From: Phycisphaerae bacterium
GTDB lineage: Bacteria > Planctomycetota > Phycisphaerae > JAJVII01
Direction of reading: 5' to 3'
Length of the DNA: 64,000 bases
NCBI GenBank assembly: GCA_022072085.1
Contig: JAJVII010000017.1
Span: 1 to 64,000 of the forward strand
Below, in pieces: positions 1-64,000 of this stretch (the stretch's first letter is position 1; every line of letters begins with the position of its first letter). The notes beneath the pieces were generated by a model, which did no database searches, was not told the DNA's origin, and saw nothing but the letters and a program-made list of their open reading frames with translations. A program made the position numbers and the translations under genes.

Positions 1-90
1 CTTGGGGCAGGAATAGTCGGCCAGGGCCTCCTTGCCCGCCCCCAACGCCGCTCGCGCCAACGCGATGGGGTCTTTGGTCGTCCGTGACAT
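1..90 (-). CDS. Start of an unidentified gene, possibly a transposase (partial)
   Basis: An ATG at position 90 on the minus strand opens a frame that runs 30 codons to the window edge without a stop. The peptide begins MSRTTKDPIALARAAL and continues with a Gly-Lys-Glu-Ala and Tyr-Ser-Cys-Pro-Lys stretch. From memory this resembles the N-terminus of DDE transposases of the IS4/IS5 type, in which a Ser-Cys-Pro-Lys segment precedes a helix rich in Phe and Gln, but 30 residues are too few for certainty. The short repeats just upstream (132-192) fit a mobile-element setting. Nothing else can be said about its function. Confidence 0.35.
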   Translation of the reverse strand, partial: MSRTTKDPIALARAALGAGKEALADYSCPK

Positions 91-131
91 GTTCCCTATA
101 TCGGCTATTCATCGGTGATTTGAACAGAGCA

Positions 132-192
132 GTCACGAGCTATTTTTCTGGCTGGGAAAGAAAAGGGGTCACGAGCTATTGTTCTAGCCGGG
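132..192. repeat. Two direct copies of a GTCACGAGCTATT-type repeat
   Basis: The 13-mer GTCACGAGCTATT occurs at 132-144 and again at 168-180, a spacing of 36 bases. The match continues for about 12 more bases (TTTCTGGCTGGG against GTTCTAGCCGGG), giving two units of about 25 bases with few differences. A related word (GGGGTCACG followed by AGGT or CGTG) recurs at 25651-25710 and near 26230. Together these look like remnants of one dispersed REP-like family lying in the gap between the partial gene and the sulfatase gene. Confidence 0.6.
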
Positions 193-264
193 GGGGCAGT
201 TGTGTCGGCACGGGGACGGGCCTGGGGGAAACGGGGCCGCGGCGGCCGAGGGACGGTGGGCGGC

Positions 265-1782
265 TTACTCGTCGGCGTCGGGGCGGCTGGCGGGGGCGGG
301 TTTGGCGGACGGCTTGCGTTTGGGGAGGTAGGGCTTGGCCCAGTTCTTCCTGGCCAAGGCCTTCAGGTCGGCCTTGGTGGCGGCGTTGGCCGGGTCGTGG
401 GCCAGGTTGGCCAACTCGCCCTTGGGTGAATCGTAGTCGTAAAGCTCCTCGCCCTCGCGGCCGTCGACGCCCCACATCGTGTAGCGCCAGCGGTCGGTCC
501 GCACGCTGTAGCCGCCGTAGCTGCCGCGCCAGACCTGCGTGTAGGCCGGGCGGTCCCACGCGGCGTTCGCGTCGTCCAGCAGCGGGCGGAGGCTGGCGCC
601 GGCCAGGCCGGGCGGCGGCGTGAGGCCGCACACGTCGGCCAGCGTCGGGTAGATGTCCAGCAGCTCGACCGTCCGCGTCGAGCGTTTGCCCGGGGCCTTC
701 TGGCCCGGGGCCGAGACGATCAGCGGCACGCGGGCTGAGTTCTCGAAGTCGCTCTGCTTCATCAGCAGGCCCAGCTCGCCGAGGTGGTAGCCGTTGTCGC
801 CCCAGAAGACGATGGCGGTGCGGTCGGCCAGCTTCAGCCGATCCAGTGCGTCCAGCAGCCGCCCGACCTGGGCGTCCATGAACTCGATCGCGGCGTAGTA
901 GGCGCGGATCGACTCGCGGAGCTGCTGCTCGCTGACGCCGAACCACGGCCAGGGCCTGGTCGAGGCCAGCGCTGCCGCCGGCACGTGTTTGGGCAGGTCG
1001 CGCGGGAAGTCCGGCAGCTTGATCGCGTCCAGCGGGATGCGGTCGAAGTATTTCTTCGGCGCGACGTACGGGCAGTGCGGCCGGTAGAACCCGCAGCCGA
1101 TGAAGAACGGCTTGTCGCGGCGGTCCTCCATCAGCTTGATCGCGGCGCCGGCGCCGATACCGTCGGTCTGCTCCTCGTCGGTACCGTCGGCGGCCAGGAA
1201 GGCCAGGCCCGCGCCCAGGCCGCGCTTGGGCGTGTAGTTGGTCAGCTTCTTCTCCTCGACCTTGTCGCGTCCGCGGGGGTTGACCCGCTGGTTCCACGAG
1301 GGGGCGTCGTCCAGGCCGTTGGTGCCGATCTGGCCGGGCACGCCGTAGTGGTAGATCTTGCCGACGCGGGCGGAGAAGTAGCCGTTGCGCATGAACATCT
1401 GGGGCAGCGTCACCACGTCGGGCACGACCGAGCGGAAGTGCTTGGCCAGGTCGAAGACCTGCGTGGTGTCCGGGCGCAGGCCGGTCATCAGCGACGTGCG
1501 GCTGGGGCTGCACAGGGGGAACTGGCAGTAGGAGCGGTCGAAGGTCGTGCCGCGGGCGGCCAGCCGGTCGATGTTGGGCGTGCGGACCAGCGGATGGCCG
1601 TAGCAGCCCAGGCAGCAGTTCAGGTCGTCGGAGGCGATGAACAGGACGTTGAGCGGCCGGCCGTTGGCGGTCGCGGCGACGGCTGTCCGCAAGGCCGACG
1701 GCATCATGACGGCGGCGGCGCCCGCGCCGGCGGCCCGGAGGAAGCCGCGTCTGGAAAACCCGTTCGACCCGGTCTGTGGCAT
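265..1782 (-). CDS. Tat-exported sulfatase, iduronate-2-sulfatase-like
   Basis: The product is a 505-residue sulfatase of the alkaline-phosphatase superfamily (type I, formylglycine-dependent), which would remove sulfate esters from polysaccharides outside the cytoplasm. It opens with a twin-arginine signal (SRRGFLRAAGAGAAA). Asp52-Asp53 are candidate calcium ligands. The CSPSR motif starts at Cys91, the residue converted to formylglycine. A later GDNGYHLGE supplies the distal metal-site Asp-Asn. The stretch around Cys91 and the following RPDTT resembles iduronate-2-sulfatases more than arylsulfatases. The ATG at 1782 was chosen because the Tat signal starts there; the frame stays open far upstream only as high-GC read-through. 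It lies 35 bases downstream of the GH123-like gene, so the two are probably one operon. The true substrate is unknown. Confidence 0.93.
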   Translation of the reverse strand: MPQTGSNGFSRRGFLRAAGAGAAAVMMPSALRTAVAATANGRPLNVLFIASDDLNCCLGCYGHPLVRTPNIDRLAARGTTFDRSYCQFPLCSPSRTSLMTGLRPDTTQVFDLAKHFRSVVPDVVTLPQMFMRNGYFSARVGKIYHYGVPGQIGTNGLDDAPSWNQRVNPRGRDKVEEKKLTNYTPKRGLGAGLAFLAADGTDEEQTDGIGAGAAIKLMEDRRDKPFFIGCGFYRPHCPYVAPKKYFDRIPLDAIKLPDFPRDLPKHVPAAALASTRPWPWFGVSEQQLRESIRAYYAAIEFMDAQVGRLLDALDRLKLADRTAIVFWGDNGYHLGELGLLMKQSDFENSARVPLIVSAPGQKAPGKRSTRTVELLDIYPTLADVCGLTPPPGLAGASLRPLLDDANAAWDRPAYTQVWRGSYGGYSVRTDRWRYTMWGVDGREGEELYDYDSPKGELANLAHDPANAATKADLKALARKNWAKPYLPKRKPSAKPAPASRPDADE

Positions 1783-1817
1783 GGTCCGTCTCCTGTCAGG
1801 GCTGCCTGCGGCGCGGA

Positions 1818-4448
1818 TCAGCCGCCCAGCTTCGCGGCGGCCTCGGAGGTCAGGCTGTAAAGGGCTTCGAGGTTCTGCTGGGCGCCGGAGTAGAGCAGCC
1901 AACTGCTGTGGCCCAGGATCATCGCGCGGATGCGGTCGTCGAGCATCTTGCGGCAGCGGTCGGCCAGGTCGTCGCCGAGTTTGGCCCGGAGCGTCGGGTC
2001 GAGCAGGGCCTTCTCCAGGAAGACGCGGGCCTCGAGGTCCTGGGCCCCCTGGCGGATCTCCTCGAACCGGGCGGTCGCCAGCGGGCCGGTCGGGCCGGGC
2101 GCCAGCACGTAGGGCGTCGAGTTGCCCAGGTAGAGTTGGCCCCAGTCGCTCTTGGGGTAGTGGGCGATCAGGCTGAGGCCCTTGCCGTAGGTGTTGTTGC
2201 GGGTCTTGAGCACGTTCCAGAAATCCACGCCGACTCGGCCGATGCCGTGAATGCCCGCGGTGCTGGTCATCTCCATCGCCAGGCGATACTGGGCCAGCGG
2301 CGAGTTGGAGCGGATCAGCGTGTAGCTGCCGGCCCGCGGGAAGCTGACCCGCAGGAACGAGTCCTGCCATCCGTAGGCGTGCTTGAGCGCCGGGTCCGGC
2401 GGGCCGGGCGAGTTCCACACGTCGGCCAAGTAGGTCACCGGCTGGCCGTAGAGTTCGCTGCCGGTCATGTGCGACTGGATGACCCAGCCGGCCTTGGGGG
2501 CGACGGCCTTGAGGTCCTCGACGGCGTCCTTGTTGGGGCGGTTGTCGCCAGCGACGCCGATCATCAGCGAGCCGGACATGTCGCGCTTGGCCAGCATCTC
2601 GCGCACAGCGTCGAAGACCGGCTGCCAGAACGCGCGGGCCTGGTCGCTGCCCCAGGCGGGCCCGTCGGCTTCGGTCAGGGCGCCGGTGGCCGGGTCGAGC
2701 AGCGTGTAGGTCGGCGCCCCGCTGCTGGCCCGGGCGTGCCCGCCGTAGGTCGAACCGGTGTACGGTTCCCAGCAGTAGATGCAGACCACGGGGATCTTAC
2801 CCAGGTGCTTGATCGCCAGGTCGAGGTACTTCTCGGCGATGCTCAGATCCACGCCCAGCGTGCCGTCGGGCCGCTTGACGCGGCGGATCATCGAGTACTC
2901 GTTGCCGTAGTGCGTCTTGCTCAGCGCGGTGATGAACAGATCGTCGGCGCCGGCCTGGGCGGTCAGCGCGAACACCTGGTCCAGCAGTTTCCAGTGTGCG
3001 TCCGACCAGAGCGGGACCTTGTAGCGCAGCGCCACCGACTCGGGCGACTCGGTCAGGCCGACGTGGCTGACGAATTTCGCCGGGTCCGGTAGCGTCCAGC
3101 CGGCGACGCTCAGTGCGACCGGGACCGCGATCGCCGGCGAGCCGTCCGCCGACACCGTTACGACGCCGCGGTAGTCGCCGGCCTTGGCGTCGGCGGGCAC
3201 TCTGACGGTGACCCAGACGGGCACGACGGCGCCGCCGCCCTTGGCCGGGGCGATCTCGGCCGGCGCGTCGGGGGAGAGCATGTCGTAGTCCGGGCCCTGG
3301 TCGGGATCGTTCAGCCCGAAGCGGATCTGCACCGCGGAGGCCGGGATGACGCCGGGGCCCTTCAACTCGCCGGCGACGGCCTTGAGGTTGCGGATCGCAT
3401 CGCGCGAGCCGACGACGACCTGGCCGGAGAACGCCCCGTTGCGGGCCCCGACCAGCGGAATCGGCCGAAGCGGATCGCACGGGTTGCCGTAGTCCTCGGG
3501 CGTGGCGCGGGTCCAGGTTTCCTGGTTCCACGCCTGGAGTCCGGCGGGTCGGCCGGCGTTGGGCTCGATGCCCGGGCCGGTCGCGGTCAGTCCGATGTGG
3601 ACCACGCCGACGGTGGCCCAGTTGATGACGTATCCCTTGGCAGACCGGCCCTTGCCGAAGATGCACTCGTTGTAGTACGTGCGGTGGCCCTCAATGGCCA
3701 GCACGTTCATCCCCTTGCGCAGCAGGGCGGCCGGGATGACCACTTCGTCCACGCGACGCAGCCGCGTCTTGAGCCGGTCGTAGAAAGTCATCGTGTCGGT
3801 GTAGTTGCCGATCACGCCGCCGTCGGGCTTGACGAAGGCCTCGTCGGGATAGCCCTCAGCCAGCGCGAGCACGCCGTCGGCCTTGTTCGCGTCGGGGAGG
3901 TTGGCCCGCACGACCTCGCGGCCGTTGAGGTAGACCGCGACGCCGCCGCGGAAGACCAGCGACAGTCGCATGTCGCCGGCCTTGGCCGGGTCGGTCACCA
4001 TGAACCGCCCGCGGACGCAGATGGCCGACAGGCTGGGCGTCGTCCCCTCGTAGCCGAGGAAGCCCATGTCGTCGGTCTGCCTGGTCCAGGCCCACGCGTG
4101 CTGGGTCGGGAAGAAGGGCCCCTTCAGCCGCGTCCAGGCCAGATCGTCGAAGTCCGGCTGAATCCAGTCTGCCGGCGGCGCCGGCGTGTCCATCGTCGCG
4201 CGAAGCCCCTTGCCCTCCTCGACGAACCGCCAGACGTTGCTGTAGCTGTCGTGGGCCAACTCGTGCAGCTCCTGGCCGACCTTCACGACCGGCTTGCGGT
4301 TGACGAAGTCGCACCGCCAGATGCTGTCGTCGCCGAGGATCAGCCGGGCCTGCGGCGCCGGCGGATCGTCGGCCCGCACCGCCGATGCGGACAGCAGAAC
4401 CCCCAGCAGCATGGCGGACAGCGTCGCGAGCCACTTCAACTTCTTCAC
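1818..4448 (-). CDS. Secreted GH123-like (DUF4091) protein
   Basis: A large exported protein (876 residues from the GTG start). A signal peptide begins MKKLKWLATLSAMLLGVLL. A jelly-roll-like segment follows (FRGGVAVYLNGREVV), then a beta-rich region, then a TIM-barrel-like part (from about GLTESPESVALRYKVPL to CIYCWEPYTGS), and a C-terminal RFEEIRQGAQDLEAR helix typical of DUF4091/GH123-type proteins. GH123 enzymes are beta-N-acetylgalactosaminidases, but many planctomycete relatives are uncharacterised, so activity is uncertain. An ATG lies 24 bases further upstream (4472), yet the GTG at 4448 has an AGGAG six bases before it and is preferred. The adjoining sulfatase suggests joint work on a sulfated glycan. 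The divergent propeller gene shares its 130-base upstream region. Confidence 0.85.
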   Translation of the reverse strand: MKKLKWLATLSAMLLGVLLSASAVRADDPPAPQARLILGDDSIWRCDFVNRKPVVKVGQELHELAHDSYSNVWRFVEEGKGLRATMDTPAPPADWIQPDFDDLAWTRLKGPFFPTQHAWAWTRQTDDMGFLGYEGTTPSLSAICVRGRFMVTDPAKAGDMRLSLVFRGGVAVYLNGREVVRANLPDANKADGVLALAEGYPDEAFVKPDGGVIGNYTDTMTFYDRLKTRLRRVDEVVIPAALLRKGMNVLAIEGHRTYYNECIFGKGRSAKGYVINWATVGVVHIGLTATGPGIEPNAGRPAGLQAWNQETWTRATPEDYGNPCDPLRPIPLVGARNGAFSGQVVVGSRDAIRNLKAVAGELKGPGVIPASAVQIRFGLNDPDQGPDYDMLSPDAPAEIAPAKGGGAVVPVWVTVRVPADAKAGDYRGVVTVSADGSPAIAVPVALSVAGWTLPDPAKFVSHVGLTESPESVALRYKVPLWSDAHWKLLDQVFALTAQAGADDLFITALSKTHYGNEYSMIRRVKRPDGTLGVDLSIAEKYLDLAIKHLGKIPVVCIYCWEPYTGSTYGGHARASSGAPTYTLLDPATGALTEADGPAWGSDQARAFWQPVFDAVREMLAKRDMSGSLMIGVAGDNRPNKDAVEDLKAVAPKAGWVIQSHMTGSELYGQPVTYLADVWNSPGPPDPALKHAYGWQDSFLRVSFPRAGSYTLIRSNSPLAQYRLAMEMTSTAGIHGIGRVGVDFWNVLKTRNNTYGKGLSLIAHYPKSDWGQLYLGNSTPYVLAPGPTGPLATARFEEIRQGAQDLEARVFLEKALLDPTLRAKLGDDLADRCRKMLDDRIRAMILGHSSWLLYSGAQQNLEALYSLTSEAAAKLGG

Positions 4449-4526
4449 GGCGGTCTCCTGTGGATTGGCCATCGGCGCAGCGGCGTTTGAGTATTAACCC
4501 GGCTCCAGTTCCTCCGGGGCGGGGTT

Positions 4527-4532
4527 TATAAT
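4527..4532 (+). promoter_or_regulatory. Candidate -10 element TATAAT
   Basis: A perfect TATAAT lies 46 bases before the ATG of the rightward propeller gene, in the 130-base gap shared with the leftward GH123-like gene. No convincing TTGACA-like -35 box is seen at the usual distance, so the call rests on the -10 alone. Confidence 0.35.
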
Positions 4533-4578
4533 CACGACAGGGAGCCGGGGAATGTGCGAGCCTGCAAGGGAGAGACCT

Positions 4579-7452
4579 ATGCGACTGGCTTGGATGATCA
4601 TTGCCCTGGCGGCGCTGCTGCCGGCCCAGGCCGCCGTCGGGGAGCAGGGCCGGGCCGATGAATGGAAGGTTGCCCGCGAGGAGGTCTTCGACTTCGCGCA
4701 GGCGCCGACGGTCAGTCGCGAAGGCGACCGGGTGACGATCCGCTTCGCCGCCAAAGGCCGGTGCGACGTGACAATCGCGATCGAGGATGCGAAGGGCGGT
4801 ATCGTCCGCCATCTGGCCAGCGGCGTGCTGGGGGCCAATGCCCCCGAGCCGTTTGCCCGTGATGCGCTGGCCCAGGCGGTGGTCTGGGACGGCAAGGACG
4901 ACCAGGGCCGCTACGTCGTTGACCGCGAGGGGCTCAACGTGCGGGTGAGCCTGGGCCTGTCGCCGCGGTTCGAGCGGACGCTGCTGTGGGACCCGCATCG
5001 CCGCATCTCGTTCTATCCGCCGCTGATCTGCCCGGCGCCCGAGGGCGTCTACGTCTGCGAGGGAAAGGGCGTGGACCTCGTGCGGCTGATGGACCACGAC
5101 GGCAACTACATCCGCACGGTCTACCCGTTCCCGGCCGACAAGCTGGCGCAGGTGAAGGGCCTGGAATGGCGAGTCTTCCCGCAGGACGGCGCCCGCCTGC
5201 CGGTCAAGCAGGGCTTCAGTCAGGCGACGCTGCTGAACAGCGGCTGCAATGCCCACTTCGACAAGGCCCAGCGCAACGGCATCGCCGCGACCGCGATGGC
5301 CGTGCATGACGGTAAGATCGCCCTGGCGTACGAGTATCTCGACCGGCTGTCGGCCGACGGGACCAGCGGCGGGCTGGAGCTCCGCGGCACGAAGGTCGGC
5401 GTCAACTGCCGCGTCGGGTCCAGCTACGGCAAGGCCGACATCGTGCTGGGACCGTCCAGCGCCGCGTTCAGCCCCGACGGCAAGTGGGTCTACCTGACCG
5501 GCTACCTCTGGAAGCACGGCAACATGGGCTGGATCGGCGGCGGCCTTCAGGGTGTGATGAAGGCGCCCTACGCCGGTGAAGGATCGGCCGAGCTGTTCGC
5601 CGGCGAGATGACCGAGACGGGCCACGGCACGGATGCGGCGCATTTTCGCGTGCCCAGCTCGGTCGCCTGCGACGGCAAGGGCCGGGTCTACGTCGCCGAC
5701 TTCCTCAACGACCGCGTGCAGGTCTTCAGCCCTGAAGGCAAGCTGCTGCGGAGCATAGCGACGACGCGACCGGCCGTCGTGCAGATCGATCCTCGGGGGG
5801 ACCGCGTCTGGGTCTTCAGCTTCTTCGTCTTCGGCGTCGGCAGCAGCGTCTACCAGGCGGCCGGTCTGGAGCGCGAGAAGAAGATGCCATCGAGCGTCGC
5901 CTGCTTCGGTCCGCTGGACGATCCGAAGCCGCTATCCAGCCAGCCGCTGCCGCTGGGCTCGATGGGCATGGCCATGCTGGAGACCGGGCAGCTCTATCAC
6001 GTCGCGGTCGACCCCTGGGCCAAGGAGCCGACGCTCTGGGTCGTGGGGCGCAAGCCGCAGATCGGCGAACTCGACGTGCTCTACGCCGGCTCGGGCATCA
6101 TCGGGGGGGCCGACCGCGACGCCTGGGCCGATGCGGGCATCCGCCTGCTCGTGCTCAGGGACGGCAAGTGGCGCGTCAAGCGCGATTTCGGTGACGAGGT
6201 GGAGAAGCGATTCCACTGCGTCCGTCCGGCCGACCACAACAGCCAGCGGCTCTATGTCAACCCGAAGGACGGCAGGCTCTATGTCTTCGAGCAGCGTCAC
6301 CCGCTCAAGAGTTTCGAGCACCTGATCCGCATCGACCCGGACACCGGCGCGACCGACGTGGTCCAGACGCCTTTCGAGGCCGAGGACATGTGCTTCGACA
6401 TCAACGGGCTGGCCTACCTGCGGACCGACACGCTGGTGGCGCGGTTCGACCCGGCCAACAACTGGCGCGAGGTGCCGTGGGACTACGGCGAGGAGCGCGT
6501 CGGGGTTCATTTCAACTCCGGTCGGACCGCCGACCTGGTCTCGACGCTGGGCACGCCGGGCCATCGGCCCGTCTGTTTCCACCAGGGCGGCATGTGGGTC
6601 TCGCCGACAGGCCACCTCGCGGTCTCCTGTTGCAGCCAGGCCCAGCCGTCCGACCGCAAGGACTGGAAGATGGCCGGCGAGCCGGCCGCGGGCAAACCGT
6701 ACGCCCCCACGCAGTATCCCGGCCGGTCCCGCTGGCAGGAGATCCACGTCTGGGACGACCACGGCAAGCTGGTCCGCGAGGATGCGATCCCCGGGCTGGG
6801 CATCGTGGACGGACTGACCATCGACAGCCGCGACAATCTCTACGTGATGGCCGCCGCCAACCGCATCGTCGACGGCAAGCCGTACTTCAACGAGCTGGCT
6901 GAGACTGTCATCAAGTTCCGCCCGGCTGGGAACAAGGTCGTTTCGTCCGGCGGCAAGGCGGCCATTCCCCTGGACGAAGCCGGCCGACCGGCACGCCCGG
7001 CGGACATCTCCGGCGCGAAGTTCGGTCAGGCCTGGGCCGGCGGCGCCCAGTGGTTCTACGGGGGCGTGGGCTACGGGGGGTTCGACACCGCCCGCACCGG
7101 CGGCGGCTGCGCCTGCTGGCACGCGCGATTCACGATGGACTACTTCGACCGCAGCTTTGCCCCGGAGGTGGATCATTACAGCGTCGCGGTGCTGGACTCG
7201 GCCGGCAACCTGGTCCTGCGGATCGGCCATTACGGCAACGTGGACGACGGCAAGCCGCTGATCGCCGACGGCGGGCCGCCCGACGCGCGATCCATCGGCG
7301 GCGACGAGGTGGGGCTGTTCCACGCCTGCTACCTGGTTACCCAGAGCGACCGACGTCTGTTCATCGCCGACGCCGGCAATGCCCGCCTGCTCAGCGTGAA
7401 ACTGGACTACCACGCCAGCCGGCGGCTGGCCGTTCCGCCCGGCAAGCCGTGA
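4579..7452 (+). CDS. Secreted NHL-type beta-propeller protein
   Basis: This 957-residue protein starts with a signal peptide (MRLAWMIIALAALLPAQAAV). Near residues 85-110 there is a FlgD-like Ig motif (VVWDGKDDQGRYVVDREG), followed by many blades of NHL/SMP-30 type (for example KGRVYVADFLNDRVQVFSPEGK and RRLFIADAGNARLLSVKLD). Such propellers bind ligands or act as extracytoplasmic enzymes; no catalytic signature is recognisable here. An in-frame start exists 27 bases upstream, but the ATG at 4579 follows AGGGAG and begins the signal peptide. It is divergent from the GH123-like/sulfatase operon and convergent with the PQQ-propeller gene, only 19 bases away. A role in carbohydrate processing is guilt by association. 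Confidence 0.85.
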   Translation: MRLAWMIIALAALLPAQAAVGEQGRADEWKVAREEVFDFAQAPTVSREGDRVTIRFAAKGRCDVTIAIEDAKGGIVRHLASGVLGANAPEPFARDALAQAVVWDGKDDQGRYVVDREGLNVRVSLGLSPRFERTLLWDPHRRISFYPPLICPAPEGVYVCEGKGVDLVRLMDHDGNYIRTVYPFPADKLAQVKGLEWRVFPQDGARLPVKQGFSQATLLNSGCNAHFDKAQRNGIAATAMAVHDGKIALAYEYLDRLSADGTSGGLELRGTKVGVNCRVGSSYGKADIVLGPSSAAFSPDGKWVYLTGYLWKHGNMGWIGGGLQGVMKAPYAGEGSAELFAGEMTETGHGTDAAHFRVPSSVACDGKGRVYVADFLNDRVQVFSPEGKLLRSIATTRPAVVQIDPRGDRVWVFSFFVFGVGSSVYQAAGLEREKKMPSSVACFGPLDDPKPLSSQPLPLGSMGMAMLETGQLYHVAVDPWAKEPTLWVVGRKPQIGELDVLYAGSGIIGGADRDAWADAGIRLLVLRDGKWRVKRDFGDEVEKRFHCVRPADHNSQRLYVNPKDGRLYVFEQRHPLKSFEHLIRIDPDTGATDVVQTPFEAEDMCFDINGLAYLRTDTLVARFDPANNWREVPWDYGEERVGVHFNSGRTADLVSTLGTPGHRPVCFHQGGMWVSPTGHLAVSCCSQAQPSDRKDWKMAGEPAAGKPYAPTQYPGRSRWQEIHVWDDHGKLVREDAIPGLGIVDGLTIDSRDNLYVMAAANRIVDGKPYFNELAETVIKFRPAGNKVVSSGGKAAIPLDEAGRPARPADISGAKFGQAWAGGAQWFYGGVGYGGFDTARTGGGCACWHARFTMDYFDRSFAPEVDHYSVAVLDSAGNLVLRIGHYGNVDDGKPLIADGGPPDARSIGGDEVGLFHACYLVTQSDRRLFIADAGNARLLSVKLDYHASRRLAVPPGKP

Positions 7453-7471
7453 GCCGATCCTTGCCGGCGCC

Positions 7472-10400
7472 CTACCGCCCGGCGCACAGCAGCGAGCCGT
7501 CGCACAGGCTGACCAGCACGCGTCCGTCGCGGTCGATCGCCAGGGCGTTCATCACTGGCTGGGCCGGCAGGTCGAACTTCCAGAGCTGCTTGCCGTCGGC
7601 CCGGCTGAATCCGACCAGCACGAACTTCGCGCCGATGCGGCAGGCGGCCACGGTCTGGTCCTTGGCCAGCGCGAAGGCGACCGGCATCGCTCCCGGCAGG
7701 GCGGCCGACCAGCTCGCCATCGGAACCCAGTCGCCCGGCTTGGCGCCGCGGGCCGGCTGGGCGTCGGTCTGCTCGGCGAGCCAGGCGGTCAGCTTGTCGG
7801 TCGGCACGGCGGCCAGGTTGCCGAGTCCGCCGCGCGGCGGCATGACGACCAGCCCGGCGTCCCAGGCCGGCAGGCAGCAGGCCGACTCGCCCAGCGTCAC
7901 CGGGCGTCCCCCGCCGACGGGCCAGGCCGCCAGGCCGGTCCCGTGCAGCGGCTGGGAGAGCGTGTCCTGCGTCTCGCTGGCCCGCCGCCCGCAGCGCAGC
8001 GCCCACTTGTCCGCGAGCACGCCGATCTGCGAGCCGAACGCCGAGCCGTGGCCCATCGGTTTCCAGTCGCCGTTGGCCAACTCGAAACTCGCGGGCGCCG
8101 CCGTCGTGGCGGTCAGCCAGAGTTTCCCGCCGCCGACGGCGATCGCCCCGCCGTTGGAGTAGGCCTGGTTGGCGCCGCCGGCGCCGCCCGTGCCGCTGTC
8201 GTTGCGCTCCCACCTGGCCTTTCCGGTGACCGGGTCGAACGCGCAGACGAACAGGCCGTTGTCGGCCTGGTAGCCCGCGACCGCGTAGCCGACCCCGCCG
8301 TCGACCGCCACCCCGCCCATCAGCGGCCAGGTGCTCACGAGATGGCCGAACCAGAAGACCCGCCGGTCAGGCGGCCCGCTGGCGAGTTGCCAGATCCTCG
8401 CGCCGGTCGAGGCGTCCAGGCAGCGGACCCGCCCGTCGCCGCCGCCGACCAGGGCCCGGCCGTCGCTGATCGTCGGCGGGGCGAACTGCATCGCCCCGGT
8501 CGGGAAGTTCCACGCCTCCTTTCCGTCGGCGGCGTTGAGGCAGCGGACGACGCCGTCGGCCGACGCGAACCAGACCCGCCCGGCTGCCGCCACCGGCGCG
8601 GTGGGCATGAAGTCGGGCGTCAGGCGGATGTTGGTCGGATCGGTCGGCGCGGGCGTGCGGACCGCGGGCTTCCACTGCCAGAGCACCTTCACCTCGCCCT
8701 CGCCGACGGCGGCTGACGTGCCGCCGCTGCGGGCGGCGTCGTGGCGCCAGGTGACCCAGTCGGCGTCGGTGACGGGCAGCGGCGTCACCGGCTTGGCCTG
8801 CGCCGACGCCGACAGCCGCTGCTCCCAAGGCCGGGCGAGGTGCGGGGCGATCCGGCCGGCCGACGCGAGCACGCGGTAGCCCTTCATCTCGAAGTTGCAG
8901 GCGCACTCGCTGGGCACGGTGACCATCAGGCCGTCGCTGACCAGCGTGCCGACGTCGCAGGGGCTCTTGAGGTCGGCCGGCCGAACGATCGCCCCGGTCT
9001 TCGTGTCCTCCACCGCGCCGAAGCAGGTGATCAGCAGGCCCGGCGTCGCGGAGGTCGGCCCGCAGCCGGACTGGATGAACCGCGGGCCCTTGGCGTTCTT
9101 GCCGGTCTTGAGGTCGATGGACTCGCGCCCGCCCAGCCACAGGCCGTCCACCGCCAGCGCGGTCAGCGCCCGTCCGCCGCCGGCCGGGCGGCTCCAGAGC
9201 GTCTGGCCGTCGGCCCGGCCGAGCACGGTGATCTGCTTGGCCCAGACCGCGCGGAGGATCAGCACGTCGTCGGTGACCACCATGGTCGGCTGGCTGACCA
9301 GGAACTGGCCCAGCGCCTTGGGCGGCGGCGGGCGGAACGCCGTCTGGATCTCGGTCTCGCCGTTGGTCCAGAGCACCTCGCCGGTCTTGAGGTCGCGGCA
9401 CTCGACGCCGACCTCGTCGGCCAGGTCGTAGAGCCGCCCGCCGCGGATCGCGATCGCCCGCTCGTCGATCGGCCCGGCGGCCGTCTTGTGCCAGAGTTGC
9501 TTGCCGTCCTTGTAGACCGCCAGCTCTCCGCCGTTGGGGTTGCCCGACACGGTCTGATAGGTGATCGGCAGGACCTGTTCGGCGTCGCCGGCCAGCACCG
9601 CCAGCAGCCCGTCGTCGGTCAATGCGATCCACTTGATCTGGCTGCCCTTCTTTGGTCCGTCGATGCGGGCGGCCGGCTCGCCGGTCTCGGCGTCCAGTGC
9701 GGCCACGCCGTCGCCGTCGATCAGCAGCAGGCGGCTGCGGACACCCTCACCCCGGCCCTCTCCCTGGGAGGGAGAGGGGGAAGTCTCGACGACCATGCAC
9801 GATCGGCCGGGGATGTAACCGCCGTGCGGGGCCTTCTTGTCCTCGGCCGGGTGGAGCACCTTCTGCCACAGGACGATCCCGCTGGTCAGGCTGCGGGCGG
9901 TGAGGACGACTTCGTTTTCCTTGCGGCGGCTGGATCGCATCGAGAACATCCGCCCGCCGCCGGCGACGACGGTCGTGCCCCAGAAGCCTTCCTGCCGCGG
10001 CATGCCCCACCACTGGACCAGGAACGGCGGCTGCAACGTCGTGTCGTCGGAGACCTGGCTGTTGCCCGGGTCGTGGCAGCGGTGGTTCCACGGCTGCGAA
10101 CCGGCCGGCAGCGGCGCCCGCAGAATGGCCCACAGGCCCTCGTCGTCGGCGAGCACCTTTGCGCCCGGCAGGTCCTTGACCCACGCCTTCAGCGCGTCGG
10201 CCGACAGGCCCGCGCCGGCGGCCTTGCTCCGCCCGACCATGGCAGCGCCACGCACCGGCGCCAGCACGCGCAGCCATTCGGCCCGCAGCTCCGGCGTCAG
10301 GTCCGCGTCGCGCAGGTCGGTTGCCACCAGCAGGTCGGCCAGCCGATCGGCGTAGGGCAGGGCAGTGGAGGTCGCGGTCTCGACGTAGAGCGACTTGCCC

Positions 10401-10654
10401 AGCAGGCCCGCGGCGTCGGCCTGCGCCCGCAGGGCGGCGGCGGTCTTCGCGTCGCCGGCCAGGGCGTGGACGACGAAGGTCGGCCTGGCGGCCAGCTCCA
10501 TCGCCAGCGCCGCGTCGGCGTCGCCCAGCCGCGGCAGCGAGCAGAGCCCGCCGGCGACGCCGGTCTTCCGCGAGACCTCCTCGGCGGTCAATCCCCAGGC
10601 CAGGCTGTGGGCAGCCAGCAGCACGCACGTCAGGGTCGCGCCGATCCGTTTCAT
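7472..10654 (-). CDS. Secreted PQQ/BamB-like beta-propeller protein
   Basis: The protein has 1060 residues with an N-terminal signal peptide (MKRIGATLTCVLLAAHSLAWG). After about 180 mainly helical residues comes a double set of pyrroloquinoline-quinone-type blades with recurring Ala-x-Asp-Gly-x-x-x-Trp signatures (GRADGQTLWSRPAG, NAADGKEAWNFPTG, FDPVTGKARWERN, SRADGKQLWKFDLP). This is the BamB/PQQ-dehydrogenase fold. No dehydrogenase cofactor residues can be confirmed, so an enzymatic role is not claimed. Around residues 291-305 the frame carries a Ser/Pro/Gly-rich insertion that is the translated form of a dispersed palindromic repeat (separate entry). A plausible sigma-70-type promoter lies 43 bases upstream of the ATG. 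Confidence 0.86.
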   Translation of the reverse strand: MKRIGATLTCVLLAAHSLAWGLTAEEVSRKTGVAGGLCSLPRLGDADAALAMELAARPTFVVHALAGDAKTAAALRAQADAAGLLGKSLYVETATSTALPYADRLADLLVATDLRDADLTPELRAEWLRVLAPVRGAAMVGRSKAAGAGLSADALKAWVKDLPGAKVLADDEGLWAILRAPLPAGSQPWNHRCHDPGNSQVSDDTTLQPPFLVQWWGMPRQEGFWGTTVVAGGGRMFSMRSSRRKENEVVLTARSLTSGIVLWQKVLHPAEDKKAPHGGYIPGRSCMVVETSPSPSQGEGRGEGVRSRLLLIDGDGVAALDAETGEPAARIDGPKKGSQIKWIALTDDGLLAVLAGDAEQVLPITYQTVSGNPNGGELAVYKDGKQLWHKTAAGPIDERAIAIRGGRLYDLADEVGVECRDLKTGEVLWTNGETEIQTAFRPPPPKALGQFLVSQPTMVVTDDVLILRAVWAKQITVLGRADGQTLWSRPAGGGRALTALAVDGLWLGGRESIDLKTGKNAKGPRFIQSGCGPTSATPGLLITCFGAVEDTKTGAIVRPADLKSPCDVGTLVSDGLMVTVPSECACNFEMKGYRVLASAGRIAPHLARPWEQRLSASAQAKPVTPLPVTDADWVTWRHDAARSGGTSAAVGEGEVKVLWQWKPAVRTPAPTDPTNIRLTPDFMPTAPVAAAGRVWFASADGVVRCLNAADGKEAWNFPTGAMQFAPPTISDGRALVGGGDGRVRCLDASTGARIWQLASGPPDRRVFWFGHLVSTWPLMGGVAVDGGVGYAVAGYQADNGLFVCAFDPVTGKARWERNDSGTGGAGGANQAYSNGGAIAVGGGKLWLTATTAAPASFELANGDWKPMGHGSAFGSQIGVLADKWALRCGRRASETQDTLSQPLHGTGLAAWPVGGGRPVTLGESACCLPAWDAGLVVMPPRGGLGNLAAVPTDKLTAWLAEQTDAQPARGAKPGDWVPMASWSAALPGAMPVAFALAKDQTVAACRIGAKFVLVGFSRADGKQLWKFDLPAQPVMNALAIDRDGRVLVSLCDGSLLCAGR
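9742..9784. repeat. CCCTCACCCC/CCCTCTCCC palindromic repeat inside a gene
   Basis: From 9744 the sequence reads CCCTCACCCC, two variable bases, CCCTCTCCCT, then GGGAGGGAGAGGGG, which can fold into a hairpin. A near-identical copy (differing only at the two variable bases in the core) sits in intergenic DNA at 19397-19432, and an inverted relative at 19301-19342. Here it lies wholly inside the PQQ-propeller gene and keeps its frame, encoding SPSPSQGEGRGEG. Confidence 0.85.
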
Positions 10655-10696
10655 GTCGCACCTTTGGCAAAGGCGGGATGGGTCACACCATGCCAG

Positions 10697-10724
10697 ATTA
10701 TCCCCCCCTCCGGCCGGCGTGCAA
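10697..10724 (-). promoter_or_regulatory. Candidate sigma-70-type promoter of the PQQ-propeller gene
   Basis: On the minus strand TTGCAC (10724-10719) is followed after 16 bases by GATAAT (10702-10697). The start codon lies 42 bases further on. Both hexamers are close to consensus in otherwise GC-rich DNA. Confidence 0.45.
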
Positions 10725-10788
10725 GTAAACTATGCCGCAGCCGGTCGTCGTCCGGCGGTGATCGGGTGCGTCGGTGAAGGCATGCCCG

Positions 10789-11859
10789 TCAGGGGTTGGC
10801 CTTTTCCTTGAACCGCGGCACGAAGACGTGGCAGTCGTAGCGGCCGGGGTGCTTGACGAAATAGTCCTGGTGGTAGTCCTCAGCCGGGTAGAACTTGAAG
10901 CTCCCGGCCGCCACGACTTGCGTGACAACCTTGTAGCCGTTGGCCTTCAGCTCGCCGATCAGCTTCTCGACGACCTGCTTCTGGGCGTCGTTCTCGCAGA
11001 AGACGGCCGACCGATACTGCGTGCCGACGTCCGGCCCCTGGCGGTCGACGGTGGTCGGGTCGTGAATCTCGAAGAACAGCCGGGCGAGTTGCTCGTAGGT
11101 CACCTTCGCCGGGTCGAAGACGATGCGGACGGCCTCGGCGTGTCCGGTCTTGTCGGTGCAAACGTCGCGATAGGTGGGGTTGTCGGTCGTGCCGCCGGCG
11201 TAGCCGGAGACGGCCTCGATGACGCCGGGCAGGCGGTCAAAGTGGTGCTCGACGCCCCAGAAGCATCCGCCGGCGAAGATGGCCGTCTCGGTCCGGGGCG
11301 TGGGCCTGGTCTCGGCCGGCAGCGGCTGGCCCTGCGGCACGAAGACCATCGACGCGGAGTTCACGCAGTGCCGCGTATCCTTGGGCGTGAAGTGCTCGCC
11401 CTCGAAGACGTGGCCGAGATGGGCCCTGCAGTTGGCGCAGACGATCTCGGTCCGCATTCCGTCGGCGTCGGGCACGCGCTTGACCGCGCCGGGGAGGGCG
11501 TCGTCGAAGCTCGGCCAGCCGCACTCGGACTCGAACTTGTCGGTCGAGCGGTAGAGCGGCGCCCCGCAGCGGCGGCAGACGTAGGTGCCGGGCTTGAAGA
11601 AGTCCCAGTATTGCCCCGTGAACGGCCGCTCGGTCCCCTTGTCCACGATGATCGACTTCTCCAGCGGCGACAGCGGCGGCATGGAGGACTGATCGGGCCG
11701 GGTCGTCGGGTTGCTGCCCATGCTGACCTCGCTTGCGGCGATGCTCTCGCCGCCGGACTGGGCCGGGCGACCGCCCGGCTGGTTGGACTGACAGCCGGCC
11801 AGCCACGCCATCGCCACCGATGCCGCAGCCGCCGAAATGATCCACAGGCGTTTCTTCAT
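10789..11859 (-). CDS. msrAB: Lipoprotein MsrB-MsrA fusion, methionine sulfoxide reductase
   Basis: A bifunctional 356-residue enzyme that reduces both R- and S-methionine sulfoxide. It starts with a lipoprotein signal (lipobox LAGC, Cys23), so it should act outside the cytoplasm. The MsrB domain comes first: zinc pairs CRRC at 95-98 and CANC at 141-144, and the reductive Cys165 in RHCVNSAS. The MsrA domain follows with GGCFWG, catalytic Cys199, and a C-terminal YHQDYFVKHPGRY. The fusion order is B then A, the reverse of the more familiar MsrA-MsrB proteins. Start chosen from the signal peptide and an upstream AGGTGG. Electron supply for an exported Msr would need a membrane or periplasmic thiol carrier, which is not encoded nearby. 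Confidence 0.95.
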   Translation of the reverse strand: MKKRLWIISAAAASVAMAWLAGCQSNQPGGRPAQSGGESIAASEVSMGSNPTTRPDQSSMPPLSPLEKSIIVDKGTERPFTGQYWDFFKPGTYVCRRCGAPLYRSTDKFESECGWPSFDDALPGAVKRVPDADGMRTEIVCANCRAHLGHVFEGEHFTPKDTRHCVNSASMVFVPQGQPLPAETRPTPRTETAIFAGGCFWGVEHHFDRLPGVIEAVSGYAGGTTDNPTYRDVCTDKTGHAEAVRIVFDPAKVTYEQLARLFFEIHDPTTVDRQGPDVGTQYRSAVFCENDAQKQVVEKLIGELKANGYKVVTQVVAAGSFKFYPAEDYHQDYFVKHPGRYDCHVFVPRFKEKANP

Positions 11860-11886
11860 GGTCCACCTCGTTCAGGATGGCCCCGA

Positions 11887-11892
11887 ATTATA
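11887..11892 (-). promoter_or_regulatory. Candidate -10 element TATAAT upstream of msrAB
   Basis: TATAAT reads on the minus strand 27 bases before the msrAB start codon. No clear -35 hexamer is found 16-18 bases further upstream. It would give msrAB its own transcript rather than read-through from the methyltransferase gene. Confidence 0.35.
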
Positions 11893-11932
11893 GGCGGACC
11901 GGCGCGCGGCTTCCGCAGGCGGCGGGGCGATC

Positions 11933-13360
11933 TCACCCCCCGACGGCGCGGCGGAGGATGTCCTCCAGGGCCTCGGCCTGCCCGTCCGGCAGGGTGGCCG
12001 TCGGCGGGGAGGCGAGAATCCGCTCGACGCGGTCGCGGGCCCGGCGGTACATGTCCGGTCGGCCGGCCTGCTCCCACTGGTCGAAGCTGTCGCGGTCGAC
12101 CAGGGCGGCGCGGCAGAACTCCGGGCTGCGGCAGGCGGCCAGCGTGCTCTCCTCCATCAGGAAGTGCCCGCCCGGACCGACGCGGGCCACGTCGGCCAGA
12201 TAGTCCTTGGCGTCGGCGACGTCCACGCCCTCTTTCATCCGCCGGCAGAGCCGGGCCAACTCGTGATCGACCACGATCTGCTCGAGCACGAGCAACTGGC
12301 TGGTCGCAATCTCGCCGATGCCGTTGATCACGTCCACGCCAGCCAGCACCAGCGGCAGCGTGGTGAACATCTTCTCCATCATCGCCTGGGCGCCCGGGGC
12401 CTTGGCGTCGGTGAGGCAGCCGGCCTGCGTGTTGGGCAGGCCGTAGAATCTCGCCATGTCGCCCAGCGCCCCGTTGATGAGGTTGGACTCGGGGGCGCCC
12501 TCTACGAACCCGCCGGTGCTGAAGTTGGTCACGCCCGCGGCGTGGCCCATGATGATCGGCGTGCCCGGGCTGGCAAGCTGGAACAGCACCAGCGCCGAAA
12601 GGCTCTCGGCGTTGGCGACGGCGACGTCGCTGTAGAGGCTCGCCGGCCCGGTCGAGCCGGCCGCCGGCATCGGGTAGGGCAGGATCGGCACGTGGAACTC
12701 GGCCAACTCCAGGCAGGCGTCGCACATTTCGCCGTCGTGCGTCAGCGGCGGGATCGTGCAGTAGCATACCGAGAAAATCTTGCGGTCGCGGACCGCCTGC
12801 TCGCCGCCCAGCAGCAGCGCGAGCCCCTCGATCAGCGGCGCGACGTGGGCGGCGTGGTGAATCTCGTGCTGCACGTGCTTGGAGCTGTGGATCAGCGAGA
12901 GGAACGCGGTGCGTACGTCGGCCAGCTCGGCCGGGATGTCGTCCAGCACGACGTTGGGCCAGACGATCGTGCCCAGTTCCAGCTCCTGGAAGATGCGCAG
13001 GCTGGCGACCAGGTCGGCGGTGACGGCGTAGCGCCGCTGGCCGGTCGCGAAGTCGGCCGTGAAGGTGGCCGCCCCGTCCAGCGTGTAGCCGGTGAACGGC
13101 GAGGGCAGGGCGAAATCCAGCACCGGGTCCCGCGCCCCCAGCACGAACGACCGCGGCGCGGTCTTGAGCGCCTGCTCGACCAGTTCCGGCCCGATGCGGA
13201 CGACCTCGCTGGCTTCATCGGCCAGCGCGCCGGCGGTGCGCAGGATCTTCCGGGCCCGCCGGCTGTGGAACCGCACGCCGACCTCGGCGAGTATCCGCAG
13301 GCTGTCGCGGTGAATCCGCTCGCGGTCGCCGTCGCAGAGGTATCGCATCTGAAGCGGCAT
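11933..13360 (-). CDS. MttB-family corrinoid methyltransferase, non-pyrrolysine
   Basis: A 475-residue member of the trimethylamine methyltransferase (MttB) superfamily. Recognisable parts include ILAEVGVRFHSRRA near the start, the GATFTADFATGQRRY segment, PNVVLDDIP, and a C-terminal GPGGHFLMEESTLAACR resembling the family's conserved histidine region. True MttB reads an in-frame UAG as pyrrolysine; this frame has no internal stop, so it belongs to the non-Pyl branch, whose studied members demethylate glycine betaine, proline betaine, carnitine or butyrobetaine onto a corrinoid protein. No corrinoid protein or MtrH-like partner is encoded here. The symporter upstream in the same direction is a candidate substrate importer. 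AGGAGGAG precedes the ATG. Confidence 0.88.
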   Translation of the reverse strand: MPLQMRYLCDGDRERIHRDSLRILAEVGVRFHSRRARKILRTAGALADEASEVVRIGPELVEQALKTAPRSFVLGARDPVLDFALPSPFTGYTLDGAATFTADFATGQRRYAVTADLVASLRIFQELELGTIVWPNVVLDDIPAELADVRTAFLSLIHSSKHVQHEIHHAAHVAPLIEGLALLLGGEQAVRDRKIFSVCYCTIPPLTHDGEMCDACLELAEFHVPILPYPMPAAGSTGPASLYSDVAVANAESLSALVLFQLASPGTPIIMGHAAGVTNFSTGGFVEGAPESNLINGALGDMARFYGLPNTQAGCLTDAKAPGAQAMMEKMFTTLPLVLAGVDVINGIGEIATSQLLVLEQIVVDHELARLCRRMKEGVDVADAKDYLADVARVGPGGHFLMEESTLAACRSPEFCRAALVDRDSFDQWEQAGRPDMYRRARDRVERILASPPTATLPDGQAEALEDILRRAVGG

Positions 13361-13450
13361 GGGCTCCTCCTGTGCAGTTGTCGTCTGCGATCGTCCAGTG
13401 CGAGCATATTGCGCGGCGTCGCTCGCGGCAACCCCGCGGGCTCCGCCCCG

Positions 13451-13939
13451 TCATAGAAGCTGATAGCCGCCGGTGGCGGCGTTAACGACGGCCTCGAACG
13501 CGTCGTGACGCGGATGGGTGCAGACGACGATCCAGAAAGGGACGTGGACGGGGTGCTGCTCGACCAGTTCAAACCGCGGCATCGCCAGGCTGCGCGTGCG
13601 ATGGATAAAGGCGTGGTGTATGCAGGCCTCGGCCAGGCCGCGGGCGCGGCCGGCATCGATCGTCGGCCGCAGTACGTCCCGCTCGTCGACGTCGGCCTGC
13701 TCGCGCTCGAAGGGGTCGCAGGTGGCGGCCTGGGCGTTGATCAGGTCGACCATGCACCAGGCGATCAGGCGGCGACGCCAGAGCAGAACCCGGGCCGAGC
13801 CGTCGAAGCGGAAGCAGTGGAAAGGGTAGTAGACGCGCCGTCGGACGGACGCGGTGAACTCGCCGCAGCGGGCCTGCACGATGGCGGCGGCCTGGTCGGC
13901 GGCGACGGACTGGCGGACGGCGGAAACAGCGTGCGTCAT
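13451..13939 (-). CDS. Hypothetical protein between symporter and MttB-like gene
   Basis: A 162-residue protein with no family I recognise. It is rich in aromatic and basic residues in the middle (VYYPFHCFRFDGSARVLLWR) and ends with an FELVEQHPVHVPFWIVV/NAATGGYQLL segment that looks like a beta-hairpin domain. No signal peptide or membrane span is evident. It starts 12 bases after the symporter stop and ends 90 bases before the MttB-like start, all on the minus strand, so it is most likely the middle gene of that operon. The ribosome-binding site is weak, consistent with translation coupled to the symporter. A regulatory or accessory role for the transported substrate is only a guess. Confidence 0.6.
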   Translation of the reverse strand: MTHAVSAVRQSVAADQAAAIVQARCGEFTASVRRRVYYPFHCFRFDGSARVLLWRRRLIAWCMVDLINAQAATCDPFEREQADVDERDVLRPTIDAGRARGLAEACIHHAFIHRTRSLAMPRFELVEQHPVHVPFWIVVCTHPRHDAFEAVVNAATGGYQLL

Positions 13940-13951
13940 GAGCGTCGGCCG

Positions 13952-15511
13952 TCAGAGCGATTGGCGAATTGCGGCCGCCTGCGGCGCGAGGCTGGCGTCG
14001 GCCGACCGCAGCATCTCCTTCGGGATCGGCCCCAGCCTGGCCGTCTCGTCCATCGCTTCGCGGATGTGCGTGGGCACGGGCGCGACGCGTGCGGTGCACA
14101 GGCTGACGACGACGATCAGCAGGATCGAAACGATCAGCCCGGCGAACATCGGATGCAGGGCGGTGAGTGTGCGCAGGCCGAGCCAGTCGAGCTGCCAGAC
14201 GATGGCGGTGGCGGCCCCGCCGACCATCGAGGCGACGGCGCCGGGCGTGTTGGCCTTTCTCCACCAGACCGCGCAGACGTAGGCCGGCAGGAATGCGCTG
14301 CCCAGCACGCTGGTGGTGAAGATGACGATCGTGAAGACGCCGGGCGGCTCGCTGACGGAGACGAGATAGCCGGCCACGCCGATGCCCAGCACCAGCAGCC
14401 GGGCGACCCAGACCATCTCGCGCTCGCTGGCGCGGCGGCGGAAGAACCGCTGGTAGAGATCGCGCGAGGCGACGCTGCCGACCTGGAGCAGGATCGAGTC
14501 GGCGGTGGACATGATGGCGGCCATGATGGCGGCCATGACTATTCCGACCGCGGCCGCGGGTAGCAGTTTGCCGGCGGCGGCGAAGATGGCCATTTCGGGG
14601 TCCTTCAGCCCCGGCACGATGAGGATGGCCATGATGCCGATGATGTAGGGCGAGGTGACGAAGAAGAGGTTCCAGAGCGTGGCGTAAAAGCCGGCCAGCC
14701 GGGCGGTGCTCGGGCGGGTCATGGCCATGTGTCGCGTGACGACGTGCGGCCAGCCCATGTAGCCGACGGAGAAGACGAGCACGGCGCCGGCGACCTCGCC
14801 CCACTGGCCCTTGTTCAGCAGGCCCTTGCCCCAGACCGACAGGTAGGTCGGGTCGAGCGCGGCCAGCGCGTGGTTGGCGGCCGTGAATCCGCCCAGGTAG
14901 TGCAGACACGCTCCGAAGATCCAGATCATGCCGATGATCATGACGATGCTCTGGAAGAAGTCGGTCCATGCAACGGCGAAATAGCCGCCCATGTAGGTGT
15001 AGAGCAGGATGATGGCCACCGCGATCAGCAGCGACCACTCGTACCCCAGGCCGGTCACCTTGGCCATGCCTTTGGCCCCGGCGATGAACTGGGCCAGGAT
15101 GTAGAAGAACAGGAAGAAGATCGTCAGCGTCGCGGCGATCAGGCGGGTGGCGGCGCCGGGATAGCGATGCTCCAGGTATTCCACCGACGTCAGCGAGCCG
15201 AGGATCTTGGACAGCTTCCGCATCCGCCGGCCGATGATCGACAGGTTCACCACGCCCCCGCCGATGTCGCCGGAGGCGTACCACAGCGACCAGTACCCCG
15301 TGCCGTAGCCGGCCGACCCGGCGCCCAAGAACATGTAGCCGCTCATGGAGGTGGCCTGGAGCGTCATGGCCGTCACCAGCGGACCGACCTTGCGGCCGCC
15401 CAGCAGGTAGCCTTCGAGGTTCTTGCCCGCCCCCTTGCGCATCGCCCAGTAGCCGATGGCCACGACCACCGCGAAGTAGAGCACCAGGAACGCGATCACC
15501 GTCGGGCCCAT
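13952..15511 (-). CDS. SSS-family sodium/solute symporter
   Basis: A polytopic membrane protein of 519 residues with about a dozen hydrophobic segments and the LeuT-fold pattern of the sodium:solute symporter family (PutP/SglT/PanF type). Family features include the ATSMSGYMFLGAGSAGY segment in TM2, LGSLTSVEYLEHRYP in the following loop, and MAAIMAAIMSTADSILLQVGS in TM8, whose Ser/Thr residues normally bind sodium. The substrate cannot be read from sequence. Its start ATG overlaps by one base the stop of a 40-codon membrane gene (TAATG), so the two are translationally coupled. Downstream neighbours include the MttB-family methyltransferase, which suggests a methylated amine or betaine, but proline, pantothenate or sugar transport remain possible. 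Confidence 0.93.
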   Translation of the reverse strand: MGPTVIAFLVLYFAVVVAIGYWAMRKGAGKNLEGYLLGGRKVGPLVTAMTLQATSMSGYMFLGAGSAGYGTGYWSLWYASGDIGGGVVNLSIIGRRMRKLSKILGSLTSVEYLEHRYPGAATRLIAATLTIFFLFFYILAQFIAGAKGMAKVTGLGYEWSLLIAVAIILLYTYMGGYFAVAWTDFFQSIVMIIGMIWIFGACLHYLGGFTAANHALAALDPTYLSVWGKGLLNKGQWGEVAGAVLVFSVGYMGWPHVVTRHMAMTRPSTARLAGFYATLWNLFFVTSPYIIGIMAILIVPGLKDPEMAIFAAAGKLLPAAAVGIVMAAIMAAIMSTADSILLQVGSVASRDLYQRFFRRRASEREMVWVARLLVLGIGVAGYLVSVSEPPGVFTIVIFTTSVLGSAFLPAYVCAVWWRKANTPGAVASMVGGAATAIVWQLDWLGLRTLTALHPMFAGLIVSILLIVVVSLCTARVAPVPTHIREAMDETARLGPIPKEMLRSADASLAPQAAAIRQSL

Positions 15512-15633
15512 TATTCCTCCCCCTCCTCGGCCGACCAGCGTCGGCTGACGTAGAGGAACACGAGCGTGTAGGCGATCCAGAACAGCGGGAATCCGAACAC
15601 CAGCAGCGTGGTGTAGTAGGGCAGACCGAACAT
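15511..15633 (-). CDS. Small 40-aa membrane partner of the SSS symporter
   Basis: An ATG at 15633 opens a 40-codon frame that ends in TAA at 15511, sharing one base with the symporter start (TAATG). It begins MFGLPYYTTLLVFGFPLFWI, continues as a single hydrophobic helix, and ends in an acidic EEGEE tail, so it is a one-span membrane peptide. A GGGAGG stands nine bases before the ATG. Small membrane proteins encoded directly upstream of SSS transporters are known (YhdT before PanF, YjcH before ActP, DUF3311 proteins), and this one fits that pattern by size, topology and coupling. It may assist assembly or sodium coupling of the transporter; that role is inferred. Confidence 0.75.
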   Translation of the reverse strand: MFGLPYYTTLLVFGFPLFWIAYTLVFLYVSRRWSAEEGEE

Positions 15634-15682
15634 GTGCGGTTTCCTCCCGGCTGTCAGAGCGTAGCGCCGTGCCGGAGACGGG

Positions 15683-18064
15683 TCAATGGCTGCCTGTCGC
15701 TTCCTTCACCACCGGCGCCGGGGCGACGTAGTCCCTGGTCAGGTATTTCAGGAAGTAGGGCGACGCCCGGAACTGCTGGGCGAAGGTTTTCACCCGGTCG
15801 CCGCCGGACGACCTGGCCGTTTTGTCCAGCACCGCCAGCCCGTAGTCGAGGTACTTGCGGTCGCCGGTGTATTCGTAGGCCAGCCCGTAGCCCATCAGGC
15901 AGATGCCGCTGCGGGCGCCGCTGTTCTTCCATCGGCCGTCGGCGGATTCCTCGGCCATCGCGGCGTCGATGGCCTTCACGTTGTACTTGGCCGTGTCCAC
16001 GTCGCCGGTGAGGCGGTAGTACTTGTCATAGGCCTCGAACAGCAGGCCGTACATCCAGAGCTGGTCGTCGAAGCTGCCGCCGTTCTTGTCCTGCCAGGGC
16101 TTGCCCCACTTGTCGACGAAGAACGTCGCCCGGTCGAGGTATCGCTTGTCGTGCGTGTCGTGATAGGCGCTCAGCACGCCCCAGATGCCGTGGGCCAGGT
16201 TCCGCAGGGCCCCCTGGCCCCAGCGTTGCATGGCGAACTCGCTGCTGAGCAGGCCGACGTCGTGATACCACCGCTCACCGGTGAGGTAGTACAGCTCGTA
16301 GAGGCTCTCGTTCTTGTAGAACGTGAACGAGTTGTGGCCCGTGTAGGTCTGACCGCTGGTGTAGTTGCGGAAGTGCCCGACCACCGGGCCGGATCGCGGG
16401 CTGCCCGCCTGCTCCGGCGAGCCGGGGTAGCAGTGGCAGATGTCCAGGTCGGCCAGGTGCAGCCCGGCCTCCTCCGCCGTCGTCAGGTTGATCGGCTCAC
16501 CGGTGCGGAGGTAGTTGACGATCGCGGCGTGCGGGAAGTCGTAGTAGTTGCCGTCCCACCAGCTCTCGGCCGCGTTCTCAAGGACGTAGTTCTTGTGGTG
16601 CAGGCCGCTGCCGAAGTTCAGCCAGCCGAACTCGTCCACCTTCCAGCCCGGCCGCGGGCGGTTGGCGACGATGCGGCGGATGCAGGCGTCGACTTCCTTC
16701 TGGTAGGCCGCGATGCGGTCGCGATACTGCGGGGCGAAGAGGTCGAGGTTGGCGGCATAGAGGTCGCCGAACACGCGCGTCTTCTCGCAATACCAGTCCG
16801 GCGAGCAGGCCGCGAACAGCGGATGCATCGTGCCCGCGGCGGCGGCCGGGCCATCGGGCATCGAATGAGCGCCAGCGAATCGGAAGAACATGAAGTGAGT
16901 CTTTGCGCCGGCCGTGTAGAGATCGACCCGCTCGCCGGCCGAGGCCTTCAGCTCCAGCGTGACCGCCCCGTCCTGGGCGACGGTCAGGCCCATCGGGTGA
17001 GTCTGCCAGAACCAGCGCGTGCCGGCGGTGAACGAACCGGCGATTGTCTGCACCCAGCCGGCCGATCTCTTGCCCTCGACGGTCTGGCCGTCGCCCGTCG
17101 TCAGCGTGGCCTTGTCCGTGGCGGTCTGCACCAGCGTCATAGGCAACTTGGCGGCGGCGTTGGCTCGCTGCTGGCTGTCCAGGTCAATCCGCGCGCCGTC
17201 AGCCTTGTTCGCCATCGGCACTTCCACCGCCAGGCGGTCGATGCCGACGAAGTTGGCGAAGCTGTCCATCTGGCGGTTCATCACGCTGAAGGTCATCTGG
17301 GCCAGCGACGAGTTGGCGTAGAAGCAGAGCCGCGCGACGAAGTCCAGCGACGGGTGATCTTTCGTCGAGAACGTGCCAGCCAGTTTCACCACGGCCCGGC
17401 CGGGCCCGCGCTCCTCGACCTCGGCCTTGCTGACAACCGCCGTCTGCGTGAACGGGGCCTCGTCGATGCGGACCAACTCGCTCTTGAACTCTCCCTTGTG
17501 CTCGTCGGTCCGCGGGACGACCTTCGATTGGCCGTTGCGGGCGACCAGCGTCACGCCGCCCGCCTCGCGGAGCATCGCGTCCGCGTCGGCGAAGTCCTTC
17601 GACGCGTCGGCCCGCACGTAGACCTGCGCGAGGGGTCCGAACTTGTCGGTGGAGATCACGAACTTGGCCGGTCCAGTGACGACGACGATCGTCTTGCCCG
17701 CCTGGGTCACGCTCAGCGGGCTGGCCGGCAGCGCGGCGTCGGAGGTGACCAGCTTGTACTGGAGCGACGCGTTGGCTGCCAGCTTCGGCACGACGAAATG
17801 CACCGTGACCCATTCGAGGCTGTCGTCGCCGAGCCAGCGTTCCCGCGGCTCGATGCTCGCGAGCACGACGTGGCCGTCGGCGTCCAGCAGCCGCAGTTCG
17901 CCCGCATCCTTCACCGCCCCCTTGGGCAGCGGCACGCCGGAGTTGACGGGGTTGTCCACGCGGGCCACGCCGGCCGACTCGCGGACCGTCAGCGGCACGT
18001 CCAGGGCGTAGGCCTGTCCAGCCATGGCGAGGATTCCTGCGACGATGAGGGTGAGCTTGAGCAT
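15683..18064 (-). CDS. Exo-rhamnogalacturonan lyase-like protein (PcRGLX/YetA, PL26-type)
   Basis: A secreted 793-residue protein with signal peptide MLKLTLIVAGILAMAGQAYA. The N-terminal RIFT-barrel-like domain carries the family hallmark NSGVPLPKGAV near residue 43 and a beta-rich middle. From about residue 430 the protein becomes helical and aromatic, as in an alpha/alpha toroid (GWLNFGSGLHHKNY, AESWWDGNYYDFPHAAIVNYLRTG, ELYYLTGERWYHD). This domain order matches PcRGLX/YetA-like proteins, whose studied fungal member releases unsaturated disaccharides from the rhamnogalacturonan I backbone. Activity here is inferred. A paralogue with the same architecture is encoded at 46416-48809. Together with the sulfatase and GH123-like genes it points to degradation of plant or algal polysaccharides. 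Confidence 0.85.
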   Translation of the reverse strand: MLKLTLIVAGILAMAGQAYALDVPLTVRESAGVARVDNPVNSGVPLPKGAVKDAGELRLLDADGHVVLASIEPRERWLGDDSLEWVTVHFVVPKLAANASLQYKLVTSDAALPASPLSVTQAGKTIVVVTGPAKFVISTDKFGPLAQVYVRADASKDFADADAMLREAGGVTLVARNGQSKVVPRTDEHKGEFKSELVRIDEAPFTQTAVVSKAEVEERGPGRAVVKLAGTFSTKDHPSLDFVARLCFYANSSLAQMTFSVMNRQMDSFANFVGIDRLAVEVPMANKADGARIDLDSQQRANAAAKLPMTLVQTATDKATLTTGDGQTVEGKRSAGWVQTIAGSFTAGTRWFWQTHPMGLTVAQDGAVTLELKASAGERVDLYTAGAKTHFMFFRFAGAHSMPDGPAAAAGTMHPLFAACSPDWYCEKTRVFGDLYAANLDLFAPQYRDRIAAYQKEVDACIRRIVANRPRPGWKVDEFGWLNFGSGLHHKNYVLENAAESWWDGNYYDFPHAAIVNYLRTGEPINLTTAEEAGLHLADLDICHCYPGSPEQAGSPRSGPVVGHFRNYTSGQTYTGHNSFTFYKNESLYELYYLTGERWYHDVGLLSSEFAMQRWGQGALRNLAHGIWGVLSAYHDTHDKRYLDRATFFVDKWGKPWQDKNGGSFDDQLWMYGLLFEAYDKYYRLTGDVDTAKYNVKAIDAAMAEESADGRWKNSGARSGICLMGYGLAYEYTGDRKYLDYGLAVLDKTARSSGGDRVKTFAQQFRASPYFLKYLTRDYVAPAPVVKEATGSH

Positions 18065-18175
18065 GTGACGCCTCCGGTGAGAATGCCGGGATCGGCCCGC
18101 AGCCGGCTCGTCCGCGCCCGCCCCGGCGAAGGCCGCATTCTCTCCCCGCGACCCGCCCTCTGCAAGAGCCGCGTT

Positions 18176-19258
18176 TCACCGCGCCTTGCGGGCCCAGCGG
18201 AGTTTGGCCGGCGACGACCGCGGGTTGCTGCGGACCTCCTCGGGCGTCGGGCGGATCGGCCCGTCGGCGGTCGCGTCGTAGACCCCGCCGCGCAGGCCGT
18301 CGCGGAAGCTGCCCTTGACCAGCCGGTCCTCGCCGCTGTGGAACGCGATCACCGCGATCCGCCCGCCGGAGCGCAGGCAGTCCGGCGCCGCGAGCATCAG
18401 CCGGTTCAGTTCGCTCAACTCGTCGTTGACCAGGATCCGCAGCGCCTGGAACGTCCGCGCCGCCGGGTGCAGGTCGTCACCGGTCCGCCCGCGCCAGTTC
18501 TTGCGCGTCAGGCCCTGCGCCGACAGGACGACCTCGACCAGTTCGTCCGTCCGGGCGATCGGACCGGCCGACCGCCGGGCGACGATCGCGGCGGCGATCG
18601 CCCAGGCCTGCGGCTCGTCGGCCAACTCCTCCAGCGCCGCCGCCAGTTCGTCAGCCGGCAGCGTGTTGACCAGGTCGGCCGCCGACGGGCCGGTGCCGCC
18701 GTTCATCCGCATGTCCAGCGGGCCCTCCTGGCTGTAGCTGAAACCGCGCTGCGGGTCGTCGAACTGCATGCTCGAGACGCCCAGGTCGGCCAGGATCGCA
18801 TCGGCCGGCCCGGCCTCAAGCCGCTCCAGCGTCCGGGCCAACCCGCCGAAGCCGGTGTGGGCCGTCTCGATGGGCAGCCCCAGCCCGGCCAGCCGCTCCG
18901 CGGTCCGCTTCAGTTGCGTCCCGTCCAGGTCCAGGGCGATCAGGCGGCCCTTGTCGCCGATCGCCCGCCGCATCGCCTCGGCGTGCCCGCCGTAGCCGAG
19001 CGTGCAATCGACGACGACCGCCCCGGGCGCCAGCGCCAGGCAGTCGAGCACCTGCTCGACCATGATCGGCACGTGCATGCCGGCCGGCGTCCGCCCGCGG
19101 GCCCGGAGGTGCTCGATCTGCTCGGGGTAGGCGTCGGGGTTCAGCTCCTTGTATCGCTGGTCGAACCGCCGCGGGTGCGTGCCGGAGTAGCGGGCCCGGC
19201 GGCGGTGGGTTCCTTCCTGCGGATCGGCCGGTCCCTGTTCTGACGGTTGCTTGCTCAT
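18176..19258 (-). CDS. rsmH: 16S rRNA (cytosine-1402-N4)-methyltransferase RsmH
   Basis: RsmH uses S-adenosylmethionine to methylate N4 of C1402 in the ribosomal P site. The 360-residue protein has HIPIMVEQVLDCL, the AdoMet motif VVDCTLGYGGHAEA, DLGVSSMQFDDPQRGFSY, GPLDMRM, TFQALRILVNDEL and IAFHSGEDRLVK, all in the usual order and spacing. An N-terminal extension of about 45 residues rich in Gln, Arg and Pro is unusual. The gene stands alone rather than at the head of a division and cell-wall cluster with mraZ and ftsL, as it does in many bacteria. Its ATG lies only six bases after a TAGAAT box, so the transcript may be leaderless. Confidence 0.96.
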   Translation of the reverse strand: MSKQPSEQGPADPQEGTHRRRARYSGTHPRRFDQRYKELNPDAYPEQIEHLRARGRTPAGMHVPIMVEQVLDCLALAPGAVVVDCTLGYGGHAEAMRRAIGDKGRLIALDLDGTQLKRTAERLAGLGLPIETAHTGFGGLARTLERLEAGPADAILADLGVSSMQFDDPQRGFSYSQEGPLDMRMNGGTGPSAADLVNTLPADELAAALEELADEPQAWAIAAAIVARRSAGPIARTDELVEVVLSAQGLTRKNWRGRTGDDLHPAARTFQALRILVNDELSELNRLMLAAPDCLRSGGRIAVIAFHSGEDRLVKGSFRDGLRGGVYDATADGPIRPTPEEVRSNPRSSPAKLRWARKAR

Positions 19259-19264
19259 GCGGAC

Positions 19265-19293
19265 ATTCTATTGCACGCGGCGCAAACGTGCAG
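19265..19293 (-). promoter_or_regulatory. Promoter of rsmH, probably giving a leaderless transcript
   Basis: On the minus strand CTGCAC (19293-19288) is followed after 17 bases by TAGAAT (19270-19265). The rsmH ATG comes six bases later, exactly where transcription from such a box normally begins, and no ribosome-binding site fits between them. Confidence 0.5.
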
Positions 19294-19300
19294 TGCCTTC

Positions 19301-19432
19301 TTCCCCTCTCCCTCGTCTTAGAGGGAGAGGGCAGGGTGAGGGTGTCTTCGGAGAGAGGTGATGGTTCATTGCCCGGGGCGCTGCCTGTCGCCGCGACCCT
19401 CACCCCATCCCTCTCCCTGGGAGGGAGAGGGA
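19301..19432. repeat. Inverted pair of CCCTCACCCC/CCCTCTCCC repeats
   Basis: One copy runs leftward (19301-19342: TTCCCCTCTCCCTC, then GAGGGAGAGGGCAGGGTGAGGG) and one rightward (19397-19432), so the pair faces outward across about 55 bases. Each copy is also internally palindromic. They lie in the divergent gap between rsmH and the metal-importer operon, upstream of the importer's putative operator. A third copy is embedded in the PQQ-propeller gene. Confidence 0.8.
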
Positions 19433-19460
19433 GCGGGAGGGCGATGCACGCCCCTTGAAT

Positions 19461-19482
19461 TGATATTGAGAGACGATTATCA
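19461..19482. promoter_or_regulatory. Candidate Fur/Zur-family operator
   Basis: The 22-base stretch TGATATTGAGAGACGATTATCA is an imperfect inverted repeat with TGATA and TATCA ends. It is AT-rich in GC-rich surroundings and lies about 40-60 bases before the first gene of a metal ABC importer. The ends and the ATTATCA half resemble Fur-box half-sites (GATAAT/ATTATC). Fur, Zur or a Mn-sensing relative could bind; which one cannot be told from the site. Confidence 0.45.
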
Positions 19483-19520
19483 TAAAGCAATGGGGGAATC
19501 GCGGTCAGCAGGATGACGCG

Positions 19521-20474
19521 GTGAAGGAACGGAGAAGCATGGAGAGCATGTCCCGGTCGCCGGCGACGCGGACGCGGGTCGGCGGGCCGGGCCTCGCGCT
19601 GCTGCTGGCCGCCTGCCTGGCGGCGGGCGCCGGCTGCCGCGGGCAGGCTGACACGCGACCGGCCGACGGGCGGATCGCGGTGACCGTCAGCATCCTGCCG
19701 CAGAAGTGGATCGTGCAGCGTGTGGGCGGCGACCACGTCGCGGTGGCGGCGCTGCTCTCGCCCGGGGACGACCCGCACACCTTCGCCCCGACCGACGCCC
19801 AGATCACCGCGGTGATGCGCAGCCGACTCTTCCTTCGCATCGGCGTGCCGTTCGAGGGCGGCCAGTGGGCCCGCGCCATCGCCGCCTCCAGCCGCGTAAG
19901 GGTCGTGGACATGCAGCGGGGCATCGCCCTGCGGCCGGTTGCTGCCGGCGACGCCGACGAGCCGCCCGACGCGATGGACCCACACGTCTGGCTTTCGCCG
20001 CCGCTGCTGCGGACGATGGCGGCCAACACCGCCGACGCGCTAGCCGAAGCTGACCCCGCCCACGCCGCTGACTACCGCCGCAACCTGGCCGCCGTCGAGG
20101 CGGAGTTGGACGCGCTGGACCGCGACCTGCACACGCTGCTGGACCCGCTGCGGGGCAGGGCGTTCATCGTCTTCCATCCGGCGTGGGCGTATTTCGCCGC
20201 CGAGTTCGGCCTGACGCAGGTGGCGATTGAGGTCGAGGGCAAGGCCCCCAGCGACAGCGAGCTGACCGTGATCCGGCGGCGGGCCCGCGAGTCGGGCGTG
20301 AAGGTCGTGTTCGTCCAGCCGCAGGTCTCCGGCGCGGCGGCTGCCGCCGTCGCCCGGGCAATCGGTGGGCGGACGGCAACGCTCGACCCGCTGGCTGAGG
20401 ACGTGGCGGCCAACCTCCGCGCGGCCGCCGGGTCGATCGCCGCGGCGATGGCTGAGGAAGGCGGGCGGCCATGA
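19521..20474 (+). CDS. znuA: Zinc/manganese ABC transporter substrate-binding lipoprotein (ZnuA/TroA-like)
   Basis: A 317-residue cluster A-I metal-binding protein. A lipoprotein signal (LAACLAAGAGC) anchors it in the envelope. The expected metal ligands are present: His in GDDPHTFAPT, His in DPHVWLSP, His in FHPAWAYF, and a C-terminal acidic residue in DPLAED. The acidic/His-rich loop typical of high-affinity ZnuA is missing, so Mn or Fe is also possible. The GTG at 19521 and ATGs at 19539 and 19548 are all possible starts; GGAG before 19539 makes that one attractive. It overlaps the ATPase gene by four bases (ATGA) and heads a three-gene operon behind a Fur-like palindrome. Confidence 0.92.
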   Translation: MKERRSMESMSRSPATRTRVGGPGLALLLAACLAAGAGCRGQADTRPADGRIAVTVSILPQKWIVQRVGGDHVAVAALLSPGDDPHTFAPTDAQITAVMRSRLFLRIGVPFEGGQWARAIAASSRVRVVDMQRGIALRPVAAGDADEPPDAMDPHVWLSPPLLRTMAANTADALAEADPAHAADYRRNLAAVEAELDALDRDLHTLLDPLRGRAFIVFHPAWAYFAAEFGLTQVAIEVEGKAPSDSELTVIRRRARESGVKVVFVQPQVSGAAAAAVARAIGGRTATLDPLAEDVAANLRAAAGSIAAAMAEEGGRP

Positions 20475-21259
20475 GCGACGCGGGCCCCGTCATCGAGCTG
20501 CGCGGCGTGACGTTCGGCTACCCGTCGGCCGATCCGGCGTCGCCGGTGCTGTCGGGCGTGACGCTGACGGTCCCGCGCGACGACTTCCTGGGGGTCATCG
20601 GTCCCAACGGCGGGGGCAAGAGCACGCTGCTGAAAATCATCCTGGGCCTGCTGACGCCGCAGGGGGGCGAGGTGCGCGTGTTCGGGCGGCCGCCGCGGCA
20701 GGTCCGCTGGCGGATCGGCTATGTGCCGCAGCACGCGGGGATGGACCTGGCGGCGCCGGCCAGCGTGCTGGACGTGGTCTGCATGGGCCGCCTGCACCGC
20801 TCGTCGTGGGGGCCGGTTTTCGGGCGGTCGCATGTCGGGGCGGCGATGGAGGCGCTGCGGCAGACGGGCACCGCGGACCTGGCCCGGCGATCCGTGCGGC
20901 AGCTCAGCGGCGGGCAGCGGCAGCGCGTGCTCATTGCCCGGGCGCTGGCCAGCGACGCCGAGTTGCTGCTGCTGGACGAGCCGACCGCGGGCGTGGACGA
21001 GCAGGCCGAACGCGGGCTGACCGAACTGCTGCACGAGCTGAACCGGCGGCTGCCGATCGTCATGGTCAGCCACGACGTGGGGTTCGTGTCGGCGCAACTC
21101 AAGCGCGTCGCCTGCCTGGCCGGCACGCTGACGGTCCACGCGGCCGCGGAGGTGACGCACGAGCTGATCGCGCGGATGTATCACGACGGCGTCGCGGCGG
21201 TGCGGCACCACGAGCATTGCCCCGCGGCACCGCCGCAGCATCACGAGGGGGCGCGATGA
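20471..21259 (+). CDS. znuC: Metal ABC transporter ATP-binding protein (ZnuC-like)
   Basis: The 262-residue nucleotide-binding subunit of the importer. Walker A is GPNGGGKS (44-51), followed by the Q-loop region YVPQHAG, the signature LSGGQRQR, Walker B LLLLDEPTAGVD and the switch VSHDVGF. The C-terminus is His-rich (RHHEHCPAAPPQHHE), which could bind the transported metal, as in some zinc systems. Its start overlaps the substrate-binding gene by four bases, and its stop overlaps the permease start by four bases (ATGA), so the three products are made in step. Confidence 0.94.
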   Translation: MSDAGPVIELRGVTFGYPSADPASPVLSGVTLTVPRDDFLGVIGPNGGGKSTLLKIILGLLTPQGGEVRVFGRPPRQVRWRIGYVPQHAGMDLAAPASVLDVVCMGRLHRSSWGPVFGRSHVGAAMEALRQTGTADLARRSVRQLSGGQRQRVLIARALASDAELLLLDEPTAGVDEQAERGLTELLHELNRRLPIVMVSHDVGFVSAQLKRVACLAGTLTVHAAAEVTHELIARMYHDGVAAVRHHEHCPAAPPQHHEGAR

Positions 21260-22113
21260 GCGACTTCTTCCGCGACATGGCCGTTAACCCGATGCTGCTG
21301 ACGGGCCTGCTCGCGGGCCTGCTCGCCAGCGTCGCCTGCGGCGTGATCGGCCCGTACGTGATCACGCGCCGCGTCGTGTTCCTCGCCGGGGCGATCGCCC
21401 ACACCGCGGTCGGCGGGATCGGGGCGGCCATCTTCCTGTCCTATCGCTGGCCCGGGGCGTTCGGCTGGCTGACGCCGCCGGTCGGGGCGACGATCGTCGC
21501 GGTCGCGTCGGCGCTGCTGCTGGGGGTGATGCACGATCGGGTGGCTGAGCGGATGGACACGCTGGTCGGCGCGATGTGGGCGGTGGGGATGGCCGCCGGG
21601 GTGATGCTCATCAAGTTCACCCCCGGATACCACACCGAGCTGATGAGCTACCTGTTCGGCAGTATCGCGACGGTCGCGTCGTCCGACGTCTGGCTGATCG
21701 CGGCGCTGGACGCGGTGATCGTCGCGGCCGTGCTGCTGACGCACAAGCGTCTGCTGGCGATCTGCCTGGACGAGGAGCAGGCCGGCCTCCAGGGCGTCAG
21801 CGTCCTGGGGACCAACCTGCTGCTGCTGACGCTGGTGGCGCTGACAGTGATCTGCCTGATCCAGGTCGTCGGGCTGATCCTGGTGCTGGCGCTGCTGACG
21901 CTGCCGGCGGCGGCCGCGTCGCACCATGTCCGCCGGCTGGCGCCGATCATCTGGATCTCGGTCGGACTGTGCATGGTGCTGACGACGGGCCCGCGGGTGG
22001 CGGTCTACGGCACGCGGCTGAGCCCGGAGTCGGCGATCGTCCTGGCGGCGGCGGGGCTCTATCTGCTCAGCCTGCTGCTGACGCGGCTGCGGGCGCGGCC
22101 GGGCGGACGGTGA
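21256..22113 (+). CDS. znuB: Metal ABC transporter permease (ZnuB-like)
   Basis: A 285-residue membrane protein with about eight hydrophobic spans, of the ABC-3 family. The segments SVACGVIGPYVITRRVVFLAGAIAHTAVGGIG and VVGLILVLALLTLPAAAASH are characteristic; the former matches the usual R-x-x-F-x-x-x-A-I-x-H-x-x-x-G loop that meets the ATPase. The start ATG lies inside the ATGA overlap with the ATPase gene; a much longer open frame upstream is read-through. It completes the importer with the two preceding genes and is followed 91 bases later by an unrelated ligase gene. Confidence 0.94.
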   Translation: MSDFFRDMAVNPMLLTGLLAGLLASVACGVIGPYVITRRVVFLAGAIAHTAVGGIGAAIFLSYRWPGAFGWLTPPVGATIVAVASALLLGVMHDRVAERMDTLVGAMWAVGMAAGVMLIKFTPGYHTELMSYLFGSIATVASSDVWLIAALDAVIVAAVLLTHKRLLAICLDEEQAGLQGVSVLGTNLLLLTLVALTVICLIQVVGLILVLALLTLPAAAASHHVRRLAPIIWISVGLCMVLTTGPRVAVYGTRLSPESAIVLAAAGLYLLSLLLTRLRARPGGR

Positions 22114-22204
22114 GCGCGCAGCCCGGTTGCCACTCGCCAACGCCTGCGGAAGTTGCGACAATACGCTCCGGGTCGTCGTCGGCCGTCGTGTCAGGGAGTC
22201 CGTC

Positions 22205-23641
22205 ATGTTGCGCACGCTCGCCAAGGGCGTCCTGCGGAACGTCCCGTTCCCCCTCCAGAACCTGTACTACACGGGACGGGGGGTCTATCATCTCGTCACC
22301 GAGTTGGGGCCGGACTTCCGCCGGGCGCTCAGGGGCCTGGGCGAGAGCGACCGATGGGACGCCGGCCGCATCCGCGAGTACCAGGACGCCTGCGTCCGCC
22401 GCGTCGTCCGCAACGCCTACGAAAACGTCCCGTTCTACCGCGAGTGGTTCGACGCCGCGGGGGTGCGCCCCGGCGACATCCGCGTGCAGGAAGACCTCCG
22501 CCGGCTGCCGCTGCTGACCAAGCAGATCGTCCGCGAGCGACAGCGCGACATGGTGTCGCGGCGCTACCGTCGCGGCCTGCTGACCGTCCGGGGCACCAGC
22601 GGCACGACGGGCACGGCGGTCGTCGTCTATCACACGCCCGCCTGCCGGGCCTTGCAGCGGGCCCTCACTTATCGCCACCGCGGGCGGTTCGGCATTGGCC
22701 TGCGCGACGCCCAGCTCCGCTTCACGTCCCATCTGGGGCTGCTCTCGCACCGCGACAAGCCGCCCTTCTGGTGGCACAACTACACGCGCGGCCAGGTCGT
22801 GCTTTCGCCGACGCACCTGGTCAAGCCCGAGCACGTCGCCATCGTCGCCGACTGGATGACGTCGCGGAAGTTCGCCTTCTACCAGGGCTGGCCCAGCGCG
22901 ATGCTCATCGTCGCCAACTACCTGCTGGAACGCGGCCGCTCGCTGGACCATCCGCCGCGTCTGATCGACTACAGCTCCGAGTCGCTGCACAGCGGGTCAG
23001 CGGAGCGGCTGCGCCGGGCCTTCGGCAACCCGACGATCGCTGCGTTCTACGGCATGACCGAGGCGGCCTGCACGATGAGCCAGTGCGAGCACGGCCGCCT
23101 GCACCTGGACTTCGAGAACGGCTGCATCGAGACGATGCCGGCCGGTCCGGGCGCGGGGCCCAACCAGCGGCGGCTGGTCGTCACGGGGTTCGCCAACGAC
23201 GCGATGCCGTTCATTCGCTACGACGTGGGCGACCTGGGCACGCTGGCCGACGCGCCGTGCCCCTGCGGGCGGGCGACGCCGAGTTTCACGAGCATCGACG
23301 GCCGACAGGACGCCTACGTCCGCACGCCCGACGGCGGCGCGGCGTTCGGACTGAACATCCACCTGCCCTCGGCGCAGGAGGTGCAGATCTACCAGCGGAC
23401 GATCGACGCGATCGAGCTGCGCGTGGTCCCGGGGCGCGACTACGACCCGTCCGAGGAGGCCGAGACCGTCCGCCGACTCCGCGACACGCTCGGCGAGCGG
23501 ATCCGCATCGACATTGTCAAGATGGACCGGATCGAGCGCAGCAAGTCGGGCAAGTTCCGGGCGGTGGTTTCGGAGCTGGAGGGGGCCGCGGGGGCGGGGA
23601 TGGCCCCGGCCGCCGGCGAAATCGCCGCCGGCGCCCGTTGA
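22205..23641 (+). CDS. CapK/PaaK-like adenylate-forming enzyme, copy 1
   Basis: A 478-residue protein of the phenylacetate-CoA ligase/CapK group. It has a helical N-terminus (MLRTLAKGVLRN), NVPFYREWFDAAGV, the ATP-loop motif TSGTTGTAVV, the YGMTEAA core motif, a CPCGR pair after VGDLGTL, and a C-terminal KSGKFRAVVS loop. The family activates carboxylates as acyl-adenylates; CapK homologues occur in capsule and exopolysaccharide loci, where the acceptor is often unknown. AGGGAG stands before the ATG. Immediately downstream is a second copy of the same family with the same domain order, so the pair arose by tandem duplication. A nearby asparagine-synthase-like amidotransferase fits an exopolysaccharide context. 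Confidence 0.88.
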   Translation: MLRTLAKGVLRNVPFPLQNLYYTGRGVYHLVTELGPDFRRALRGLGESDRWDAGRIREYQDACVRRVVRNAYENVPFYREWFDAAGVRPGDIRVQEDLRRLPLLTKQIVRERQRDMVSRRYRRGLLTVRGTSGTTGTAVVVYHTPACRALQRALTYRHRGRFGIGLRDAQLRFTSHLGLLSHRDKPPFWWHNYTRGQVVLSPTHLVKPEHVAIVADWMTSRKFAFYQGWPSAMLIVANYLLERGRSLDHPPRLIDYSSESLHSGSAERLRRAFGNPTIAAFYGMTEAACTMSQCEHGRLHLDFENGCIETMPAGPGAGPNQRRLVVTGFANDAMPFIRYDVGDLGTLADAPCPCGRATPSFTSIDGRQDAYVRTPDGGAAFGLNIHLPSAQEVQIYQRTIDAIELRVVPGRDYDPSEEAETVRRLRDTLGERIRIDIVKMDRIERSKSGKFRAVVSELEGAAGAGMAPAAGEIAAGAR

Positions 23642-23661
23642 AGTTCAGAGAGGAATCGCCT

Positions 23662-25089
23662 TTGCTGCGAGCGTGGGCCCAGGAGACGTTCAACCGCCTG
23701 CCCGTGCTGGCGCGCGACCTGTATCACTCGGCGCGGGGGGTTGGCGTGCGGGCCGTGGAGCTGGGTCCGGAGTTCCGTCGCTGGCTGGCGTTCCTCAAGC
23801 AGAGCCAGTGGTGGGACGCCGGGCGCATCCGCGACTACCAGGACGCCCGCGTCCGCGAGTTGGCCGCCCTCGCCTATGCGACCGTGCCGTTCTACCGCGG
23901 CTGGTTCGACGCCGCCGGCGTCCGTCCGGGGGACATTCGCACACAGGAGGATCTGCGCCGGCTGCCCGTGCTGACCAAGCAGCTCGTCCGCGAGCACCAG
24001 GGGCGGATGGTCTCGCGGGCCTACCGCAACCGCATCTGGGAGGTCAAACGCACCAGCGGAACGACCGGCACGTCGGTGACCATCCCGCGCGCCCCGGAGA
24101 TGCGCCCGCTCAACCGGGCGATCTTCTGGCGGCACCGCGACCAGTTCGGCGTGCGGCCGTTCGACCGGATGGTCGCCTTCGCTCCGCGGACGGCGATCAG
24201 CCCGTCCCGCCGCCGTCCGCCCTTCTGGTGGAACGACTGGTTCACCCGCCGCGCGTGGGTCTCGCTGGCCCACCTGAGCGAAGCGAACATGCCGGCGATC
24301 GTGGCGTGGTTCAGCCGGTTCCGGCCGGTCATGCTGGGCGGCTGGCCCAGCGCGATGCACCTGGTCGCGACATGGATGCTGGAGAACGGCGTGCGGCTGC
24401 CGCGCCCGCCGCGGCTGGTGTCGGTCGCGTCCGAGACGCTGCTGCCGGAGGTGGAGGAGCGGCTGGCCCGGGCGTTCGAGGCGCCGATATCGAGCATGTA
24501 CGGCCAGGCGGAGTTCGCCGGGCACGCGGTGCGCTGCCGGCACGGGCGGTTTCACCTCGACTTCGAGTGCTGCTGCATGGAGCAGTGCCCCGTGCCCGAG
24601 GCCGGCCCGGGCGTGGTCAGCCTGATCTTCACGGGGTGGGGCAACCCGGCGATGCCCTTCATCCGCTACGAGGTGGGCGACCTGGCGGCGCCCGCTACCG
24701 ACGCCTGCCCCTGCGGGCGGCAGAGCCCGGCGCTGCTGCGGATCGAGGGCCGGGCCGACGACGCCATCCGCACGCCGGACGGGCGGCGGGTGGTGGGGCT
24801 CATGGCCCACCTGCCGTCGGCCCGCGAGGTGCAGATCTGCCAGGACCGGCTGGACCACCTGGAGATCCGCGTCGTGCCCGGGCCCGACTACGACCCCGGC
24901 CAGGAGGCCGAGCTGATCCGCCGCCTGCGTGTGCAGCTAGGCGACGGCTTCGCGTTCGACGTGGTGAAGCTGGAGTCCATCCCGCGCGGCCCGGCCGGCC
25001 TGCGAAAGTTCCGCGCCGTGGTCAGCGAAATCCCGCCGTCGCCCGACGCCCCGCCTCCCCCGCCGTCCCCGGCAGAAGGAGTAGCTTAG
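23662..25089 (+). CDS. CapK/PaaK-like adenylate-forming enzyme, copy 2 (TTG start)
   Basis: A 475-residue paralogue of the preceding gene with the same landmarks: TVPFYRGWFDAAGV, TSGTTGTSVT, YGQAEFA in place of YGMTEAA, CPCGR, and LRKFRAVVSE at the C-terminus. No ATG is available near the start. The TTG at 23662 is preceded by GAGAGGA and gives LLRAWAQETFNR, which aligns with MLRTLAKGVLRN of copy 1. Only 20 bases separate it from the previous stop, so the two are co-transcribed. The central motif differs between copies, which could mean different acyl substrates. The C-terminus ends in a Pro-rich tail of about 20 residues. Confidence 0.86.
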   Translation: MLRAWAQETFNRLPVLARDLYHSARGVGVRAVELGPEFRRWLAFLKQSQWWDAGRIRDYQDARVRELAALAYATVPFYRGWFDAAGVRPGDIRTQEDLRRLPVLTKQLVREHQGRMVSRAYRNRIWEVKRTSGTTGTSVTIPRAPEMRPLNRAIFWRHRDQFGVRPFDRMVAFAPRTAISPSRRRPPFWWNDWFTRRAWVSLAHLSEANMPAIVAWFSRFRPVMLGGWPSAMHLVATWMLENGVRLPRPPRLVSVASETLLPEVEERLARAFEAPISSMYGQAEFAGHAVRCRHGRFHLDFECCCMEQCPVPEAGPGVVSLIFTGWGNPAMPFIRYEVGDLAAPATDACPCGRQSPALLRIEGRADDAIRTPDGRRVVGLMAHLPSAREVQICQDRLDHLEIRVVPGPDYDPGQEAELIRRLRVQLGDGFAFDVVKLESIPRGPAGLRKFRAVVSEIPPSPDAPPPPPSPAEGVA

Positions 25090-25125
25090 GGCCCTTCTTT
25101 CGGCCCTTTCCGATCCTCTTGTGGC

Positions 25126-25680
25126 GTGGATGTGCATATGGATAAGCCAATGGATGATTCGGCAAGGCGTATTAGCAATCGCATGACAGCCCTCTACCGC
25201 TGGATTGGGCTTCTGCTGCCATGTCTTGTAGGAATCTATGGCGGCGTGTTTCTGTCCTTAGGCGCGTATTCCCGATGGTATTCCTGCTTTATCTACTTGT
25301 TCATTATCCTCGCACTGAACTTGGGTTGGTTACTGGCGAATCTCTCCTCAGTCTCGCTCGCAAACGAAGGGCTGGCTGCGCGGAATTGGGCTGGAGCATT
25401 TACCGTGCCATACGATCATATCATAAGCGTGAGGGCTAGGAAGTTCATGTCTGAGTTGATCGTTACCCTTCCGCTGGTGACCGTGCGGTTTACAGATTCG
25501 CACGGACAAGTTGGCAGGATGCGATTCGTAGCGCGATTCACTCTCCGCGGATGGGAGCGGGGCGTTCATCCGGATGTGGTCCTTCTTGCACACAATGTCG
25601 CCGAAGCCAAGGGCCGAGCCGGTAAGAGGTCCGGAAGTGCTGCGGAGAGTACCGGAAACGGGGCCACGAATGCTCAGTAG
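25126..25680 (+). CDS. Orphan membrane protein with two helices and a PH-like tail
   Basis: A 184-residue protein of unknown function. Two hydrophobic helices (WIGLLLPCLVGIYGGVFLSL and FIYLFIILALNLGWLLA) are followed by a beta-rich segment (AGAFTVPYDHIISVRARKFM, LPLVTVRFTDSHG) that recalls bacterial PH-like domains. The GTG at 25126 or the ATG at 25138 may be the start. Codon use is visibly less GC-biased than in the neighbours. The last 10 or so residues and the stop codon are encoded by the repeat at 25651-25710, so the original C-terminus may have been altered. With the next gene it forms an AT-richer island between the CapK pair and the amidotransferase gene. Confidence 0.65.
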   Translation: MDVHMDKPMDDSARRISNRMTALYRWIGLLLPCLVGIYGGVFLSLGAYSRWYSCFIYLFIILALNLGWLLANLSSVSLANEGLAARNWAGAFTVPYDHIISVRARKFMSELIVTLPLVTVRFTDSHGQVGRMRFVARFTLRGWERGVHPDVVLLAHNVAEAKGRAGKRSGSAAESTGNGATNAQ

Positions 25681-25710
25681 GACCGGAAATGGGGGTCACG
25701 AGGTACTACT
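25651..25710. repeat. ACCGGAAA-GGGGTCACG-type tandem repeat
   Basis: Two 30-base units stand back to back: ACCGGAAACGGGGCCACGAA at 25651 and GACCGGAAATGGGGGTCACG at 25681, each followed by a roughly alike ending. The first contains the stop codon of the preceding gene. Related words occur at 26227-26260 (TCGGAAAAGGGGTCACGCGT) and at 132-192. They bracket the AT-richer orphan gene on the minus strand. Confidence 0.6.
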
Positions 25711-25770
25711 CTGCGGCTCGCGGCTCGTCCGAATGAATGCCTCGTGAGCGTTCTTGCGACCCCCACATTG

Positions 25771-26187
25771 CTATTCTTCACAGAGACACGACTCCAAACA
25801 CTTCTGAAGTTCAGCATCACTGCATTTCTCCGGAAGCTCTCGCTCTTGGCCCCCACCCGTAAACCCCTTTCCATCCCATTCCAATGTTGAGACTCTAATG
25901 CATCCTTTCATCAGATCGACGTTTACATGACTGGAATCACGCGCAAAATCCTGCCAACTCTTTGCGCCCGACATCTCAAACAGCGGGTAAAGAAGATCCC
26001 ACGAAGTTGGGTGTGGCACCTTTCCAAGACGCAGCGCGAGCAGCGCTCGCACACTTTCGGCAAGAGACTCTAGCGTCACTTCCTGGAACGGCGGAACAGC
26101 AATAAGGACTCCCATCTTAGTGAAAGCCATTGGATGTACGAACGCTCTCCCACGTCGCAGATAGATGGCAACAGCTTTCCTAATCAT
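25771..26187 (-). CDS. Orphan hypothetical protein, possibly acquired
   Basis: A 138-residue soluble protein with no family I can name firmly. It has an N-terminal strand-rich part (AVAIYLRRGRAFVHPMAFTK), a helix (LAESVRALLALRLG), then PLFEMSGAKSWQDFARDSSHVNVD, and a Cys-rich C-terminus (ELQKCLESCLCEE). The layout loosely recalls small immunity proteins of polymorphic toxin systems, but no toxin gene is adjacent, so this is only a suggestion. Its codon use is clearly AT-richer than the surrounding genes, and related short repeats lie on both sides. It was probably brought in from outside. Confidence 0.55.
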   Translation of the reverse strand: MIRKAVAIYLRRGRAFVHPMAFTKMGVLIAVPPFQEVTLESLAESVRALLALRLGKVPHPTSWDLLYPLFEMSGAKSWQDFARDSSHVNVDLMKGCIRVSTLEWDGKGFTGGGQERELPEKCSDAELQKCLESCLCEE

Positions 26188-26540
26188 TGGGACACCCCCG
26201 AAGTGCCTTGCACTCCATTGTCAGCGCCGATCGGAAAAGGGGTCACGCGTGCTCCGTAGAACTGAAAAAGAGTCGCAGGTCATTCTTCTCGGCCGGCCGG
26301 GGGGCTCCAATGGGCGTCGGCCACGGCGGCCCCCGTCTGCATTTAGCCTATCGCGCGGGTCGGGGGGCGGCAATGGTCAACGCGATGGGGCGTGAAGGCC
26401 AGGCGGGGCGCGGGAGACGAAGGCCCGGCCAGGCGAATCGCAACCTGATCGGCCTGCCTCTCCCCAACGCGTTGCGACCATGCTAGACTTCAGCCCGGTT
26501 CGTGGGGGCAGGCCTTTCGCACGAAGGGAAACGCACCCAG
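26188..26540. other. Intergenic stretch with one repeat copy
   Basis: The 353 bases hold one GGGGTCACG-type repeat copy (about 26227-26260) and then GC-rich DNA with no credible gene. Near its end, TAGACT at 26484-26489 is a weak -10 candidate for the amidotransferase gene. Short frames here lack coding character. Confidence 0.5.
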
Positions 26541-28433
26541 TTGGCTGAGCTGTTGGGCATCTGCGGGGCGGACGAGGCGACGGCGTCGCGCGTGCTGGCG
26601 CGGATGGAGGCCCACGTCCGCGAAGGGGCTGCGTTCCGCATCGACCGGCACGCGGGCCCGGGCTTCGGCCTGCTGCGCTGCCACCACGGTGTGATCAACC
26701 CCCAGCCCCAGCCGGTCCGCGTCGAGCGCCTCGCGGCGGCCGGCGGCGACCTGCTGGTCGGCATGGACGGCGAACTGCTGGACGGCGGCGAGTTGCGGCG
26801 GCGGCTGGAGGAAGAGGGGCGACCGTTCGAGCACGACGGCTGCGACGCGGAACTGGCGGGGCGCGTGCTGGCGGCTCGCGGGTCGGCCGGGCTGGCGGAG
26901 CTGCGCGGCAGCTTCTCGCTGGCGGTGTGGGAGCCGGTGGCCGGCCGCCTGACGCTGGCGGTCGATCGCAGCTTCTCGCGGCCGATCTACTGGTGCCGGA
27001 TGGGCGACGCGCTGGTGTTCGCGTCGCGGTTCAACGCCCTGGTGGCCTGCGGGGCGCTGGACGGCGGCGAGCTGGACATGCTCGCGCTCTACACCACCTT
27101 CATGTTCGACGACCTGCACGACACGATGACCTACTATCGCCAGGCCCAGGCGCTGATCCCCGGCGGGCTGCTCACCTTCCAGGCTGGGCGGGTGACGCTG
27201 GACCGCTACTGGCGGCCTCGCTACGGCGGCCCGCGGGTGGGCCTGGATGCGGCGGCTGAGGAACTGGCGGCGGCCCTGGTCCGGGCCGGTCGGCGGGCGA
27301 CGGCCGACCGGCCGCGAAAGGGCCTCATGCTCAGCGGCGGACTGGACAGCCGCACGATGCTCGCGGTGGCCGAGGGCCCGCTGCACACGTTTACCACGAC
27401 CGACTTCTACAACAGCGAGGCGCGGATCGCGGCGCGGCTGGCCCGCACGCGCGGCAGCGAGCACACCTGGATTCCGCGCGACCCGGACCACTACGCGCAC
27501 ATCGTCGATGCGGGCGTCGAACTGTCCGGCGGCATGGGGCGGTTTCACCACGCGATCTTCGCCGGGCTGGCCGGGCGCATCGCGCGGAGCTGCGACGTGG
27601 CGTTCACGGAGGAGCCGGCCGACCGGATGTTCAAGGGGTTCTACTGGGACCGGCGGCTGTTAGTCGCCGGGTTGCGCGTGCCGCTGCCCGGCCGGACGCG
27701 GCCGAAGCGCGAGGGGATCGTCGAGCAGATTCTGCGGCTGGAGGTGAAGGGGCAGCATCACAACCGGCCCTGGATGCTGTTCCGCGAGCCCTGGCGGACG
27801 CGGTTCCTGGAAGAGCTGCGGTCGAGCATCGAGCGGCAGCTCGCCGACGCGGGGACCGACGACCCGCGCCACCTGATCGAGCACGTCGCGGGGCAGCGCT
27901 GCCCCGGGCGGATCGCGTCGTTCCAGAACGTCTCCTGCGTCCGGACGCACCTGGAGTATCGCTCGCTGTTCCTGGATGACGAGCTGCGCGAGCTGTCGCT
28001 GCGGATGAGCCCGCGGTGGCGGCTGGGGGCGGCGGCGATGCGGCGGGCGCTGCGGCGGATCGACCCGCGGCTGTTCGCGATCGCCGACGCCAACACCGGC
28101 GTTCGGCCGGACGCGCCTGCGCCGATCGCCTGGGCCTGCGAGATGGCCGCCGACGCCGGGTTTCTGCTGGCCCGGCGGATGGGCCTGCACGCCGGGCACC
28201 AGACCAACAAGAGCTGGTCGGACCGCGCGGGGGCGTCGCGGCGTCCGGCGCTGGCGGCGATGCTGGCCGAGACGCTGGGCGACCCGGCGTGCATCGAGCC
28301 ATCGATCTTCGACACCGACCAGGTGGCCGACGCGCTTCGCCAGCAGCAGTCCGGCTCTCGCGGCAAGACGGCGCTGCTGATGACGCTGCTGACGTTCGGG
28401 CGGTGGTTCCGCCGGTTCGGGCCAGGGCGGTAG
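26541..28433 (+). CDS. Asparagine-synthase-like amidotransferase without the Cys nucleophile
   Basis: A 630-residue protein with the AsnB two-domain plan: an N-terminal Ntn glutaminase-type domain and a C-terminal ATP-pyrophosphatase domain with SGGLDS at 265-270. In functional enzymes the second residue is the catalytic Cys (MCGI). Here the start region reads AELLGICGADE, with Leu where the Cys should be, whichever of the GTG at 26502 or TTG at 26541 is used. Glutamine hydrolysis is therefore unlikely, and the protein may use free amines, ammonia or a different chemistry, as beta-lactam synthetase does. The TTG was chosen by homology to the family N-terminus; its ribosome-binding site (AAGGGAAA) is weak. 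Its neighbours suggest a role in surface polysaccharide or conjugate synthesis. Confidence 0.83.
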   Translation: MAELLGICGADEATASRVLARMEAHVREGAAFRIDRHAGPGFGLLRCHHGVINPQPQPVRVERLAAAGGDLLVGMDGELLDGGELRRRLEEEGRPFEHDGCDAELAGRVLAARGSAGLAELRGSFSLAVWEPVAGRLTLAVDRSFSRPIYWCRMGDALVFASRFNALVACGALDGGELDMLALYTTFMFDDLHDTMTYYRQAQALIPGGLLTFQAGRVTLDRYWRPRYGGPRVGLDAAAEELAAALVRAGRRATADRPRKGLMLSGGLDSRTMLAVAEGPLHTFTTTDFYNSEARIAARLARTRGSEHTWIPRDPDHYAHIVDAGVELSGGMGRFHHAIFAGLAGRIARSCDVAFTEEPADRMFKGFYWDRRLLVAGLRVPLPGRTRPKREGIVEQILRLEVKGQHHNRPWMLFREPWRTRFLEELRSSIERQLADAGTDDPRHLIEHVAGQRCPGRIASFQNVSCVRTHLEYRSLFLDDELRELSLRMSPRWRLGAAAMRRALRRIDPRLFAIADANTGVRPDAPAPIAWACEMAADAGFLLARRMGLHAGHQTNKSWSDRAGASRRPALAAMLAETLGDPACIEPSIFDTDQVADALRQQQSGSRGKTALLMTLLTFGRWFRRFGPGR

Positions 28434-28734
28434 GGGAGGCGGGGGGGAAGCCACAGATGGACACGGATGAACACGGATAATCGGGATTCTCCGTGATGCG
28501 CCGCTGAGGCGCTGAGACGCTGAGATGAGGAAGAATTCTGGATCGGCATGGGCGACGCGCGTCGGCCGGCGTTCATCCTTGTGAAACTTGTCGCGAAGCT
28601 TCGTCCGCTTTCATTTGAATCCTGCGGGGGGCGCCGCTATATAATTCAACGAGATTCGGGTTGAGCCCATTTCGACAACGCCTGGCCCGCGGGACAAAGA
28701 CCAGTCCGCCACCCCAACTCGCGAGGTGACGTCC
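28434..28734. other. Intergenic stretch with half-hairpin repeats and a promoter candidate
   Basis: The 301 bases contain an isolated copy of the CCACAGATGGACACGGATG repeat (28452-28480), whose two-armed relative stands at 37402-37498. Three tandem words of GCTGAGRC type follow (28502-28526). A perfect TATAAT at 28641-28646 comes next. No gene is visible. Confidence 0.6.
28641..28646 (+). promoter_or_regulatory. Candidate -10 element TATAAT before the CBS gene
   Basis: TATAAT lies 88 bases before the CBS-protein ATG. A TTGAAT at 28615-28620 is the nearest -35-like word, but its 20-base spacing is too long for a standard promoter. Confidence 0.35.
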
Positions 28735-29172
28735 ATGCGAACCGTCCAGCACATCCTTGAGCGGAAGAGCGGCGACGTCGCCCACATCGACGCCGACGCC
28801 TCGGTCCTCGACGCGGCCCACCTGATGAATCGGCGCCGCATCGGCGCGGTCGTCGTGACCCGCGGGCAGACCGTCATCGGCATCTTCACCGAGCGCGACG
28901 TGCTCAACCGCGTGGTGGCCGCCGAGAAGGCGCCCGCCGACACGCTCGTCCGCGAGGTGATGACCAGCCCGGTGGCCTGCTGCCGCCCGGACACGCCGCT
29001 GGACGAGTGCCGCTCGGTGATGCGCAACAAGCGCATCCGCCACCTGCCGGTGGTGGCCGAGGACCGCCTGGTCGGCATCATCTCCATCGGCGACCTGAAC
29101 GAGGACGAGCGGGCGACCCAAGACGAGACGATCTACTGGCTGAACGAATACATGTATGGCAATTACCGGTGA
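28735..29172 (+). CDS. CBS-domain-pair protein
   Basis: A 145-residue cytoplasmic protein made almost entirely of two CBS motifs. The first is about residues 15-65 (GDVAHIDADASVLDAAHLMNRRRIGAVVV, then GIFTERDVLNRVV) and the second about 75-125 (VREVMTSPVACCRPDTPLDECRSVMRNKRIRHLPVV, then GIISIGDLN). Such Bateman modules sense adenosine nucleotides or AdoMet and usually regulate a partner. None is fused here, so the partner is unknown. AGGTGA precedes the ATG; a GTG nine bases upstream is less likely. The CGAATGT hairpin array begins directly after its stop codon. Confidence 0.9.
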   Translation: MRTVQHILERKSGDVAHIDADASVLDAAHLMNRRRIGAVVVTRGQTVIGIFTERDVLNRVVAAEKAPADTLVREVMTSPVACCRPDTPLDECRSVMRNKRIRHLPVVAEDRLVGIISIGDLNEDERATQDETIYWLNEYMYGNYR

Positions 29173-29357
29173 TGCCAATGCCGAATGCCGAATGTCGAAT
29201 GACGAATGGCGAATCAATTGCGAATGCCCAATTCCGAATGACGAAAGAATGACGAATCACCAATGACGAACGGAGCCGCCCCGCTGCCTCCTTGACATTC
29301 GGCATTTGTGCTTCGACGTTCGTTCTGTATTCGGCATTCGCCATTCGACATTTGTCC
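29173..29357. repeat. CGAATGT-word hairpin, 'empty' copy 1
   Basis: The left arm (29173-29272) is a run of GAATG-based words such as CCGAATGTCGAATGACGAAT; the right arm (29291-29357) has the complementary words (ATTCGGCATTCGCCATTCG). Only about 18 bases lie between them. The array begins directly after the CBS stop codon. The rest of the 309-base gap, up to the macroglobulin gene, shows no gene or clear promoter. Confidence 0.85.
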
Positions 29358-29481
29358 CTTCCCACTTCCGGAACCTTTCCTGCTTGACTGCGTCCAACCT
29401 GCCTGAGCGGGAGTTCTGCCTTCCAACGCGCCCCGCGGCGCGGTAGAGATTGTGTCGGGTGACAACGCGAAAGGGCTCACG

Positions 29482-32400
29482 ATGACGCGGATCAGACTGA
29501 TCGGACTGCTGGCGGTCATCTCGGCGGCTTCCATGGCGCTGGTCTACGCGGCCGGCGAGGGCGGCGACCCGGCGTCCGACCGGGCGGCGGCCAGGAAGCT
29601 CATGAAGGACGGCAACTGGAAGGAGGCCTACGAGGCATTCTCCGGGCTCGCCCTGGACCCGAAGGATGACCCAGCCCAAGTCGGCGACGACCTGAACGCC
29701 GCGGTGCAGTGCCTCCAGCAGATCAACCGCACCAACGAGTGCGACGACTTCCGCGAGCGGGTCATCAAGGCCCACGCCGACAACTGGCGGCTGCTCCAGG
29801 CGGCGGCCCTGAGCTACTTCAACGACAACTACCACTTCGGCTACATCGTGGCCGGCCAGTTCGAGCGCGGCTACCACCGCGGCGGCGGGCGCGTCGTCAA
29901 CAGCTACGAGCGCGACCGCACGCGGGCGCTCCAGTTGATGGCCCAGGCGATGGACAAGCTCGGCAAGCAGGCCGGCCGCGACGTCGGGCAGTTCTACTGG
30001 CATCTGGCCAACATGCTGATGGGCAACCGCGGCTTCGCCGAGGCCTGGCGGCTTCAGTACCTGACCGACCTGAAGGAACTGCCGGACTACGAGGAGGGCT
30101 GGTACGGCCGATACGGCTACTACGGCCACAACAGCAGCGGCGCCCCGGTCGACGCGGACGGCAACCCGATCTACTACCATCTGCCCAAGGGCTGGGACGC
30201 GGCCGCCAATGACGGCGAGCGGTGGCGCTGGGCGCTGATGGCCGCCAGCGAGGCCGACGCCTCGCAGACCGGCGCGGTCCGCTATCACTTCGCCCAGTTC
30301 CTGCTCAACCAGTTCGGCGTGCAGACGATGAACAGCTACGGCTGGTTCTTCGGCCGATCGGCCCAGCCCGACCCGGACAGGAAGGACGAGTCCGGCACCT
30401 GGGCGCTGCACACGCTGGGCGAGGACGAGACGATTGCCAAGCTGGCGACGGGGATCCGGCGGTTCAAGCTGCCCGACGAGTTCAACTTCGTCAAGATTTT
30501 CCAGCAACTCGCCGACGAGCGCAACCTGGGCAAGGGCGAAGACGCGCTGACGCAACTGGCGTCGATCTTCGAGAACCGCCGCCAGTACCCCAAGGCGGCC
30601 GACTACTGGCAGCGGAACATCAAGGAGTACGGGCCGGGCAGCAACAACTGGAAGAAGGAACGCCTCGCGCAGATCGTCGGCAACTGGGGGCTGTTCGAGC
30701 CGATCGTGACCCAGCCGGCCGGCGAGGGGGCCGCGGTCGATTTCCGCTTCCGCAACGGCAAGGCCGTCCACTTCACCGCCAGCGAAATCGACGTCCGCAA
30801 GCTGCTGGACGACGTGAAGGCCTACCTCAATAAGAAGCCGCAGCAACTCGACTGGAAGCAGACCAACATCGAGCAGATCGGCTACCGCCTGGTGCAGGAC
30901 AACCAGAAGCAGTACGTCGTCAAACAGGTGGCCGAGTGGGATCTCGACCTCAAGCCGCTGCCCGACCACTTCGACCGCCGCATCACCGTGACCACGCCGC
31001 TCCAGAAGGCCGGCGCCTACCTGCTGACCGGCCAGATGGCCGACGGCAACGTCAGCCGCATCATCCTCTGGGTCGCCGACACCGCCATCGTCGCCAAGCC
31101 GATGGCCGACATGCGCTACTTCTTCGTCGCCGACGCGGTGAGCGGCGAGCCGATCGCCAAGGCCAACCTCGAACTGTTCGGCTACTGGCAGGAGTGGGTC
31201 CCGCCGGCCAACCGCGCCGGGCGCGGCACCTACAACCTGCACATCCGCGACTTCGCGGAGTTCACCGACGCCGACGGCCAGGCGTTCGTCAAGCCTCAGG
31301 AGAAGGACAACTACTACCAGTGGGTGACCATCGCGACGACCGAGGATGGTCGGCTGGCGTATGACGGGTTCCAGGGGGCGTGGTACGGCCAGACGTACGA
31401 CCCGGAATACAACCAGGTCAAGACGTTCGTCATCACCGATCGGCCGGTCTATCGGCCTTCGCAGAAGGTGCAGTTCAAGTTCTGGGTCAACCGGGCGAAG
31501 TACGACGCGACGGGCAAGAGCGACTTCGCCGGGCAGTCGTTCCTGGTGCGGATCAACGACCCGCGCGGGGAGAAGGTGTTCGAGAAGGAATTCAAGGCCG
31601 ACGACTTCGGCGGCTTCGTCGGCGAGTTCGACGTGCCTGAGGTTCCCGTGCTGGGCAGCTACCAGGTCTACCTGCCCAACGCCCCCGGCGGCGGCAGCAG
31701 CTTCCGCGTGGAGGAATACAAGAAGCCGGAGTTCGAGGTCTCCGTCGAGGCCCCGGCCGACCCCGTGATGCTCGGCGAGAAGATCGCCGCCAAGGTGAAG
31801 GCGAAGTACTACTTCGGCGCCCCGGTCGTCAACGCGAAGGTCAGCTACAAGGTTCTGCGCTACGACCACAACGCGACGTGGTATCCCTTCGCCCCGTGGG
31901 ACTGGTTCTACGGGCGCGGCTATTGGTGGTTCGCCTATGACTACGTCTGGTATCCCGGCTGGCGCGAGTGGGGCTGCCCGCGGCCGGTCGTCATCTGGTG
32001 GGGCTGGCGCCCGCAGCCGCAGCCCGAGGTCGTCGCCCAGGGCGAGGCCCGCATCGGCGCCGATGGCACGCTGGAGGTTCCCATCGACACCGCCGTCGCC
32101 AAGGCCATCTACCCCGACCGCGACCACCGCTACGAAATCACCGCGGAGGTCACCGACGAATCCCGCCGCACGATTACCGGCACCGGCAAGGTGCTGGTGG
32201 CCCGCCATCCGTTCAAGGTCTACGCCTGGGTGGACCGCGGCTACTACCGCGTCGGCGACGTGATCCACGCCAGCTTCAAGGCCCAGCGGCTGGACGAGAA
32301 GCCGGTCGAGGGGCAGGGCGAACTGACGCTCTACAGCGTGAGCTACAAGGACGGCCAGCCGGTCGAGGCGGCCGTGCAGAACTGGAAACTGCCTACCGAC

Positions 32401-35400
32401 AAGGAGGGCTGCTCGGACCTCCAGTTCAAGGCCGACAAGGCCGGCCAGTACCGCCTCAGCTACAAGGTGACCGACGCCAAGGGCCACGCCATCGAGGGCG
32501 GCTACGTCTTGGTCATCCGCGGGGCGGGCTTCGACGGCGGGCAGTTCCGCTTCAACGACCTGGAGCTGATCGCCGACAAGGCCCAGTACGCCCCCGGCGA
32601 CAAGGTCAGCCTGATGGTCAACACCAACCGGGCCGGCTCGACGGTGGTCTTCTTCGCCCGGCCGACCAACGGCGTCTACCTCAAGCCCAAGGTCCTTCGG
32701 CTCGCCGGAAAGACTGCGACCGAGACGCTGGACGTGGCGCAGAAGGACATGCCTAACTTCTTTGTCGAGGCCTTCACCGTCAGCGGCGGCAAGGTCTACA
32801 CCCAGCCGCTCCAGATCGTCGTCCCGCCGGAATCCCGCGTGCTCAACATCGCGGTCGAGCCCTCCAAGACGGAATACAAGCCCGGCGAGAAAGCGACCGT
32901 GAAGGTCAGGCTGACCGACCCCGACGGCAAGCCGGTGGTCGCCAGCACCGTGCTGAGCATCTACGACAAGGCCGTCGAGTACATCAGCGGCGGCAGCAAT
33001 GTGCCGGACATCAAGGAGTTCTTCTGGAAGTGGCAGCGGCATCACTATCCGCGCGCCGCGACCAACCTCGACCGCGGCTGCGGCAACCTGCTGCGCAACG
33101 GCGAGCGCGGCATGGGCTTCCTGGGCGTCTTCGGGGCGACGGTGGCCGACGAGGAAGAGGCCCTGGCCGCCGGGGACAGGAAGAATGAGAACCGCCGGAT
33201 GCAGCAGCAGGGGCAGGCCGGTGAAGGCGGGGGCGCCGCCCCGCCTGCGCCGTCGGCGGCGGGCCCGGGCAACGCAGACGCCTTCGGGGCTGACCGCCTG
33301 CGCGACGGCGCGCTGAGGGAGGAGTCCGACAAGGCCGCCGCCAAGCCGGGCGCGGAGGGCGACCCCGGATCGGCCCAGCAGGCCGTCCAGCCGACCGTCC
33401 GCAGCAACTTCGCCGACACGGCCCTGTGGGTCGGCGCCCTGACCACCAACGACAAGGGCGAAGCCGAGGTCTCGCTGACCATGCCCGAGAATCTGAGCAC
33501 CTGGAAGACCAAGGCATGGGCCATGGGCGACGGCGCCCGCTGCGGCGAAGGCTCAGCCGAGGTGGTCACCACCAAGAACCTCATCGTCCGCCTCCAGGCC
33601 CCGCGCTTCTTCGTGCAGAAGGACGAGGTGGTCCTGTCGGCCAACGTGCACAACTACCTCAAGAGCAAGAAGGACGTGAAGGTCGAGCTGACGCTGGAAG
33701 GCGGCACGCTGGAGTTGCTGCCGGATAATAAGCTCGAACAGGCCGTCCAGATCGACGCCGGCGGCGAGAAACGCGTCGACTGGCGCGTGCGGGTTCTCAA
33801 GCCCGGCGACGCGTCGATCACCGTCAAGGCCCTGACCGACGAGGAATCCGACGCGATGCGGATGAGCTTCCCCGTGCTCGTCCACGGCATCCTCAAGACC
33901 GAGTCGTGGTCGGGCGTCATCAGGCCTGACGGCAAGGATGCGTCGCTGAAGTTCAGGGTTCCCGCTGAGCGGCGGCCCGAGCAGAGCCGGCTGGAGATCC
34001 GCTATTCGCCCACGCTCGCGGGCGCGATGATCGACGCCCTGCCTTACCTGGCCGAGTATCCCTACGGCTGCACCGAGCAGACGCTCAACCGCTTCCTGCC
34101 GACGGTGATCACGCAGAAGGTGCTCCTCAACATGGGCGTGGACCTCGCCAAGGTCAAGGACCAGCGGACCAACCTGAACGCCCAGGAGATCGGCGACGAC
34201 CCGCAGCGGCTGGCCGACTGGAAGCGGCTGTCGGGCAAGATGCGCTGGGACGGCAAGGCGTGGGTCCCGCGCAACCCGGTCTTCGACGCCGACGAAGTGA
34301 CGCGAATGGTCAAGGCCGGGCTTGAGGCCCTGACCTCGATGCAGAACTCCGACGGCGGCTGGGGCTGGTTCAGCGGCTGGGGCGAGCAGAGCTGGCCTCA
34401 CACGACGGCCGTCGTGGTGCACGGCCTGCAACTGGCCGCCGCCAACGACGTGGCCATCGTGCCGGGCGTGCTGGATCGCGGCGTGACCTGGCTGGTCAAC
34501 TACCAGGCCGAGCAGCTCCGCCGCCTCAAGCTGCCCAAGGACGCCCCGTGGCACAAGGACCGCGCCGACGATCTGGACGGGCTGGTCTACATGGTGCTCG
34601 TGGACGCGAAGAAGGACAACAAGGAGATGCGCGCGTTCCTCTATCGCGACCGCAACGACCTGTCGGTCTACGCCAAGTCGATGCTCGCGCTGGCCTGCCA
34701 CAAGGTCGGCGACGTCGAGAAGGGTGACATGTTCCGCCGCAACGTCGAGCAGTTCCTCGTGCAGGACGACGAGAACCAGAGCGCCTGGCTGAACCTCGGC
34801 CCGGGCAATCGCTGGTGGTGCTGGTACGGCAGCGAGATCGAGGCGATGGCCTACTACGTCAAGCTGCTGGCGGCGGTCGACCCCAAGAGCGAGGTCGCTC
34901 CGCGGATGGTGAAGTACCTGTTGAACAACCGCCGCCACGCGACGTACTGGAACAGCACGCGCGACACGGCCGTCGTGGTCGAGGCCTTCGCCGATTACCT
35001 CAAGGCGACCGGCGAGGACAAGCCCGACATGACCGTTCGCATTGCACTGGACGGCAAGCAGGTCAAGGAAGTGAAGATCAGCGCGGAGAACCTGTTCAGC
35101 TACGACAACAAGCTCGTGCTGATCGGCGACGCCGTGACCACCGGCGAGCACCAGGTCGCGGTGACTCGCGAGGGCAAGGGCCCGGTCTACTTCAACGCCT
35201 ACCTGACCAACTTCACGATGGAGGATCCGATTACGGCCGCCGGCCTGGAGGTCAAGGTCCAGCGGCAGTATTACAGGCTGGTTCCGGTCGACAAGAGCGT
35301 GAAGAACGCCGGCAGCCGCGGGCAGGCCGTGGATATGAAGGTCGAGAAGTACGAACGCCAGCCGCTGAAGGACCTGTCCGAGTTGACCAGCGGCCAACTC

Positions 35401-35718
35401 GTCGAGATCGAGCTGGTCCTCGAGTCCAAGAACGACTACGAGTACCTGATGTTCGAGGATCCCAAGCCGGCGGGCTTTGAGCCGGTCGAGGTCCGCTCGG
35501 GCTACAACAACAACGACATGGGCGCCTACATGGAGCTGCGCGACCAGAAGGTCACCTTCTTCGTCCGGGCCCTGGCCCGCGGCAAGCACTCGGTCAGCTA
35601 CCGGATGCGGGCCGAGATTCCGGGCAGGTTCAGCGCCCTGCCGACGCAGGCCAGCGCGATGTACGCCCCCGAACTCAAGGCCAACAGCGACGAGATCAAG
35701 CTGAAGGTGAAGGACTGA
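29482..35718 (+). CDS. Bacterial alpha-2-macroglobulin with thioester motif
   Basis: A 2078-residue exported protein starting with a signal peptide (MTRIRLIGLLAVISAASMAL). The first 500 residues are helical and TPR-like. Repeated macroglobulin beta-sandwich domains follow. Next come a low-complexity Ala/Gly/Gln stretch that is the probable bait region, the family segment ADTALWVGALTTNDKGEAEV, and the thioester CTEQ with Cys1530 inside YGCTEQTLNRFLP. The C-terminal helical thioester domain includes NSDGGWGWFSGWGEQS. These proteins trap attacking proteases. Bacterial copies are commonly paired with the penicillin-binding protein PbpC, but no such gene is present. There is no lipobox, so it is probably free in the periplasm. 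The aromatic stretch around residues 800-860 (many Tyr and Trp) is unusual. Confidence 0.94.
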   Translation: MTRIRLIGLLAVISAASMALVYAAGEGGDPASDRAAARKLMKDGNWKEAYEAFSGLALDPKDDPAQVGDDLNAAVQCLQQINRTNECDDFRERVIKAHADNWRLLQAAALSYFNDNYHFGYIVAGQFERGYHRGGGRVVNSYERDRTRALQLMAQAMDKLGKQAGRDVGQFYWHLANMLMGNRGFAEAWRLQYLTDLKELPDYEEGWYGRYGYYGHNSSGAPVDADGNPIYYHLPKGWDAAANDGERWRWALMAASEADASQTGAVRYHFAQFLLNQFGVQTMNSYGWFFGRSAQPDPDRKDESGTWALHTLGEDETIAKLATGIRRFKLPDEFNFVKIFQQLADERNLGKGEDALTQLASIFENRRQYPKAADYWQRNIKEYGPGSNNWKKERLAQIVGNWGLFEPIVTQPAGEGAAVDFRFRNGKAVHFTASEIDVRKLLDDVKAYLNKKPQQLDWKQTNIEQIGYRLVQDNQKQYVVKQVAEWDLDLKPLPDHFDRRITVTTPLQKAGAYLLTGQMADGNVSRIILWVADTAIVAKPMADMRYFFVADAVSGEPIAKANLELFGYWQEWVPPANRAGRGTYNLHIRDFAEFTDADGQAFVKPQEKDNYYQWVTIATTEDGRLAYDGFQGAWYGQTYDPEYNQVKTFVITDRPVYRPSQKVQFKFWVNRAKYDATGKSDFAGQSFLVRINDPRGEKVFEKEFKADDFGGFVGEFDVPEVPVLGSYQVYLPNAPGGGSSFRVEEYKKPEFEVSVEAPADPVMLGEKIAAKVKAKYYFGAPVVNAKVSYKVLRYDHNATWYPFAPWDWFYGRGYWWFAYDYVWYPGWREWGCPRPVVIWWGWRPQPQPEVVAQGEARIGADGTLEVPIDTAVAKAIYPDRDHRYEITAEVTDESRRTITGTGKVLVARHPFKVYAWVDRGYYRVGDVIHASFKAQRLDEKPVEGQGELTLYSVSYKDGQPVEAAVQNWKLPTDKEGCSDLQFKADKAGQYRLSYKVTDAKGHAIEGGYVLVIRGAGFDGGQFRFNDLELIADKAQYAPGDKVSLMVNTNRAGSTVVFFARPTNGVYLKPKVLRLAGKTATETLDVAQKDMPNFFVEAFTVSGGKVYTQPLQIVVPPESRVLNIAVEPSKTEYKPGEKATVKVRLTDPDGKPVVASTVLSIYDKAVEYISGGSNVPDIKEFFWKWQRHHYPRAATNLDRGCGNLLRNGERGMGFLGVFGATVADEEEALAAGDRKNENRRMQQQGQAGEGGGAAPPAPSAAGPGNADAFGADRLRDGALREESDKAAAKPGAEGDPGSAQQAVQPTVRSNFADTALWVGALTTNDKGEAEVSLTMPENLSTWKTKAWAMGDGARCGEGSAEVVTTKNLIVRLQAPRFFVQKDEVVLSANVHNYLKSKKDVKVELTLEGGTLELLPDNKLEQAVQIDAGGEKRVDWRVRVLKPGDASITVKALTDEESDAMRMSFPVLVHGILKTESWSGVIRPDGKDASLKFRVPAERRPEQSRLEIRYSPTLAGAMIDALPYLAEYPYGCTEQTLNRFLPTVITQKVLLNMGVDLAKVKDQRTNLNAQEIGDDPQRLADWKRLSGKMRWDGKAWVPRNPVFDADEVTRMVKAGLEALTSMQNSDGGWGWFSGWGEQSWPHTTAVVVHGLQLAAANDVAIVPGVLDRGVTWLVNYQAEQLRRLKLPKDAPWHKDRADDLDGLVYMVLVDAKKDNKEMRAFLYRDRNDLSVYAKSMLALACHKVGDVEKGDMFRRNVEQFLVQDDENQSAWLNLGPGNRWWCWYGSEIEAMAYYVKLLAAVDPKSEVAPRMVKYLLNNRRHATYWNSTRDTAVVVEAFADYLKATGEDKPDMTVRIALDGKQVKEVKISAENLFSYDNKLVLIGDAVTTGEHQVAVTREGKGPVYFNAYLTNFTMEDPITAAGLEVKVQRQYYRLVPVDKSVKNAGSRGQAVDMKVEKYERQPLKDLSELTSGQLVEIELVLESKNDYEYLMFEDPKPAGFEPVEVRSGYNNNDMGAYMELRDQKVTFFVRALARGKHSVSYRMRAEIPGRFSALPTQASAMYAPELKANSDEIKLKVKD

Positions 35719-35727
35719 TCGCGGAGC

Positions 35728-35826
35728 GAATTGCAGATTTCAGATTGGAGATTGCAGCTTGACGGATGGGCCGGGCGGCGACTGTCTGCCCAATCCGCAA
35801 TCCAAAATCTGAAATCTGCAATTCCC
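35728..35826. repeat. GCAGATTTCAGATTG-word hairpin
   Basis: The left arm (35728-35757) reads TTGCAGATTTCAGATTGG then AGATTGCAG. The right arm (35790-35826) is its complement with small changes (CAATCCAAAATCTGAAATCTGCAATT). About 32 bases form the loop. It starts nine bases after the macroglobulin stop codon and may double as its terminator. Confidence 0.8.
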
Positions 35827-35860
35827 CACCTCCTCGTCTGGCCCGTTTGGCAGCCCGGCC

Positions 35861-35866
35861 TATAAT
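35861..35866 (+). promoter_or_regulatory. -10 element TATAAT six bases before a start codon
   Basis: A perfect TATAAT is followed by GGCGGC and then the ATG of the AlkP-like lipoprotein gene. Transcription from this box would begin at or next to the ATG, giving a leaderless message. No ribosome-binding site is present. No clear -35 box is seen. Confidence 0.45.
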
Positions 35867-35872
35867 GGCGGC

Positions 35873-37393
35873 ATGAAACTTGCACAGGCCGCTTCCGCCG
35901 TTGCTTTGTTCCTGTTCACGCTCCTTCCCGGTTGCGCCGGGCCGGGGCCCGAACTGGCGCCGATCGCGCCGCTGAGCGTCGAAGCGTCTGCCGACGGCGG
36001 CGCGGCCCGCAGCTACGACTTCTCCGGCGACGGCGTTGCGGACTACGTCGAGCGGCTCGACGCAGCCGGGCGGCTGGTGTCCATCCGCTTCGACTCCGCG
36101 GGCAACGGGGCGCTGGACGGCGAGGTTCGGCTGGCCGACCCGGCCCGGCTGGCGTCGGCCCGGCGGTTGCTCATCATCCTGGACAGCGTGCCGTGGGAAG
36201 TCGTCGACGAGGTCCGCCGCCAGGGCCGCTTCGCCGCGTTCGGCCCGCCCTCGCACATCGTCGCCCCGTTTCCCGTGCTGACCGACCTGAGCCTGAACGA
36301 GTTCTTTGCCCGCTCGCCCGCGCCCGGCGCCGAGGCTGAGTACTTCGACCGGCAGGCCGGTCGGCTGGTCGATCCCTACAAGGTCTACTTCGACCAGTCC
36401 AACGCCCCCTGGCTGGCGGACACGGACTACAACCTGCCGTTCAAGAACCACTGGGCCCTGTATCTCTGGCCGGACCCCTGGTTCGCCCGCGAGTTGCACG
36501 ACATCCAGGCGCAGTTCACGGCCACGCCCGACGCCGCCTGCATGGTCGGCTACTGCGCCGGGACCAGCGCCCTGGGCGCCCGCTACGGCCGCAGCGGCCA
36601 CGTCCGCGCCCTGATCGAGGTCGACCGCCTCTGCCAGTGGCTGCTCCGCCGCACGCAGGGCCGGCTCGAGATCACGCTGATGAGCGACCACGGCCACCAC
36701 CTCGGCCGCCGCCGCATCGCGCTGCTCTCGGACCTGCTGACGCGCATGGGCTACCATGTCGGCAAGACGCTCAAGAACCCCGACGACGTGATCGTTCCGG
36801 AGTTCGACGTGGTCACCTACGCTGGCGTCTTCACCCGCTCGCCCGAACGCGTCGCCCGCGACCTGGTCGGCTGCGAGGGGATGGAGCTGACGGCCTGGCT
36901 GGAGGGCGACGCGGTCCGGGTCGTCGGCCGGCCGGGCGCGGCCCGCATCACGCGCTCGCCCGATGGCCGCCTGAAGTATGCCCCCGAGTCCGGCGATCCG
37001 CTGGGGTTGGCCGGCGTGCTCAAGGGCCTGGCGTCGGCCGGCAAGGCGGACGCCGCCGGGTTCGTCAGCGACGCCGACTGGTTCGACGCGACGATGCGCC
37101 ACGAGTATCCCGACGCGGTGGACCGGCTGTGGGGTGCGTTCCACGGGCTGGTCGTGAACGTGCCCGACGTGCTGGTTTCGACCGACGACGAGCACTTCTG
37201 CGGCTCACCGTTCATGGCCCGCTACGTGGACCTGATCGGCGCTCACGGCAACCTGCGGCAGATGAGCACCTACGGGTTCATGATGACGACGGCAGGCGAC
37301 CTGCCCCCCTTCATGCGGATGCGCGACGCCCGCGCCGACCTGGCCAAGGCGGGCTTCGCCCTGCCCGACCGGCCGGCCCCGGCTGCGCAATAG
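35873..37393 (+). CDS. Lipoprotein of the alkaline-phosphatase-like superfamily
   Basis: A 506-residue exported lipoprotein (lipobox LLPGC, Cys21). Residues 48-90 hold two Asp/Gly-rich turns (DFSGDGVADYVE and DSAGNGALDGEV) that look like calcium-binding FG-GAP or dockerin-type loops. The main domain has LLIILDSVPWEVV with a candidate metal Asp104, a Thr/Ser region LTDLSLNEFF where the nucleophile would lie, and SDHGHH at 271-276, the metal motif of phosphodiesterase and sulfatase-type AlkP enzymes. The substrate is unknown. TATAAT six bases before the ATG suggests a leaderless start. It precedes a GT-C-like membrane protein and an SDR in the same direction. Confidence 0.72.
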   Translation: MKLAQAASAVALFLFTLLPGCAGPGPELAPIAPLSVEASADGGAARSYDFSGDGVADYVERLDAAGRLVSIRFDSAGNGALDGEVRLADPARLASARRLLIILDSVPWEVVDEVRRQGRFAAFGPPSHIVAPFPVLTDLSLNEFFARSPAPGAEAEYFDRQAGRLVDPYKVYFDQSNAPWLADTDYNLPFKNHWALYLWPDPWFARELHDIQAQFTATPDAACMVGYCAGTSALGARYGRSGHVRALIEVDRLCQWLLRRTQGRLEITLMSDHGHHLGRRRIALLSDLLTRMGYHVGKTLKNPDDVIVPEFDVVTYAGVFTRSPERVARDLVGCEGMELTAWLEGDAVRVVGRPGAARITRSPDGRLKYAPESGDPLGLAGVLKGLASAGKADAAGFVSDADWFDATMRHEYPDAVDRLWGAFHGLVVNVPDVLVSTDDEHFCGSPFMARYVDLIGAHGNLRQMSTYGFMMTTAGDLPPFMRMRDARADLAKAGFALPDRPAPAAQ

Positions 37394-37401
37394 GAGAGGA
37401 A

Positions 37402-37498
37402 TTGCCACAGATGGACACAGATGCACACAGATCGAGAGAAGACATTCGTTCCTTCCCTCTCCGGTTCATCTGTGCCAATCTGTGTCCATCTGTGGCGA
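37402..37498. repeat. CACAGATGGACACAGATG-word hairpin
   Basis: The left arm (37402-37432) reads GCCACAGATGGACACAGATG then CACACAGAT. The right arm (37465-37498) is the reverse complement with one altered word. The loop is about 32 bases. It begins eight bases after the AlkP-like stop codon. A lone half-copy is at 28452-28480. Confidence 0.85.
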
Positions 37499-37546
37499 CG
37501 ATCCGGATGGCGGGGGCGGAGCGGCGCGGCTATCATAGCCCCTTTC

Positions 37547-39907
37547 ATGAATCAGCAGGCATCCAAAGACGGATCGGAACGTGCACGGCAGACGCGGCTG
37601 GACCTGGCCGGGGCGGCGGTCTGCTTTGCGCTGGCGGTCGTGCTGCTGCACGGCGTGTCGCTGCACGACCCGCTGTTCCTCGACGACCACCTGCACCACT
37701 ACAACATCGCGCGGATGGGCTATCGGCCCAGCGACCTGATCAACGCGACGACGATCCGCCCGGGCGAGTTCCTGGAGGCGTGGTGGCAGCAGAAGCCGAT
37801 CCAGTGGGTCTATCCCAGGCCGGCGGCGACGCTGCTGGCCAAGGCGGTCTACGACCTGAGCGGCGGCAGCCTGGTGGCGATGCACGCGGTGAGCCTGGCG
37901 CTGCACTGGGCGACGACCTTCCTGGTGTTCCTGCTGTGCCGGGGGCTGACGCGGAACTACGCCTGGTCGCTGATCGGCGGGCTGCTGTTCGCGGTCTACC
38001 CGCACGCGACGTTCGCGGTAGGGTGGCTGGCGGCGCAGAACATCGTGCTGGCCACGGCGCTGATGCTCGGGGCGCTGCTGCTGTGGGTGCGGGCGTCGGG
38101 GCTGGACATCCACGCCGGGCCGCGCGGGCCGCTGGCGTCGCCCGAAGGGCAGGGGGGCGCAGGCGTCACGGCGGCCGCTGCCGCCCCGCCGCTGCGACTG
38201 GGATCGGCCCTCGGCGTCGTCGGGCTTTGGGTCGTCGCGCTGTTCTCGCGCGAGAACGCGGTTATGCTGCCGGCGGTGATGGCAGCGTTCGACACGGCGT
38301 TCGGCGGGTGGCGCTGGCTGTGGAAGCGGCGATGGGTCTACGCGGCGATGGCCGTGATCGGCGTCGGGTACCTGGCCTGGCGGCTGGTATTCCACTACAG
38401 CCCGCTGCCGGCGGTCTACTACCGCGCCCCCGAGGCCGGATGGGTCTACCCGTTCTGGTTCCTCGCCAAGCTGCTGCACTACGTCGTCGCGACGATCTGG
38501 CTGAGCCCGATGACCATCGGGCCCAGCGGTCGCTACAACCCCTGGCTGGAATCGCCCGGCGATTGCCTGCTCATGCTCGGCGTCCTGGCGGTCATGTCCG
38601 GCGGCTACTGGATGGCCACCCGCCGGGCCCGCGGCTGGTGGATCTGGCCGCTCTGGGTGCTGCTGGCGGTGCTGCCCGTGACGCCGGTGCTGGCCACGCC
38701 GCACTCCGGCTACCTGCCCGGCGTGGGCTATGCGGTGGCGATGGTGCTGGCCGCCGGGCTGCTCCGGCATCTCCAGCCGCCGACGCTGGCCGCCCGCGCG
38801 TCGCGCTACGTCGTGGTCTGGTTCCTCGCCGCCACCATCAGCTACGTTCCCATCTATCGCTACACCTGGGCGGGCATGATCGCCGCCGAGCAGCTCACCA
38901 CGCGGCAGATTGCCGCCGAGCCGCCTGGCGCCGGGGTGACCGACCTGTACTTCATCAACATGCCCTTCGCCAACGTCTACGAGCAGCTCCAGCTCCAGGA
39001 GCGCGACTGCTGGGGCCGCGCCGCCGCCGGCGTCCGCTGCCACGTGCTCACCGTCGCCCCCGACGTGCTGCGGATGGAGGACCCCTGCGACCTCCGCCAG
39101 CTCGATGGCCACAGCTTCACGCTGACCATCCGCGGCGACCGCTACTTCTCGGGCCTGCTCGGCCGGTACCTCGTCCAGGCGATGCGCACCGACGGCCCGC
39201 TCCGCGCGGGCCAATCCGTCCGCGGCGACGGCTACGACGTGCTGATCCTCGACGCCTCCCCAGCCGGCGTGCGGAGCCTCCGCTTCACGTTCGACCGCCC
39301 GCTGGCTGATGCGTCCTGCCGCTTCTATCTGGGCAGCCGCGTCTGCTCGGCCGCCCGGATCGCCTGGTCCGCGGGCGTCCCCCAACACGCCGCCAACGCG
39401 CCAGAAACACTTGCACAACACGCCGTCAGCCTGCAAAATGTTCAGCAGGCCGCCGTCCGACTGGACGCCGGCGACGCCCGGGCCGCCGGCGATCTGCTGG
39501 CCGGCCTGGCCTCGGACGACGCCGACGTCCGCAGCGCCGCCCGGGCGGCCCTTCAGCCGGTCGTTGAGTACCTGGCCGAGGCGACCGGGGCCGCGCCGCC
39601 GCAGGCCGACTGCTGGCTTGACCCGGCGGCCGGGCAGGAGGCTCGGCTGGCCGACTGGTGGACGCGGACCACGTCGCCCGACCCGACGATGGTGCGGCGG
39701 CTGTGGACGCAGCGCGACTGCTGGGCCGACGTCCGGGAGGCCCGCGACCGCTATTATTCAGTGATGGCCATCGTGCGGGCCATCGTCCAGTCGGACATGT
39801 ATCTGACCGGCCCGCCCTATCCCGGACCGGAGGGCGGCGGGACCGGCGAAGCCGATATCTCGGGCTTGCACGTCGGGGCCCGCGACGGTATAGAAGGCCG
39901 ACGTTAA
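37547..39907 (+). CDS. Polytopic membrane protein, GT-C glycosyltransferase-like
   Basis: A 786-residue protein. About eleven hydrophobic spans fill the first 450 residues, followed by a soluble C-terminal part of about 320 residues. An acidic pair in the first outer loop (FLDDHLHHYN, Asp46-Asp47) fits the catalytic loop of PMT/ArnT-type (GT-C) glycosyltransferases that use polyprenyl-phosphate sugars. The WLAAQNIVLATAL and FSRENAVMLPAVMAAF helices are also familiar from that group. The C-terminal domain includes a helical, HEAT-like stretch (LLAGLASDDADVRSAARAALQ). An open frame upstream was excluded because it translates the hairpin repeat. Function is inferred only from topology. Confidence 0.7.
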   Translation: MNQQASKDGSERARQTRLDLAGAAVCFALAVVLLHGVSLHDPLFLDDHLHHYNIARMGYRPSDLINATTIRPGEFLEAWWQQKPIQWVYPRPAATLLAKAVYDLSGGSLVAMHAVSLALHWATTFLVFLLCRGLTRNYAWSLIGGLLFAVYPHATFAVGWLAAQNIVLATALMLGALLLWVRASGLDIHAGPRGPLASPEGQGGAGVTAAAAAPPLRLGSALGVVGLWVVALFSRENAVMLPAVMAAFDTAFGGWRWLWKRRWVYAAMAVIGVGYLAWRLVFHYSPLPAVYYRAPEAGWVYPFWFLAKLLHYVVATIWLSPMTIGPSGRYNPWLESPGDCLLMLGVLAVMSGGYWMATRRARGWWIWPLWVLLAVLPVTPVLATPHSGYLPGVGYAVAMVLAAGLLRHLQPPTLAARASRYVVVWFLAATISYVPIYRYTWAGMIAAEQLTTRQIAAEPPGAGVTDLYFINMPFANVYEQLQLQERDCWGRAAAGVRCHVLTVAPDVLRMEDPCDLRQLDGHSFTLTIRGDRYFSGLLGRYLVQAMRTDGPLRAGQSVRGDGYDVLILDASPAGVRSLRFTFDRPLADASCRFYLGSRVCSAARIAWSAGVPQHAANAPETLAQHAVSLQNVQQAAVRLDAGDARAAGDLLAGLASDDADVRSAARAALQPVVEYLAEATGAAPPQADCWLDPAAGQEARLADWWTRTTSPDPTMVRRLWTQRDCWADVREARDRYYSVMAIVRAIVQSDMYLTGPPYPGPEGGGTGEADISGLHVGARDGIEGRR

Positions 39908-39920
39908 TTTCCGATACCGC

Positions 39921-41042
39921 ATGAAGCAATCGCAGACCACCACATTCATGACCGGCGCAACCGGCTTTCTCGGCCAGTTTGTCCTGCGCGACCTGCTGGC
40001 GCGGGGCCGGCGGATCGTCGTCATGTTGCGGGCGCCGCTGGCCGCCTCGGTCGCCAGGCTGACCGAGCTGATGGCCGCCCTTGGCGTCGACCTGGCTGAC
40101 CGCATCGCCGCCGGCCGCGTGCTGCCGGTCGAGGGCGGGCTGCCCGGCCCGCTGCCCGAGCCGACCTGGGGTCGCACGGACGAGATTCTCGCGTCGGCTG
40201 CCAGCCTCCAGCTCTATGCCAACGGCAACGGCGAGCCCTACGAGACCAACGTGGAGGGCGCCGCGGCCCTGATCGCCTGGGCGGCCCGCCACGGCGTGCC
40301 GGGCATCCACGCGGTCAGCACGGCCTACGTGTGTGGAAAGACCAGCCGACTTGTCCGCGAGGTCTTCCACCATCCGCAGCCGGACTTCGCGACCGCATAC
40401 GAGCAGAGCAAGTGGCAGGCCGAGCGGATGTTGGCCGACTGGTCCGCCGCCCCGGGCCGATGCCTCACGGTCATGCGTCCGAGCATGATCGTCGGGGACG
40501 CGACCAACGGCTATTCGACGCAGTTCGGCGGGTTCTACCAGTTCGCCCGGATGCTCTGCGTGCTCAAGAAGCAGTACGGCAACGGCAACGGACACCGCAC
40601 GCACATCCCGTTGCGGCTGCCCGGCGGGCCCGACGAGCCGCAGAATTTCGTCCCGGTGGACGCGGTGTCGCGGATGACGGCCGAGATCGTCTGCGACCCG
40701 TCGCTGCACGGGCGGATCTACCACCTCACGCCGGTGACCCCGACGACCAACCAGGACATCAAGGAAGCGTTCGACGACTACTTCAACATCGACGGCGGGC
40801 AGTTCACCGGCTGCGAGAACCTGGACGGCCCGCAGTCGGCCGCCGAGACGCTGATGTGGGGGCAGGCCAAGCCGCTGACCGAGCGGGTGGGCCTGACGCC
40901 GCACTTCGATCACACCAATTCCCGCCAGGTGATGGAACGCGAGGGCGTCGGTTACCCGACGCTGGACCGCGCCGCCATGTTCCGCCTGCTGGAGTACGCC
41001 GTCACCCACAACTGGGGCACGGGCAACGGCAACGGCCGCTGA
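39921..41042 (+). CDS. NAD(P)-dependent SDR reductase, thioester-reductase-like
   Basis: A 373-residue extended short-chain dehydrogenase. The Rossmann motif is TGATGFLG (11-18), and the catalytic pair Tyr160-x-x-x-Lys164 lies in YEQSKWQAE. The substrate half (RPSMIVGDATNGYSTQFGG, VPVDAVSRMTAEIV) fits the 'male sterility'/fatty-acyl reductase and thioester-reductase branch rather than sugar epimerases. It may reduce an acyl thioester or act on an isoprenoid or lipid. Its start is 13 bases after the membrane-protein stop, so the two probably form an operon. The tail NWGTGNGNGR is low-complexity. Confidence 0.8.
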   Translation: MKQSQTTTFMTGATGFLGQFVLRDLLARGRRIVVMLRAPLAASVARLTELMAALGVDLADRIAAGRVLPVEGGLPGPLPEPTWGRTDEILASAASLQLYANGNGEPYETNVEGAAALIAWAARHGVPGIHAVSTAYVCGKTSRLVREVFHHPQPDFATAYEQSKWQAERMLADWSAAPGRCLTVMRPSMIVGDATNGYSTQFGGFYQFARMLCVLKKQYGNGNGHRTHIPLRLPGGPDEPQNFVPVDAVSRMTAEIVCDPSLHGRIYHLTPVTPTTNQDIKEAFDDYFNIDGGQFTGCENLDGPQSAAETLMWGQAKPLTERVGLTPHFDHTNSRQVMEREGVGYPTLDRAAMFRLLEYAVTHNWGTGNGNGR

Positions 41043-41521
41043 GCCTTCCTGCACTCCTCGGAAAAGGCAACCGCCAAGAGCGCCAAGGCCAAGACGCCAA
41101 GGCCGCCAAGTGGGGCCTCTTAGGGGCCTGGTCCGTTCTTCGCCTCTTAGGGGACTGGTCCGCTTTTCGCGTCTTCGCGAAAAGGGGACCGGTCCCCCTC
41201 TCCCCCTCTTGGCTTCGCGCCCCTTCGTGTTGAACCCCCTGCACGAATCCCCCCTAAATTCCGAGAATTTTTCGCTGGCCAAACCGTCGGCCGGGCCGAC
41301 ACATGGGCCGCCGGCCGGAATCGGCCCGATTTACAGGCCTTCCGTAAGTCCCATTTTCCACCGGCCGCGACCCTATATACGGAGGGCGTGTGTCTTCTTC
41401 TGCGCCCCTGCCCGCTCGCCAGCAGCGAGCAGTCGAACCGGCAGCAGCCGGGAGTTGTCGCGCCCTTGGGGGCCTGGCCTGTCACGAGTCCGGATGCGGG
41501 GCCTCTTAGGGGACTGGTCCC
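41043..41521. repeat. Repeat cluster: GCCAAG words and CCTCTTAGGGGACTGGTCC units
   Basis: This 479-base gap has no gene. At 41070-41110 stands a run of GCCAAGAGCGCCAAGGCCAA words. Units of CCTCTTAGGGG(C/A)CTGGTCC occur at 41116-41134, 41143-41161 and 41502-41520, and a GGGGACCGGTCCCC palindrome at 41184-41197. The last unit runs into the stop codon of the leftward glycosyltransferase gene. Between about 41225 and 41490 nothing recognisable is seen. Confidence 0.75.
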
Positions 41522-42811
41522 CTATGAGCAGCAGGGGGCGCCGGCGACGCGCAGGCCGGCCTGCTGGAGTTGCTGGAGGCGGAAATGGAGGTAGAAGTCC
41601 TTGTAGAGGCCGGCCACGTCCGACGGATTGAAATAGTGGAACGCCTCGTGGCGGCCCTGGTCGGCCAGCTTCGCCCGCAACGCCGCGTCGGTCAGCACCA
41701 GGCGGACCTGCCGGGCCATGTCGCGCGGGTCGTACGGCTGGGCCAGCAGGGCGTTGTGGTGGTCCTCCAGCAGTTCGCAGACGCCCGTCGTCGCGGCGGC
41801 CACCACGGGCACGCCGGCGGCCATCGCCCAGCCGACGTGCGTCGTCTCGACCTCATTGCCCGAGGCGTGCACCAGCAGGTCGGCGGCGGCGACAAGCTGC
41901 GGCCAGTCGAACCGTCGGCCGGGGAAGCGGCACATCTTCGCGAAGCCCGCGTTGGCGATCCAGCTTTGCAGCGTGTCGCGGACCGGCCCGTCGCCGGGGA
42001 CGACGATCCGCAGGTTCGGCATGAGCAGGTTGACGACCGCGGCTGCCCAGAGGGCGTGCTTCTGGTCCTCGTCGCGGCGGCACCATCCGCCGGCCAGCAG
42101 GACCGGGCCGGCGTCGGGCTCGATGCCCAGCTCGGCGCGGACCGCGGCGCGATCGACGCGATTGATGCGGCCCATCTCCAGCGGCGGGCGCAGGGCGCCG
42201 ACGTGATCGCCGCCAAACCCCGCGGCCGCTGCCTGCTTGCGCAGCTCCTGCGAGCGGGCGATGACGTTGACCTCCCAGCCCGGTCGGCGGGCGGCGAGGT
42301 AGGCGACCCAGCTCAGCTCGCGATGGGCGTTGCCGCGATAGAGTTCGATGGCCAGCGGCACGCGGGCCAGCGCTGGTCGGCCGATCGTCGCGGCGGCGGC
42401 CATCAGCGCGGCCCGCGGGCTGTGGGCGTGGACGAGGCGGACCGGCCGACGCGGGCCGCCGTCGTCGCGGGTGGCCGCGGGGCCTTCAAGGCCGCCGAGC
42501 AGGCGTCGGCCCAGCGCGAGCGAGCGGGCCGGCTCGATGGTCCCGCGCAGCGGGATCGGCTCGAAGGGCAGGTCGTAGCGGGCGAGCCAGTCGCGGTGCG
42601 GGCCGTCGCCCAGCGCGAGCACGCGCTGGGGGAACTGCGTCGCGCCCAGCCGATCGGTCAGCAGCCGGATGAGCGAGCAGACGGCCGGCGAGCAGTCGGC
42701 GTCGACCAGGTGCAGGATGCCGAAGCCGCGGTCGGCCGGCGAGGGCGGAGCGTCGGGGGCGTCGGCGATGTCCGGGGCGTCGGGGCCTGTCGAAGCGGGG
42801 GTGTCGGTCAC
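41522..42811 (-). CDS. GT4-type glycosyltransferase
   Basis: A 429-residue GT-B fold enzyme. The N-terminal half starts, after an Asp/Ala/Pro-rich leader of about 30 residues, with FGILHLVDADCSPAVCSLIRLL and VHAHSPRAALMAAA. The C-terminal half has LLAGGWCRRDEDQKHAL, LRIVVPGDGPVRDTLQSW, the E-x7-E region VEVTTHVGW-type (HASGNEVETTHVGWAMAAGVPVV) and a nucleotide-sugar tail. The product would be an envelope glycan or glycolipid. The start is GTG, inside a GTGA overlap with the upstream lipoprotein gene, so translation is coupled. The stop codon lies within a dispersed repeat, so the extreme C-terminus (APCCS) may have been reshaped by it. Confidence 0.85.
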   Translation of the reverse strand: MTDTPASTGPDAPDIADAPDAPPSPADRGFGILHLVDADCSPAVCSLIRLLTDRLGATQFPQRVLALGDGPHRDWLARYDLPFEPIPLRGTIEPARSLALGRRLLGGLEGPAATRDDGGPRRPVRLVHAHSPRAALMAAAATIGRPALARVPLAIELYRGNAHRELSWVAYLAARRPGWEVNVIARSQELRKQAAAAGFGGDHVGALRPPLEMGRINRVDRAAVRAELGIEPDAGPVLLAGGWCRRDEDQKHALWAAAVVNLLMPNLRIVVPGDGPVRDTLQSWIANAGFAKMCRFPGRRFDWPQLVAAADLLVHASGNEVETTHVGWAMAAGVPVVAAATTGVCELLEDHHNALLAQPYDPRDMARQVRLVLTDAALRAKLADQGRHEAFHYFNPSDVAGLYKDFYLHFRLQQLQQAGLRVAGAPCCS

Positions 42812-43497
42812 TTCTCGACGCCCTCCGCGTTGGTGCGGGCCTCTTCGGAGGCCGAAATCGTGTGCTTGTAGAAGAGCCGGGCGATCTTCTTGCCCAGCCC
42901 CTCGGCCAGTTGGCGGGGCAGTTCGCCGGTCGGGTCGCCGACGCGGCCGCGGGCGGTGAGGTCTTCGAAGACGATCTCCTCGCCGGCGTCCTCGATGGGC
43001 CAGACCTGGTCGCCGGTCTCGACGTCGAAGACCTTGACGAACGCGGTGAGGCGGCCCTGCTCCTCGACGTGGTTGACGGGGTCGGGCTCCTGGTATCGGC
43101 CGAGCGTGACGTGCAGGACGCGCGTCGCCTGGAGCTCGCGGCCCAGCCGCGTGGGCGACCAGTCGCGGGCCGTCGCGTAACGTGCCTGGAGCCGGTTCAC
43201 CTCGTCGGGCTTGATGATGTTCGCGTTGACCACGTCGTGGCGGCGGTCGGCCAGTTCGGTGCGGACGGACTGCTCGACGTCGCGGCGGATGGTTCCGGTG
43301 GTGGGGGTGCGCATCTGATCGACGGTCTCGTCGACCAGGACGAGCAGGCGTCCCTTGCTCAGGTCGGCGACGGGCTGAACGATCGTGTCGCCCTGGAGGG
43401 CCTGGGCGATGAAGCCCATGCCCTGGCATCCGCCCAGCAGCGGCAGGGCCAGGGCGGCCAGCAGGAGCGTCAGCCGGGAGCGGCGGGTGTCAGTCAT
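42808..43497 (-). CDS. Lipoprotein, paralogue of the preceding operon gene
   Basis: A 229-residue lipoprotein (lipobox LLGGC). It has the strand-helix pattern of TolB-N/CsgG-like domains: a beta strand (GRLLVLVDE), a long helix (IRRDVEQSVRTELADR), NIIKPDEVNRLQAR, then LGRELQATRVLHVTLGRY, VKVFDVETGDQVWP and a C-terminal AEGLGKKIARLFYKH. The same order of elements appears in the gene just upstream, so the two are paralogues. The family function is unknown; CsgG/TolB-like lipoproteins typically assemble at the outer membrane. It overlaps the upstream gene by eight bases and the GT4 gene by four. Confidence 0.75.
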   Translation of the reverse strand: MTDTRRSRLTLLLAALALPLLGGCQGMGFIAQALQGDTIVQPVADLSKGRLLVLVDETVDQMRTPTTGTIRRDVEQSVRTELADRRHDVVNANIIKPDEVNRLQARYATARDWSPTRLGRELQATRVLHVTLGRYQEPDPVNHVEEQGRLTAFVKVFDVETGDQVWPIEDAGEEIVFEDLTARGRVGDPTGELPRQLAEGLGKKIARLFYKHTISASEEARTNAEGVEK

Positions 43498-44146
43498 ACT
43501 TGGGCCCCTTCTGCACGTAGAAGGCCTTGGCCAACTGCTCGGCGAAACGCGTCAGCAGCATGGTGCGGCCCTTGCTGATCTTGCTGGGGATCGCCCCGGA
43601 GGACTCGTCGCCGCCCGCGGCGGGATACTCCAGCGTCAGGTGGTCGTTGCTCCAGACCTGCTCGTGGCCGGCCGGGCGGGCGGGGTCGTAGAGCATGCAG
43701 TTGGTCGACAGCTTGCCCGACTGGAACTGCACCTGGCCGGAGGTCTCCAGCTTGTAGTAGCCGACGTTGATCCGCAGCAGGCGGTCGGCACCGAACTGCT
43801 TGGCCAGCGCGGTCGGGCTGGATTCATACCAGTGCGAGTTCTGCGACTGGTACTCGCGGATGACGTTCTGGGGGATGATGACAACGCTGGGGATGTGCTC
43901 CTTGATCGCGGCCTCGCAGTGCCGGGCCAGGTCGTAGCGCAGGCTCGCGTCGGCCATCTCGGTGTCGGGCGTCGTCCAGACGATGACCGCCAGCCTGCTG
44001 GTCGGCAGGTCGGGGTAATCCGCCGGCGTGGTCTGGCTGCCCTGAAGCGGGCCGGCCCAGAAATAGGCCGTCTCGCACCCGCCGGCCGACAGCAGCAGCG
44101 CGACCCCGCCGGCTGCCAGCAACGCGCCTCGCAAGATGCCTCTCAT
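43490..44146 (-). CDS. Lipoprotein heading a glycosyltransferase operon
   Basis: A 218-residue exported lipoprotein (lipobox SAGGC). It contains RLAVIVWTTPD, a helix (SLRYDLARHCEAAIKEH), VVIIPQNVIREYQ, ALAKQFGADRLLRINVGYY and a C-terminal helix FAEQLAKAFYV. This sequence of strands and helices mirrors the next gene. Both probably sit at the outer membrane, perhaps as a heteromeric pair serving the coupled glycosyltransferase. No known Pfam name can be assigned with confidence; DUF799/CsgG-like is the best comparison. The gene is the first of three overlapping genes. Confidence 0.75.
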   Translation of the reverse strand: MRGILRGALLAAGGVALLLSAGGCETAYFWAGPLQGSQTTPADYPDLPTSRLAVIVWTTPDTEMADASLRYDLARHCEAAIKEHIPSVVIIPQNVIREYQSQNSHWYESSPTALAKQFGADRLLRINVGYYKLETSGQVQFQSGKLSTNCMLYDPARPAGHEQVWSNDHLTLEYPAAGGDESSGAIPSKISKGRTMLLTRFAEQLAKAFYVQKGPKYD

Positions 44147-44174
44147 GCCGCGTTCCTCCGCAGGTGGACCGCCG

Positions 44175-44696
44175 TCACTGCCATCCCGCCCAGACCAGCG
44201 CCGCCTTGAGCGCCCAGCTTCCCAGCAGCAGCGCCAGCAGCACGCGGAACCACGTACGCCCGTAGAATAGCCGGGCCGTGATCGGCGCCAGGCTCAGACC
44301 CGATACCGCCGTCAGCCCCGCGCCCAGACCAGCCAGCAGGCAGGCCGCCGCCAGCGCCGTGCCCATCACCTGGGCCGACAACGCCGCGGCCACGTGCCCG
44401 TGAACGAACGCCGCGAACGCCGTGGTCATGCCGCAGCTCGGGCAGGGGTAGCCGCTGACCTGCTGGATGTGGCAGGGGGGCAGGCCGAGTTCTTCGTGCG
44501 TCCCCAGCCCGGCCGACCGCGGCGTGAGCGCCCAGGCGATCAGCAGCAGGCTCCAGGCGAGCCCGGCCACCGCGGCCGCCGCCAGCCGCTCGCCGCCGCG
44601 GGCGCGGGCCGGCAGGGCGTCGGCGATGCCGGGATGCGCCTGTCGCAGGGGCAGCGTCAGGGCCCCGTCAGCGGGCTGTGAGATCGGTTGGCTCAT
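44175..44696 (-). CDS. DUF2752 membrane protein
   Basis: A 173-residue membrane protein with about four hydrophobic spans. The hallmark CPSCGMTTAFAAFVHG after HIQQVSGYP identifies the DUF2752 family, short membrane proteins of unknown role with an exposed Cys-Pro-x-Cys-Gly-x-Thr motif that may bind metal or act as a thiol pair. The start at 44696 (MSQPISQPA) was preferred; ATGs at 44729 and 44759 would add residues without a signal. It ends 28 bases before the lipoprotein operon on the same strand and may be co-transcribed with it. Confidence 0.8.
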   Translation of the reverse strand: MSQPISQPADGALTLPLRQAHPGIADALPARARGGERLAAAAVAGLAWSLLLIAWALTPRSAGLGTHEELGLPPCHIQQVSGYPCPSCGMTTAFAAFVHGHVAAALSAQVMGTALAAACLLAGLGAGLTAVSGLSLAPITARLFYGRTWFRVLLALLLGSWALKAALVWAGWQ

Positions 44697-44891
44697 GGGG
44701 TTCGCGGCTCGCTCCAGGCCGGCGGGCATGGCACATTTCCAGGGCGGGCGCCGGAACATCCAGCCTAAGCCGACCCCGCAAGTCTGTCAAGCAAAGCGTG
44801 ACCGGGCGGCGTCGCATTCAGGTCGGCCGGTGTCCGTCCCTTACCGCATGGAGCGGCGGAACGCCGCCGTATTCCCGTCGCGGCCGGCGAG

Positions 44892-44897
44892 TATAAT
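44892..44897 (+). promoter_or_regulatory. Candidate -10 element TATAAT
   Basis: A perfect TATAAT lies 31 bases before the ATG of the alpha/beta-hydrolase gene, which has its own GGAGGTG. No -35 match to TTGACA is seen. Confidence 0.4.
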
Positions 44898-44928
44898 ATC
44901 CGCCGCGTGGGGGCAACCCGGAGGTGTG

Positions 44929-46293
44929 ATGCGGACGCGACGACGACTTGGCGATGCGGCCCTGGTCCTGACGGCGGCTGCGCTGCTGGCGCTGGGCGGG
45001 TGCGGGTATTCCGAAGTGCCGGTGGATGTCGGGCCAGCCGACGTGACCGTCGTGCCGGCGGCTGCCGATGCGCATCGACCGGCGCGGGTGTGGCTGGTCA
45101 ACGCCCAGCGGACGCTCGGGCCGCTGCTGCCCGAGCCGGCCGACGCGGTCCTGCTCACCGACGCGATGCACGACGCGAGCGGGCACGCCATCGACGTCTA
45201 CAAGCATTTCGGCCGCGACCCAAAGAAGCTGCGGACAATCTTCGGCAACCGCAGCGGCATCCGCGCGACGGCGCAGGGGGCGTCGGGCGGCGGTTACAAC
45301 GTGAATCGCCCGCCGCCGTGGCCGGGCTTCCAGGAGGTGCTGCTGCCGATCGGCGAGAACCTTCAGTTGGCCGGTCGGCTGGGCATGGCGACGCGCGACG
45401 GCCAGGTGATCGACGCGCCCTGCATCGTGCTCCTGCCCGGGTTGCTGGGCGACAACGCGGTGCGGCGCAGCCGCGACCTGGCGACGGGCCTGCGGGCCTG
45501 CGGGCTGCACGTGCTTTCGCTGGAGCAGCGCGGGCTGGGGCTGACCGGACTGCTGGACCCGGCGCACGCCTACAGTTGGGGCGTGCCCTCCACCGGCGAC
45601 CTGATGTACGTCTCGGACTGGCTGACGGCCCGCGAGCACGTGACTGCAACCGGGCTGATCGGCTTCTGCTGGAGCGCGAACACCGCGCTGCTGGCGGCGT
45701 GGTACGACGGGACCGACGACAACGACCCGATGATCCCCGAGCGCATCCGGCGGCTGACGCTGCCCAGGCGGGGGGGGCGGCATTACACCGCGGGGGTGAT
45801 CGCCTTCTCGCCGGTGATCGGCTTCGAGCGGGTGATCGAGGAGTTGCAGACGCCGCAAAGCATGCTGGCCGACCCGATCCTCGCGTCGATGCAGAAGACG
45901 ATCCGCGGGCGGATGGAGTTCATGCGCTACCAGCCGGTCAGCGGCAGCCTGCGCGACTGCATCCGCTTCGACTGCGGGCGGGCGGGCTACGGCGATCCTC
46001 AGACCATCGCCGACGGGCTGACGTTCCTGCGGCTGCTCTCGTGGCCGGGCCACCCGGCCGGCAACAAGCTGGCCAAGGTCCGCGTGCCGGCACTGATCGT
46101 CCACGCCGCCAACGATCCGCTGGGCACGGCCCAGGCGGTGGCTGACCTGGTCAGCGAAACCGACAACCCCAACGTCGCGGCCGTGATGCTGGCCGGCGGC
46201 GGGCACGTGGGGTTCGCGCCCTACGCGCGGGGGTATTACATGAGCCTGATCGTGAACTTCTTCAGCCCGGCGACAGCCCCGCGGGGGCAATGA
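44929..46293 (+). CDS. Alpha/beta-hydrolase lipoprotein
   Basis: A 454-residue exported protein with a lipobox (LLALGGC, Cys25). The hydrolase core runs from APCIVLLPGLLGDNAVRRS (oxyanion region) through GLIGFCWSANTALLAAWYD. This segment occupies the nucleophile elbow, but it reads Gly-Phe-Cys-Trp-Ser rather than Gly-x-Ser-x-Gly, so the nucleophile could be Cys or may be lost. A candidate acid lies in VPALIVHAANDPLG and a His in GGGHVGF. The overall shape resembles YheT-type esterases. The stop codon is inside the left arm of the CGAATGT hairpin. GGAGGTG precedes the ATG. Confidence 0.78.
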   Translation: MRTRRRLGDAALVLTAAALLALGGCGYSEVPVDVGPADVTVVPAAADAHRPARVWLVNAQRTLGPLLPEPADAVLLTDAMHDASGHAIDVYKHFGRDPKKLRTIFGNRSGIRATAQGASGGGYNVNRPPPWPGFQEVLLPIGENLQLAGRLGMATRDGQVIDAPCIVLLPGLLGDNAVRRSRDLATGLRACGLHVLSLEQRGLGLTGLLDPAHAYSWGVPSTGDLMYVSDWLTAREHVTATGLIGFCWSANTALLAAWYDGTDDNDPMIPERIRRLTLPRRGGRHYTAGVIAFSPVIGFERVIEELQTPQSMLADPILASMQKTIRGRMEFMRYQPVSGSLRDCIRFDCGRAGYGDPQTIADGLTFLRLLSWPGHPAGNKLAKVRVPALIVHAANDPLGTAQAVADLVSETDNPNVAAVMLAGGGHVGFAPYARGYYMSLIVNFFSPATAPRGQ

Positions 46294-46411
46294 CGAATGT
46301 CGAATGTCGAATGTCGAATGCCCGGACGGGCCGGCCCCGATGAACGGGGACGCCATTCGTCATTGGGCATTCGTCATTCATTCGACATTCGCCATTCGGC
46401 ATTCGACATTG
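46288..46411. repeat. CGAATGT-word hairpin, 'empty' copy 2
   Basis: The left arm (46288-46320) reads CAATGACGAATGTCGAATGT and two further words. The right arm (46352-46411) has the complementary GCCATTCGTCATTGGGCATT, TTCGACATTCGCCATTCGG and so on. The loop is 31 bases. It joins two convergent genes: the left arm contains the stop codon of the hydrolase gene, and the right arm ends four bases before the stop of the lyase gene. Confidence 0.88.
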
Positions 46412-46415
46412 GCTT

Positions 46416-48809
46416 CTAGTCCTTCCTGAAGTGCCGCTCGGCCCACAGCCAGACGTGGCCGTTGCGCAGTGACTTGCCGACCTCCTTGGTGAACGCCCGC
46501 GTGCCACTCAACAGGACAAGCTGGCCTGCGTTGGACGGTATGCGCTTCTCGTAATACTCCCGCGCCTTGGTCAGGTACTCCGGCTTGTTCTTCATGACCG
46601 CGAGGTAGCCCCAGTAGTTGCTGGTGAAAATAGCCAACTCGTCGGCGTAGTCCCACTTGTCGGGGTGGGCGTCGCAGGCCTTGACCACGTCTTCCATGTA
46701 GTCCAGCAGTTCGGGGTCCTGCGTGTCGTGGTGGAGCATGATCAGGCCGGTCGTGCAGTAGAACATCTGGAGGCCCAGCCGGTCGCCGGCGTAGAACGAC
46801 GGGCCGTGCTCCTTCCACCGCGGGCGAAGGTGGTTCTTCCACAGCGTCCTGGCCCAGTCAAGGTATTTCGCGTCGGCTGTCAGGTCGTACATCGACATCA
46901 GGCACTCGATCGCCCAGCCGCTCTCGCGGGTCTGGCGGTCGACGTTCTTCTCGGGCTCCTTGGTCATCGGTTCGACCAGCCGCTCGTAGAGCCCCACGTC
47001 GGCGTTGCGGCGGACGCCCTCCAGGACCATCGGGTCGCCGGTGAGCAGGTAGTAGAAGACACGGCCGCGGATCCAGTTGTGCGAGGGGATCGGGCTGTTG
47101 TGCCCGTCGTTGCTTCCGCCGTGGATGTCGGCGGCGTTCATCTCGAACGCGGTCAGCCCACGGTAGACGGGGTAGTCGCGGTCGCTCCAGCGCTGGTCGA
47201 TGTCGGTCAGGTGCTGGGCCATCCGCCCGGCGGCGTCGAAGAAGTATCGCTGCCCCTGCCGCAGGTAGTTCAGCGTCGCGATCCAGGTCCAGTCGTAGTG
47301 CAGCGTGCAGGGGCCCGAGCCGCGGCCGCTGTCCCAGCACATGTCGCCGAAGTCCATCATGCCCAGCCAGAAGCCGAATCGGCCGATCTGCTCCGACTGC
47401 CCCATCGACAGCCGGGCCGACGGGTCCAGGCTGTTGCGGACCCACTGGTCCTGGCTGGCCACGGCGGCGGCCGCCTTGGCGTCCGGCGGCGCGAACGAGC
47501 CGGGCGCGAACAGCCCGAACGCCTCGGTGTCGGAGTACCAACTCGCGTCCGCCATCGCCATCAGCGGCTGGTTCGTCGTGGCCGCCGACTGTTGCGGGGT
47601 CAGGCCCGTGCGGAAGTCGAGCAGCACCTCGTGGCCCTTCTGCGTCGAGCCGGGCAGGACATAGAGGCCCTTGGCCCGGCGGCCGTCGCCGCTGCGGCCG
47701 CGGCTGGAGTCGGAGCGAGGCCACTCGCCGAAGGTCGGCCACAGCCAGACATGCAGCTTGCCGCCTTCCAGTTCGATCGCCTTCTCGTAGTTCTGCCAGA
47801 AGTCCTTGACCGTGACGGTCAGGCTGCGTCCGCCGGCCGACACGCGGGTCACGCCGTCGGTGTGCTGGCCGCTCTTGGCGCTCCTGCCGTCGGCGGTGAT
47901 CTCGTACTTCATCGACTTGTAGCTGGGGTGCTCGCCGTACTGGGCAACCTGCCACTTGCCGCCGGCGGCGACCGAGGCCGTCTCGCCCTCGCAGGAGACG
48001 CCGGCTACTCCGCCGCCGAGCAGCGGTGAGAGGTCCAGGTCCAGCGACAGGCCGTCGAAGGTGAACCACTCGTTCCAGCCGATGCGCCGGTTGTTATAGC
48101 CGTAGCCGCCCAGGTTGCGCAGCCAGAAGCGGACCTTGACCATCGGCTCGCCCGACCAGGCGGTGATGTAGGCGATGTATTCGATCATGCCCTTGTTGGC
48201 GTCGCCGAACTTGCCGGTGACGTGGATGACCGCCCGCATCGGACCGGCCTCGGCCACCTCAACCTTGTCGGGCGCCTTGGCCCCCAGCGCAATCGCGGCG
48301 CCGCTGCCGGGCAGCAGCCGGACCCCGTCGCCGGCGGCGACGGCCGCCTGGCCGTTGACCGAGAGCGCCCCCAGGAGGTTGAAGCCCTTCTTGTCCACCG
48401 CGAACTGAACGGCGCCGGAGTCGACGCTGATCCTGTCGGCGGCGTCGGCGACCTCGACCGGCTTGGCCGGCGCGGGGTTGGCGGCGCCGTCGGTGGTGAG
48501 CACGAAGTCGGCCTTGGCGTCGGCCTTCACGTCGGCCTGGAAGTCGACCAGCACCCAGCGGATGCTGCCGTCGGGCCAGTTGCTGATGGCACGGAACTGC
48601 GCGGGGACGGCCTTGCCGCCACGGGTAATGGCCAGCCCGGCGAGATCCTTGACGATCCCCTTGGCCAGCGGCACGCCGGTGGTGACCGGCTCCGCGGTGC
48701 GATCGACACCGGCGGTCTCGGCAACGGTGAGTTTGACGTCGGCTGCGGCGGGCATCGCGGACAGTGCCGCCAGCAGCAGCGTTGCGAGCATCGTGCCGAA
48801 CAGATTCAT
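46416..48809 (-). CDS. Exo-rhamnogalacturonan lyase-like protein, second copy (PcRGLX/YetA)
   Basis: A 797-residue secreted protein with signal peptide MNLFGTMLATLLLAALSAMPAAA. The hallmark TTGVPLAKGIV lies near residue 43. A beta-rich middle (WSGEPMVKVRFWLRNLGGYGYNNRR) is followed by a helical toroid (NAADIHGGSNDGHNSPIPSH, GRVFYYLLTGDPMVLEG, GWAIECLMSMYDLTADAKYLDWARTLW). Architecture and length match the gene at 15683-18064, but the sequences are clearly diverged, so the two likely act on different bonds or substrates. Start at 48809 because the signal peptide begins there and AAAGGA precedes it. Catalytic residues cannot be assigned from sequence alone. Confidence 0.85.
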   Translation of the reverse strand: MNLFGTMLATLLLAALSAMPAAADVKLTVAETAGVDRTAEPVTTGVPLAKGIVKDLAGLAITRGGKAVPAQFRAISNWPDGSIRWVLVDFQADVKADAKADFVLTTDGAANPAPAKPVEVADAADRISVDSGAVQFAVDKKGFNLLGALSVNGQAAVAAGDGVRLLPGSGAAIALGAKAPDKVEVAEAGPMRAVIHVTGKFGDANKGMIEYIAYITAWSGEPMVKVRFWLRNLGGYGYNNRRIGWNEWFTFDGLSLDLDLSPLLGGGVAGVSCEGETASVAAGGKWQVAQYGEHPSYKSMKYEITADGRSAKSGQHTDGVTRVSAGGRSLTVTVKDFWQNYEKAIELEGGKLHVWLWPTFGEWPRSDSSRGRSGDGRRAKGLYVLPGSTQKGHEVLLDFRTGLTPQQSAATTNQPLMAMADASWYSDTEAFGLFAPGSFAPPDAKAAAAVASQDQWVRNSLDPSARLSMGQSEQIGRFGFWLGMMDFGDMCWDSGRGSGPCTLHYDWTWIATLNYLRQGQRYFFDAAGRMAQHLTDIDQRWSDRDYPVYRGLTAFEMNAADIHGGSNDGHNSPIPSHNWIRGRVFYYLLTGDPMVLEGVRRNADVGLYERLVEPMTKEPEKNVDRQTRESGWAIECLMSMYDLTADAKYLDWARTLWKNHLRPRWKEHGPSFYAGDRLGLQMFYCTTGLIMLHHDTQDPELLDYMEDVVKACDAHPDKWDYADELAIFTSNYWGYLAVMKNKPEYLTKAREYYEKRIPSNAGQLVLLSGTRAFTKEVGKSLRNGHVWLWAERHFRKD

Positions 48810-48936
48810 GGGCTGTCCTTTCAGAAGCGGGAAGTCCGCGCGGCCTGGTCGCTTCAGCGATCCCGGTCCTCTCACCCCTGATTCGGTCCCCGGAGGTTCC
48901 TACTCTAAACCCCCTCGCTCGGACGGGGATACCCCT

Positions 48937-48942
48937 TATAAT
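48937..48942 (+). promoter_or_regulatory. -10 element TATAAT overlapping a start region
   Basis: TATAAT is followed by GCCGAAA and then ATG at 48950. The upstream ATG (48941) overlaps the box itself, so a transcript from this promoter would begin at or near 48950 and be leaderless. Confidence 0.45.
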
Positions 48943-50101
48943 GCCGAAAATGGATTGGTGGGCCCGGCAGCGCGAACTCTTTCCCATCGCCCGCAACTGG
49001 GCGTTCCTCAACCACGCCGCGGTCGGGCCGCTCTGCCCGCCGGCGGCTGACGCCCTCCGCGCCTACGCCTACGCCGCTGAGAGCGAGTCCTATCTCGGCG
49101 GCCAGCTTTACAGCCGCTGCCAGGAGGCCCGGTCGGCTGTCGCGACGCTGATCCACGGCGAGTCGCTCGACACCGTTGCGTTCGTCAAGAACACCTCCGA
49201 GGGCATGGCCCAGGTAGCTGAGGGGCTGGACTGGACCGACGGGGCGAACATCGTCACGGCGGCCGGCGAGTTCCCGGCCAACGTCTACCCCTGGCTGGCG
49301 CTGGGCAAGCGTGGCGTCGAGCTGCGCCGCGTCCAGCCTGTCGAGAGCGGCGGCTGCCTTCGCGTGCCGACCGAGAAGCTGCTGGCGGCCTGCGACGGGC
49401 GGACCGCGCTGATCACGCTGTCGGCGGTGCAGTACGGCACGGGGCAGGCGGCCGATCTGTCGGCGATCGGCCGATTCGCCCGCGAGCGCGGCATCCTGTT
49501 CTGCGTCGACGCAATCCAGCAACTCGGCTGCCGGCCGCTGGACGTGCAGGCCTGCCGCATTGACTTCCTGTCGGCGGACGGGCATAAGTGGCTGCTGGGA
49601 CCGGAAGGCGCGGGGCTGTTCTATTGCCGCCGCGAACTGCTGGAGCGTCTGCGGCCGCTGGTGCACGGCTGGATGAACGTCGTCGGGGCGCAGGACTACG
49701 GGCGGGCCGACGCGACGCTTCGCAGCGACGCCCGGCGGTTTGAGCCGGGTTCATGGAATGTCCCGGGCCTGTGGGCCCTGGGCGCGTCCGTCGCGATGTT
49801 CAACGAACTGGGCATGGAGCGAGTCTGGTCGCGGGTCGAGTCGCTGACCGACCGGCTGGCCGAGGGGTTGGCAGATCGCGGCCACACCGTGATCAGCCCG
49901 CGGTCGGCGGGCGAGAAGAGCGGGATCGTCTCGTTCCTGCCGGCGCAGGGGCAGGCGGACGAGGCCCTCGTGCGGCGGCTGGCCGGGCGGAAGATCGTGA
50001 TCGCCCTGCGCGACGGCCGCCTGCGGGCGAGCCCGCACTTCTACAACAGCGAGCAGGAAATCGACAGTCTCATTGGGGCGCTGGAGGGCGACGAGCGATG
50101 A
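48941..50101 (+). CDS. Class V aminotransferase/cysteine desulfurase-like PLP enzyme
   Basis: A 386-residue PLP enzyme of fold type I. It has NHAAVGPLCPPAADALR near the start, an FVKNTSEGMAQVAEG phosphate-binding stretch, FCVDAIQQLGCRPLDV with the Asp that pairs with the pyridine nitrogen, and SADGHKWLLGPEGAGLFY with the Schiff-base Lys at about position 216. The group includes cysteine desulfurases, isopenicillin-N epimerase-like proteins and kynureninases. No active-site Cys loop of SufS is evident, so desulfurase activity is not claimed. ATG 48950 is a strong alternative start because TATAAT overlaps the first one. The stop overlaps the WG-repeat gene start (ATGA). Confidence 0.87.
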   Translation: MPKMDWWARQRELFPIARNWAFLNHAAVGPLCPPAADALRAYAYAAESESYLGGQLYSRCQEARSAVATLIHGESLDTVAFVKNTSEGMAQVAEGLDWTDGANIVTAAGEFPANVYPWLALGKRGVELRRVQPVESGGCLRVPTEKLLAACDGRTALITLSAVQYGTGQAADLSAIGRFARERGILFCVDAIQQLGCRPLDVQACRIDFLSADGHKWLLGPEGAGLFYCRRELLERLRPLVHGWMNVVGAQDYGRADATLRSDARRFEPGSWNVPGLWALGASVAMFNELGMERVWSRVESLTDRLAEGLADRGHTVISPRSAGEKSGIVSFLPAQGQADEALVRRLAGRKIVIALRDGRLRASPHFYNSEQEIDSLIGALEGDER

Positions 50102-51606
50102 CCGGCAATCGTCTGGACGCGTGGATTGCGGGGCTGCTGCTGTTGGCGGCGACGGCGATGGCCCGGGCCGACGCCCCGGCCTCGCAGCCGGACGTCCCGC
50201 CCGGTCCGCAGCGCGACGCGTCGACCCGCGAGTACGGCTACGTCGACGCCGGCGGCAAATGGGTGATCCCGGCGCAGTGGGCCGAGGCCCGTCCGTTCAG
50301 CGAGGACCGGGCGGTGGTCAAGAGCAGGGAGGGCTTCTACGGCTACATCGGGCGCGACGGCAAGCCGGTGGGCAAGCTGGTCTACAAGAAGGTCTACGAC
50401 TTCGCCGACGGGATGGGCGTGGTGCAGCTCGGAACGCGATGGGGGATCCTCGGGCCCGACGGCGAGGCGGCGGTCGAGCCGAAGTACGACAGCATTGCGG
50501 CGCCCAGCGAGGGCCTCTGCGTCGCCCGCAGCGCCGGGGCATGGTTCTACCTCGACGCCAAAGGCCGCGAGATCGGCCGGGATGAGAAGTGGCAGTCGAT
50601 CCAGCCGATCAAGGACGGCCTGGGCCGCGTGCAGAAGAACGGGCGGTGGGGCATCGTCGATAGCACGGGCAAGGTGCTGATCGAGCCGCGGTTCTTCCAG
50701 ATGCAGGATTTCAGCCACGGACTGGCTGCCGTCTTCGACCAGGGCGGCTGGGGCTACATCAACCGGAAGGGCGAAATGGTCATCCAGCCGCAGTTCGCGC
50801 AAGTCGCTCCCTTCAGCGACGGGCTGGCGATTGTCCGCACCCGCAGCAACACCGTCGGCGCGGTGAACGAGAAGGGGGAACTGGTCATCCCGGCCAAGTA
50901 CCGCTCCATCGGACAGTTCACCGGCGGGACGGCCGTCGTCACCGACGAGCACGGCAAGGCCGGCATCATCGGACAAGGTGGCGACGTGATCGTGCCGGTC
51001 GGATACGATGCCGTCTGCGTCTTTGCCGGCGACATGGCCCGCGTCTGCCGCAACGGCAAGTGGGGTTACGTCGATCGCAAGGCCCGCGTCGTCATCCCTC
51101 CGGCGTTCGATCAGGCCGACGACTTCGGCGCCGACGGCAAGGCCTCGGTTTCCATCGGCGCGCTGGCTGCCCGCATCGACCGCAACGGCCGCATCACCGA
51201 CCTGGCGCTGCCGACGGACAAGCCTGTCGCCAGCGGCGCCGACCAGGGGCTGGAGGCGACGCTGGACGTGAACGCGCGGGCCGACCGCGGCGGCGCCAAG
51301 GACGCCCCGCTGTCGCTGGCGATGCAACTGATGGTCCGCAATCTGTCCAACGAGTCGCTCAAGGTCGTCTGCACCGCGGTGTTGATCGACCCGTCCGGCG
51401 GGTTCCACCTGGTGACGCTCTCCGACCCGCAGGAATGGGACGGCAAGCTGCTGCCGAGCAAGGGCCGCCAGATCGCCCTGATCGGCCGATGCTCCGCGGA
51501 CGTCAAGCCGGGCCAGAAGGTCTCGCTCTGCCTGGCCGTCGCCAGCGGCAAGAGCCGCCGCGTCTGGATGCGCAGCGAACCGATCGTTGTCACGGCCGGG
51601 GAGTGA
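50098..51606 (+). CDS. Secreted WG-repeat protein
   Basis: A 502-residue exported protein with a signal peptide (WIAGLLLLAATAMARA). About seven WG repeats cover residues 45-360, with recurring Gly-Tyr/Trp-Gly and x-Ile-Pro-x-x-Tyr/Phe signatures (YVDAGGKWVIPAQWAEA, WGIVDSTGKVLIEPRF, WGYINRKGEMVIQPQF, WGYVDRKARVVIPPAF). The last 130 residues form a separate beta-sandwich-like domain. WG (KWG) repeat proteins are thought to mediate binding; none has a catalytic motif here. It overlaps the aminotransferase gene by four bases and ends three bases before the UbiA-family gene, so all three form an operon. Confidence 0.88.
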   Translation: MTGNRLDAWIAGLLLLAATAMARADAPASQPDVPPGPQRDASTREYGYVDAGGKWVIPAQWAEARPFSEDRAVVKSREGFYGYIGRDGKPVGKLVYKKVYDFADGMGVVQLGTRWGILGPDGEAAVEPKYDSIAAPSEGLCVARSAGAWFYLDAKGREIGRDEKWQSIQPIKDGLGRVQKNGRWGIVDSTGKVLIEPRFFQMQDFSHGLAAVFDQGGWGYINRKGEMVIQPQFAQVAPFSDGLAIVRTRSNTVGAVNEKGELVIPAKYRSIGQFTGGTAVVTDEHGKAGIIGQGGDVIVPVGYDAVCVFAGDMARVCRNGKWGYVDRKARVVIPPAFDQADDFGADGKASVSIGALAARIDRNGRITDLALPTDKPVASGADQGLEATLDVNARADRGGAKDAPLSLAMQLMVRNLSNESLKVVCTAVLIDPSGGFHLVTLSDPQEWDGKLLPSKGRQIALIGRCSADVKPGQKVSLCLAVASGKSRRVWMRSEPIVVTAGE

Positions 51607-51609
51607 GCC

Positions 51610-52557
51610 ATGCCTGACGCCGTGGCAGCCAACAGCCCGCTCCAGCTCGTCCGCCTGGCCCGGCCGGGGCACTGGATCAAGAACGGCATCGTCGTCGTGC
51701 CGATCCTGTTCGCCCGTCCGGTCCGGACCGACGACCCGTCGGCCTGGCTGGCCGTCGCGCTGGCGACGCTGGCCTTCTGCCTGGCCTCCAGTTTCGGTTA
51801 CGTCGTGAACGACCTGGCCGACCGCGCCGGCGACCGGCTGCACCCGGACAAGCGAAACCGCCCGCTGGCGGCCGGGCTTGTCTCGCCGGGCGCCGCGATC
51901 ATCGAGGCCGTCGTCCTCGCGCTGGCGGGCCTGGGCGTCGCGCTGGCGGTCAACCCCATCACGCTCTACGCCGTCGCGGCGTTCGGGCTGCTGCACGTGG
52001 GCTACACGGGCTGGCTCAAGCACCACGTGCTGGTCGACGTCATCTGCATCGCGCTGGGGTTCGTGCTGCGGGCGGCCGGCGGGGCGGTGGCCATCGCGGT
52101 CTCGGTCTCCCCCTGGCTGATCATCTGCACCTTCACGCTCTGCCTGTTCATGGGGTTCTGCAAGCGGCGGAACGAGGCGGCGACGCTGGGCGACCCGGTC
52201 GACGCCGCCAACCACCGCGCGACCCTCGTGCTGTACAGCCCCGAGCTGTTGACGCACCTGATCACGCTCTCGGCGGCGGTGGCGATCATCAGCTACCTCA
52301 TCTACGCCTCGCACCCGCTGACAGTGGAGCGGTTCGGCACGATCTACCTGCTCTACACGCTGCCGCCGGTAATCTACGGCGTCGCCCGGTTCGCGATGCT
52401 CTCGATCGCCGGGCGCTACAGCGGACCCAACGAGATCATCCTGCGCGACCGCCCGTTCCAGATTGCAGTGCTGCTGTGGGTGGCTTCGGCGGTGATCCTC
52501 ATCAACTGCGGACCGGCCATCCAGGCCTGGGTCGGGTCGCACTACCAGGCGCGCTGA
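51610..52557 (+). CDS. UbiA-family prenyltransferase, decaprenyl-phosphate phosphoribosyltransferase-like
   Basis: A 315-residue membrane protein with about eight helices. The UbiA signature NDLADRAGDRLHPDKRNRP at 67-85 gives the metal-binding Asp residues. HPDKRNRP and the later GYTGWLKHHVLVDVICIALGFVLRAAGGA and GFCKRRNEAATL segments resemble the mycobacterial DPPR synthase (Rv3806c) type, which joins phosphoribosyl pyrophosphate to polyprenyl phosphate, rather than quinone-forming UbiA. That would make a lipid-linked pentose donor. The specific donor and acceptor are inferred. It is the third gene of the operon starting with the aminotransferase and is convergent with a PAP2 gene 29 bases away. 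Confidence 0.85.
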   Translation: MPDAVAANSPLQLVRLARPGHWIKNGIVVVPILFARPVRTDDPSAWLAVALATLAFCLASSFGYVVNDLADRAGDRLHPDKRNRPLAAGLVSPGAAIIEAVVLALAGLGVALAVNPITLYAVAAFGLLHVGYTGWLKHHVLVDVICIALGFVLRAAGGAVAIAVSVSPWLIICTFTLCLFMGFCKRRNEAATLGDPVDAANHRATLVLYSPELLTHLITLSAAVAIISYLIYASHPLTVERFGTIYLLYTLPPVIYGVARFAMLSIAGRYSGPNEIILRDRPFQIAVLLWVASAVILINCGPAIQAWVGSHYQAR

Positions 52558-52586
52558 ACACGGCGGGCTTCGCGTGGCCGCGCCGG

Positions 52587-53264
52587 TTACTCCCTGACGC
52601 GCGGGCCGAACATGCCTTTCTGCACCGACAGCACCAGCAGCGCGCAGAGCCATCCGAACGTCGCCCCAGCGATGCAGTCGCTGGCCCAGTGGACCGCATC
52701 CAGGTAGCGCGACAGAGCGCATCCGACGGCGTAGAACCAGAACAGCCAGCCCAGGCGGCGGTAGTAGAATGCCAGCACGCCGGCCAGCGCGAACGCGGCG
52801 GCCGAGTGCCCGGAGGGGAATGAGTGCAGGTCGTGCTTGAGGTTGCCAGCGCGGACGCCGCCGAAGGTGTCGCGGAACGTCACCGGCGGGTCCAGCCCCA
52901 CGCGGTCGTGCACGACGTAGGGCCGCTCGCGGACGACGAAATACTTGAGCGTGTTGTAGCAGCCGATGGCCAGCCCCTGGCCGATGAGAATCGCCAGCAC
53001 CACCCGCCGCCAGCGCCGGTCGTAGGCGATCGCCACGATGCAGGCCGTCGCGACGGTCAGGAGCTGGGCGAAGTTCCGCAGCCCGACCACCGCCTGGTTG
53101 AGCAGCCCGTAGTCCTTGTCCGGCCAGTGGCGATAGCGCAGCCGCATCAGCGGCAGGTCGAACCGCAGCGCCGCGAGGTAGGCCACGCCGACCAGCCCGC
53201 CCGCCAGCAGCCAGGGCCACCATCGCTTCTGCGGCCGCCGCGCTACGCTGGCTGAGTCGATCAT
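52587..53264 (-). CDS. PAP2-type membrane phosphatase
   Basis: A 225-residue protein with about five hydrophobic helices. It has the three PAP2 motifs in order: KYFVVRERP (Lys107-Pro114), HSFPSGHSA (148-153 core) and SRYLDAVHWASD (Arg186, His192, Asp196). These enzymes remove phosphate from polyprenyl pyrophosphates or from lipid phosphates. In mycobacteria the DPPR synthase is followed by a PAP2 protein (Rv3807c) thought to remove the 5-phosphate of the ribosyl product; the same two families meet here but in convergent orientation. GGAGA precedes the ATG. General undecaprenyl-pyrophosphate recycling is an alternative role. Confidence 0.9.
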   Translation of the reverse strand: MIDSASVARRPQKRWWPWLLAGGLVGVAYLAALRFDLPLMRLRYRHWPDKDYGLLNQAVVGLRNFAQLLTVATACIVAIAYDRRWRRVVLAILIGQGLAIGCYNTLKYFVVRERPYVVHDRVGLDPPVTFRDTFGGVRAGNLKHDLHSFPSGHSAAAFALAGVLAFYYRRLGWLFWFYAVGCALSRYLDAVHWASDCIAGATFGWLCALLVLSVQKGMFGPRVRE

Positions 53265-53291
53265 GGGGTCTCCGCGATTCGGCGGGGCAGG

Positions 53292-53376
53292 AGTCGGGCA
53301 TCGGGGGTCAGGGGTCGGGAAGAGATGAAACGGCAAACGCCATCTGCCGACCTCCGATCCCCGATCCCCGACCCCA
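53292..53376. repeat. GATCCCC-word hairpin
   Basis: The left arm (53292-53319) reads AGTCGGGCATCGGGGGTCAG then GGGTCGGG; the right arm (53351-53376) is CCGATCCCCGATCCCCGACC then CC. Each arm is a tandem of one word and they pair with each other across about 31 bases. It lies between the PAP2 start and the stop of the leftward TPR-protease gene. Confidence 0.75.
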
Positions 53377-53412
53377 TCTTCTCAGCCGCCACCGAACCAA
53401 ATGGGGCGCGCG

Positions 53413-56382
53413 TCAGCCCTTGGGGGCCTCGGTGAGCTGCTTGAGCAGGTCGCGGGCCGGCCCGTTGCCGGGGTTCAGCTCGGTGGCGAACTTGGCGGCC
53501 ATCTTGGCCAGGTCGCTCTTGCCCTGGCCGTGATACATATAGGCCAGCCGGGCCCAGAACTCGTCGTTTCGCGGGTCGAGCTGGATGGCGACCTTCATCT
53601 CGCTGATGGCCCGGTCGGCCTGCTTGCTGTCGAAGCAGGCGACGGCGAGCTGTTCGTGGGTGGCGGCGTTGAACGGGTCGATGTACATCGCCTCGGTCAG
53701 CCAGACGGCGGCCTGGTCGGGCTGCTTGAGGTCGGTGTAGAGCGTCGCCAGCCGGACGGCGTATCGCGGGTCGGACTGCTCGCGGCGGGCCAACTCGGCC
53801 AACTCGGGCAGGGCGGCCTTCTTGTTGTCGACGCGCTCGTCGAGGTAGATGGCGGCCAATCCGGCGTAGCTGCTGGGGTCCAGCGGGCAGGTGAGCTTGA
53901 GCCGGTTGAACCACAACGCCGCGTTGCCGAACTCGTCGTCGCTCAGATAGTGCCGGGCCAGCAGCCGCGGGGCCTCGGCGTTGGTCGGATCGACCGACGC
54001 GAGCTTGAGCAGCAGATCCTGGGCCTCGTCCCACTTGGACTTGTCGCGGATCAGCACCTGGGCCAGCAGCGAGAGGGCCTTGGCGTTGTTGGGGTCGAGC
54101 TTCAGGGCCTCGGACGCCTCGGACTGGATCTTCTTGAGCTTGTCGGGCGAGCGGGCGTAGACATAGGCCTCGGCCAGCCGGGCGTGGGCGTTGGCGTCGT
54201 TGGGGTTGTCCTTGACGGCTTTGGCGGCGTCGGCCAGCGAGGGGATCGGGTCGGCGTTCAGCCGCCAGACGGTCTTGACCTGGGCCCGGGCCCACTCGAT
54301 GAACTTCGCGTCGAACTCGTCCTCGGTGACGCCGAGGATTTCCTTGAGCGCCTCGGCCTGCGTCTTGCCGTCGTCGAACGCCTTGAGCAGCTTGCCGATG
54401 CTCGGGTAGCCGTACTGGTCGATGATGAACTCGCCCATCCACTCGCTCTGGGCGTAGGCGAGCTGGCGGTCCGTGGGGCGCTTGGGACGGATGAAGCCCC
54501 AGTTGATCTGGCTGACCTTGAAGAGCTGGTCCTGGCGCAGCGCCGCGACGAGCATCTGCACCCAGTCCCACTTGCGCGGCTGGGGCTCCTGCATCACCGC
54601 CAGCGACTCGGTGAACCAGTGCGGGATTCGGTTGTGCGTCGCCGCCAACGTGACCACGTGCGTGAACTCGTGGCGGAGGACGGCGGCCCAGTTGAAGCCC
54701 TGGGGCGTGCCGGCCATCTTGCGCGGGCTATACATCGCCACCACCCAACCCGTGCAGGCGCCGACGGTGGGGATCCACGACGTGCCGGTCACGCGCACCG
54801 AGAACTGGGCGTGCGTGGGGAACAGCTCGATGACGGCCTTGCGGTCGAGCTTGACGCCGTAGTCGCGGCAGAGCTCGGCGTAGACGCTCTCGAGATAGTC
54901 GCGGAAGTACGGGCCCAGCACCGCGTCGGTCTTGTCGGAGAACTTGATGATGAAGTTCTTGCTCTCCAATGTCTGGAACCGCTCCAACTGCTCCAGCAGC
55001 GTCAGCGTGTTGAACGACTTCTTGTTGAACGCGTCGATGCTGAACGCGTCGTCCAGCAGCTTGCTGGCCAGTTCCTCGTGGCCGGTCTGCATGTACATCA
55101 TGCCCAGCCCGCTGCGGGCGTTGGGGTCCCACGGGGCCAGCTCGATCACCTTCTTGTAGAGTTTCTCGGCCAGGTCATACTGCCGGGCCCCCGACTCGGC
55201 GTCGGCGAAGGTCAGGTAGAACTCGGCGGGCCTGGGGTTGATCGCCTCGGCCTGCTTCGTGACCTCGGCCACCTGGTCGTCGTGCCGCAGCAGCGACTCG
55301 GCCGACGCGAGCTGCGCCAGCAGGCCCAGGTGTCGCGGGTTGATCTTGAGCCCCTTGCGGGCGGCCGCGGCGGCGTCGTCGAACCGCCGCTGGAGCAGCA
55401 GCAGCGCCGATTCCAGCTCGAAGACAGCCGGGTCGTTGGCGTTCACCTTGCGGGCCGCGGCGAGCTGGGCCTCGACCTGCTCGAACTTCCAGCCTTCCAG
55501 CATTGCCCAGCCGGCGCCCAGGTTGGCCTGGTAGGCCGACGGGTTGATTCGCAGCGCGGCCCCGAAGTCCTCAATCGCCTGCTTGTCCTTGTAGGCGACC
55601 AGCGAGAGATTCGCGGCGGCGACCCGGGCGGGCCAATACTCGCGGTCCAGCTCCTCGTAGGCCACCTGGTAGAGCTGCTGGAGGATCATCGTGTCATAGG
55701 TCACCGGGCCGGGGTTGTTGCGGGCGTCCACGCCCTTGGCGGCGGGGCGGGCAATCAGCCGGCTGTAGCGGTCGAGGATCTGCCCGGCCCACGTCCGGCC
55801 GCCTGCCGTCGCGGGCCAGTCCTTGGCCACCTTGCCGTCCACCCACTTGTAAACGTCGCGGGCCTGGTCGTACTGGCCGATCGTTTCGAGCTGTCGGCCG
55901 ACCAGCCAGCGGGCGTGCAGGTTCTTCTCGTCCTCCTTGAGAACCGCATCGGCCAGGTCGCGGGCCTGCTCATACTGGCCCAGCATGGCGAGCAACTCGG
56001 CCTTCTCCAGCCGCCAGTCGGCCGACTTGGCGCCGTCGTCGGCGGCCGATTCGAGCATCTTGCCGGCCTCGTCGTACTTGCCCGTCTGGCGATAGAGCTG
56101 GGCCAGTCCGACGATAGCCGACAGCTTCGTCTGGTCGTTCTTGAGCAACTCTCGGAAGTCGGCCTCGGCCTTGTCGTGGAAGCCGACCTTCAGCCGCACC
56201 GCCGCCCGCTCAGCCAGCGGCAGTTCGACGGTGGTGTCCGGCCGAGTCGTCGGACCCGCGTGGGCCGGCTGGGTGGTCGGAGCGACGACCGGCCTGGGAC
56301 GGGCCGGCGCCGGATCGTCCGCCATCGCGACCAGGGGAGACAGCCCGAGCAATGCCAGCAGAACGGCGAGTCTGCGCAACAT
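53413..56382 (-). CDS. Secreted TPR protein with embedded gluzincin-like metalloprotease domain
   Basis: A 989-residue exported protein with a signal peptide (MLRRLAVLLALLGLSPLVAMA). TPR helices cover about residues 60-480 and again from about 680 to the end. Between them is a Peptidase MA-like domain: the zinc motif HEFTH at 571-575, then 16 residues and a Glu in WFTESLAV (Glu592), the usual third ligand of gluzincins. The protein is therefore probably an active zinc protease flanked by protein-binding repeats. Substrate unknown. The ATG at 56382 was chosen because the signal peptide starts there and AAAGGA precedes it. Confidence 0.9.
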   Translation of the reverse strand: MLRRLAVLLALLGLSPLVAMADDPAPARPRPVVAPTTQPAHAGPTTRPDTTVELPLAERAAVRLKVGFHDKAEADFRELLKNDQTKLSAIVGLAQLYRQTGKYDEAGKMLESAADDGAKSADWRLEKAELLAMLGQYEQARDLADAVLKEDEKNLHARWLVGRQLETIGQYDQARDVYKWVDGKVAKDWPATAGGRTWAGQILDRYSRLIARPAAKGVDARNNPGPVTYDTMILQQLYQVAYEELDREYWPARVAAANLSLVAYKDKQAIEDFGAALRINPSAYQANLGAGWAMLEGWKFEQVEAQLAAARKVNANDPAVFELESALLLLQRRFDDAAAAARKGLKINPRHLGLLAQLASAESLLRHDDQVAEVTKQAEAINPRPAEFYLTFADAESGARQYDLAEKLYKKVIELAPWDPNARSGLGMMYMQTGHEELASKLLDDAFSIDAFNKKSFNTLTLLEQLERFQTLESKNFIIKFSDKTDAVLGPYFRDYLESVYAELCRDYGVKLDRKAVIELFPTHAQFSVRVTGTSWIPTVGACTGWVVAMYSPRKMAGTPQGFNWAAVLRHEFTHVVTLAATHNRIPHWFTESLAVMQEPQPRKWDWVQMLVAALRQDQLFKVSQINWGFIRPKRPTDRQLAYAQSEWMGEFIIDQYGYPSIGKLLKAFDDGKTQAEALKEILGVTEDEFDAKFIEWARAQVKTVWRLNADPIPSLADAAKAVKDNPNDANAHARLAEAYVYARSPDKLKKIQSEASEALKLDPNNAKALSLLAQVLIRDKSKWDEAQDLLLKLASVDPTNAEAPRLLARHYLSDDEFGNAALWFNRLKLTCPLDPSSYAGLAAIYLDERVDNKKAALPELAELARREQSDPRYAVRLATLYTDLKQPDQAAVWLTEAMYIDPFNAATHEQLAVACFDSKQADRAISEMKVAIQLDPRNDEFWARLAYMYHGQGKSDLAKMAAKFATELNPGNGPARDLLKQLTEAPKG

Positions 56383-56666
56383 GAGAGCATCCTTTGTCAA
56401 TAGTTCAGCGCAGCCGGCGCCGCGGGCGCCGGCGAGGAACCCTATAGTTGGCCAAACGCACGGCTGGCACAAGGCTTGCGGCCATTCCCGCACGGCCGGC
56501 CGACTACCAGTATACGTCCCGCAAGGCCGTTCGGCAGCCCCCTGCGGGCGCGGGCGAGCGGGGGATTCTCTGTTAATCCGGTCCCGAATAGTGGCCGATA
56601 AGAAGGGGTGTGGCGCGGGCCGCCTCCGTGCGTGAACCCTCCGGCCCGCCCGTTCGCAGGATGGCC

Positions 56667-57953
56667 ATGACCCAACGCGACCTGAGCAGGCTGTGGGCTG
56701 CCGGGCGAAACCGTCGCGACCTCTATCGCGACGGCATGGGCGCGTTCAACCGCGGCGACTACCCCGCCGCCATCGCCTGTTTCGTCCGCGTCGCCGACGA
56801 CGACACGCTGCACGGGCGGCTGGCCCGGTTCTACCTGGCCCAGTCGCACCGGCACCTCGGGCTAGCCGCCATCGGGCGCGGGGAGCATCGCACCGCCGTC
56901 GGGCACTTCCAGGTGGCCTGCCGCTTCAACCCGTCCGGCGGGGAGTTGGCCAGGTTCCTCGCCGTCGCCTGCGCCGGCGCCGGCGACGTCGCCCGGGCCG
57001 CCTCGCCGCTGGAGCGGGCCCTGTCGGCTGACCACGGCGACCGCCGGGCGCGGATCATGCTGGCGATCGCCCAATGGCGCAGCGGGCAGTCGGCTGCCGC
57101 CGAACTGACGCTGCACGAGGGGCTGTCCGACACCAATCCGACGCCGGAAATCCACCTGTTCCTTGGACTGCTGGCCGCCCAGTGCGAACAGTGGGACCGC
57201 GTCGAGGAGCACCTGACCCGCTGCGTCGCCTGGGACGAGAGCAACGTGACCGCGCGGCGGTATCTCGGGCTGGCCTGCGGGGCCCAGGGCCGGCCGGCTG
57301 ACGCCCTGAACCATCTGAAGCTGGCCCAGCGGCTGGACCCGTCCGACCCGCACGTGGCGCTGGAACTGGCCTACGCGGCCATGGCGGTCGGCGCACCGGC
57401 TGAGTCGGTCCGTCCGCTTCGCGTGCTGCCCGCCGCCGATCCGTCCCGGGGGCAGGTAGACGACCTGGACCGCCTGGGCCGGGCCATCACCGACGAGCCC
57501 GAGTTCGTCCAGGCGTTCCTGGATCTGGAGCCTTCGCCGATGGACCCGCAGATATTCGGCGTGCTGGCGGCTGCGGTGAAGCTGGCCATCGCGTCCAGGC
57601 CCGCCTACGCCGACCTGCACTACTACGCCTCGCGGGTCAACCAGCGGATCGGACGCGTTCACGACGCCATCGACGCCGCCGAGCGGGCCATCGCGATCAA
57701 CCCGCGATACGTGGCCGCCCTGATCCATGTGGCCAAGCTCTATCGTGGGACGGCCCAGCAGGACTCGGCAGCCGATCGGCTGCGGTCGGCCATTGCCGCC
57801 GGCGGGGACTACCCCGACGTGCACCTGCTGCTGGGCGATCTCTACCGCGACATGGGCCAGGTGGCCCGTGCCCGCCAGAGCTACGAGCGGGCCCTGAAGC
57901 TGAACGAGAACTTCGATGCCGCCCGCAAAGCGCTCGATGCGCTGGCAGCGTGA
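56667..57953 (+). CDS. TPR protein 1
   Basis: A 428-residue protein composed of about ten helical repeats of TPR type (for example DYPAAIACFVRVADDD, RPADALNHLKLAQRLDPSDP, RVHDAIDAAERAIAINPRY, QVARARQSYERALKLNENFD). There is no signal peptide, so it should act in the cytoplasm. ATGs at 56661 and 56667 are both possible; AGGATGGCC before the second favours it. Downstream, after the four-helix-bundle element, comes another TPR protein in the same direction and with a similar type of repeat. The two were probably adjacent before that element arrived. Partner proteins are unknown. Confidence 0.87.
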   Translation: MTQRDLSRLWAAGRNRRDLYRDGMGAFNRGDYPAAIACFVRVADDDTLHGRLARFYLAQSHRHLGLAAIGRGEHRTAVGHFQVACRFNPSGGELARFLAVACAGAGDVARAASPLERALSADHGDRRARIMLAIAQWRSGQSAAAELTLHEGLSDTNPTPEIHLFLGLLAAQCEQWDRVEEHLTRCVAWDESNVTARRYLGLACGAQGRPADALNHLKLAQRLDPSDPHVALELAYAAMAVGAPAESVRPLRVLPAADPSRGQVDDLDRLGRAITDEPEFVQAFLDLEPSPMDPQIFGVLAAAVKLAIASRPAYADLHYYASRVNQRIGRVHDAIDAAERAIAINPRYVAALIHVAKLYRGTAQQDSAADRLRSAIAAGGDYPDVHLLLGDLYRDMGQVARARQSYERALKLNENFDAARKALDALAA

Positions 57954-57960
57954 CGGCGAT

Positions 57961-58438
57961 ATCGAATGTCGAATGTCGAATGTCGAATGACAGGGACCGG
58001 TGCGATCTTGGGGGAGGAAGGGCGAAGTGTCAAAGAGCGAATTCGCACTGGAGTTCCAACGGCGGACCATGCGGTTTGCGGTCGATGTCATTCGCTTCAG
58101 CGCCAAGCTGCCCGATCGAGCGGAGTTCTGGGACATTCGGCGGCAGTTGGTGCGGTCCGCGTCGTCGGTTGCAGCAAACTACCGAGCTGCCTGCCGGGCG
58201 CAGTCCCGGGCGGCGTTCGTGGCGAAACTTTCGATCGTTGAAGAGGAAGGCGACGAATCCGCCTTCTGGCTGGAAGTCCTGGATCAGATGAAGACGCGCG
58301 AAAATGACGAGTTGAAGCGTCTGCACGTGGAGGTCGAAGAAATAGTCCGAATCGTCGTCAAGTCGAAGAAGACCGCCAAGAGCAATAGCGGCAAGCCCTC
58401 TTCGAATTCGACATTCGACACTCGACATTCGACATTCA
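57961..58438. mobile_element. CGAATGT-armed element carrying a four-helix-bundle gene
   Basis: The left arm (57961-57990) is ATCGAATGTCGAATGTCGAA and one more word. The right arm (58404-58438) is GAATTCGACATTCGACACTC and complementary words. Between them lies one complete gene. The same arms occur with loops of only about 18 and 31 bases at 29173-29357 and 46288-46411. The element fills exactly the space between the stop codon of TPR gene 1 and the start codon of TPR gene 2. No target-site duplication is evident. Calling it mobile is inference from the repeated structure. Confidence 0.5.
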
Positions 58439-58443
58439 AATGA
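58027..58443 (+). CDS. Four-helix-bundle protein (23S rRNA IVS / S23-like)
   Basis: A 138-residue protein of the four-helix-bundle family found in intervening sequences of 23S rRNA and, as Avd, in diversity-generating retroelements. The typical segments are present: TMRFAVDVIRFSAKLP, the RRQLVRSASSVAANYRAACRA helix, AAFVAKLSIVEEEGDESAFWLEVL, and a basic C-terminal helix. The start is GTG at 58027 with AGGAAGGG upstream. The last 12-15 residues (SNSTFDTRHSTFK) are translated from the right repeat arm, and its stop overlaps the next start codon (ATGA). No rRNA or retroelement is present here. The positively charged surface implies nucleic-acid binding, which is known for Avd. Confidence 0.88.
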   Translation: MSKSEFALEFQRRTMRFAVDVIRFSAKLPDRAEFWDIRRQLVRSASSVAANYRAACRAQSRAAFVAKLSIVEEEGDESAFWLEVLDQMKTRENDELKRLHVEVEEIVRIVVKSKKTAKSNSGKPSSNSTFDTRHSTFK

Positions 58444-60155
58444 GCTACTTGCTTGAGATATTGGGCCGCGGGCGGACGACGAACATGCGTCAGTTGTTCG
58501 CGGCGCAGTTCGTGCCGGTGGACGACGCGACGCTGTCGTCGCTGGCGTCGCAGGCCCGCGGCGAGCCGCAGAACGCCGACCTTCAGGCCCGCGTCGGGCT
58601 GGCGATGCTTCAGCGTTATCGGCTGGCTGAGGCCGCGACGCGCTTCCACGCCGCCCTGCGGGCCGATCCGCAGTCGATGCTCTCGCGGCTGGGGTTGGCC
58701 TGCTGCCACGAGCACCAGGGCGAAATCGACCAGGCCGCCGAGCAGCTTTCTCTGGCCACCCTGCACACGCCCGACGATCCGATGGTCCTGCTGGCCCTGG
58801 GCTACTGCCACGAGCGGGCCGGGCGTTCCGACAAGGCCGCCGAGTGCTACCTCGACGCCCTGACCCGCGACCCGCGCACCGTCGCCGCCCACGAGCGGCT
58901 GGCCGCCATTGAGCTGGCCGCCGGGCGATACGACCACGCGATCGATCACTACGAATGGCTGCGCGAGCAGACCTGCGGCGGCGACGCCCACGTGCGGCTC
59001 TGCCTGGCCAACCTCTACCTCAAAGCCGGACGATATCCCGACGCGGTCCGCGAGTTTGGGTCGGCCATCGCGCTGGCGCCCGAGAACTGGGCCGCCCGCC
59101 AGCAGTTGGCCACTACGCTGGCCGACGGCGGGCAGATCCGCGAGGCCGTCGAGGAACTGCTCGAGCTGATCGACCAGCAGGGCGACCTGCCGGACCTGCA
59201 CGTGCAGTTGGCCGACCTCTACGCCCGGCTCGGCGAGGACAGCCAGGCCGTCGAGCACCTCACGCGGGCGCTGGACGCCGACCGCGACTACCTCGAAGCG
59301 GCCGTCAAGCTGGCGACCCAGCACCTGCGGGCCGGCCGGTTCGCCGAGGCGGCGGTCGGCTTCAACCGCGCCGTCGAGATCAGCGACCGCACGCTGACGG
59401 CCTACGTCGGCCTGGCGGTCGCCCAGAAGAACGCCGGCCAGTGGTCCGAGGCGATGGACACGCTGGACCTGGCCGGGCAACTCGCCCCCAACTCCACGCT
59501 GCTGTTCCGCGAGATGAGCCGGCTGGAACTCAAGGCCGGTCTGGCCCGTCAGGGCGAGTCGGTCTTCACCGCCGACTTCGCCGCGGAGAAGGCCCAGACC
59601 GATCTCGACGGCGAGGACGACTGGGAGAAGCTGCTGGAGTTCCAGATCGAACGCCACAAGCAGGCGGTGAAGGACCGGCCCAGCCACGCGGACCTGCACT
59701 ACCGCCTCGGCCTGCTGATGTCCGGCCAGGACGACCCGCACGCGGCGATCGCTCAGTATCGCCAGGCCGTCCGCATCAACCCGGCCTACACCAAGGCCCG
59801 CATCAAGCTGGGGCTGGCGCTGCGCGAGGTCGGCCAGATCGACGAAGCCGTCGAGCACCTGTCGGCTGCCCTGGACCTCGAGCCGGGCTTCGCCGACGTT
59901 CACTATCGGCTGGGGCTGATCTTCGTGCAGACCGACCAGCTCGCCCGGGCCGCGGAGGCGTTCGAGAAGTCGCTGGCCGTCAACGAGTCCAACCCCGAGG
60001 TGCGGGCCAACCTGGCCACCTGCCTGGAGTCGATGGGCCTGGTGGACCGCGCTTCGGAGCAGTGGGAACGCCTGGCCGCCTCGGTGCCGGCCGATTCGCA
60101 GTTCGCCGGACGGGCCGCCGACCGCCTGGCCCGCCTGCGCCGCTCCGCGGGTTGA
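58440..60155 (+). CDS. TPR protein 2
   Basis: A 571-residue protein with about 14 TPR units (for example YRLAEAATRFHAALRADPQS, RSDKAAECYLDALTRDPRT, QIDEAVEHLSAALDLEPGF, QLARAAEAFEKSLAVNESNP) and no signal peptide. The start ATG overlaps the stop of the four-helix-bundle gene by four bases, so translation is now coupled to that gene. Its original ribosome-binding site, if any, would have been replaced by the repeat arm. An ATG at 58485 (MRQLFAAQF) is a possible older start. The role is unknown; TPR proteins scaffold complexes. Confidence 0.87.
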   Translation: MSYLLEILGRGRTTNMRQLFAAQFVPVDDATLSSLASQARGEPQNADLQARVGLAMLQRYRLAEAATRFHAALRADPQSMLSRLGLACCHEHQGEIDQAAEQLSLATLHTPDDPMVLLALGYCHERAGRSDKAAECYLDALTRDPRTVAAHERLAAIELAAGRYDHAIDHYEWLREQTCGGDAHVRLCLANLYLKAGRYPDAVREFGSAIALAPENWAARQQLATTLADGGQIREAVEELLELIDQQGDLPDLHVQLADLYARLGEDSQAVEHLTRALDADRDYLEAAVKLATQHLRAGRFAEAAVGFNRAVEISDRTLTAYVGLAVAQKNAGQWSEAMDTLDLAGQLAPNSTLLFREMSRLELKAGLARQGESVFTADFAAEKAQTDLDGEDDWEKLLEFQIERHKQAVKDRPSHADLHYRLGLLMSGQDDPHAAIAQYRQAVRINPAYTKARIKLGLALREVGQIDEAVEHLSAALDLEPGFADVHYRLGLIFVQTDQLARAAEAFEKSLAVNESNPEVRANLATCLESMGLVDRASEQWERLAASVPADSQFAGRAADRLARLRRSAG

Positions 60156-60340
60156 CCGGCTGCCCGCGCACTGCCCGCCTCCGCTCTTCCCAATCGCCCT
60201 GTCCGTGTTCATAATGACGCTGTCGCCGGTTCGTGACCTTCTGTTCGTGCATTTCATGAGGGCGGGTTGCACGGGGATCGGCCCGTGACGGGGCGACAAA
60301 GGCCACGGATCATCTGGCACGACTCCTGGGGAGGACGTTC

Positions 60341-61576
60341 ATGGCCATTCAGTTCGGTTGCACGGGGTGCGGGCGGGTGCTGTCGGCGCAGGAGCAACAT
60401 GCCGGACAGCGGATCGCCTGCCCGCACTGCGGGACGGAGCAACTCGTGCCCCCGCCGGTGCGGCTGCACGGGCCGTCTGCCGCCCCGCCGGCGATGCCGA
60501 CGCAGATCGGCGCGATGCCCGTTCCGCCGCAGACCGCGTTCAGCCAGCCGACCGCCCAAGTCAAGGGGGGCAGGGGCCTGGCCGTCGCGGCCCTGGTGCT
60601 GGCGGTCATCCCGTTCACCTCGCCGATCGGCTTCATGCTCGGCATCGTCGCGTTGATCTCCGCGTCACGCAAGCCGGATCGGCCGGGCAACGGGATGGCC
60701 CTGGCCAGCGTGCTGGTCGGCTGCGGCTGGCTGACGGTCGGGCTTATGGTGCTGATGGTGGCGAGAGGGGTGCGTACGACCCATGATATAGTTTGGCGGG
60801 TCAAGTGCGCCGCCAATCTGAACAATCTGGGCAAGACCATGAGGACCTACTCCTCCAGCAACATGGGCTATCCGTCTGTGCCGGCCGGTCGGCGGATCGA
60901 CATGAGCCCCACCGGCGTCGAAGACAGCCTCGACACCGACGCGAGCCTCTGGCTGCTGGTGCGAAGCGACGCGATCGGTGCCGGTTGTTTTGTCTGCCTG
61001 TCCGACGATGGCGCCGAGGCCTTCAGCGGGCAGGCAGGCAGCGTGCCGCCCGACGACGCCTTCCCGCGCGTGGATGACTCGGGCCATTCCGGCGGCAGAC
61101 ACCGAAGCCTCAGCTACAGCTACCAGGTTCCGCAGGGCCCCAAGGGGGTGCCGCGCGATGGGATGGAATCCGCGACGAGTTTCGCGATCCTGGCAGACCG
61201 GGCTCCGCCGATGAACCGCCTCGAACTGCTGCCCGAAGCGCAAGCGGGATCGGCCGGATCGGCTGCGGACTATGTGAAGTCGCTGAGCAAGAAGCAGAAG
61301 GCCGGCTACAACAGCCCCAACCACGGCGGCGAGGGCCAGAACGTGTTGTTCCTGGACGGCCACGTGGAATGGTCCGCCGATCCATTCTGCGGTGTCCACG
61401 GCGACAACATCTACACCCGCGGCGGCGGGCGGGACTGGTCCACCGACCCGCAGGAGCGTCTGCGCGGGCGGCTGCCGGCGAACCTGAACGCGATTACCAC
61501 CGCCGACGGCCCGGTTGCCGACGGGGATTCGTTCCTCGCCAACATCCTCTACGGCAAGGCGGTGACAGGGCCTTGA
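60341..61576 (+). CDS. Zinc-ribbon, DUF4190-like and DUF1559-like membrane protein
   Basis: A 411-residue protein with three parts. An N-terminal zinc ribbon (FGCTGCGRVLSAQEQHAGQR, then ACPHCG) comes first, followed by a Pro-rich linker. Next are two hydrophobic helices like DUF4190 (VAALVLAVIPFTSPIGFMLG and LASVLVGCGWLTVGLMVL). The C-terminal domain has CAANLNNLGKTMRTYSSSN and a H-x10-DG ending (NHGGEGQNVLFLDGHVEW), which recalls the pseudopilin-like DUF1559 proteins abundant in planctomycetes. The usual prepilin leader is absent, since membrane insertion is by the DUF4190-like helices. The combination is plausible for this phylum; function unknown. The start ATG follows GGGAGG. Confidence 0.82.
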   Translation: MAIQFGCTGCGRVLSAQEQHAGQRIACPHCGTEQLVPPPVRLHGPSAAPPAMPTQIGAMPVPPQTAFSQPTAQVKGGRGLAVAALVLAVIPFTSPIGFMLGIVALISASRKPDRPGNGMALASVLVGCGWLTVGLMVLMVARGVRTTHDIVWRVKCAANLNNLGKTMRTYSSSNMGYPSVPAGRRIDMSPTGVEDSLDTDASLWLLVRSDAIGAGCFVCLSDDGAEAFSGQAGSVPPDDAFPRVDDSGHSGGRHRSLSYSYQVPQGPKGVPRDGMESATSFAILADRAPPMNRLELLPEAQAGSAGSAADYVKSLSKKQKAGYNSPNHGGEGQNVLFLDGHVEWSADPFCGVHGDNIYTRGGGRDWSTDPQERLRGRLPANLNAITTADGPVADGDSFLANILYGKAVTGP

Positions 61577-61582
61577 AATGAA

Positions 61583-61608
61583 ACGGGCCCGGCCGGCGCC
61601 GGGCCCGT
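61583..61608 (-). terminator. Hairpin terminator between convergent genes
   Basis: The 11-base stem ACGGGCCCGGC/GCCGGGCCCGT with a four-base loop is followed, on the minus strand, by a T-rich TTTCATTTC, the usual pattern for intrinsic termination of the aminotransferase transcript. The rightward gene ends seven bases before it. Only the leftward direction has the T-tract. Confidence 0.7.
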
Positions 61609-61642
61609 GGGGGCTACGTGAAATCGGCCGTTGCTGGCCGCG

Positions 61643-62833
61643 TCACTTCTTGAGCAGGTCCTTCATCCGCTGCAAACCCTTGGCGATGGTCTCGCGGCTG
61701 CACGCGAAGCTCAGGCGGACGTGCCGGTCATTGCCGAAGGGCTCGCCGGGGACCACCGCGACGTGGGCCTTCTCCAGCAGCACGGTCGCGAAGTCGGCCG
61801 ACCCGCCGATCTTCTTGCCGCCCAGCGTGCGGCCGTAGTGGGCCGACACGTCGGGGAAGAGGTAGAACGCCCCCTCCGCGGGCAGGCACTTGACGCCCTC
61901 GATCGCGTTCAGGCCGTCGGCCATGAGTTGGCCTCGGACCTCGAACTCCTTGCGCATCGCCTCGACGTCGTCGGGCGGATTGTTCAGGGCCTCGACCGCG
62001 GCCCACTGGGCGATGGAGGTCGGGTTGCTGGTCATCTGGCTCTGCACGGTCCCCATCGCATCGATGACGTCCTTGGGCCCGATCGCCCAGCCGATCCGCC
62101 AGCCGGTCATGCTGAAGGTCTTGGCGACGCCGTTGAAGACGATGGTGCGTCCGGCCAGTTCGGGGGCGACCTTCAGGAAGCTCTCGAACTTGCGCCCGCC
62201 GAAGATCAGCTTCTCGTAGATCTCGTCGGCGAAGATGATCGTGTCGGGGAAGTCGGCCAGCACGTCGGCGATGGCCCGGGTCTCAGCCGGCGAGAAGGCG
62301 AAGCCGGCCGGGTTGCTCGGCGTGTTCAGCACCAGGATGCGTACGCCGGCCGACAGCGCCTTGCGCAGGGCGTCGGGCTTGATGCGGAAGCCGTCGGCGG
62401 CCGAGGTCTGGAGGATCACGGGTACGCCGCCGGCGAGCTTGGCCTGCTCGGGGTAACTCACCCAGTAGGGCGCGGGGATGAGGACTTTTTCGCCCGGCTC
62501 GAGCAGGGCGAGGAAGGCGTTGGCCAGCGCGTGCTTGCCGCCGACGGTGATGATGACCTGGTTGGGGGCGACCTCGACGGCGTAGAGCCGCTTCATCCAG
62601 CCGGCGACGGCCTTCTTGAGTTCGGGGATGCCGGCGGCCGGCGTGTACTTCGTCTTGCCCTCGTCCAGGGCCTTCTTGGCGGCGGCCTTGATGGAGGCCG
62701 GCGTGTCGAAGTCGGGCTCGCCGGCGCCGAAGTTGACGACGTCGATGCCCTCGGCCTTCATGGCCTTGGCCTTGGAGGAAATCGCCAGGGTGGCCGACTC
62801 TTCGATCTGGGCAAGCCGCGATGCAATCTTCAT
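61643..62833 (-). CDS. aspC: Aspartate aminotransferase (class I/II)
   Basis: A 396-residue PLP enzyme that interconverts aspartate and oxaloacetate. Family landmarks are NFGAGEPDFDTP, TPAAGIPELKKAV, GGKHALANAFLAL, APYWVSYPEQ, Asn174 in NTPSNPAG, Asp203 and Tyr206 in FADEIYEKL, the Schiff-base Lys238 in VAKTFSMTGWRIGW, and the C-terminal Arg in VRLSFACS. The length is normal. The ATG at 62833 has GGAG before it; an in-frame ATG 12 bases upstream (METT) is also possible. A hairpin terminator follows the stop. A subgroup of this family also acts as prephenate aminotransferase, which sequence alone does not exclude. Confidence 0.95.
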   Translation of the reverse strand: MKIASRLAQIEESATLAISSKAKAMKAEGIDVVNFGAGEPDFDTPASIKAAAKKALDEGKTKYTPAAGIPELKKAVAGWMKRLYAVEVAPNQVIITVGGKHALANAFLALLEPGEKVLIPAPYWVSYPEQAKLAGGVPVILQTSAADGFRIKPDALRKALSAGVRILVLNTPSNPAGFAFSPAETRAIADVLADFPDTIIFADEIYEKLIFGGRKFESFLKVAPELAGRTIVFNGVAKTFSMTGWRIGWAIGPKDVIDAMGTVQSQMTSNPTSIAQWAAVEALNNPPDDVEAMRKEFEVRGQLMADGLNAIEGVKCLPAEGAFYLFPDVSAHYGRTLGGKKIGGSADFATVLLEKAHVAVVPGEPFGNDRHVRLSFACSRETIAKGLQRMKDLLKK

Positions 62834-63019
62834 CGTCGTCTCCATCGGGTAAGTGGACGCAACCGGACCGCGGCTAGAGTATCCGCCGACGGAGGGGATT
62901 TCAAGGTGGACGGGCAGGGGCGCCGGAGCATGGGGCTCCATGTCCCGCGACCCGCATGGGCCTTGAAACAGCTTGTTAAGGCCTCCCTTCCATTGGACCG
63001 ATAACCATGATGCGGAGCC

Positions 63020-64000
63020 ATGCAATTGCCCTATCCCATCCTGGACGCCATCAGCGCCCTGGACGGCCCTGCCGTCGAGGAGGCCCTGCTTCGCGCCGTC
63101 GACGACAGCGGCCCGGAGGACCAGGGCGTGCTGGTCGAACTCGTGCTCGAACGCGGCACGGGCCGCGGGCTCGTCGGCCTGGTCGCTCGCTATCACGCCC
63201 TGCCGCCCGGCGAGCAGGATCGGCTGGCGGCCCGCATCGGGCAGTTGGCCCCGGTGCTTCGGGCGACGCTCAGGGCCCGGACGCGGCAGACGCGGCTGAA
63301 CACGCTGCGGCTGGTCTGCCGCACGCTCCAGCCGTCGCTGGCGTTCCTGCCGGTGCTGGCGCTGGTCGATGAGGACGGCGAGATTTCGCGGGCCGCCGGA
63401 GACTGCCTGAACGCCTACGTCGACTGGTATCTGACCGCCGACCGCCCCGACGAGCCCACCGAACGTTCCACCGAGGAGCAGCGCAGCCGCTATGCCCGCT
63501 GGCGGGAGGACCGCGACCACCTGCTGGACGCACTGCGGTCGGCGCTGGCCAACTTCGATTCCCACGGCCGAAGCGACCTGCTCGGCCAGATGATCCGCAT
63601 GGGCGACGACCTGGCCGACGTGCTGCGTCCGCGGCTGGCTGAGCCCGGCGGGCAGGCCGGCCGGGCCCTGGTCGAGGAGGCCGCCCGGCACGCCGACCCG
63701 TCGGTGGCCCCGTTCCTCTACCTGATGCTGTCGGAGCCGGAGGTCCGGGCCCGGGCCGCCGGCCGAATCTCGCTGCTGCGGGAGCGGCCGCTGCTGTGCG
63801 CCCTGTGGGCGCAGGCCGACCGCCTGTCGGCGCCGGCCGTCGCCCGCGGCGTGCAGACGATCAAGCGGATGGTCTTCTTCGAGACGCCAGGCTGGTGGGA
63901 GCAGGTTCCCGACCGACTCGCGTCCGGGCTGGTCGAGTGGATCGGCCACGTTGGCGTCGATGGGGCGACGCGGGCCCAGTGGCTGACCAGCCTGGCGATC
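63020..64000 (+). CDS. Helical-repeat hypothetical protein (partial, runs off window)
   Basis: The frame begins at an ATG preceded by GCGGAG and is open for 327 codons to the window edge. The protein is almost all helical, with repeated Leu- and Arg-rich segments (PVLRATLRARTRQTRLNTLR, LPVLALVDEDGEISRAAGDCL, LVEEAARHADPSVAPFLYLML) that look like HEAT-type repeats. There is no signal peptide, so it is probably cytoplasmic. No family is recognised. The 186-base gap before it carries no clear terminator or promoter. Confidence 0.7.
   Translation, partial: MQLPYPILDAISALDGPAVEEALLRAVDDSGPEDQGVLVELVLERGTGRGLVGLVARYHALPPGEQDRLAARIGQLAPVLRATLRARTRQTRLNTLRLVCRTLQPSLAFLPVLALVDEDGEISRAAGDCLNAYVDWYLTADRPDEPTERSTEEQRSRYARWREDRDHLLDALRSALANFDSHGRSDLLGQMIRMGDDLADVLRPRLAEPGGQAGRALVEEAARHADPSVAPFLYLMLSEPEVRARAAGRISLLRERPLLCALWAQADRLSAPAVARGVQTIKRMVFFETPGWWEQVPDRLASGLVEWIGHVGVDGATRAQWLTSLAI

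Follow-up and report, generated by a model that had tools for sequence, protein, structure and literature searches.

Why does a small gene of the four-helix-bundle type lie between two TPR genes of a Phycisphaerae bacterium, enclosed by two complementary arrays of one repeated heptamer, and by what means could it have come there? The gene belongs to the S23p family, which to our knowledge is without known function; intervening sequences (IVSs) have been regarded since about 1990 as an oddity of a few 23S genes, and we know of no accepted mechanism for their mobility. The locus is part of a stretch of 64,000 nucleotides, called the window here, and the features of the window that matter for the argument are the following.

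56610..57953, + strand: upstream TPR gene (TPR1) of the host operon, outside the unit
57959..57989, + strand: left arm, four tandem TCGAATG heptamers (inverted repeat; period-7 array at 57962-57989)
58011..58022, + strand: probable Shine-Dalgarno sequence GGGGGAGGAAGG, judged from sequence
58027..58443, + strand: four-helix-bundle gene (S23p/23S IVP, PF05635, TIGR02436), GTG start, 138 aa
58406..58437, - strand: right arm, the TCGAATG array inverted, its end 2 nt short of the TPR2 ATG
58440..60155, + strand: downstream TPR gene (TPR2) of the host operon, outside the unit
29176..29355 (about 29173-29357 in the earlier note), no strand assigned: gene-less hairpin of the CGAATG word family (inverted repeat)
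46288..46411, no strand assigned: gene-less hairpin of the CGAATG word family (inverted repeat)

A gene and two arms between TPR1 and TPR2

The left arm starts shortly 3' of the TPR1 stop codon (57951-57953) and is matched by the right arm over 30 nt (57959-57988 against 58406-58435) with 93% complementarity, and GGAGGAAGG precedes the likely GTG start at 58027 as the Shine-Dalgarno sequence. The enclosed gene matches PF05635 (E 1.6e-15) and TIGR02436 (E 8.8e-23). The inverted repeat and these matches confirm the description, given in an earlier note on this DNA, of a gene set between complementary CGAATGT-word arms, and its statement that neither rRNA nor a reverse transcriptase is present at the locus is equally correct, as the neighbours are TPR genes and no conserved 23S motif was found. 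The same note had the right arm encode both the last residues and the stop codon of the gene: the former holds, with the C-terminal residues STFDTRHSTFK encoded by the arm, and the latter does not, since the TGA (58441-58443) lies just beyond the arm, where it overlaps the TPR2 ATG at 58440-58442 (ATGA). With its arms the whole unit measures about 480-485 nt. Fold prediction pairs the two arms, with a z of only -1.87 for the fold as a whole, and no Rfam match was obtained at 56000-60500.

Gene and both arms came as one unit into the space that separates the TPR1 stop codon from the TPR2 start codon. In three relatives (G001, G003 and G021) TPR1 and TPR2 are adjacent without arms or gene, separated by a spacer of 13 to about 30 nt, and in G001, which is of the same family as the host, the TPR1 stop is followed by a 13-nt spacer and then by the TPR2 ATG. 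Since these orthologous pairs lack both the arms and the gene, the window unit is an insertion. The existence of such unit-free TPR pairs, together with the strong enrichment of PF05635 genes for word-repeat arms described below, upholds the one-unit model advanced earlier.

The two empty CGAATGT-word hairpins reported at about 29173-29357 and at 46288-46411 were confirmed, and they have many counterparts. In 864 kb of the host genome 38 non-redundant period-7 arrays were counted, as compared to 0 in a codon-block shuffle, and hence they are not due to chance; three successive CGAATGN words give 42 overlapping genome matches and the reversed pattern gives none. In 24 of 30 non-cassette arrays the word differs by at most one mismatch from that of some cassette in this genome, a likeness attained by 14% of random genomic 7-mers, and these 30 gene-less arrays are not all independent, since adjacent arrays can be both arms of one hairpin. 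This shared use of words, along with one case of gene loss (L226) and one of hairpin insertion (L218) described below, supports the proposal that the hairpins are a non-autonomous family, one member of which bears a gene. As a separate observation, a fourth hairpin of the window (53289-53375) is gene-less and built from the word CCGACCC, which matches the arms of another PF05635 cassette (L003) of the same genome.

Arms and words at PF05635 genes

The host genome contains seven further PF05635 genes (eight in total), all outside the window and most of them with arms built from other words. The words at its PF05635 loci are AGTGGCT, AGAGGCT, CGGGGGT, AGTGCTG, CGAATGT and AGATTTC, and two closely similar loci contain 8-nt-like repeats. 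For the wider comparison, which covered mostly draft metagenome assemblies, arms were detected by a single local-alignment score within 350 nt and the contrasts were assessed with Fisher tests, with neighbouring ORFs as controls in the class and cross-phylum sets and the viral set scored alone. Among relatives of the same class, inverted tandem-word arms flank 46 of the 67 scorable PF05635 genes and 3 of 403 neighbouring ORFs (score at least 34). An independent cross-phylum set of named organisms has arms at 45/80 PF05635 loci versus 15/448 control ORFs, a contrast that is understated because two of the 15 armed controls are PF05635 genes themselves, and viral contigs have them at 24/28 loci with a looser cut-off (score at least 30). 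Enrichment at the four-helix genes of relatives, which the earlier note had put forward as a check, is thus found in both controlled sets, and the word-armed PF05635 architecture spans bacterial phyla, where it lies between operon genes. A literature search on PF05635 plus repeats, mostly outside subscription journals, returned no description of such armed cassettes at sites other than rRNA. HNH-like and GSHPx genes among the armed controls were considered as further cargo and rejected, being single cases each.

In about a third of PF05635 genes the arm score falls below the threshold. One subfamily, of the QLNRAALSIAANIAEGNGRF type, is mostly without detectable arms (L005, L006, L093, L098, L103, L110, L112, L114 and L120) and is perhaps a settled host gene. 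In another subfamily (L116-L119 and L121) the C-terminus LKSEISNLKS resembles translated heptamer repeats.

The word differs at nearly every PF05635 locus. Among 107 armed loci the repeat period is 7 in 82, 8 in 20 and 9 in 2, and when the word phases of the 82 heptamer loci are aligned, with the left arm read along the gene strand, a common directional grammar, T-Y-A-G-K-N-R, is obtained, whose columns are G (0.85), K, N, not-C, T (0.53), Y (0.76) and A (0.71). Its log-likelihood of -623.5, against a null of -665.6 with a standard deviation of 3.5, lies 12 standard deviations above that of column-permuted words. At held-out viral loci the sense direction fits better than the antisense direction for 20/20 period-7 arms, which are not fully independent cases since some of these loci have words in common. 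Likewise, G exceeds C in the left arm at 89 loci and falls below it at 13. The AG cores are phased within each arm, most often five of them (32/82 left arms and 28/82 right arms), but this mode is broad, with 2 to 39 units per arm, and an arm length of about 32 nt also equals three helical turns, which counts against a reading by five cores. The window word TCGAATG breaks the grammar in the column that is otherwise best conserved, with A instead of G, and the words in the clade of the window protein are generally less G-rich.

Close PF05635 proteins have words in common (Mantel r 0.11, 0/999). A constraint of RNA pairing through G-U wobble was considered and rejected, since changes compatible with G-U are not in excess among the mismatches between the arms (132 vs 123, p=0.62). 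RNA pairing alone therefore explains the likeness of the two arms less well than does their being reading sites, or the copying of one arm onto the other. At the nuoC|nuoD junction of four Rhizobiales, PF05635 cassettes with four different words are present (L206, L135, L200 and L180), which may reflect word turnover at one ancestral site or independent insertions.

A second cargo is found in comparable arms. GxxExxY (PF13366) genes of relatives have inverted arms in 22/29 loci (score at least 30; L274-L303), with longer units of 8 to 10 nt, for example CACAGAGG, and 1/11 neighbours in a small control set is armed. A GxxExxY cassette occupies the groEL|dnaJ junction in two genomes of one Phycisphaerae genus (G013 and G031) and is absent from a third (G004). 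Counts of PF05635 and PF13366 show a modest correlation across 41 genomes (rho 0.36, p 0.02), and the GxxExxY units possibly represent a parallel element family.

Mobility of the unit and its explanation

Filled and empty sites in other hosts show clean insertion, gene loss that leaves a solo hairpin, and insertion of a hairpin into a cassette. On Nostoc plasmids, one site holds the cassette in L216-L218 and is empty in L215 and L219-L222, and a second site is filled in L210 and L225, retains arms without the gene in L226 and is empty in L227 and L228. In L218 (about 1080-1290) the cassette gene is broken by a gene-less hairpin of ~200 bp with the same word and with clean junctions, without target duplication; a TTCTA target duplication is possible at the first Nostoc site, and no consistent target-site duplication was seen across the insertions. 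Trichormus, Scytonema and Aulosira contain elements like that of the first site, with the same word and a similar protein, but at positions unrelated to it. In the Phycisphaerae genus mentioned above, a groES|groEL cassette is present in G031 and absent from G013 and G004, and dnaE2 of G013 holds a 453-nt PF05635 cassette (L080/L316, G013:C1 about 102000) that dnaE2 of G004 is without; the dnaE2 frame stays open through the whole cassette, with the four-helix gene in a different frame (groES, groEL, dnaJ, dnaE2, nuoC, nuoD and sdhB were named from translated sequence and not from annotation). Cassettes point in the same direction as both neighbours at 58 loci and opposite to both at 5, the mixed orientation classes being less certain because ORFs were called mechanically. 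The unit is therefore mobile in the evolutionary sense, and its boundaries and word rule are established.

AlphaFold2 predicts four helices for the window protein (mean pLDDT 90), which Foldseek matches to 2rld and 2gsc and then to Avd 4dwl and the DGR RNP 8ub7 (TM to target 0.82 and 0.76, respectively). Proteins of the family form pentamers in crystals: 2gsc and 2rld, the two close relatives of solved structure, contain five chains each, and Xcc0516 has been described as a pentameric toroid (PMC4990558). The explanation that we favour, and consider fairly probable, is that the unit is an IVS-type small mobile cassette in the TPR operon, whose arms are read by its own ring protein, with an enzyme acting in trans. 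The arms would be phased arrays of binding sites, with about five YAG-like cores at 7-nt spacing, and the ring-forming four-helix protein, which we infer to read these cores as a pentamer, might grip both arms in the manner in which TRAP reads phased triplets. It would then serve as an end-binding or RNP helper, by analogy with Avd for reverse transcriptase, and cutting and joining would be carried out in trans by an enzyme encoded outside the cassette. A protein that reads the repeated word would drift together with it, from which lineage-specific words would result, and gene-less hairpins could be mobilised in trans. RNase III may trim the stem from the host transcript as in 23S IVSs, by which the flanking operon genes would stay expressed.

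The nature of the enzyme is the point on which the alternatives differ. The cassette encodes none, and the RVT_1 or Y1 transposase content of genomes does not explain cassette counts. A MITE-style DNA transposon, with the arms as ordinary terminal inverted repeats that hold several transposase sites, a transposase encoded elsewhere as the mover of cassettes and solo hairpins alike, and the four-helix gene as passenger or regulator, would accommodate the same word facing inward at both ends, the mobility of solo hairpins, the missing G-U signal in the arms and a second, unrelated cargo with comparable arms in GxxExxY. It is nevertheless unlikely, since the ends vary at almost every locus, unlike transposase-defined ends, and in close relatives the word is correlated with the cargo protein; nor does it fit the strong co-directional bias (58:5) or the lack of a consistent target duplication. 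Y1_Tnp counts correlate weakly with cassette counts (rho 0.31, p 0.046), PF01797 (Y1) is absent from 5 cassette-bearing genomes, and two such genomes are without both Y1 and RVT_1.

About as improbable is retro-insertion, in which the Avd-like protein would pass a hairpin transcript to a reverse transcriptase encoded elsewhere, whose cDNA product would enter operon junctions. An RVT_1 match is absent in 17/34 cassette-bearing genomes, near-complete ones included, RVT_1 and cassette counts are uncorrelated (rho 0.16, p 0.32), and the G-U signature of RNA pairing is missing. Past mobility could explain the absent reverse transcriptases, and the fold common to Avd and the DGR RNP, the co-directional insertion and the clean junctions of the nested L218 insertion speak in its favour. 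The idea that cassettes depend on a reverse transcriptase or Y1 transposase of the resident genome was accordingly rejected, the correlations being weak or absent.

The proposal that the window gene is a settled operon gene, with arms that act as regulatory repeats in translational autoregulation by the four-helix protein and with mobility incidental or past, draws on the position of the left arm in the gene leader, on the right arm adjoining the next start codon and on the overlap of the gene stop with the next ATG. It has little to recommend it, as cassettes are present in some and absent from other members of a genus, or plasmids of a single strain, and as solo hairpins are mobile. Pre-existing heptamer hairpins that receive a four-helix gene, in the way that rRNA hairpin loops harbour 23S IVSs, would account for the common gene-less hairpins with the same word, but this is very improbable and was rejected, as it is contradicted at every site with an empty homologue (the TPR pair, the first Nostoc site, groES|groEL and groEL|dnaJ), the empty forms of which are all arm-free, so that arms and gene arrive together.

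In its wider form, the trans-mobilised cassette read by its own ring protein leads to a more tentative proposal, to which we give slightly less than an even chance: word-armed cassettes would be a phylum-spanning and so far unrecognised class of minimal mobile elements, each a single small gene enclosed by inverted arrays of a 7- or 8-nt word peculiar to its lineage, with a pentamer that reads about five phased YAG-like cores and co-evolves with the word. The many unexplained heptamer families of bacteria (GGGAATC, TAACTGA and the heptanucleotides of cyanobacteria) would be descendants that have lost the gene, classical 23S IVSs would be the form resident in rRNA, and GxxExxY genes would be a parallel branch. 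Should PF05635 genes prove to be markers of a mobile element that is widespread, many annotations as 'four helix bundle protein' gain a context, the word-arm code becomes a testable ligand for the four-helix protein, and a probable origin can be given for the heptamer repeats of Xanthomonas, Nostoc and Beggiatoaceae. Locus-specific words bound by one grammar are a natural data set on protein/nucleic-acid recognition drifting together.

Comparison with known systems

The cassettes resemble MITEs in being mobile with inverted terminal repeats and differ from them in that the terminal sequence is not constant in the family, the word changing at nearly every locus. With REP/RAYT and IS200/IS605 they have in common the hairpin elements, solo copies and clean insertions, but they are without a Y1 transposase or a fixed tetranucleotide, and their arm words vary with the locus. 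Avd of DGRs has the same four-helix fold as the window protein; however, no reverse transcriptase lies beside the window cassette, the only RVT_1 match of the host genome being on contig C54, and no match to Avd was found at the sequence level. TRAP forms an 11-mer ring that reads phased (G/U)AG triplets. The likeness to it is a functional analogy only, of a ring protein with phased AG-containing repeats, in which binding by the cassette protein is hypothetical, and TRAP differs by an unrelated fold, its 11-mer ring and a spacing shorter than that of the cassette arms.

Heptamer repeats without explanation have been described: Xanthomonas has GGGAATC and Nostoc GGGGA(C/T)T (PMC4692102), and Beggiatoaceae have TAACTGA (PMC4679880). 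All resemble the arms in their 7-nt tandem units. The Xanthomonas repeats share with them a mode of four units and many inverted pairs (PMC4692102), and the Beggiatoaceae repeats lie mostly directly before start codons, like the right arm in the window (PMC4679880). TCAGTTA, the reverse complement of the Beggiatoaceae word, agrees with the grammar better than about 99% of random heptamers do. The repeats of all three groups, those of Xanthomonas and Beggiatoaceae being compared here from their published description, are not tied to PF05635 genes in the passages of PMC4692102 and PMC4679880 that were searched, and their link to such genes is a prediction.

The nearest counterpart is the 23S IVS of Coxiella burnetii, for which tandem GACAGAT heptamers in strain-variable number before the S23p ORF, and a 28-bp stem with cleavage and excision by RNase III, were described in 2016 (PMC4990558). 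Like the window unit it encodes a PF05635 protein, has tandem heptamers next to the ORF and terminal inverted repeats of about 28-30 nt, and is of similar size (428 nt versus about 480 nt); it differs by its place in 23S rRNA helices, whereas window-type elements lie between operon genes and their word varies with the locus. An rRNA location of the cassettes was rejected, as no conserved 23S motif was present in any cassette locus read. Given the heptamers, stem and RNase III cleavage of the Coxiella IVS, classical 23S IVSs, known here from published description, are likely a special, rRNA-resident form of these elements. Beyond what the earlier note had described, the comparison thus adds a locus-specific word, a cross-phylum architecture and a second cargo family, to which the 23S IVSs can probably be joined as elements of the same kind.
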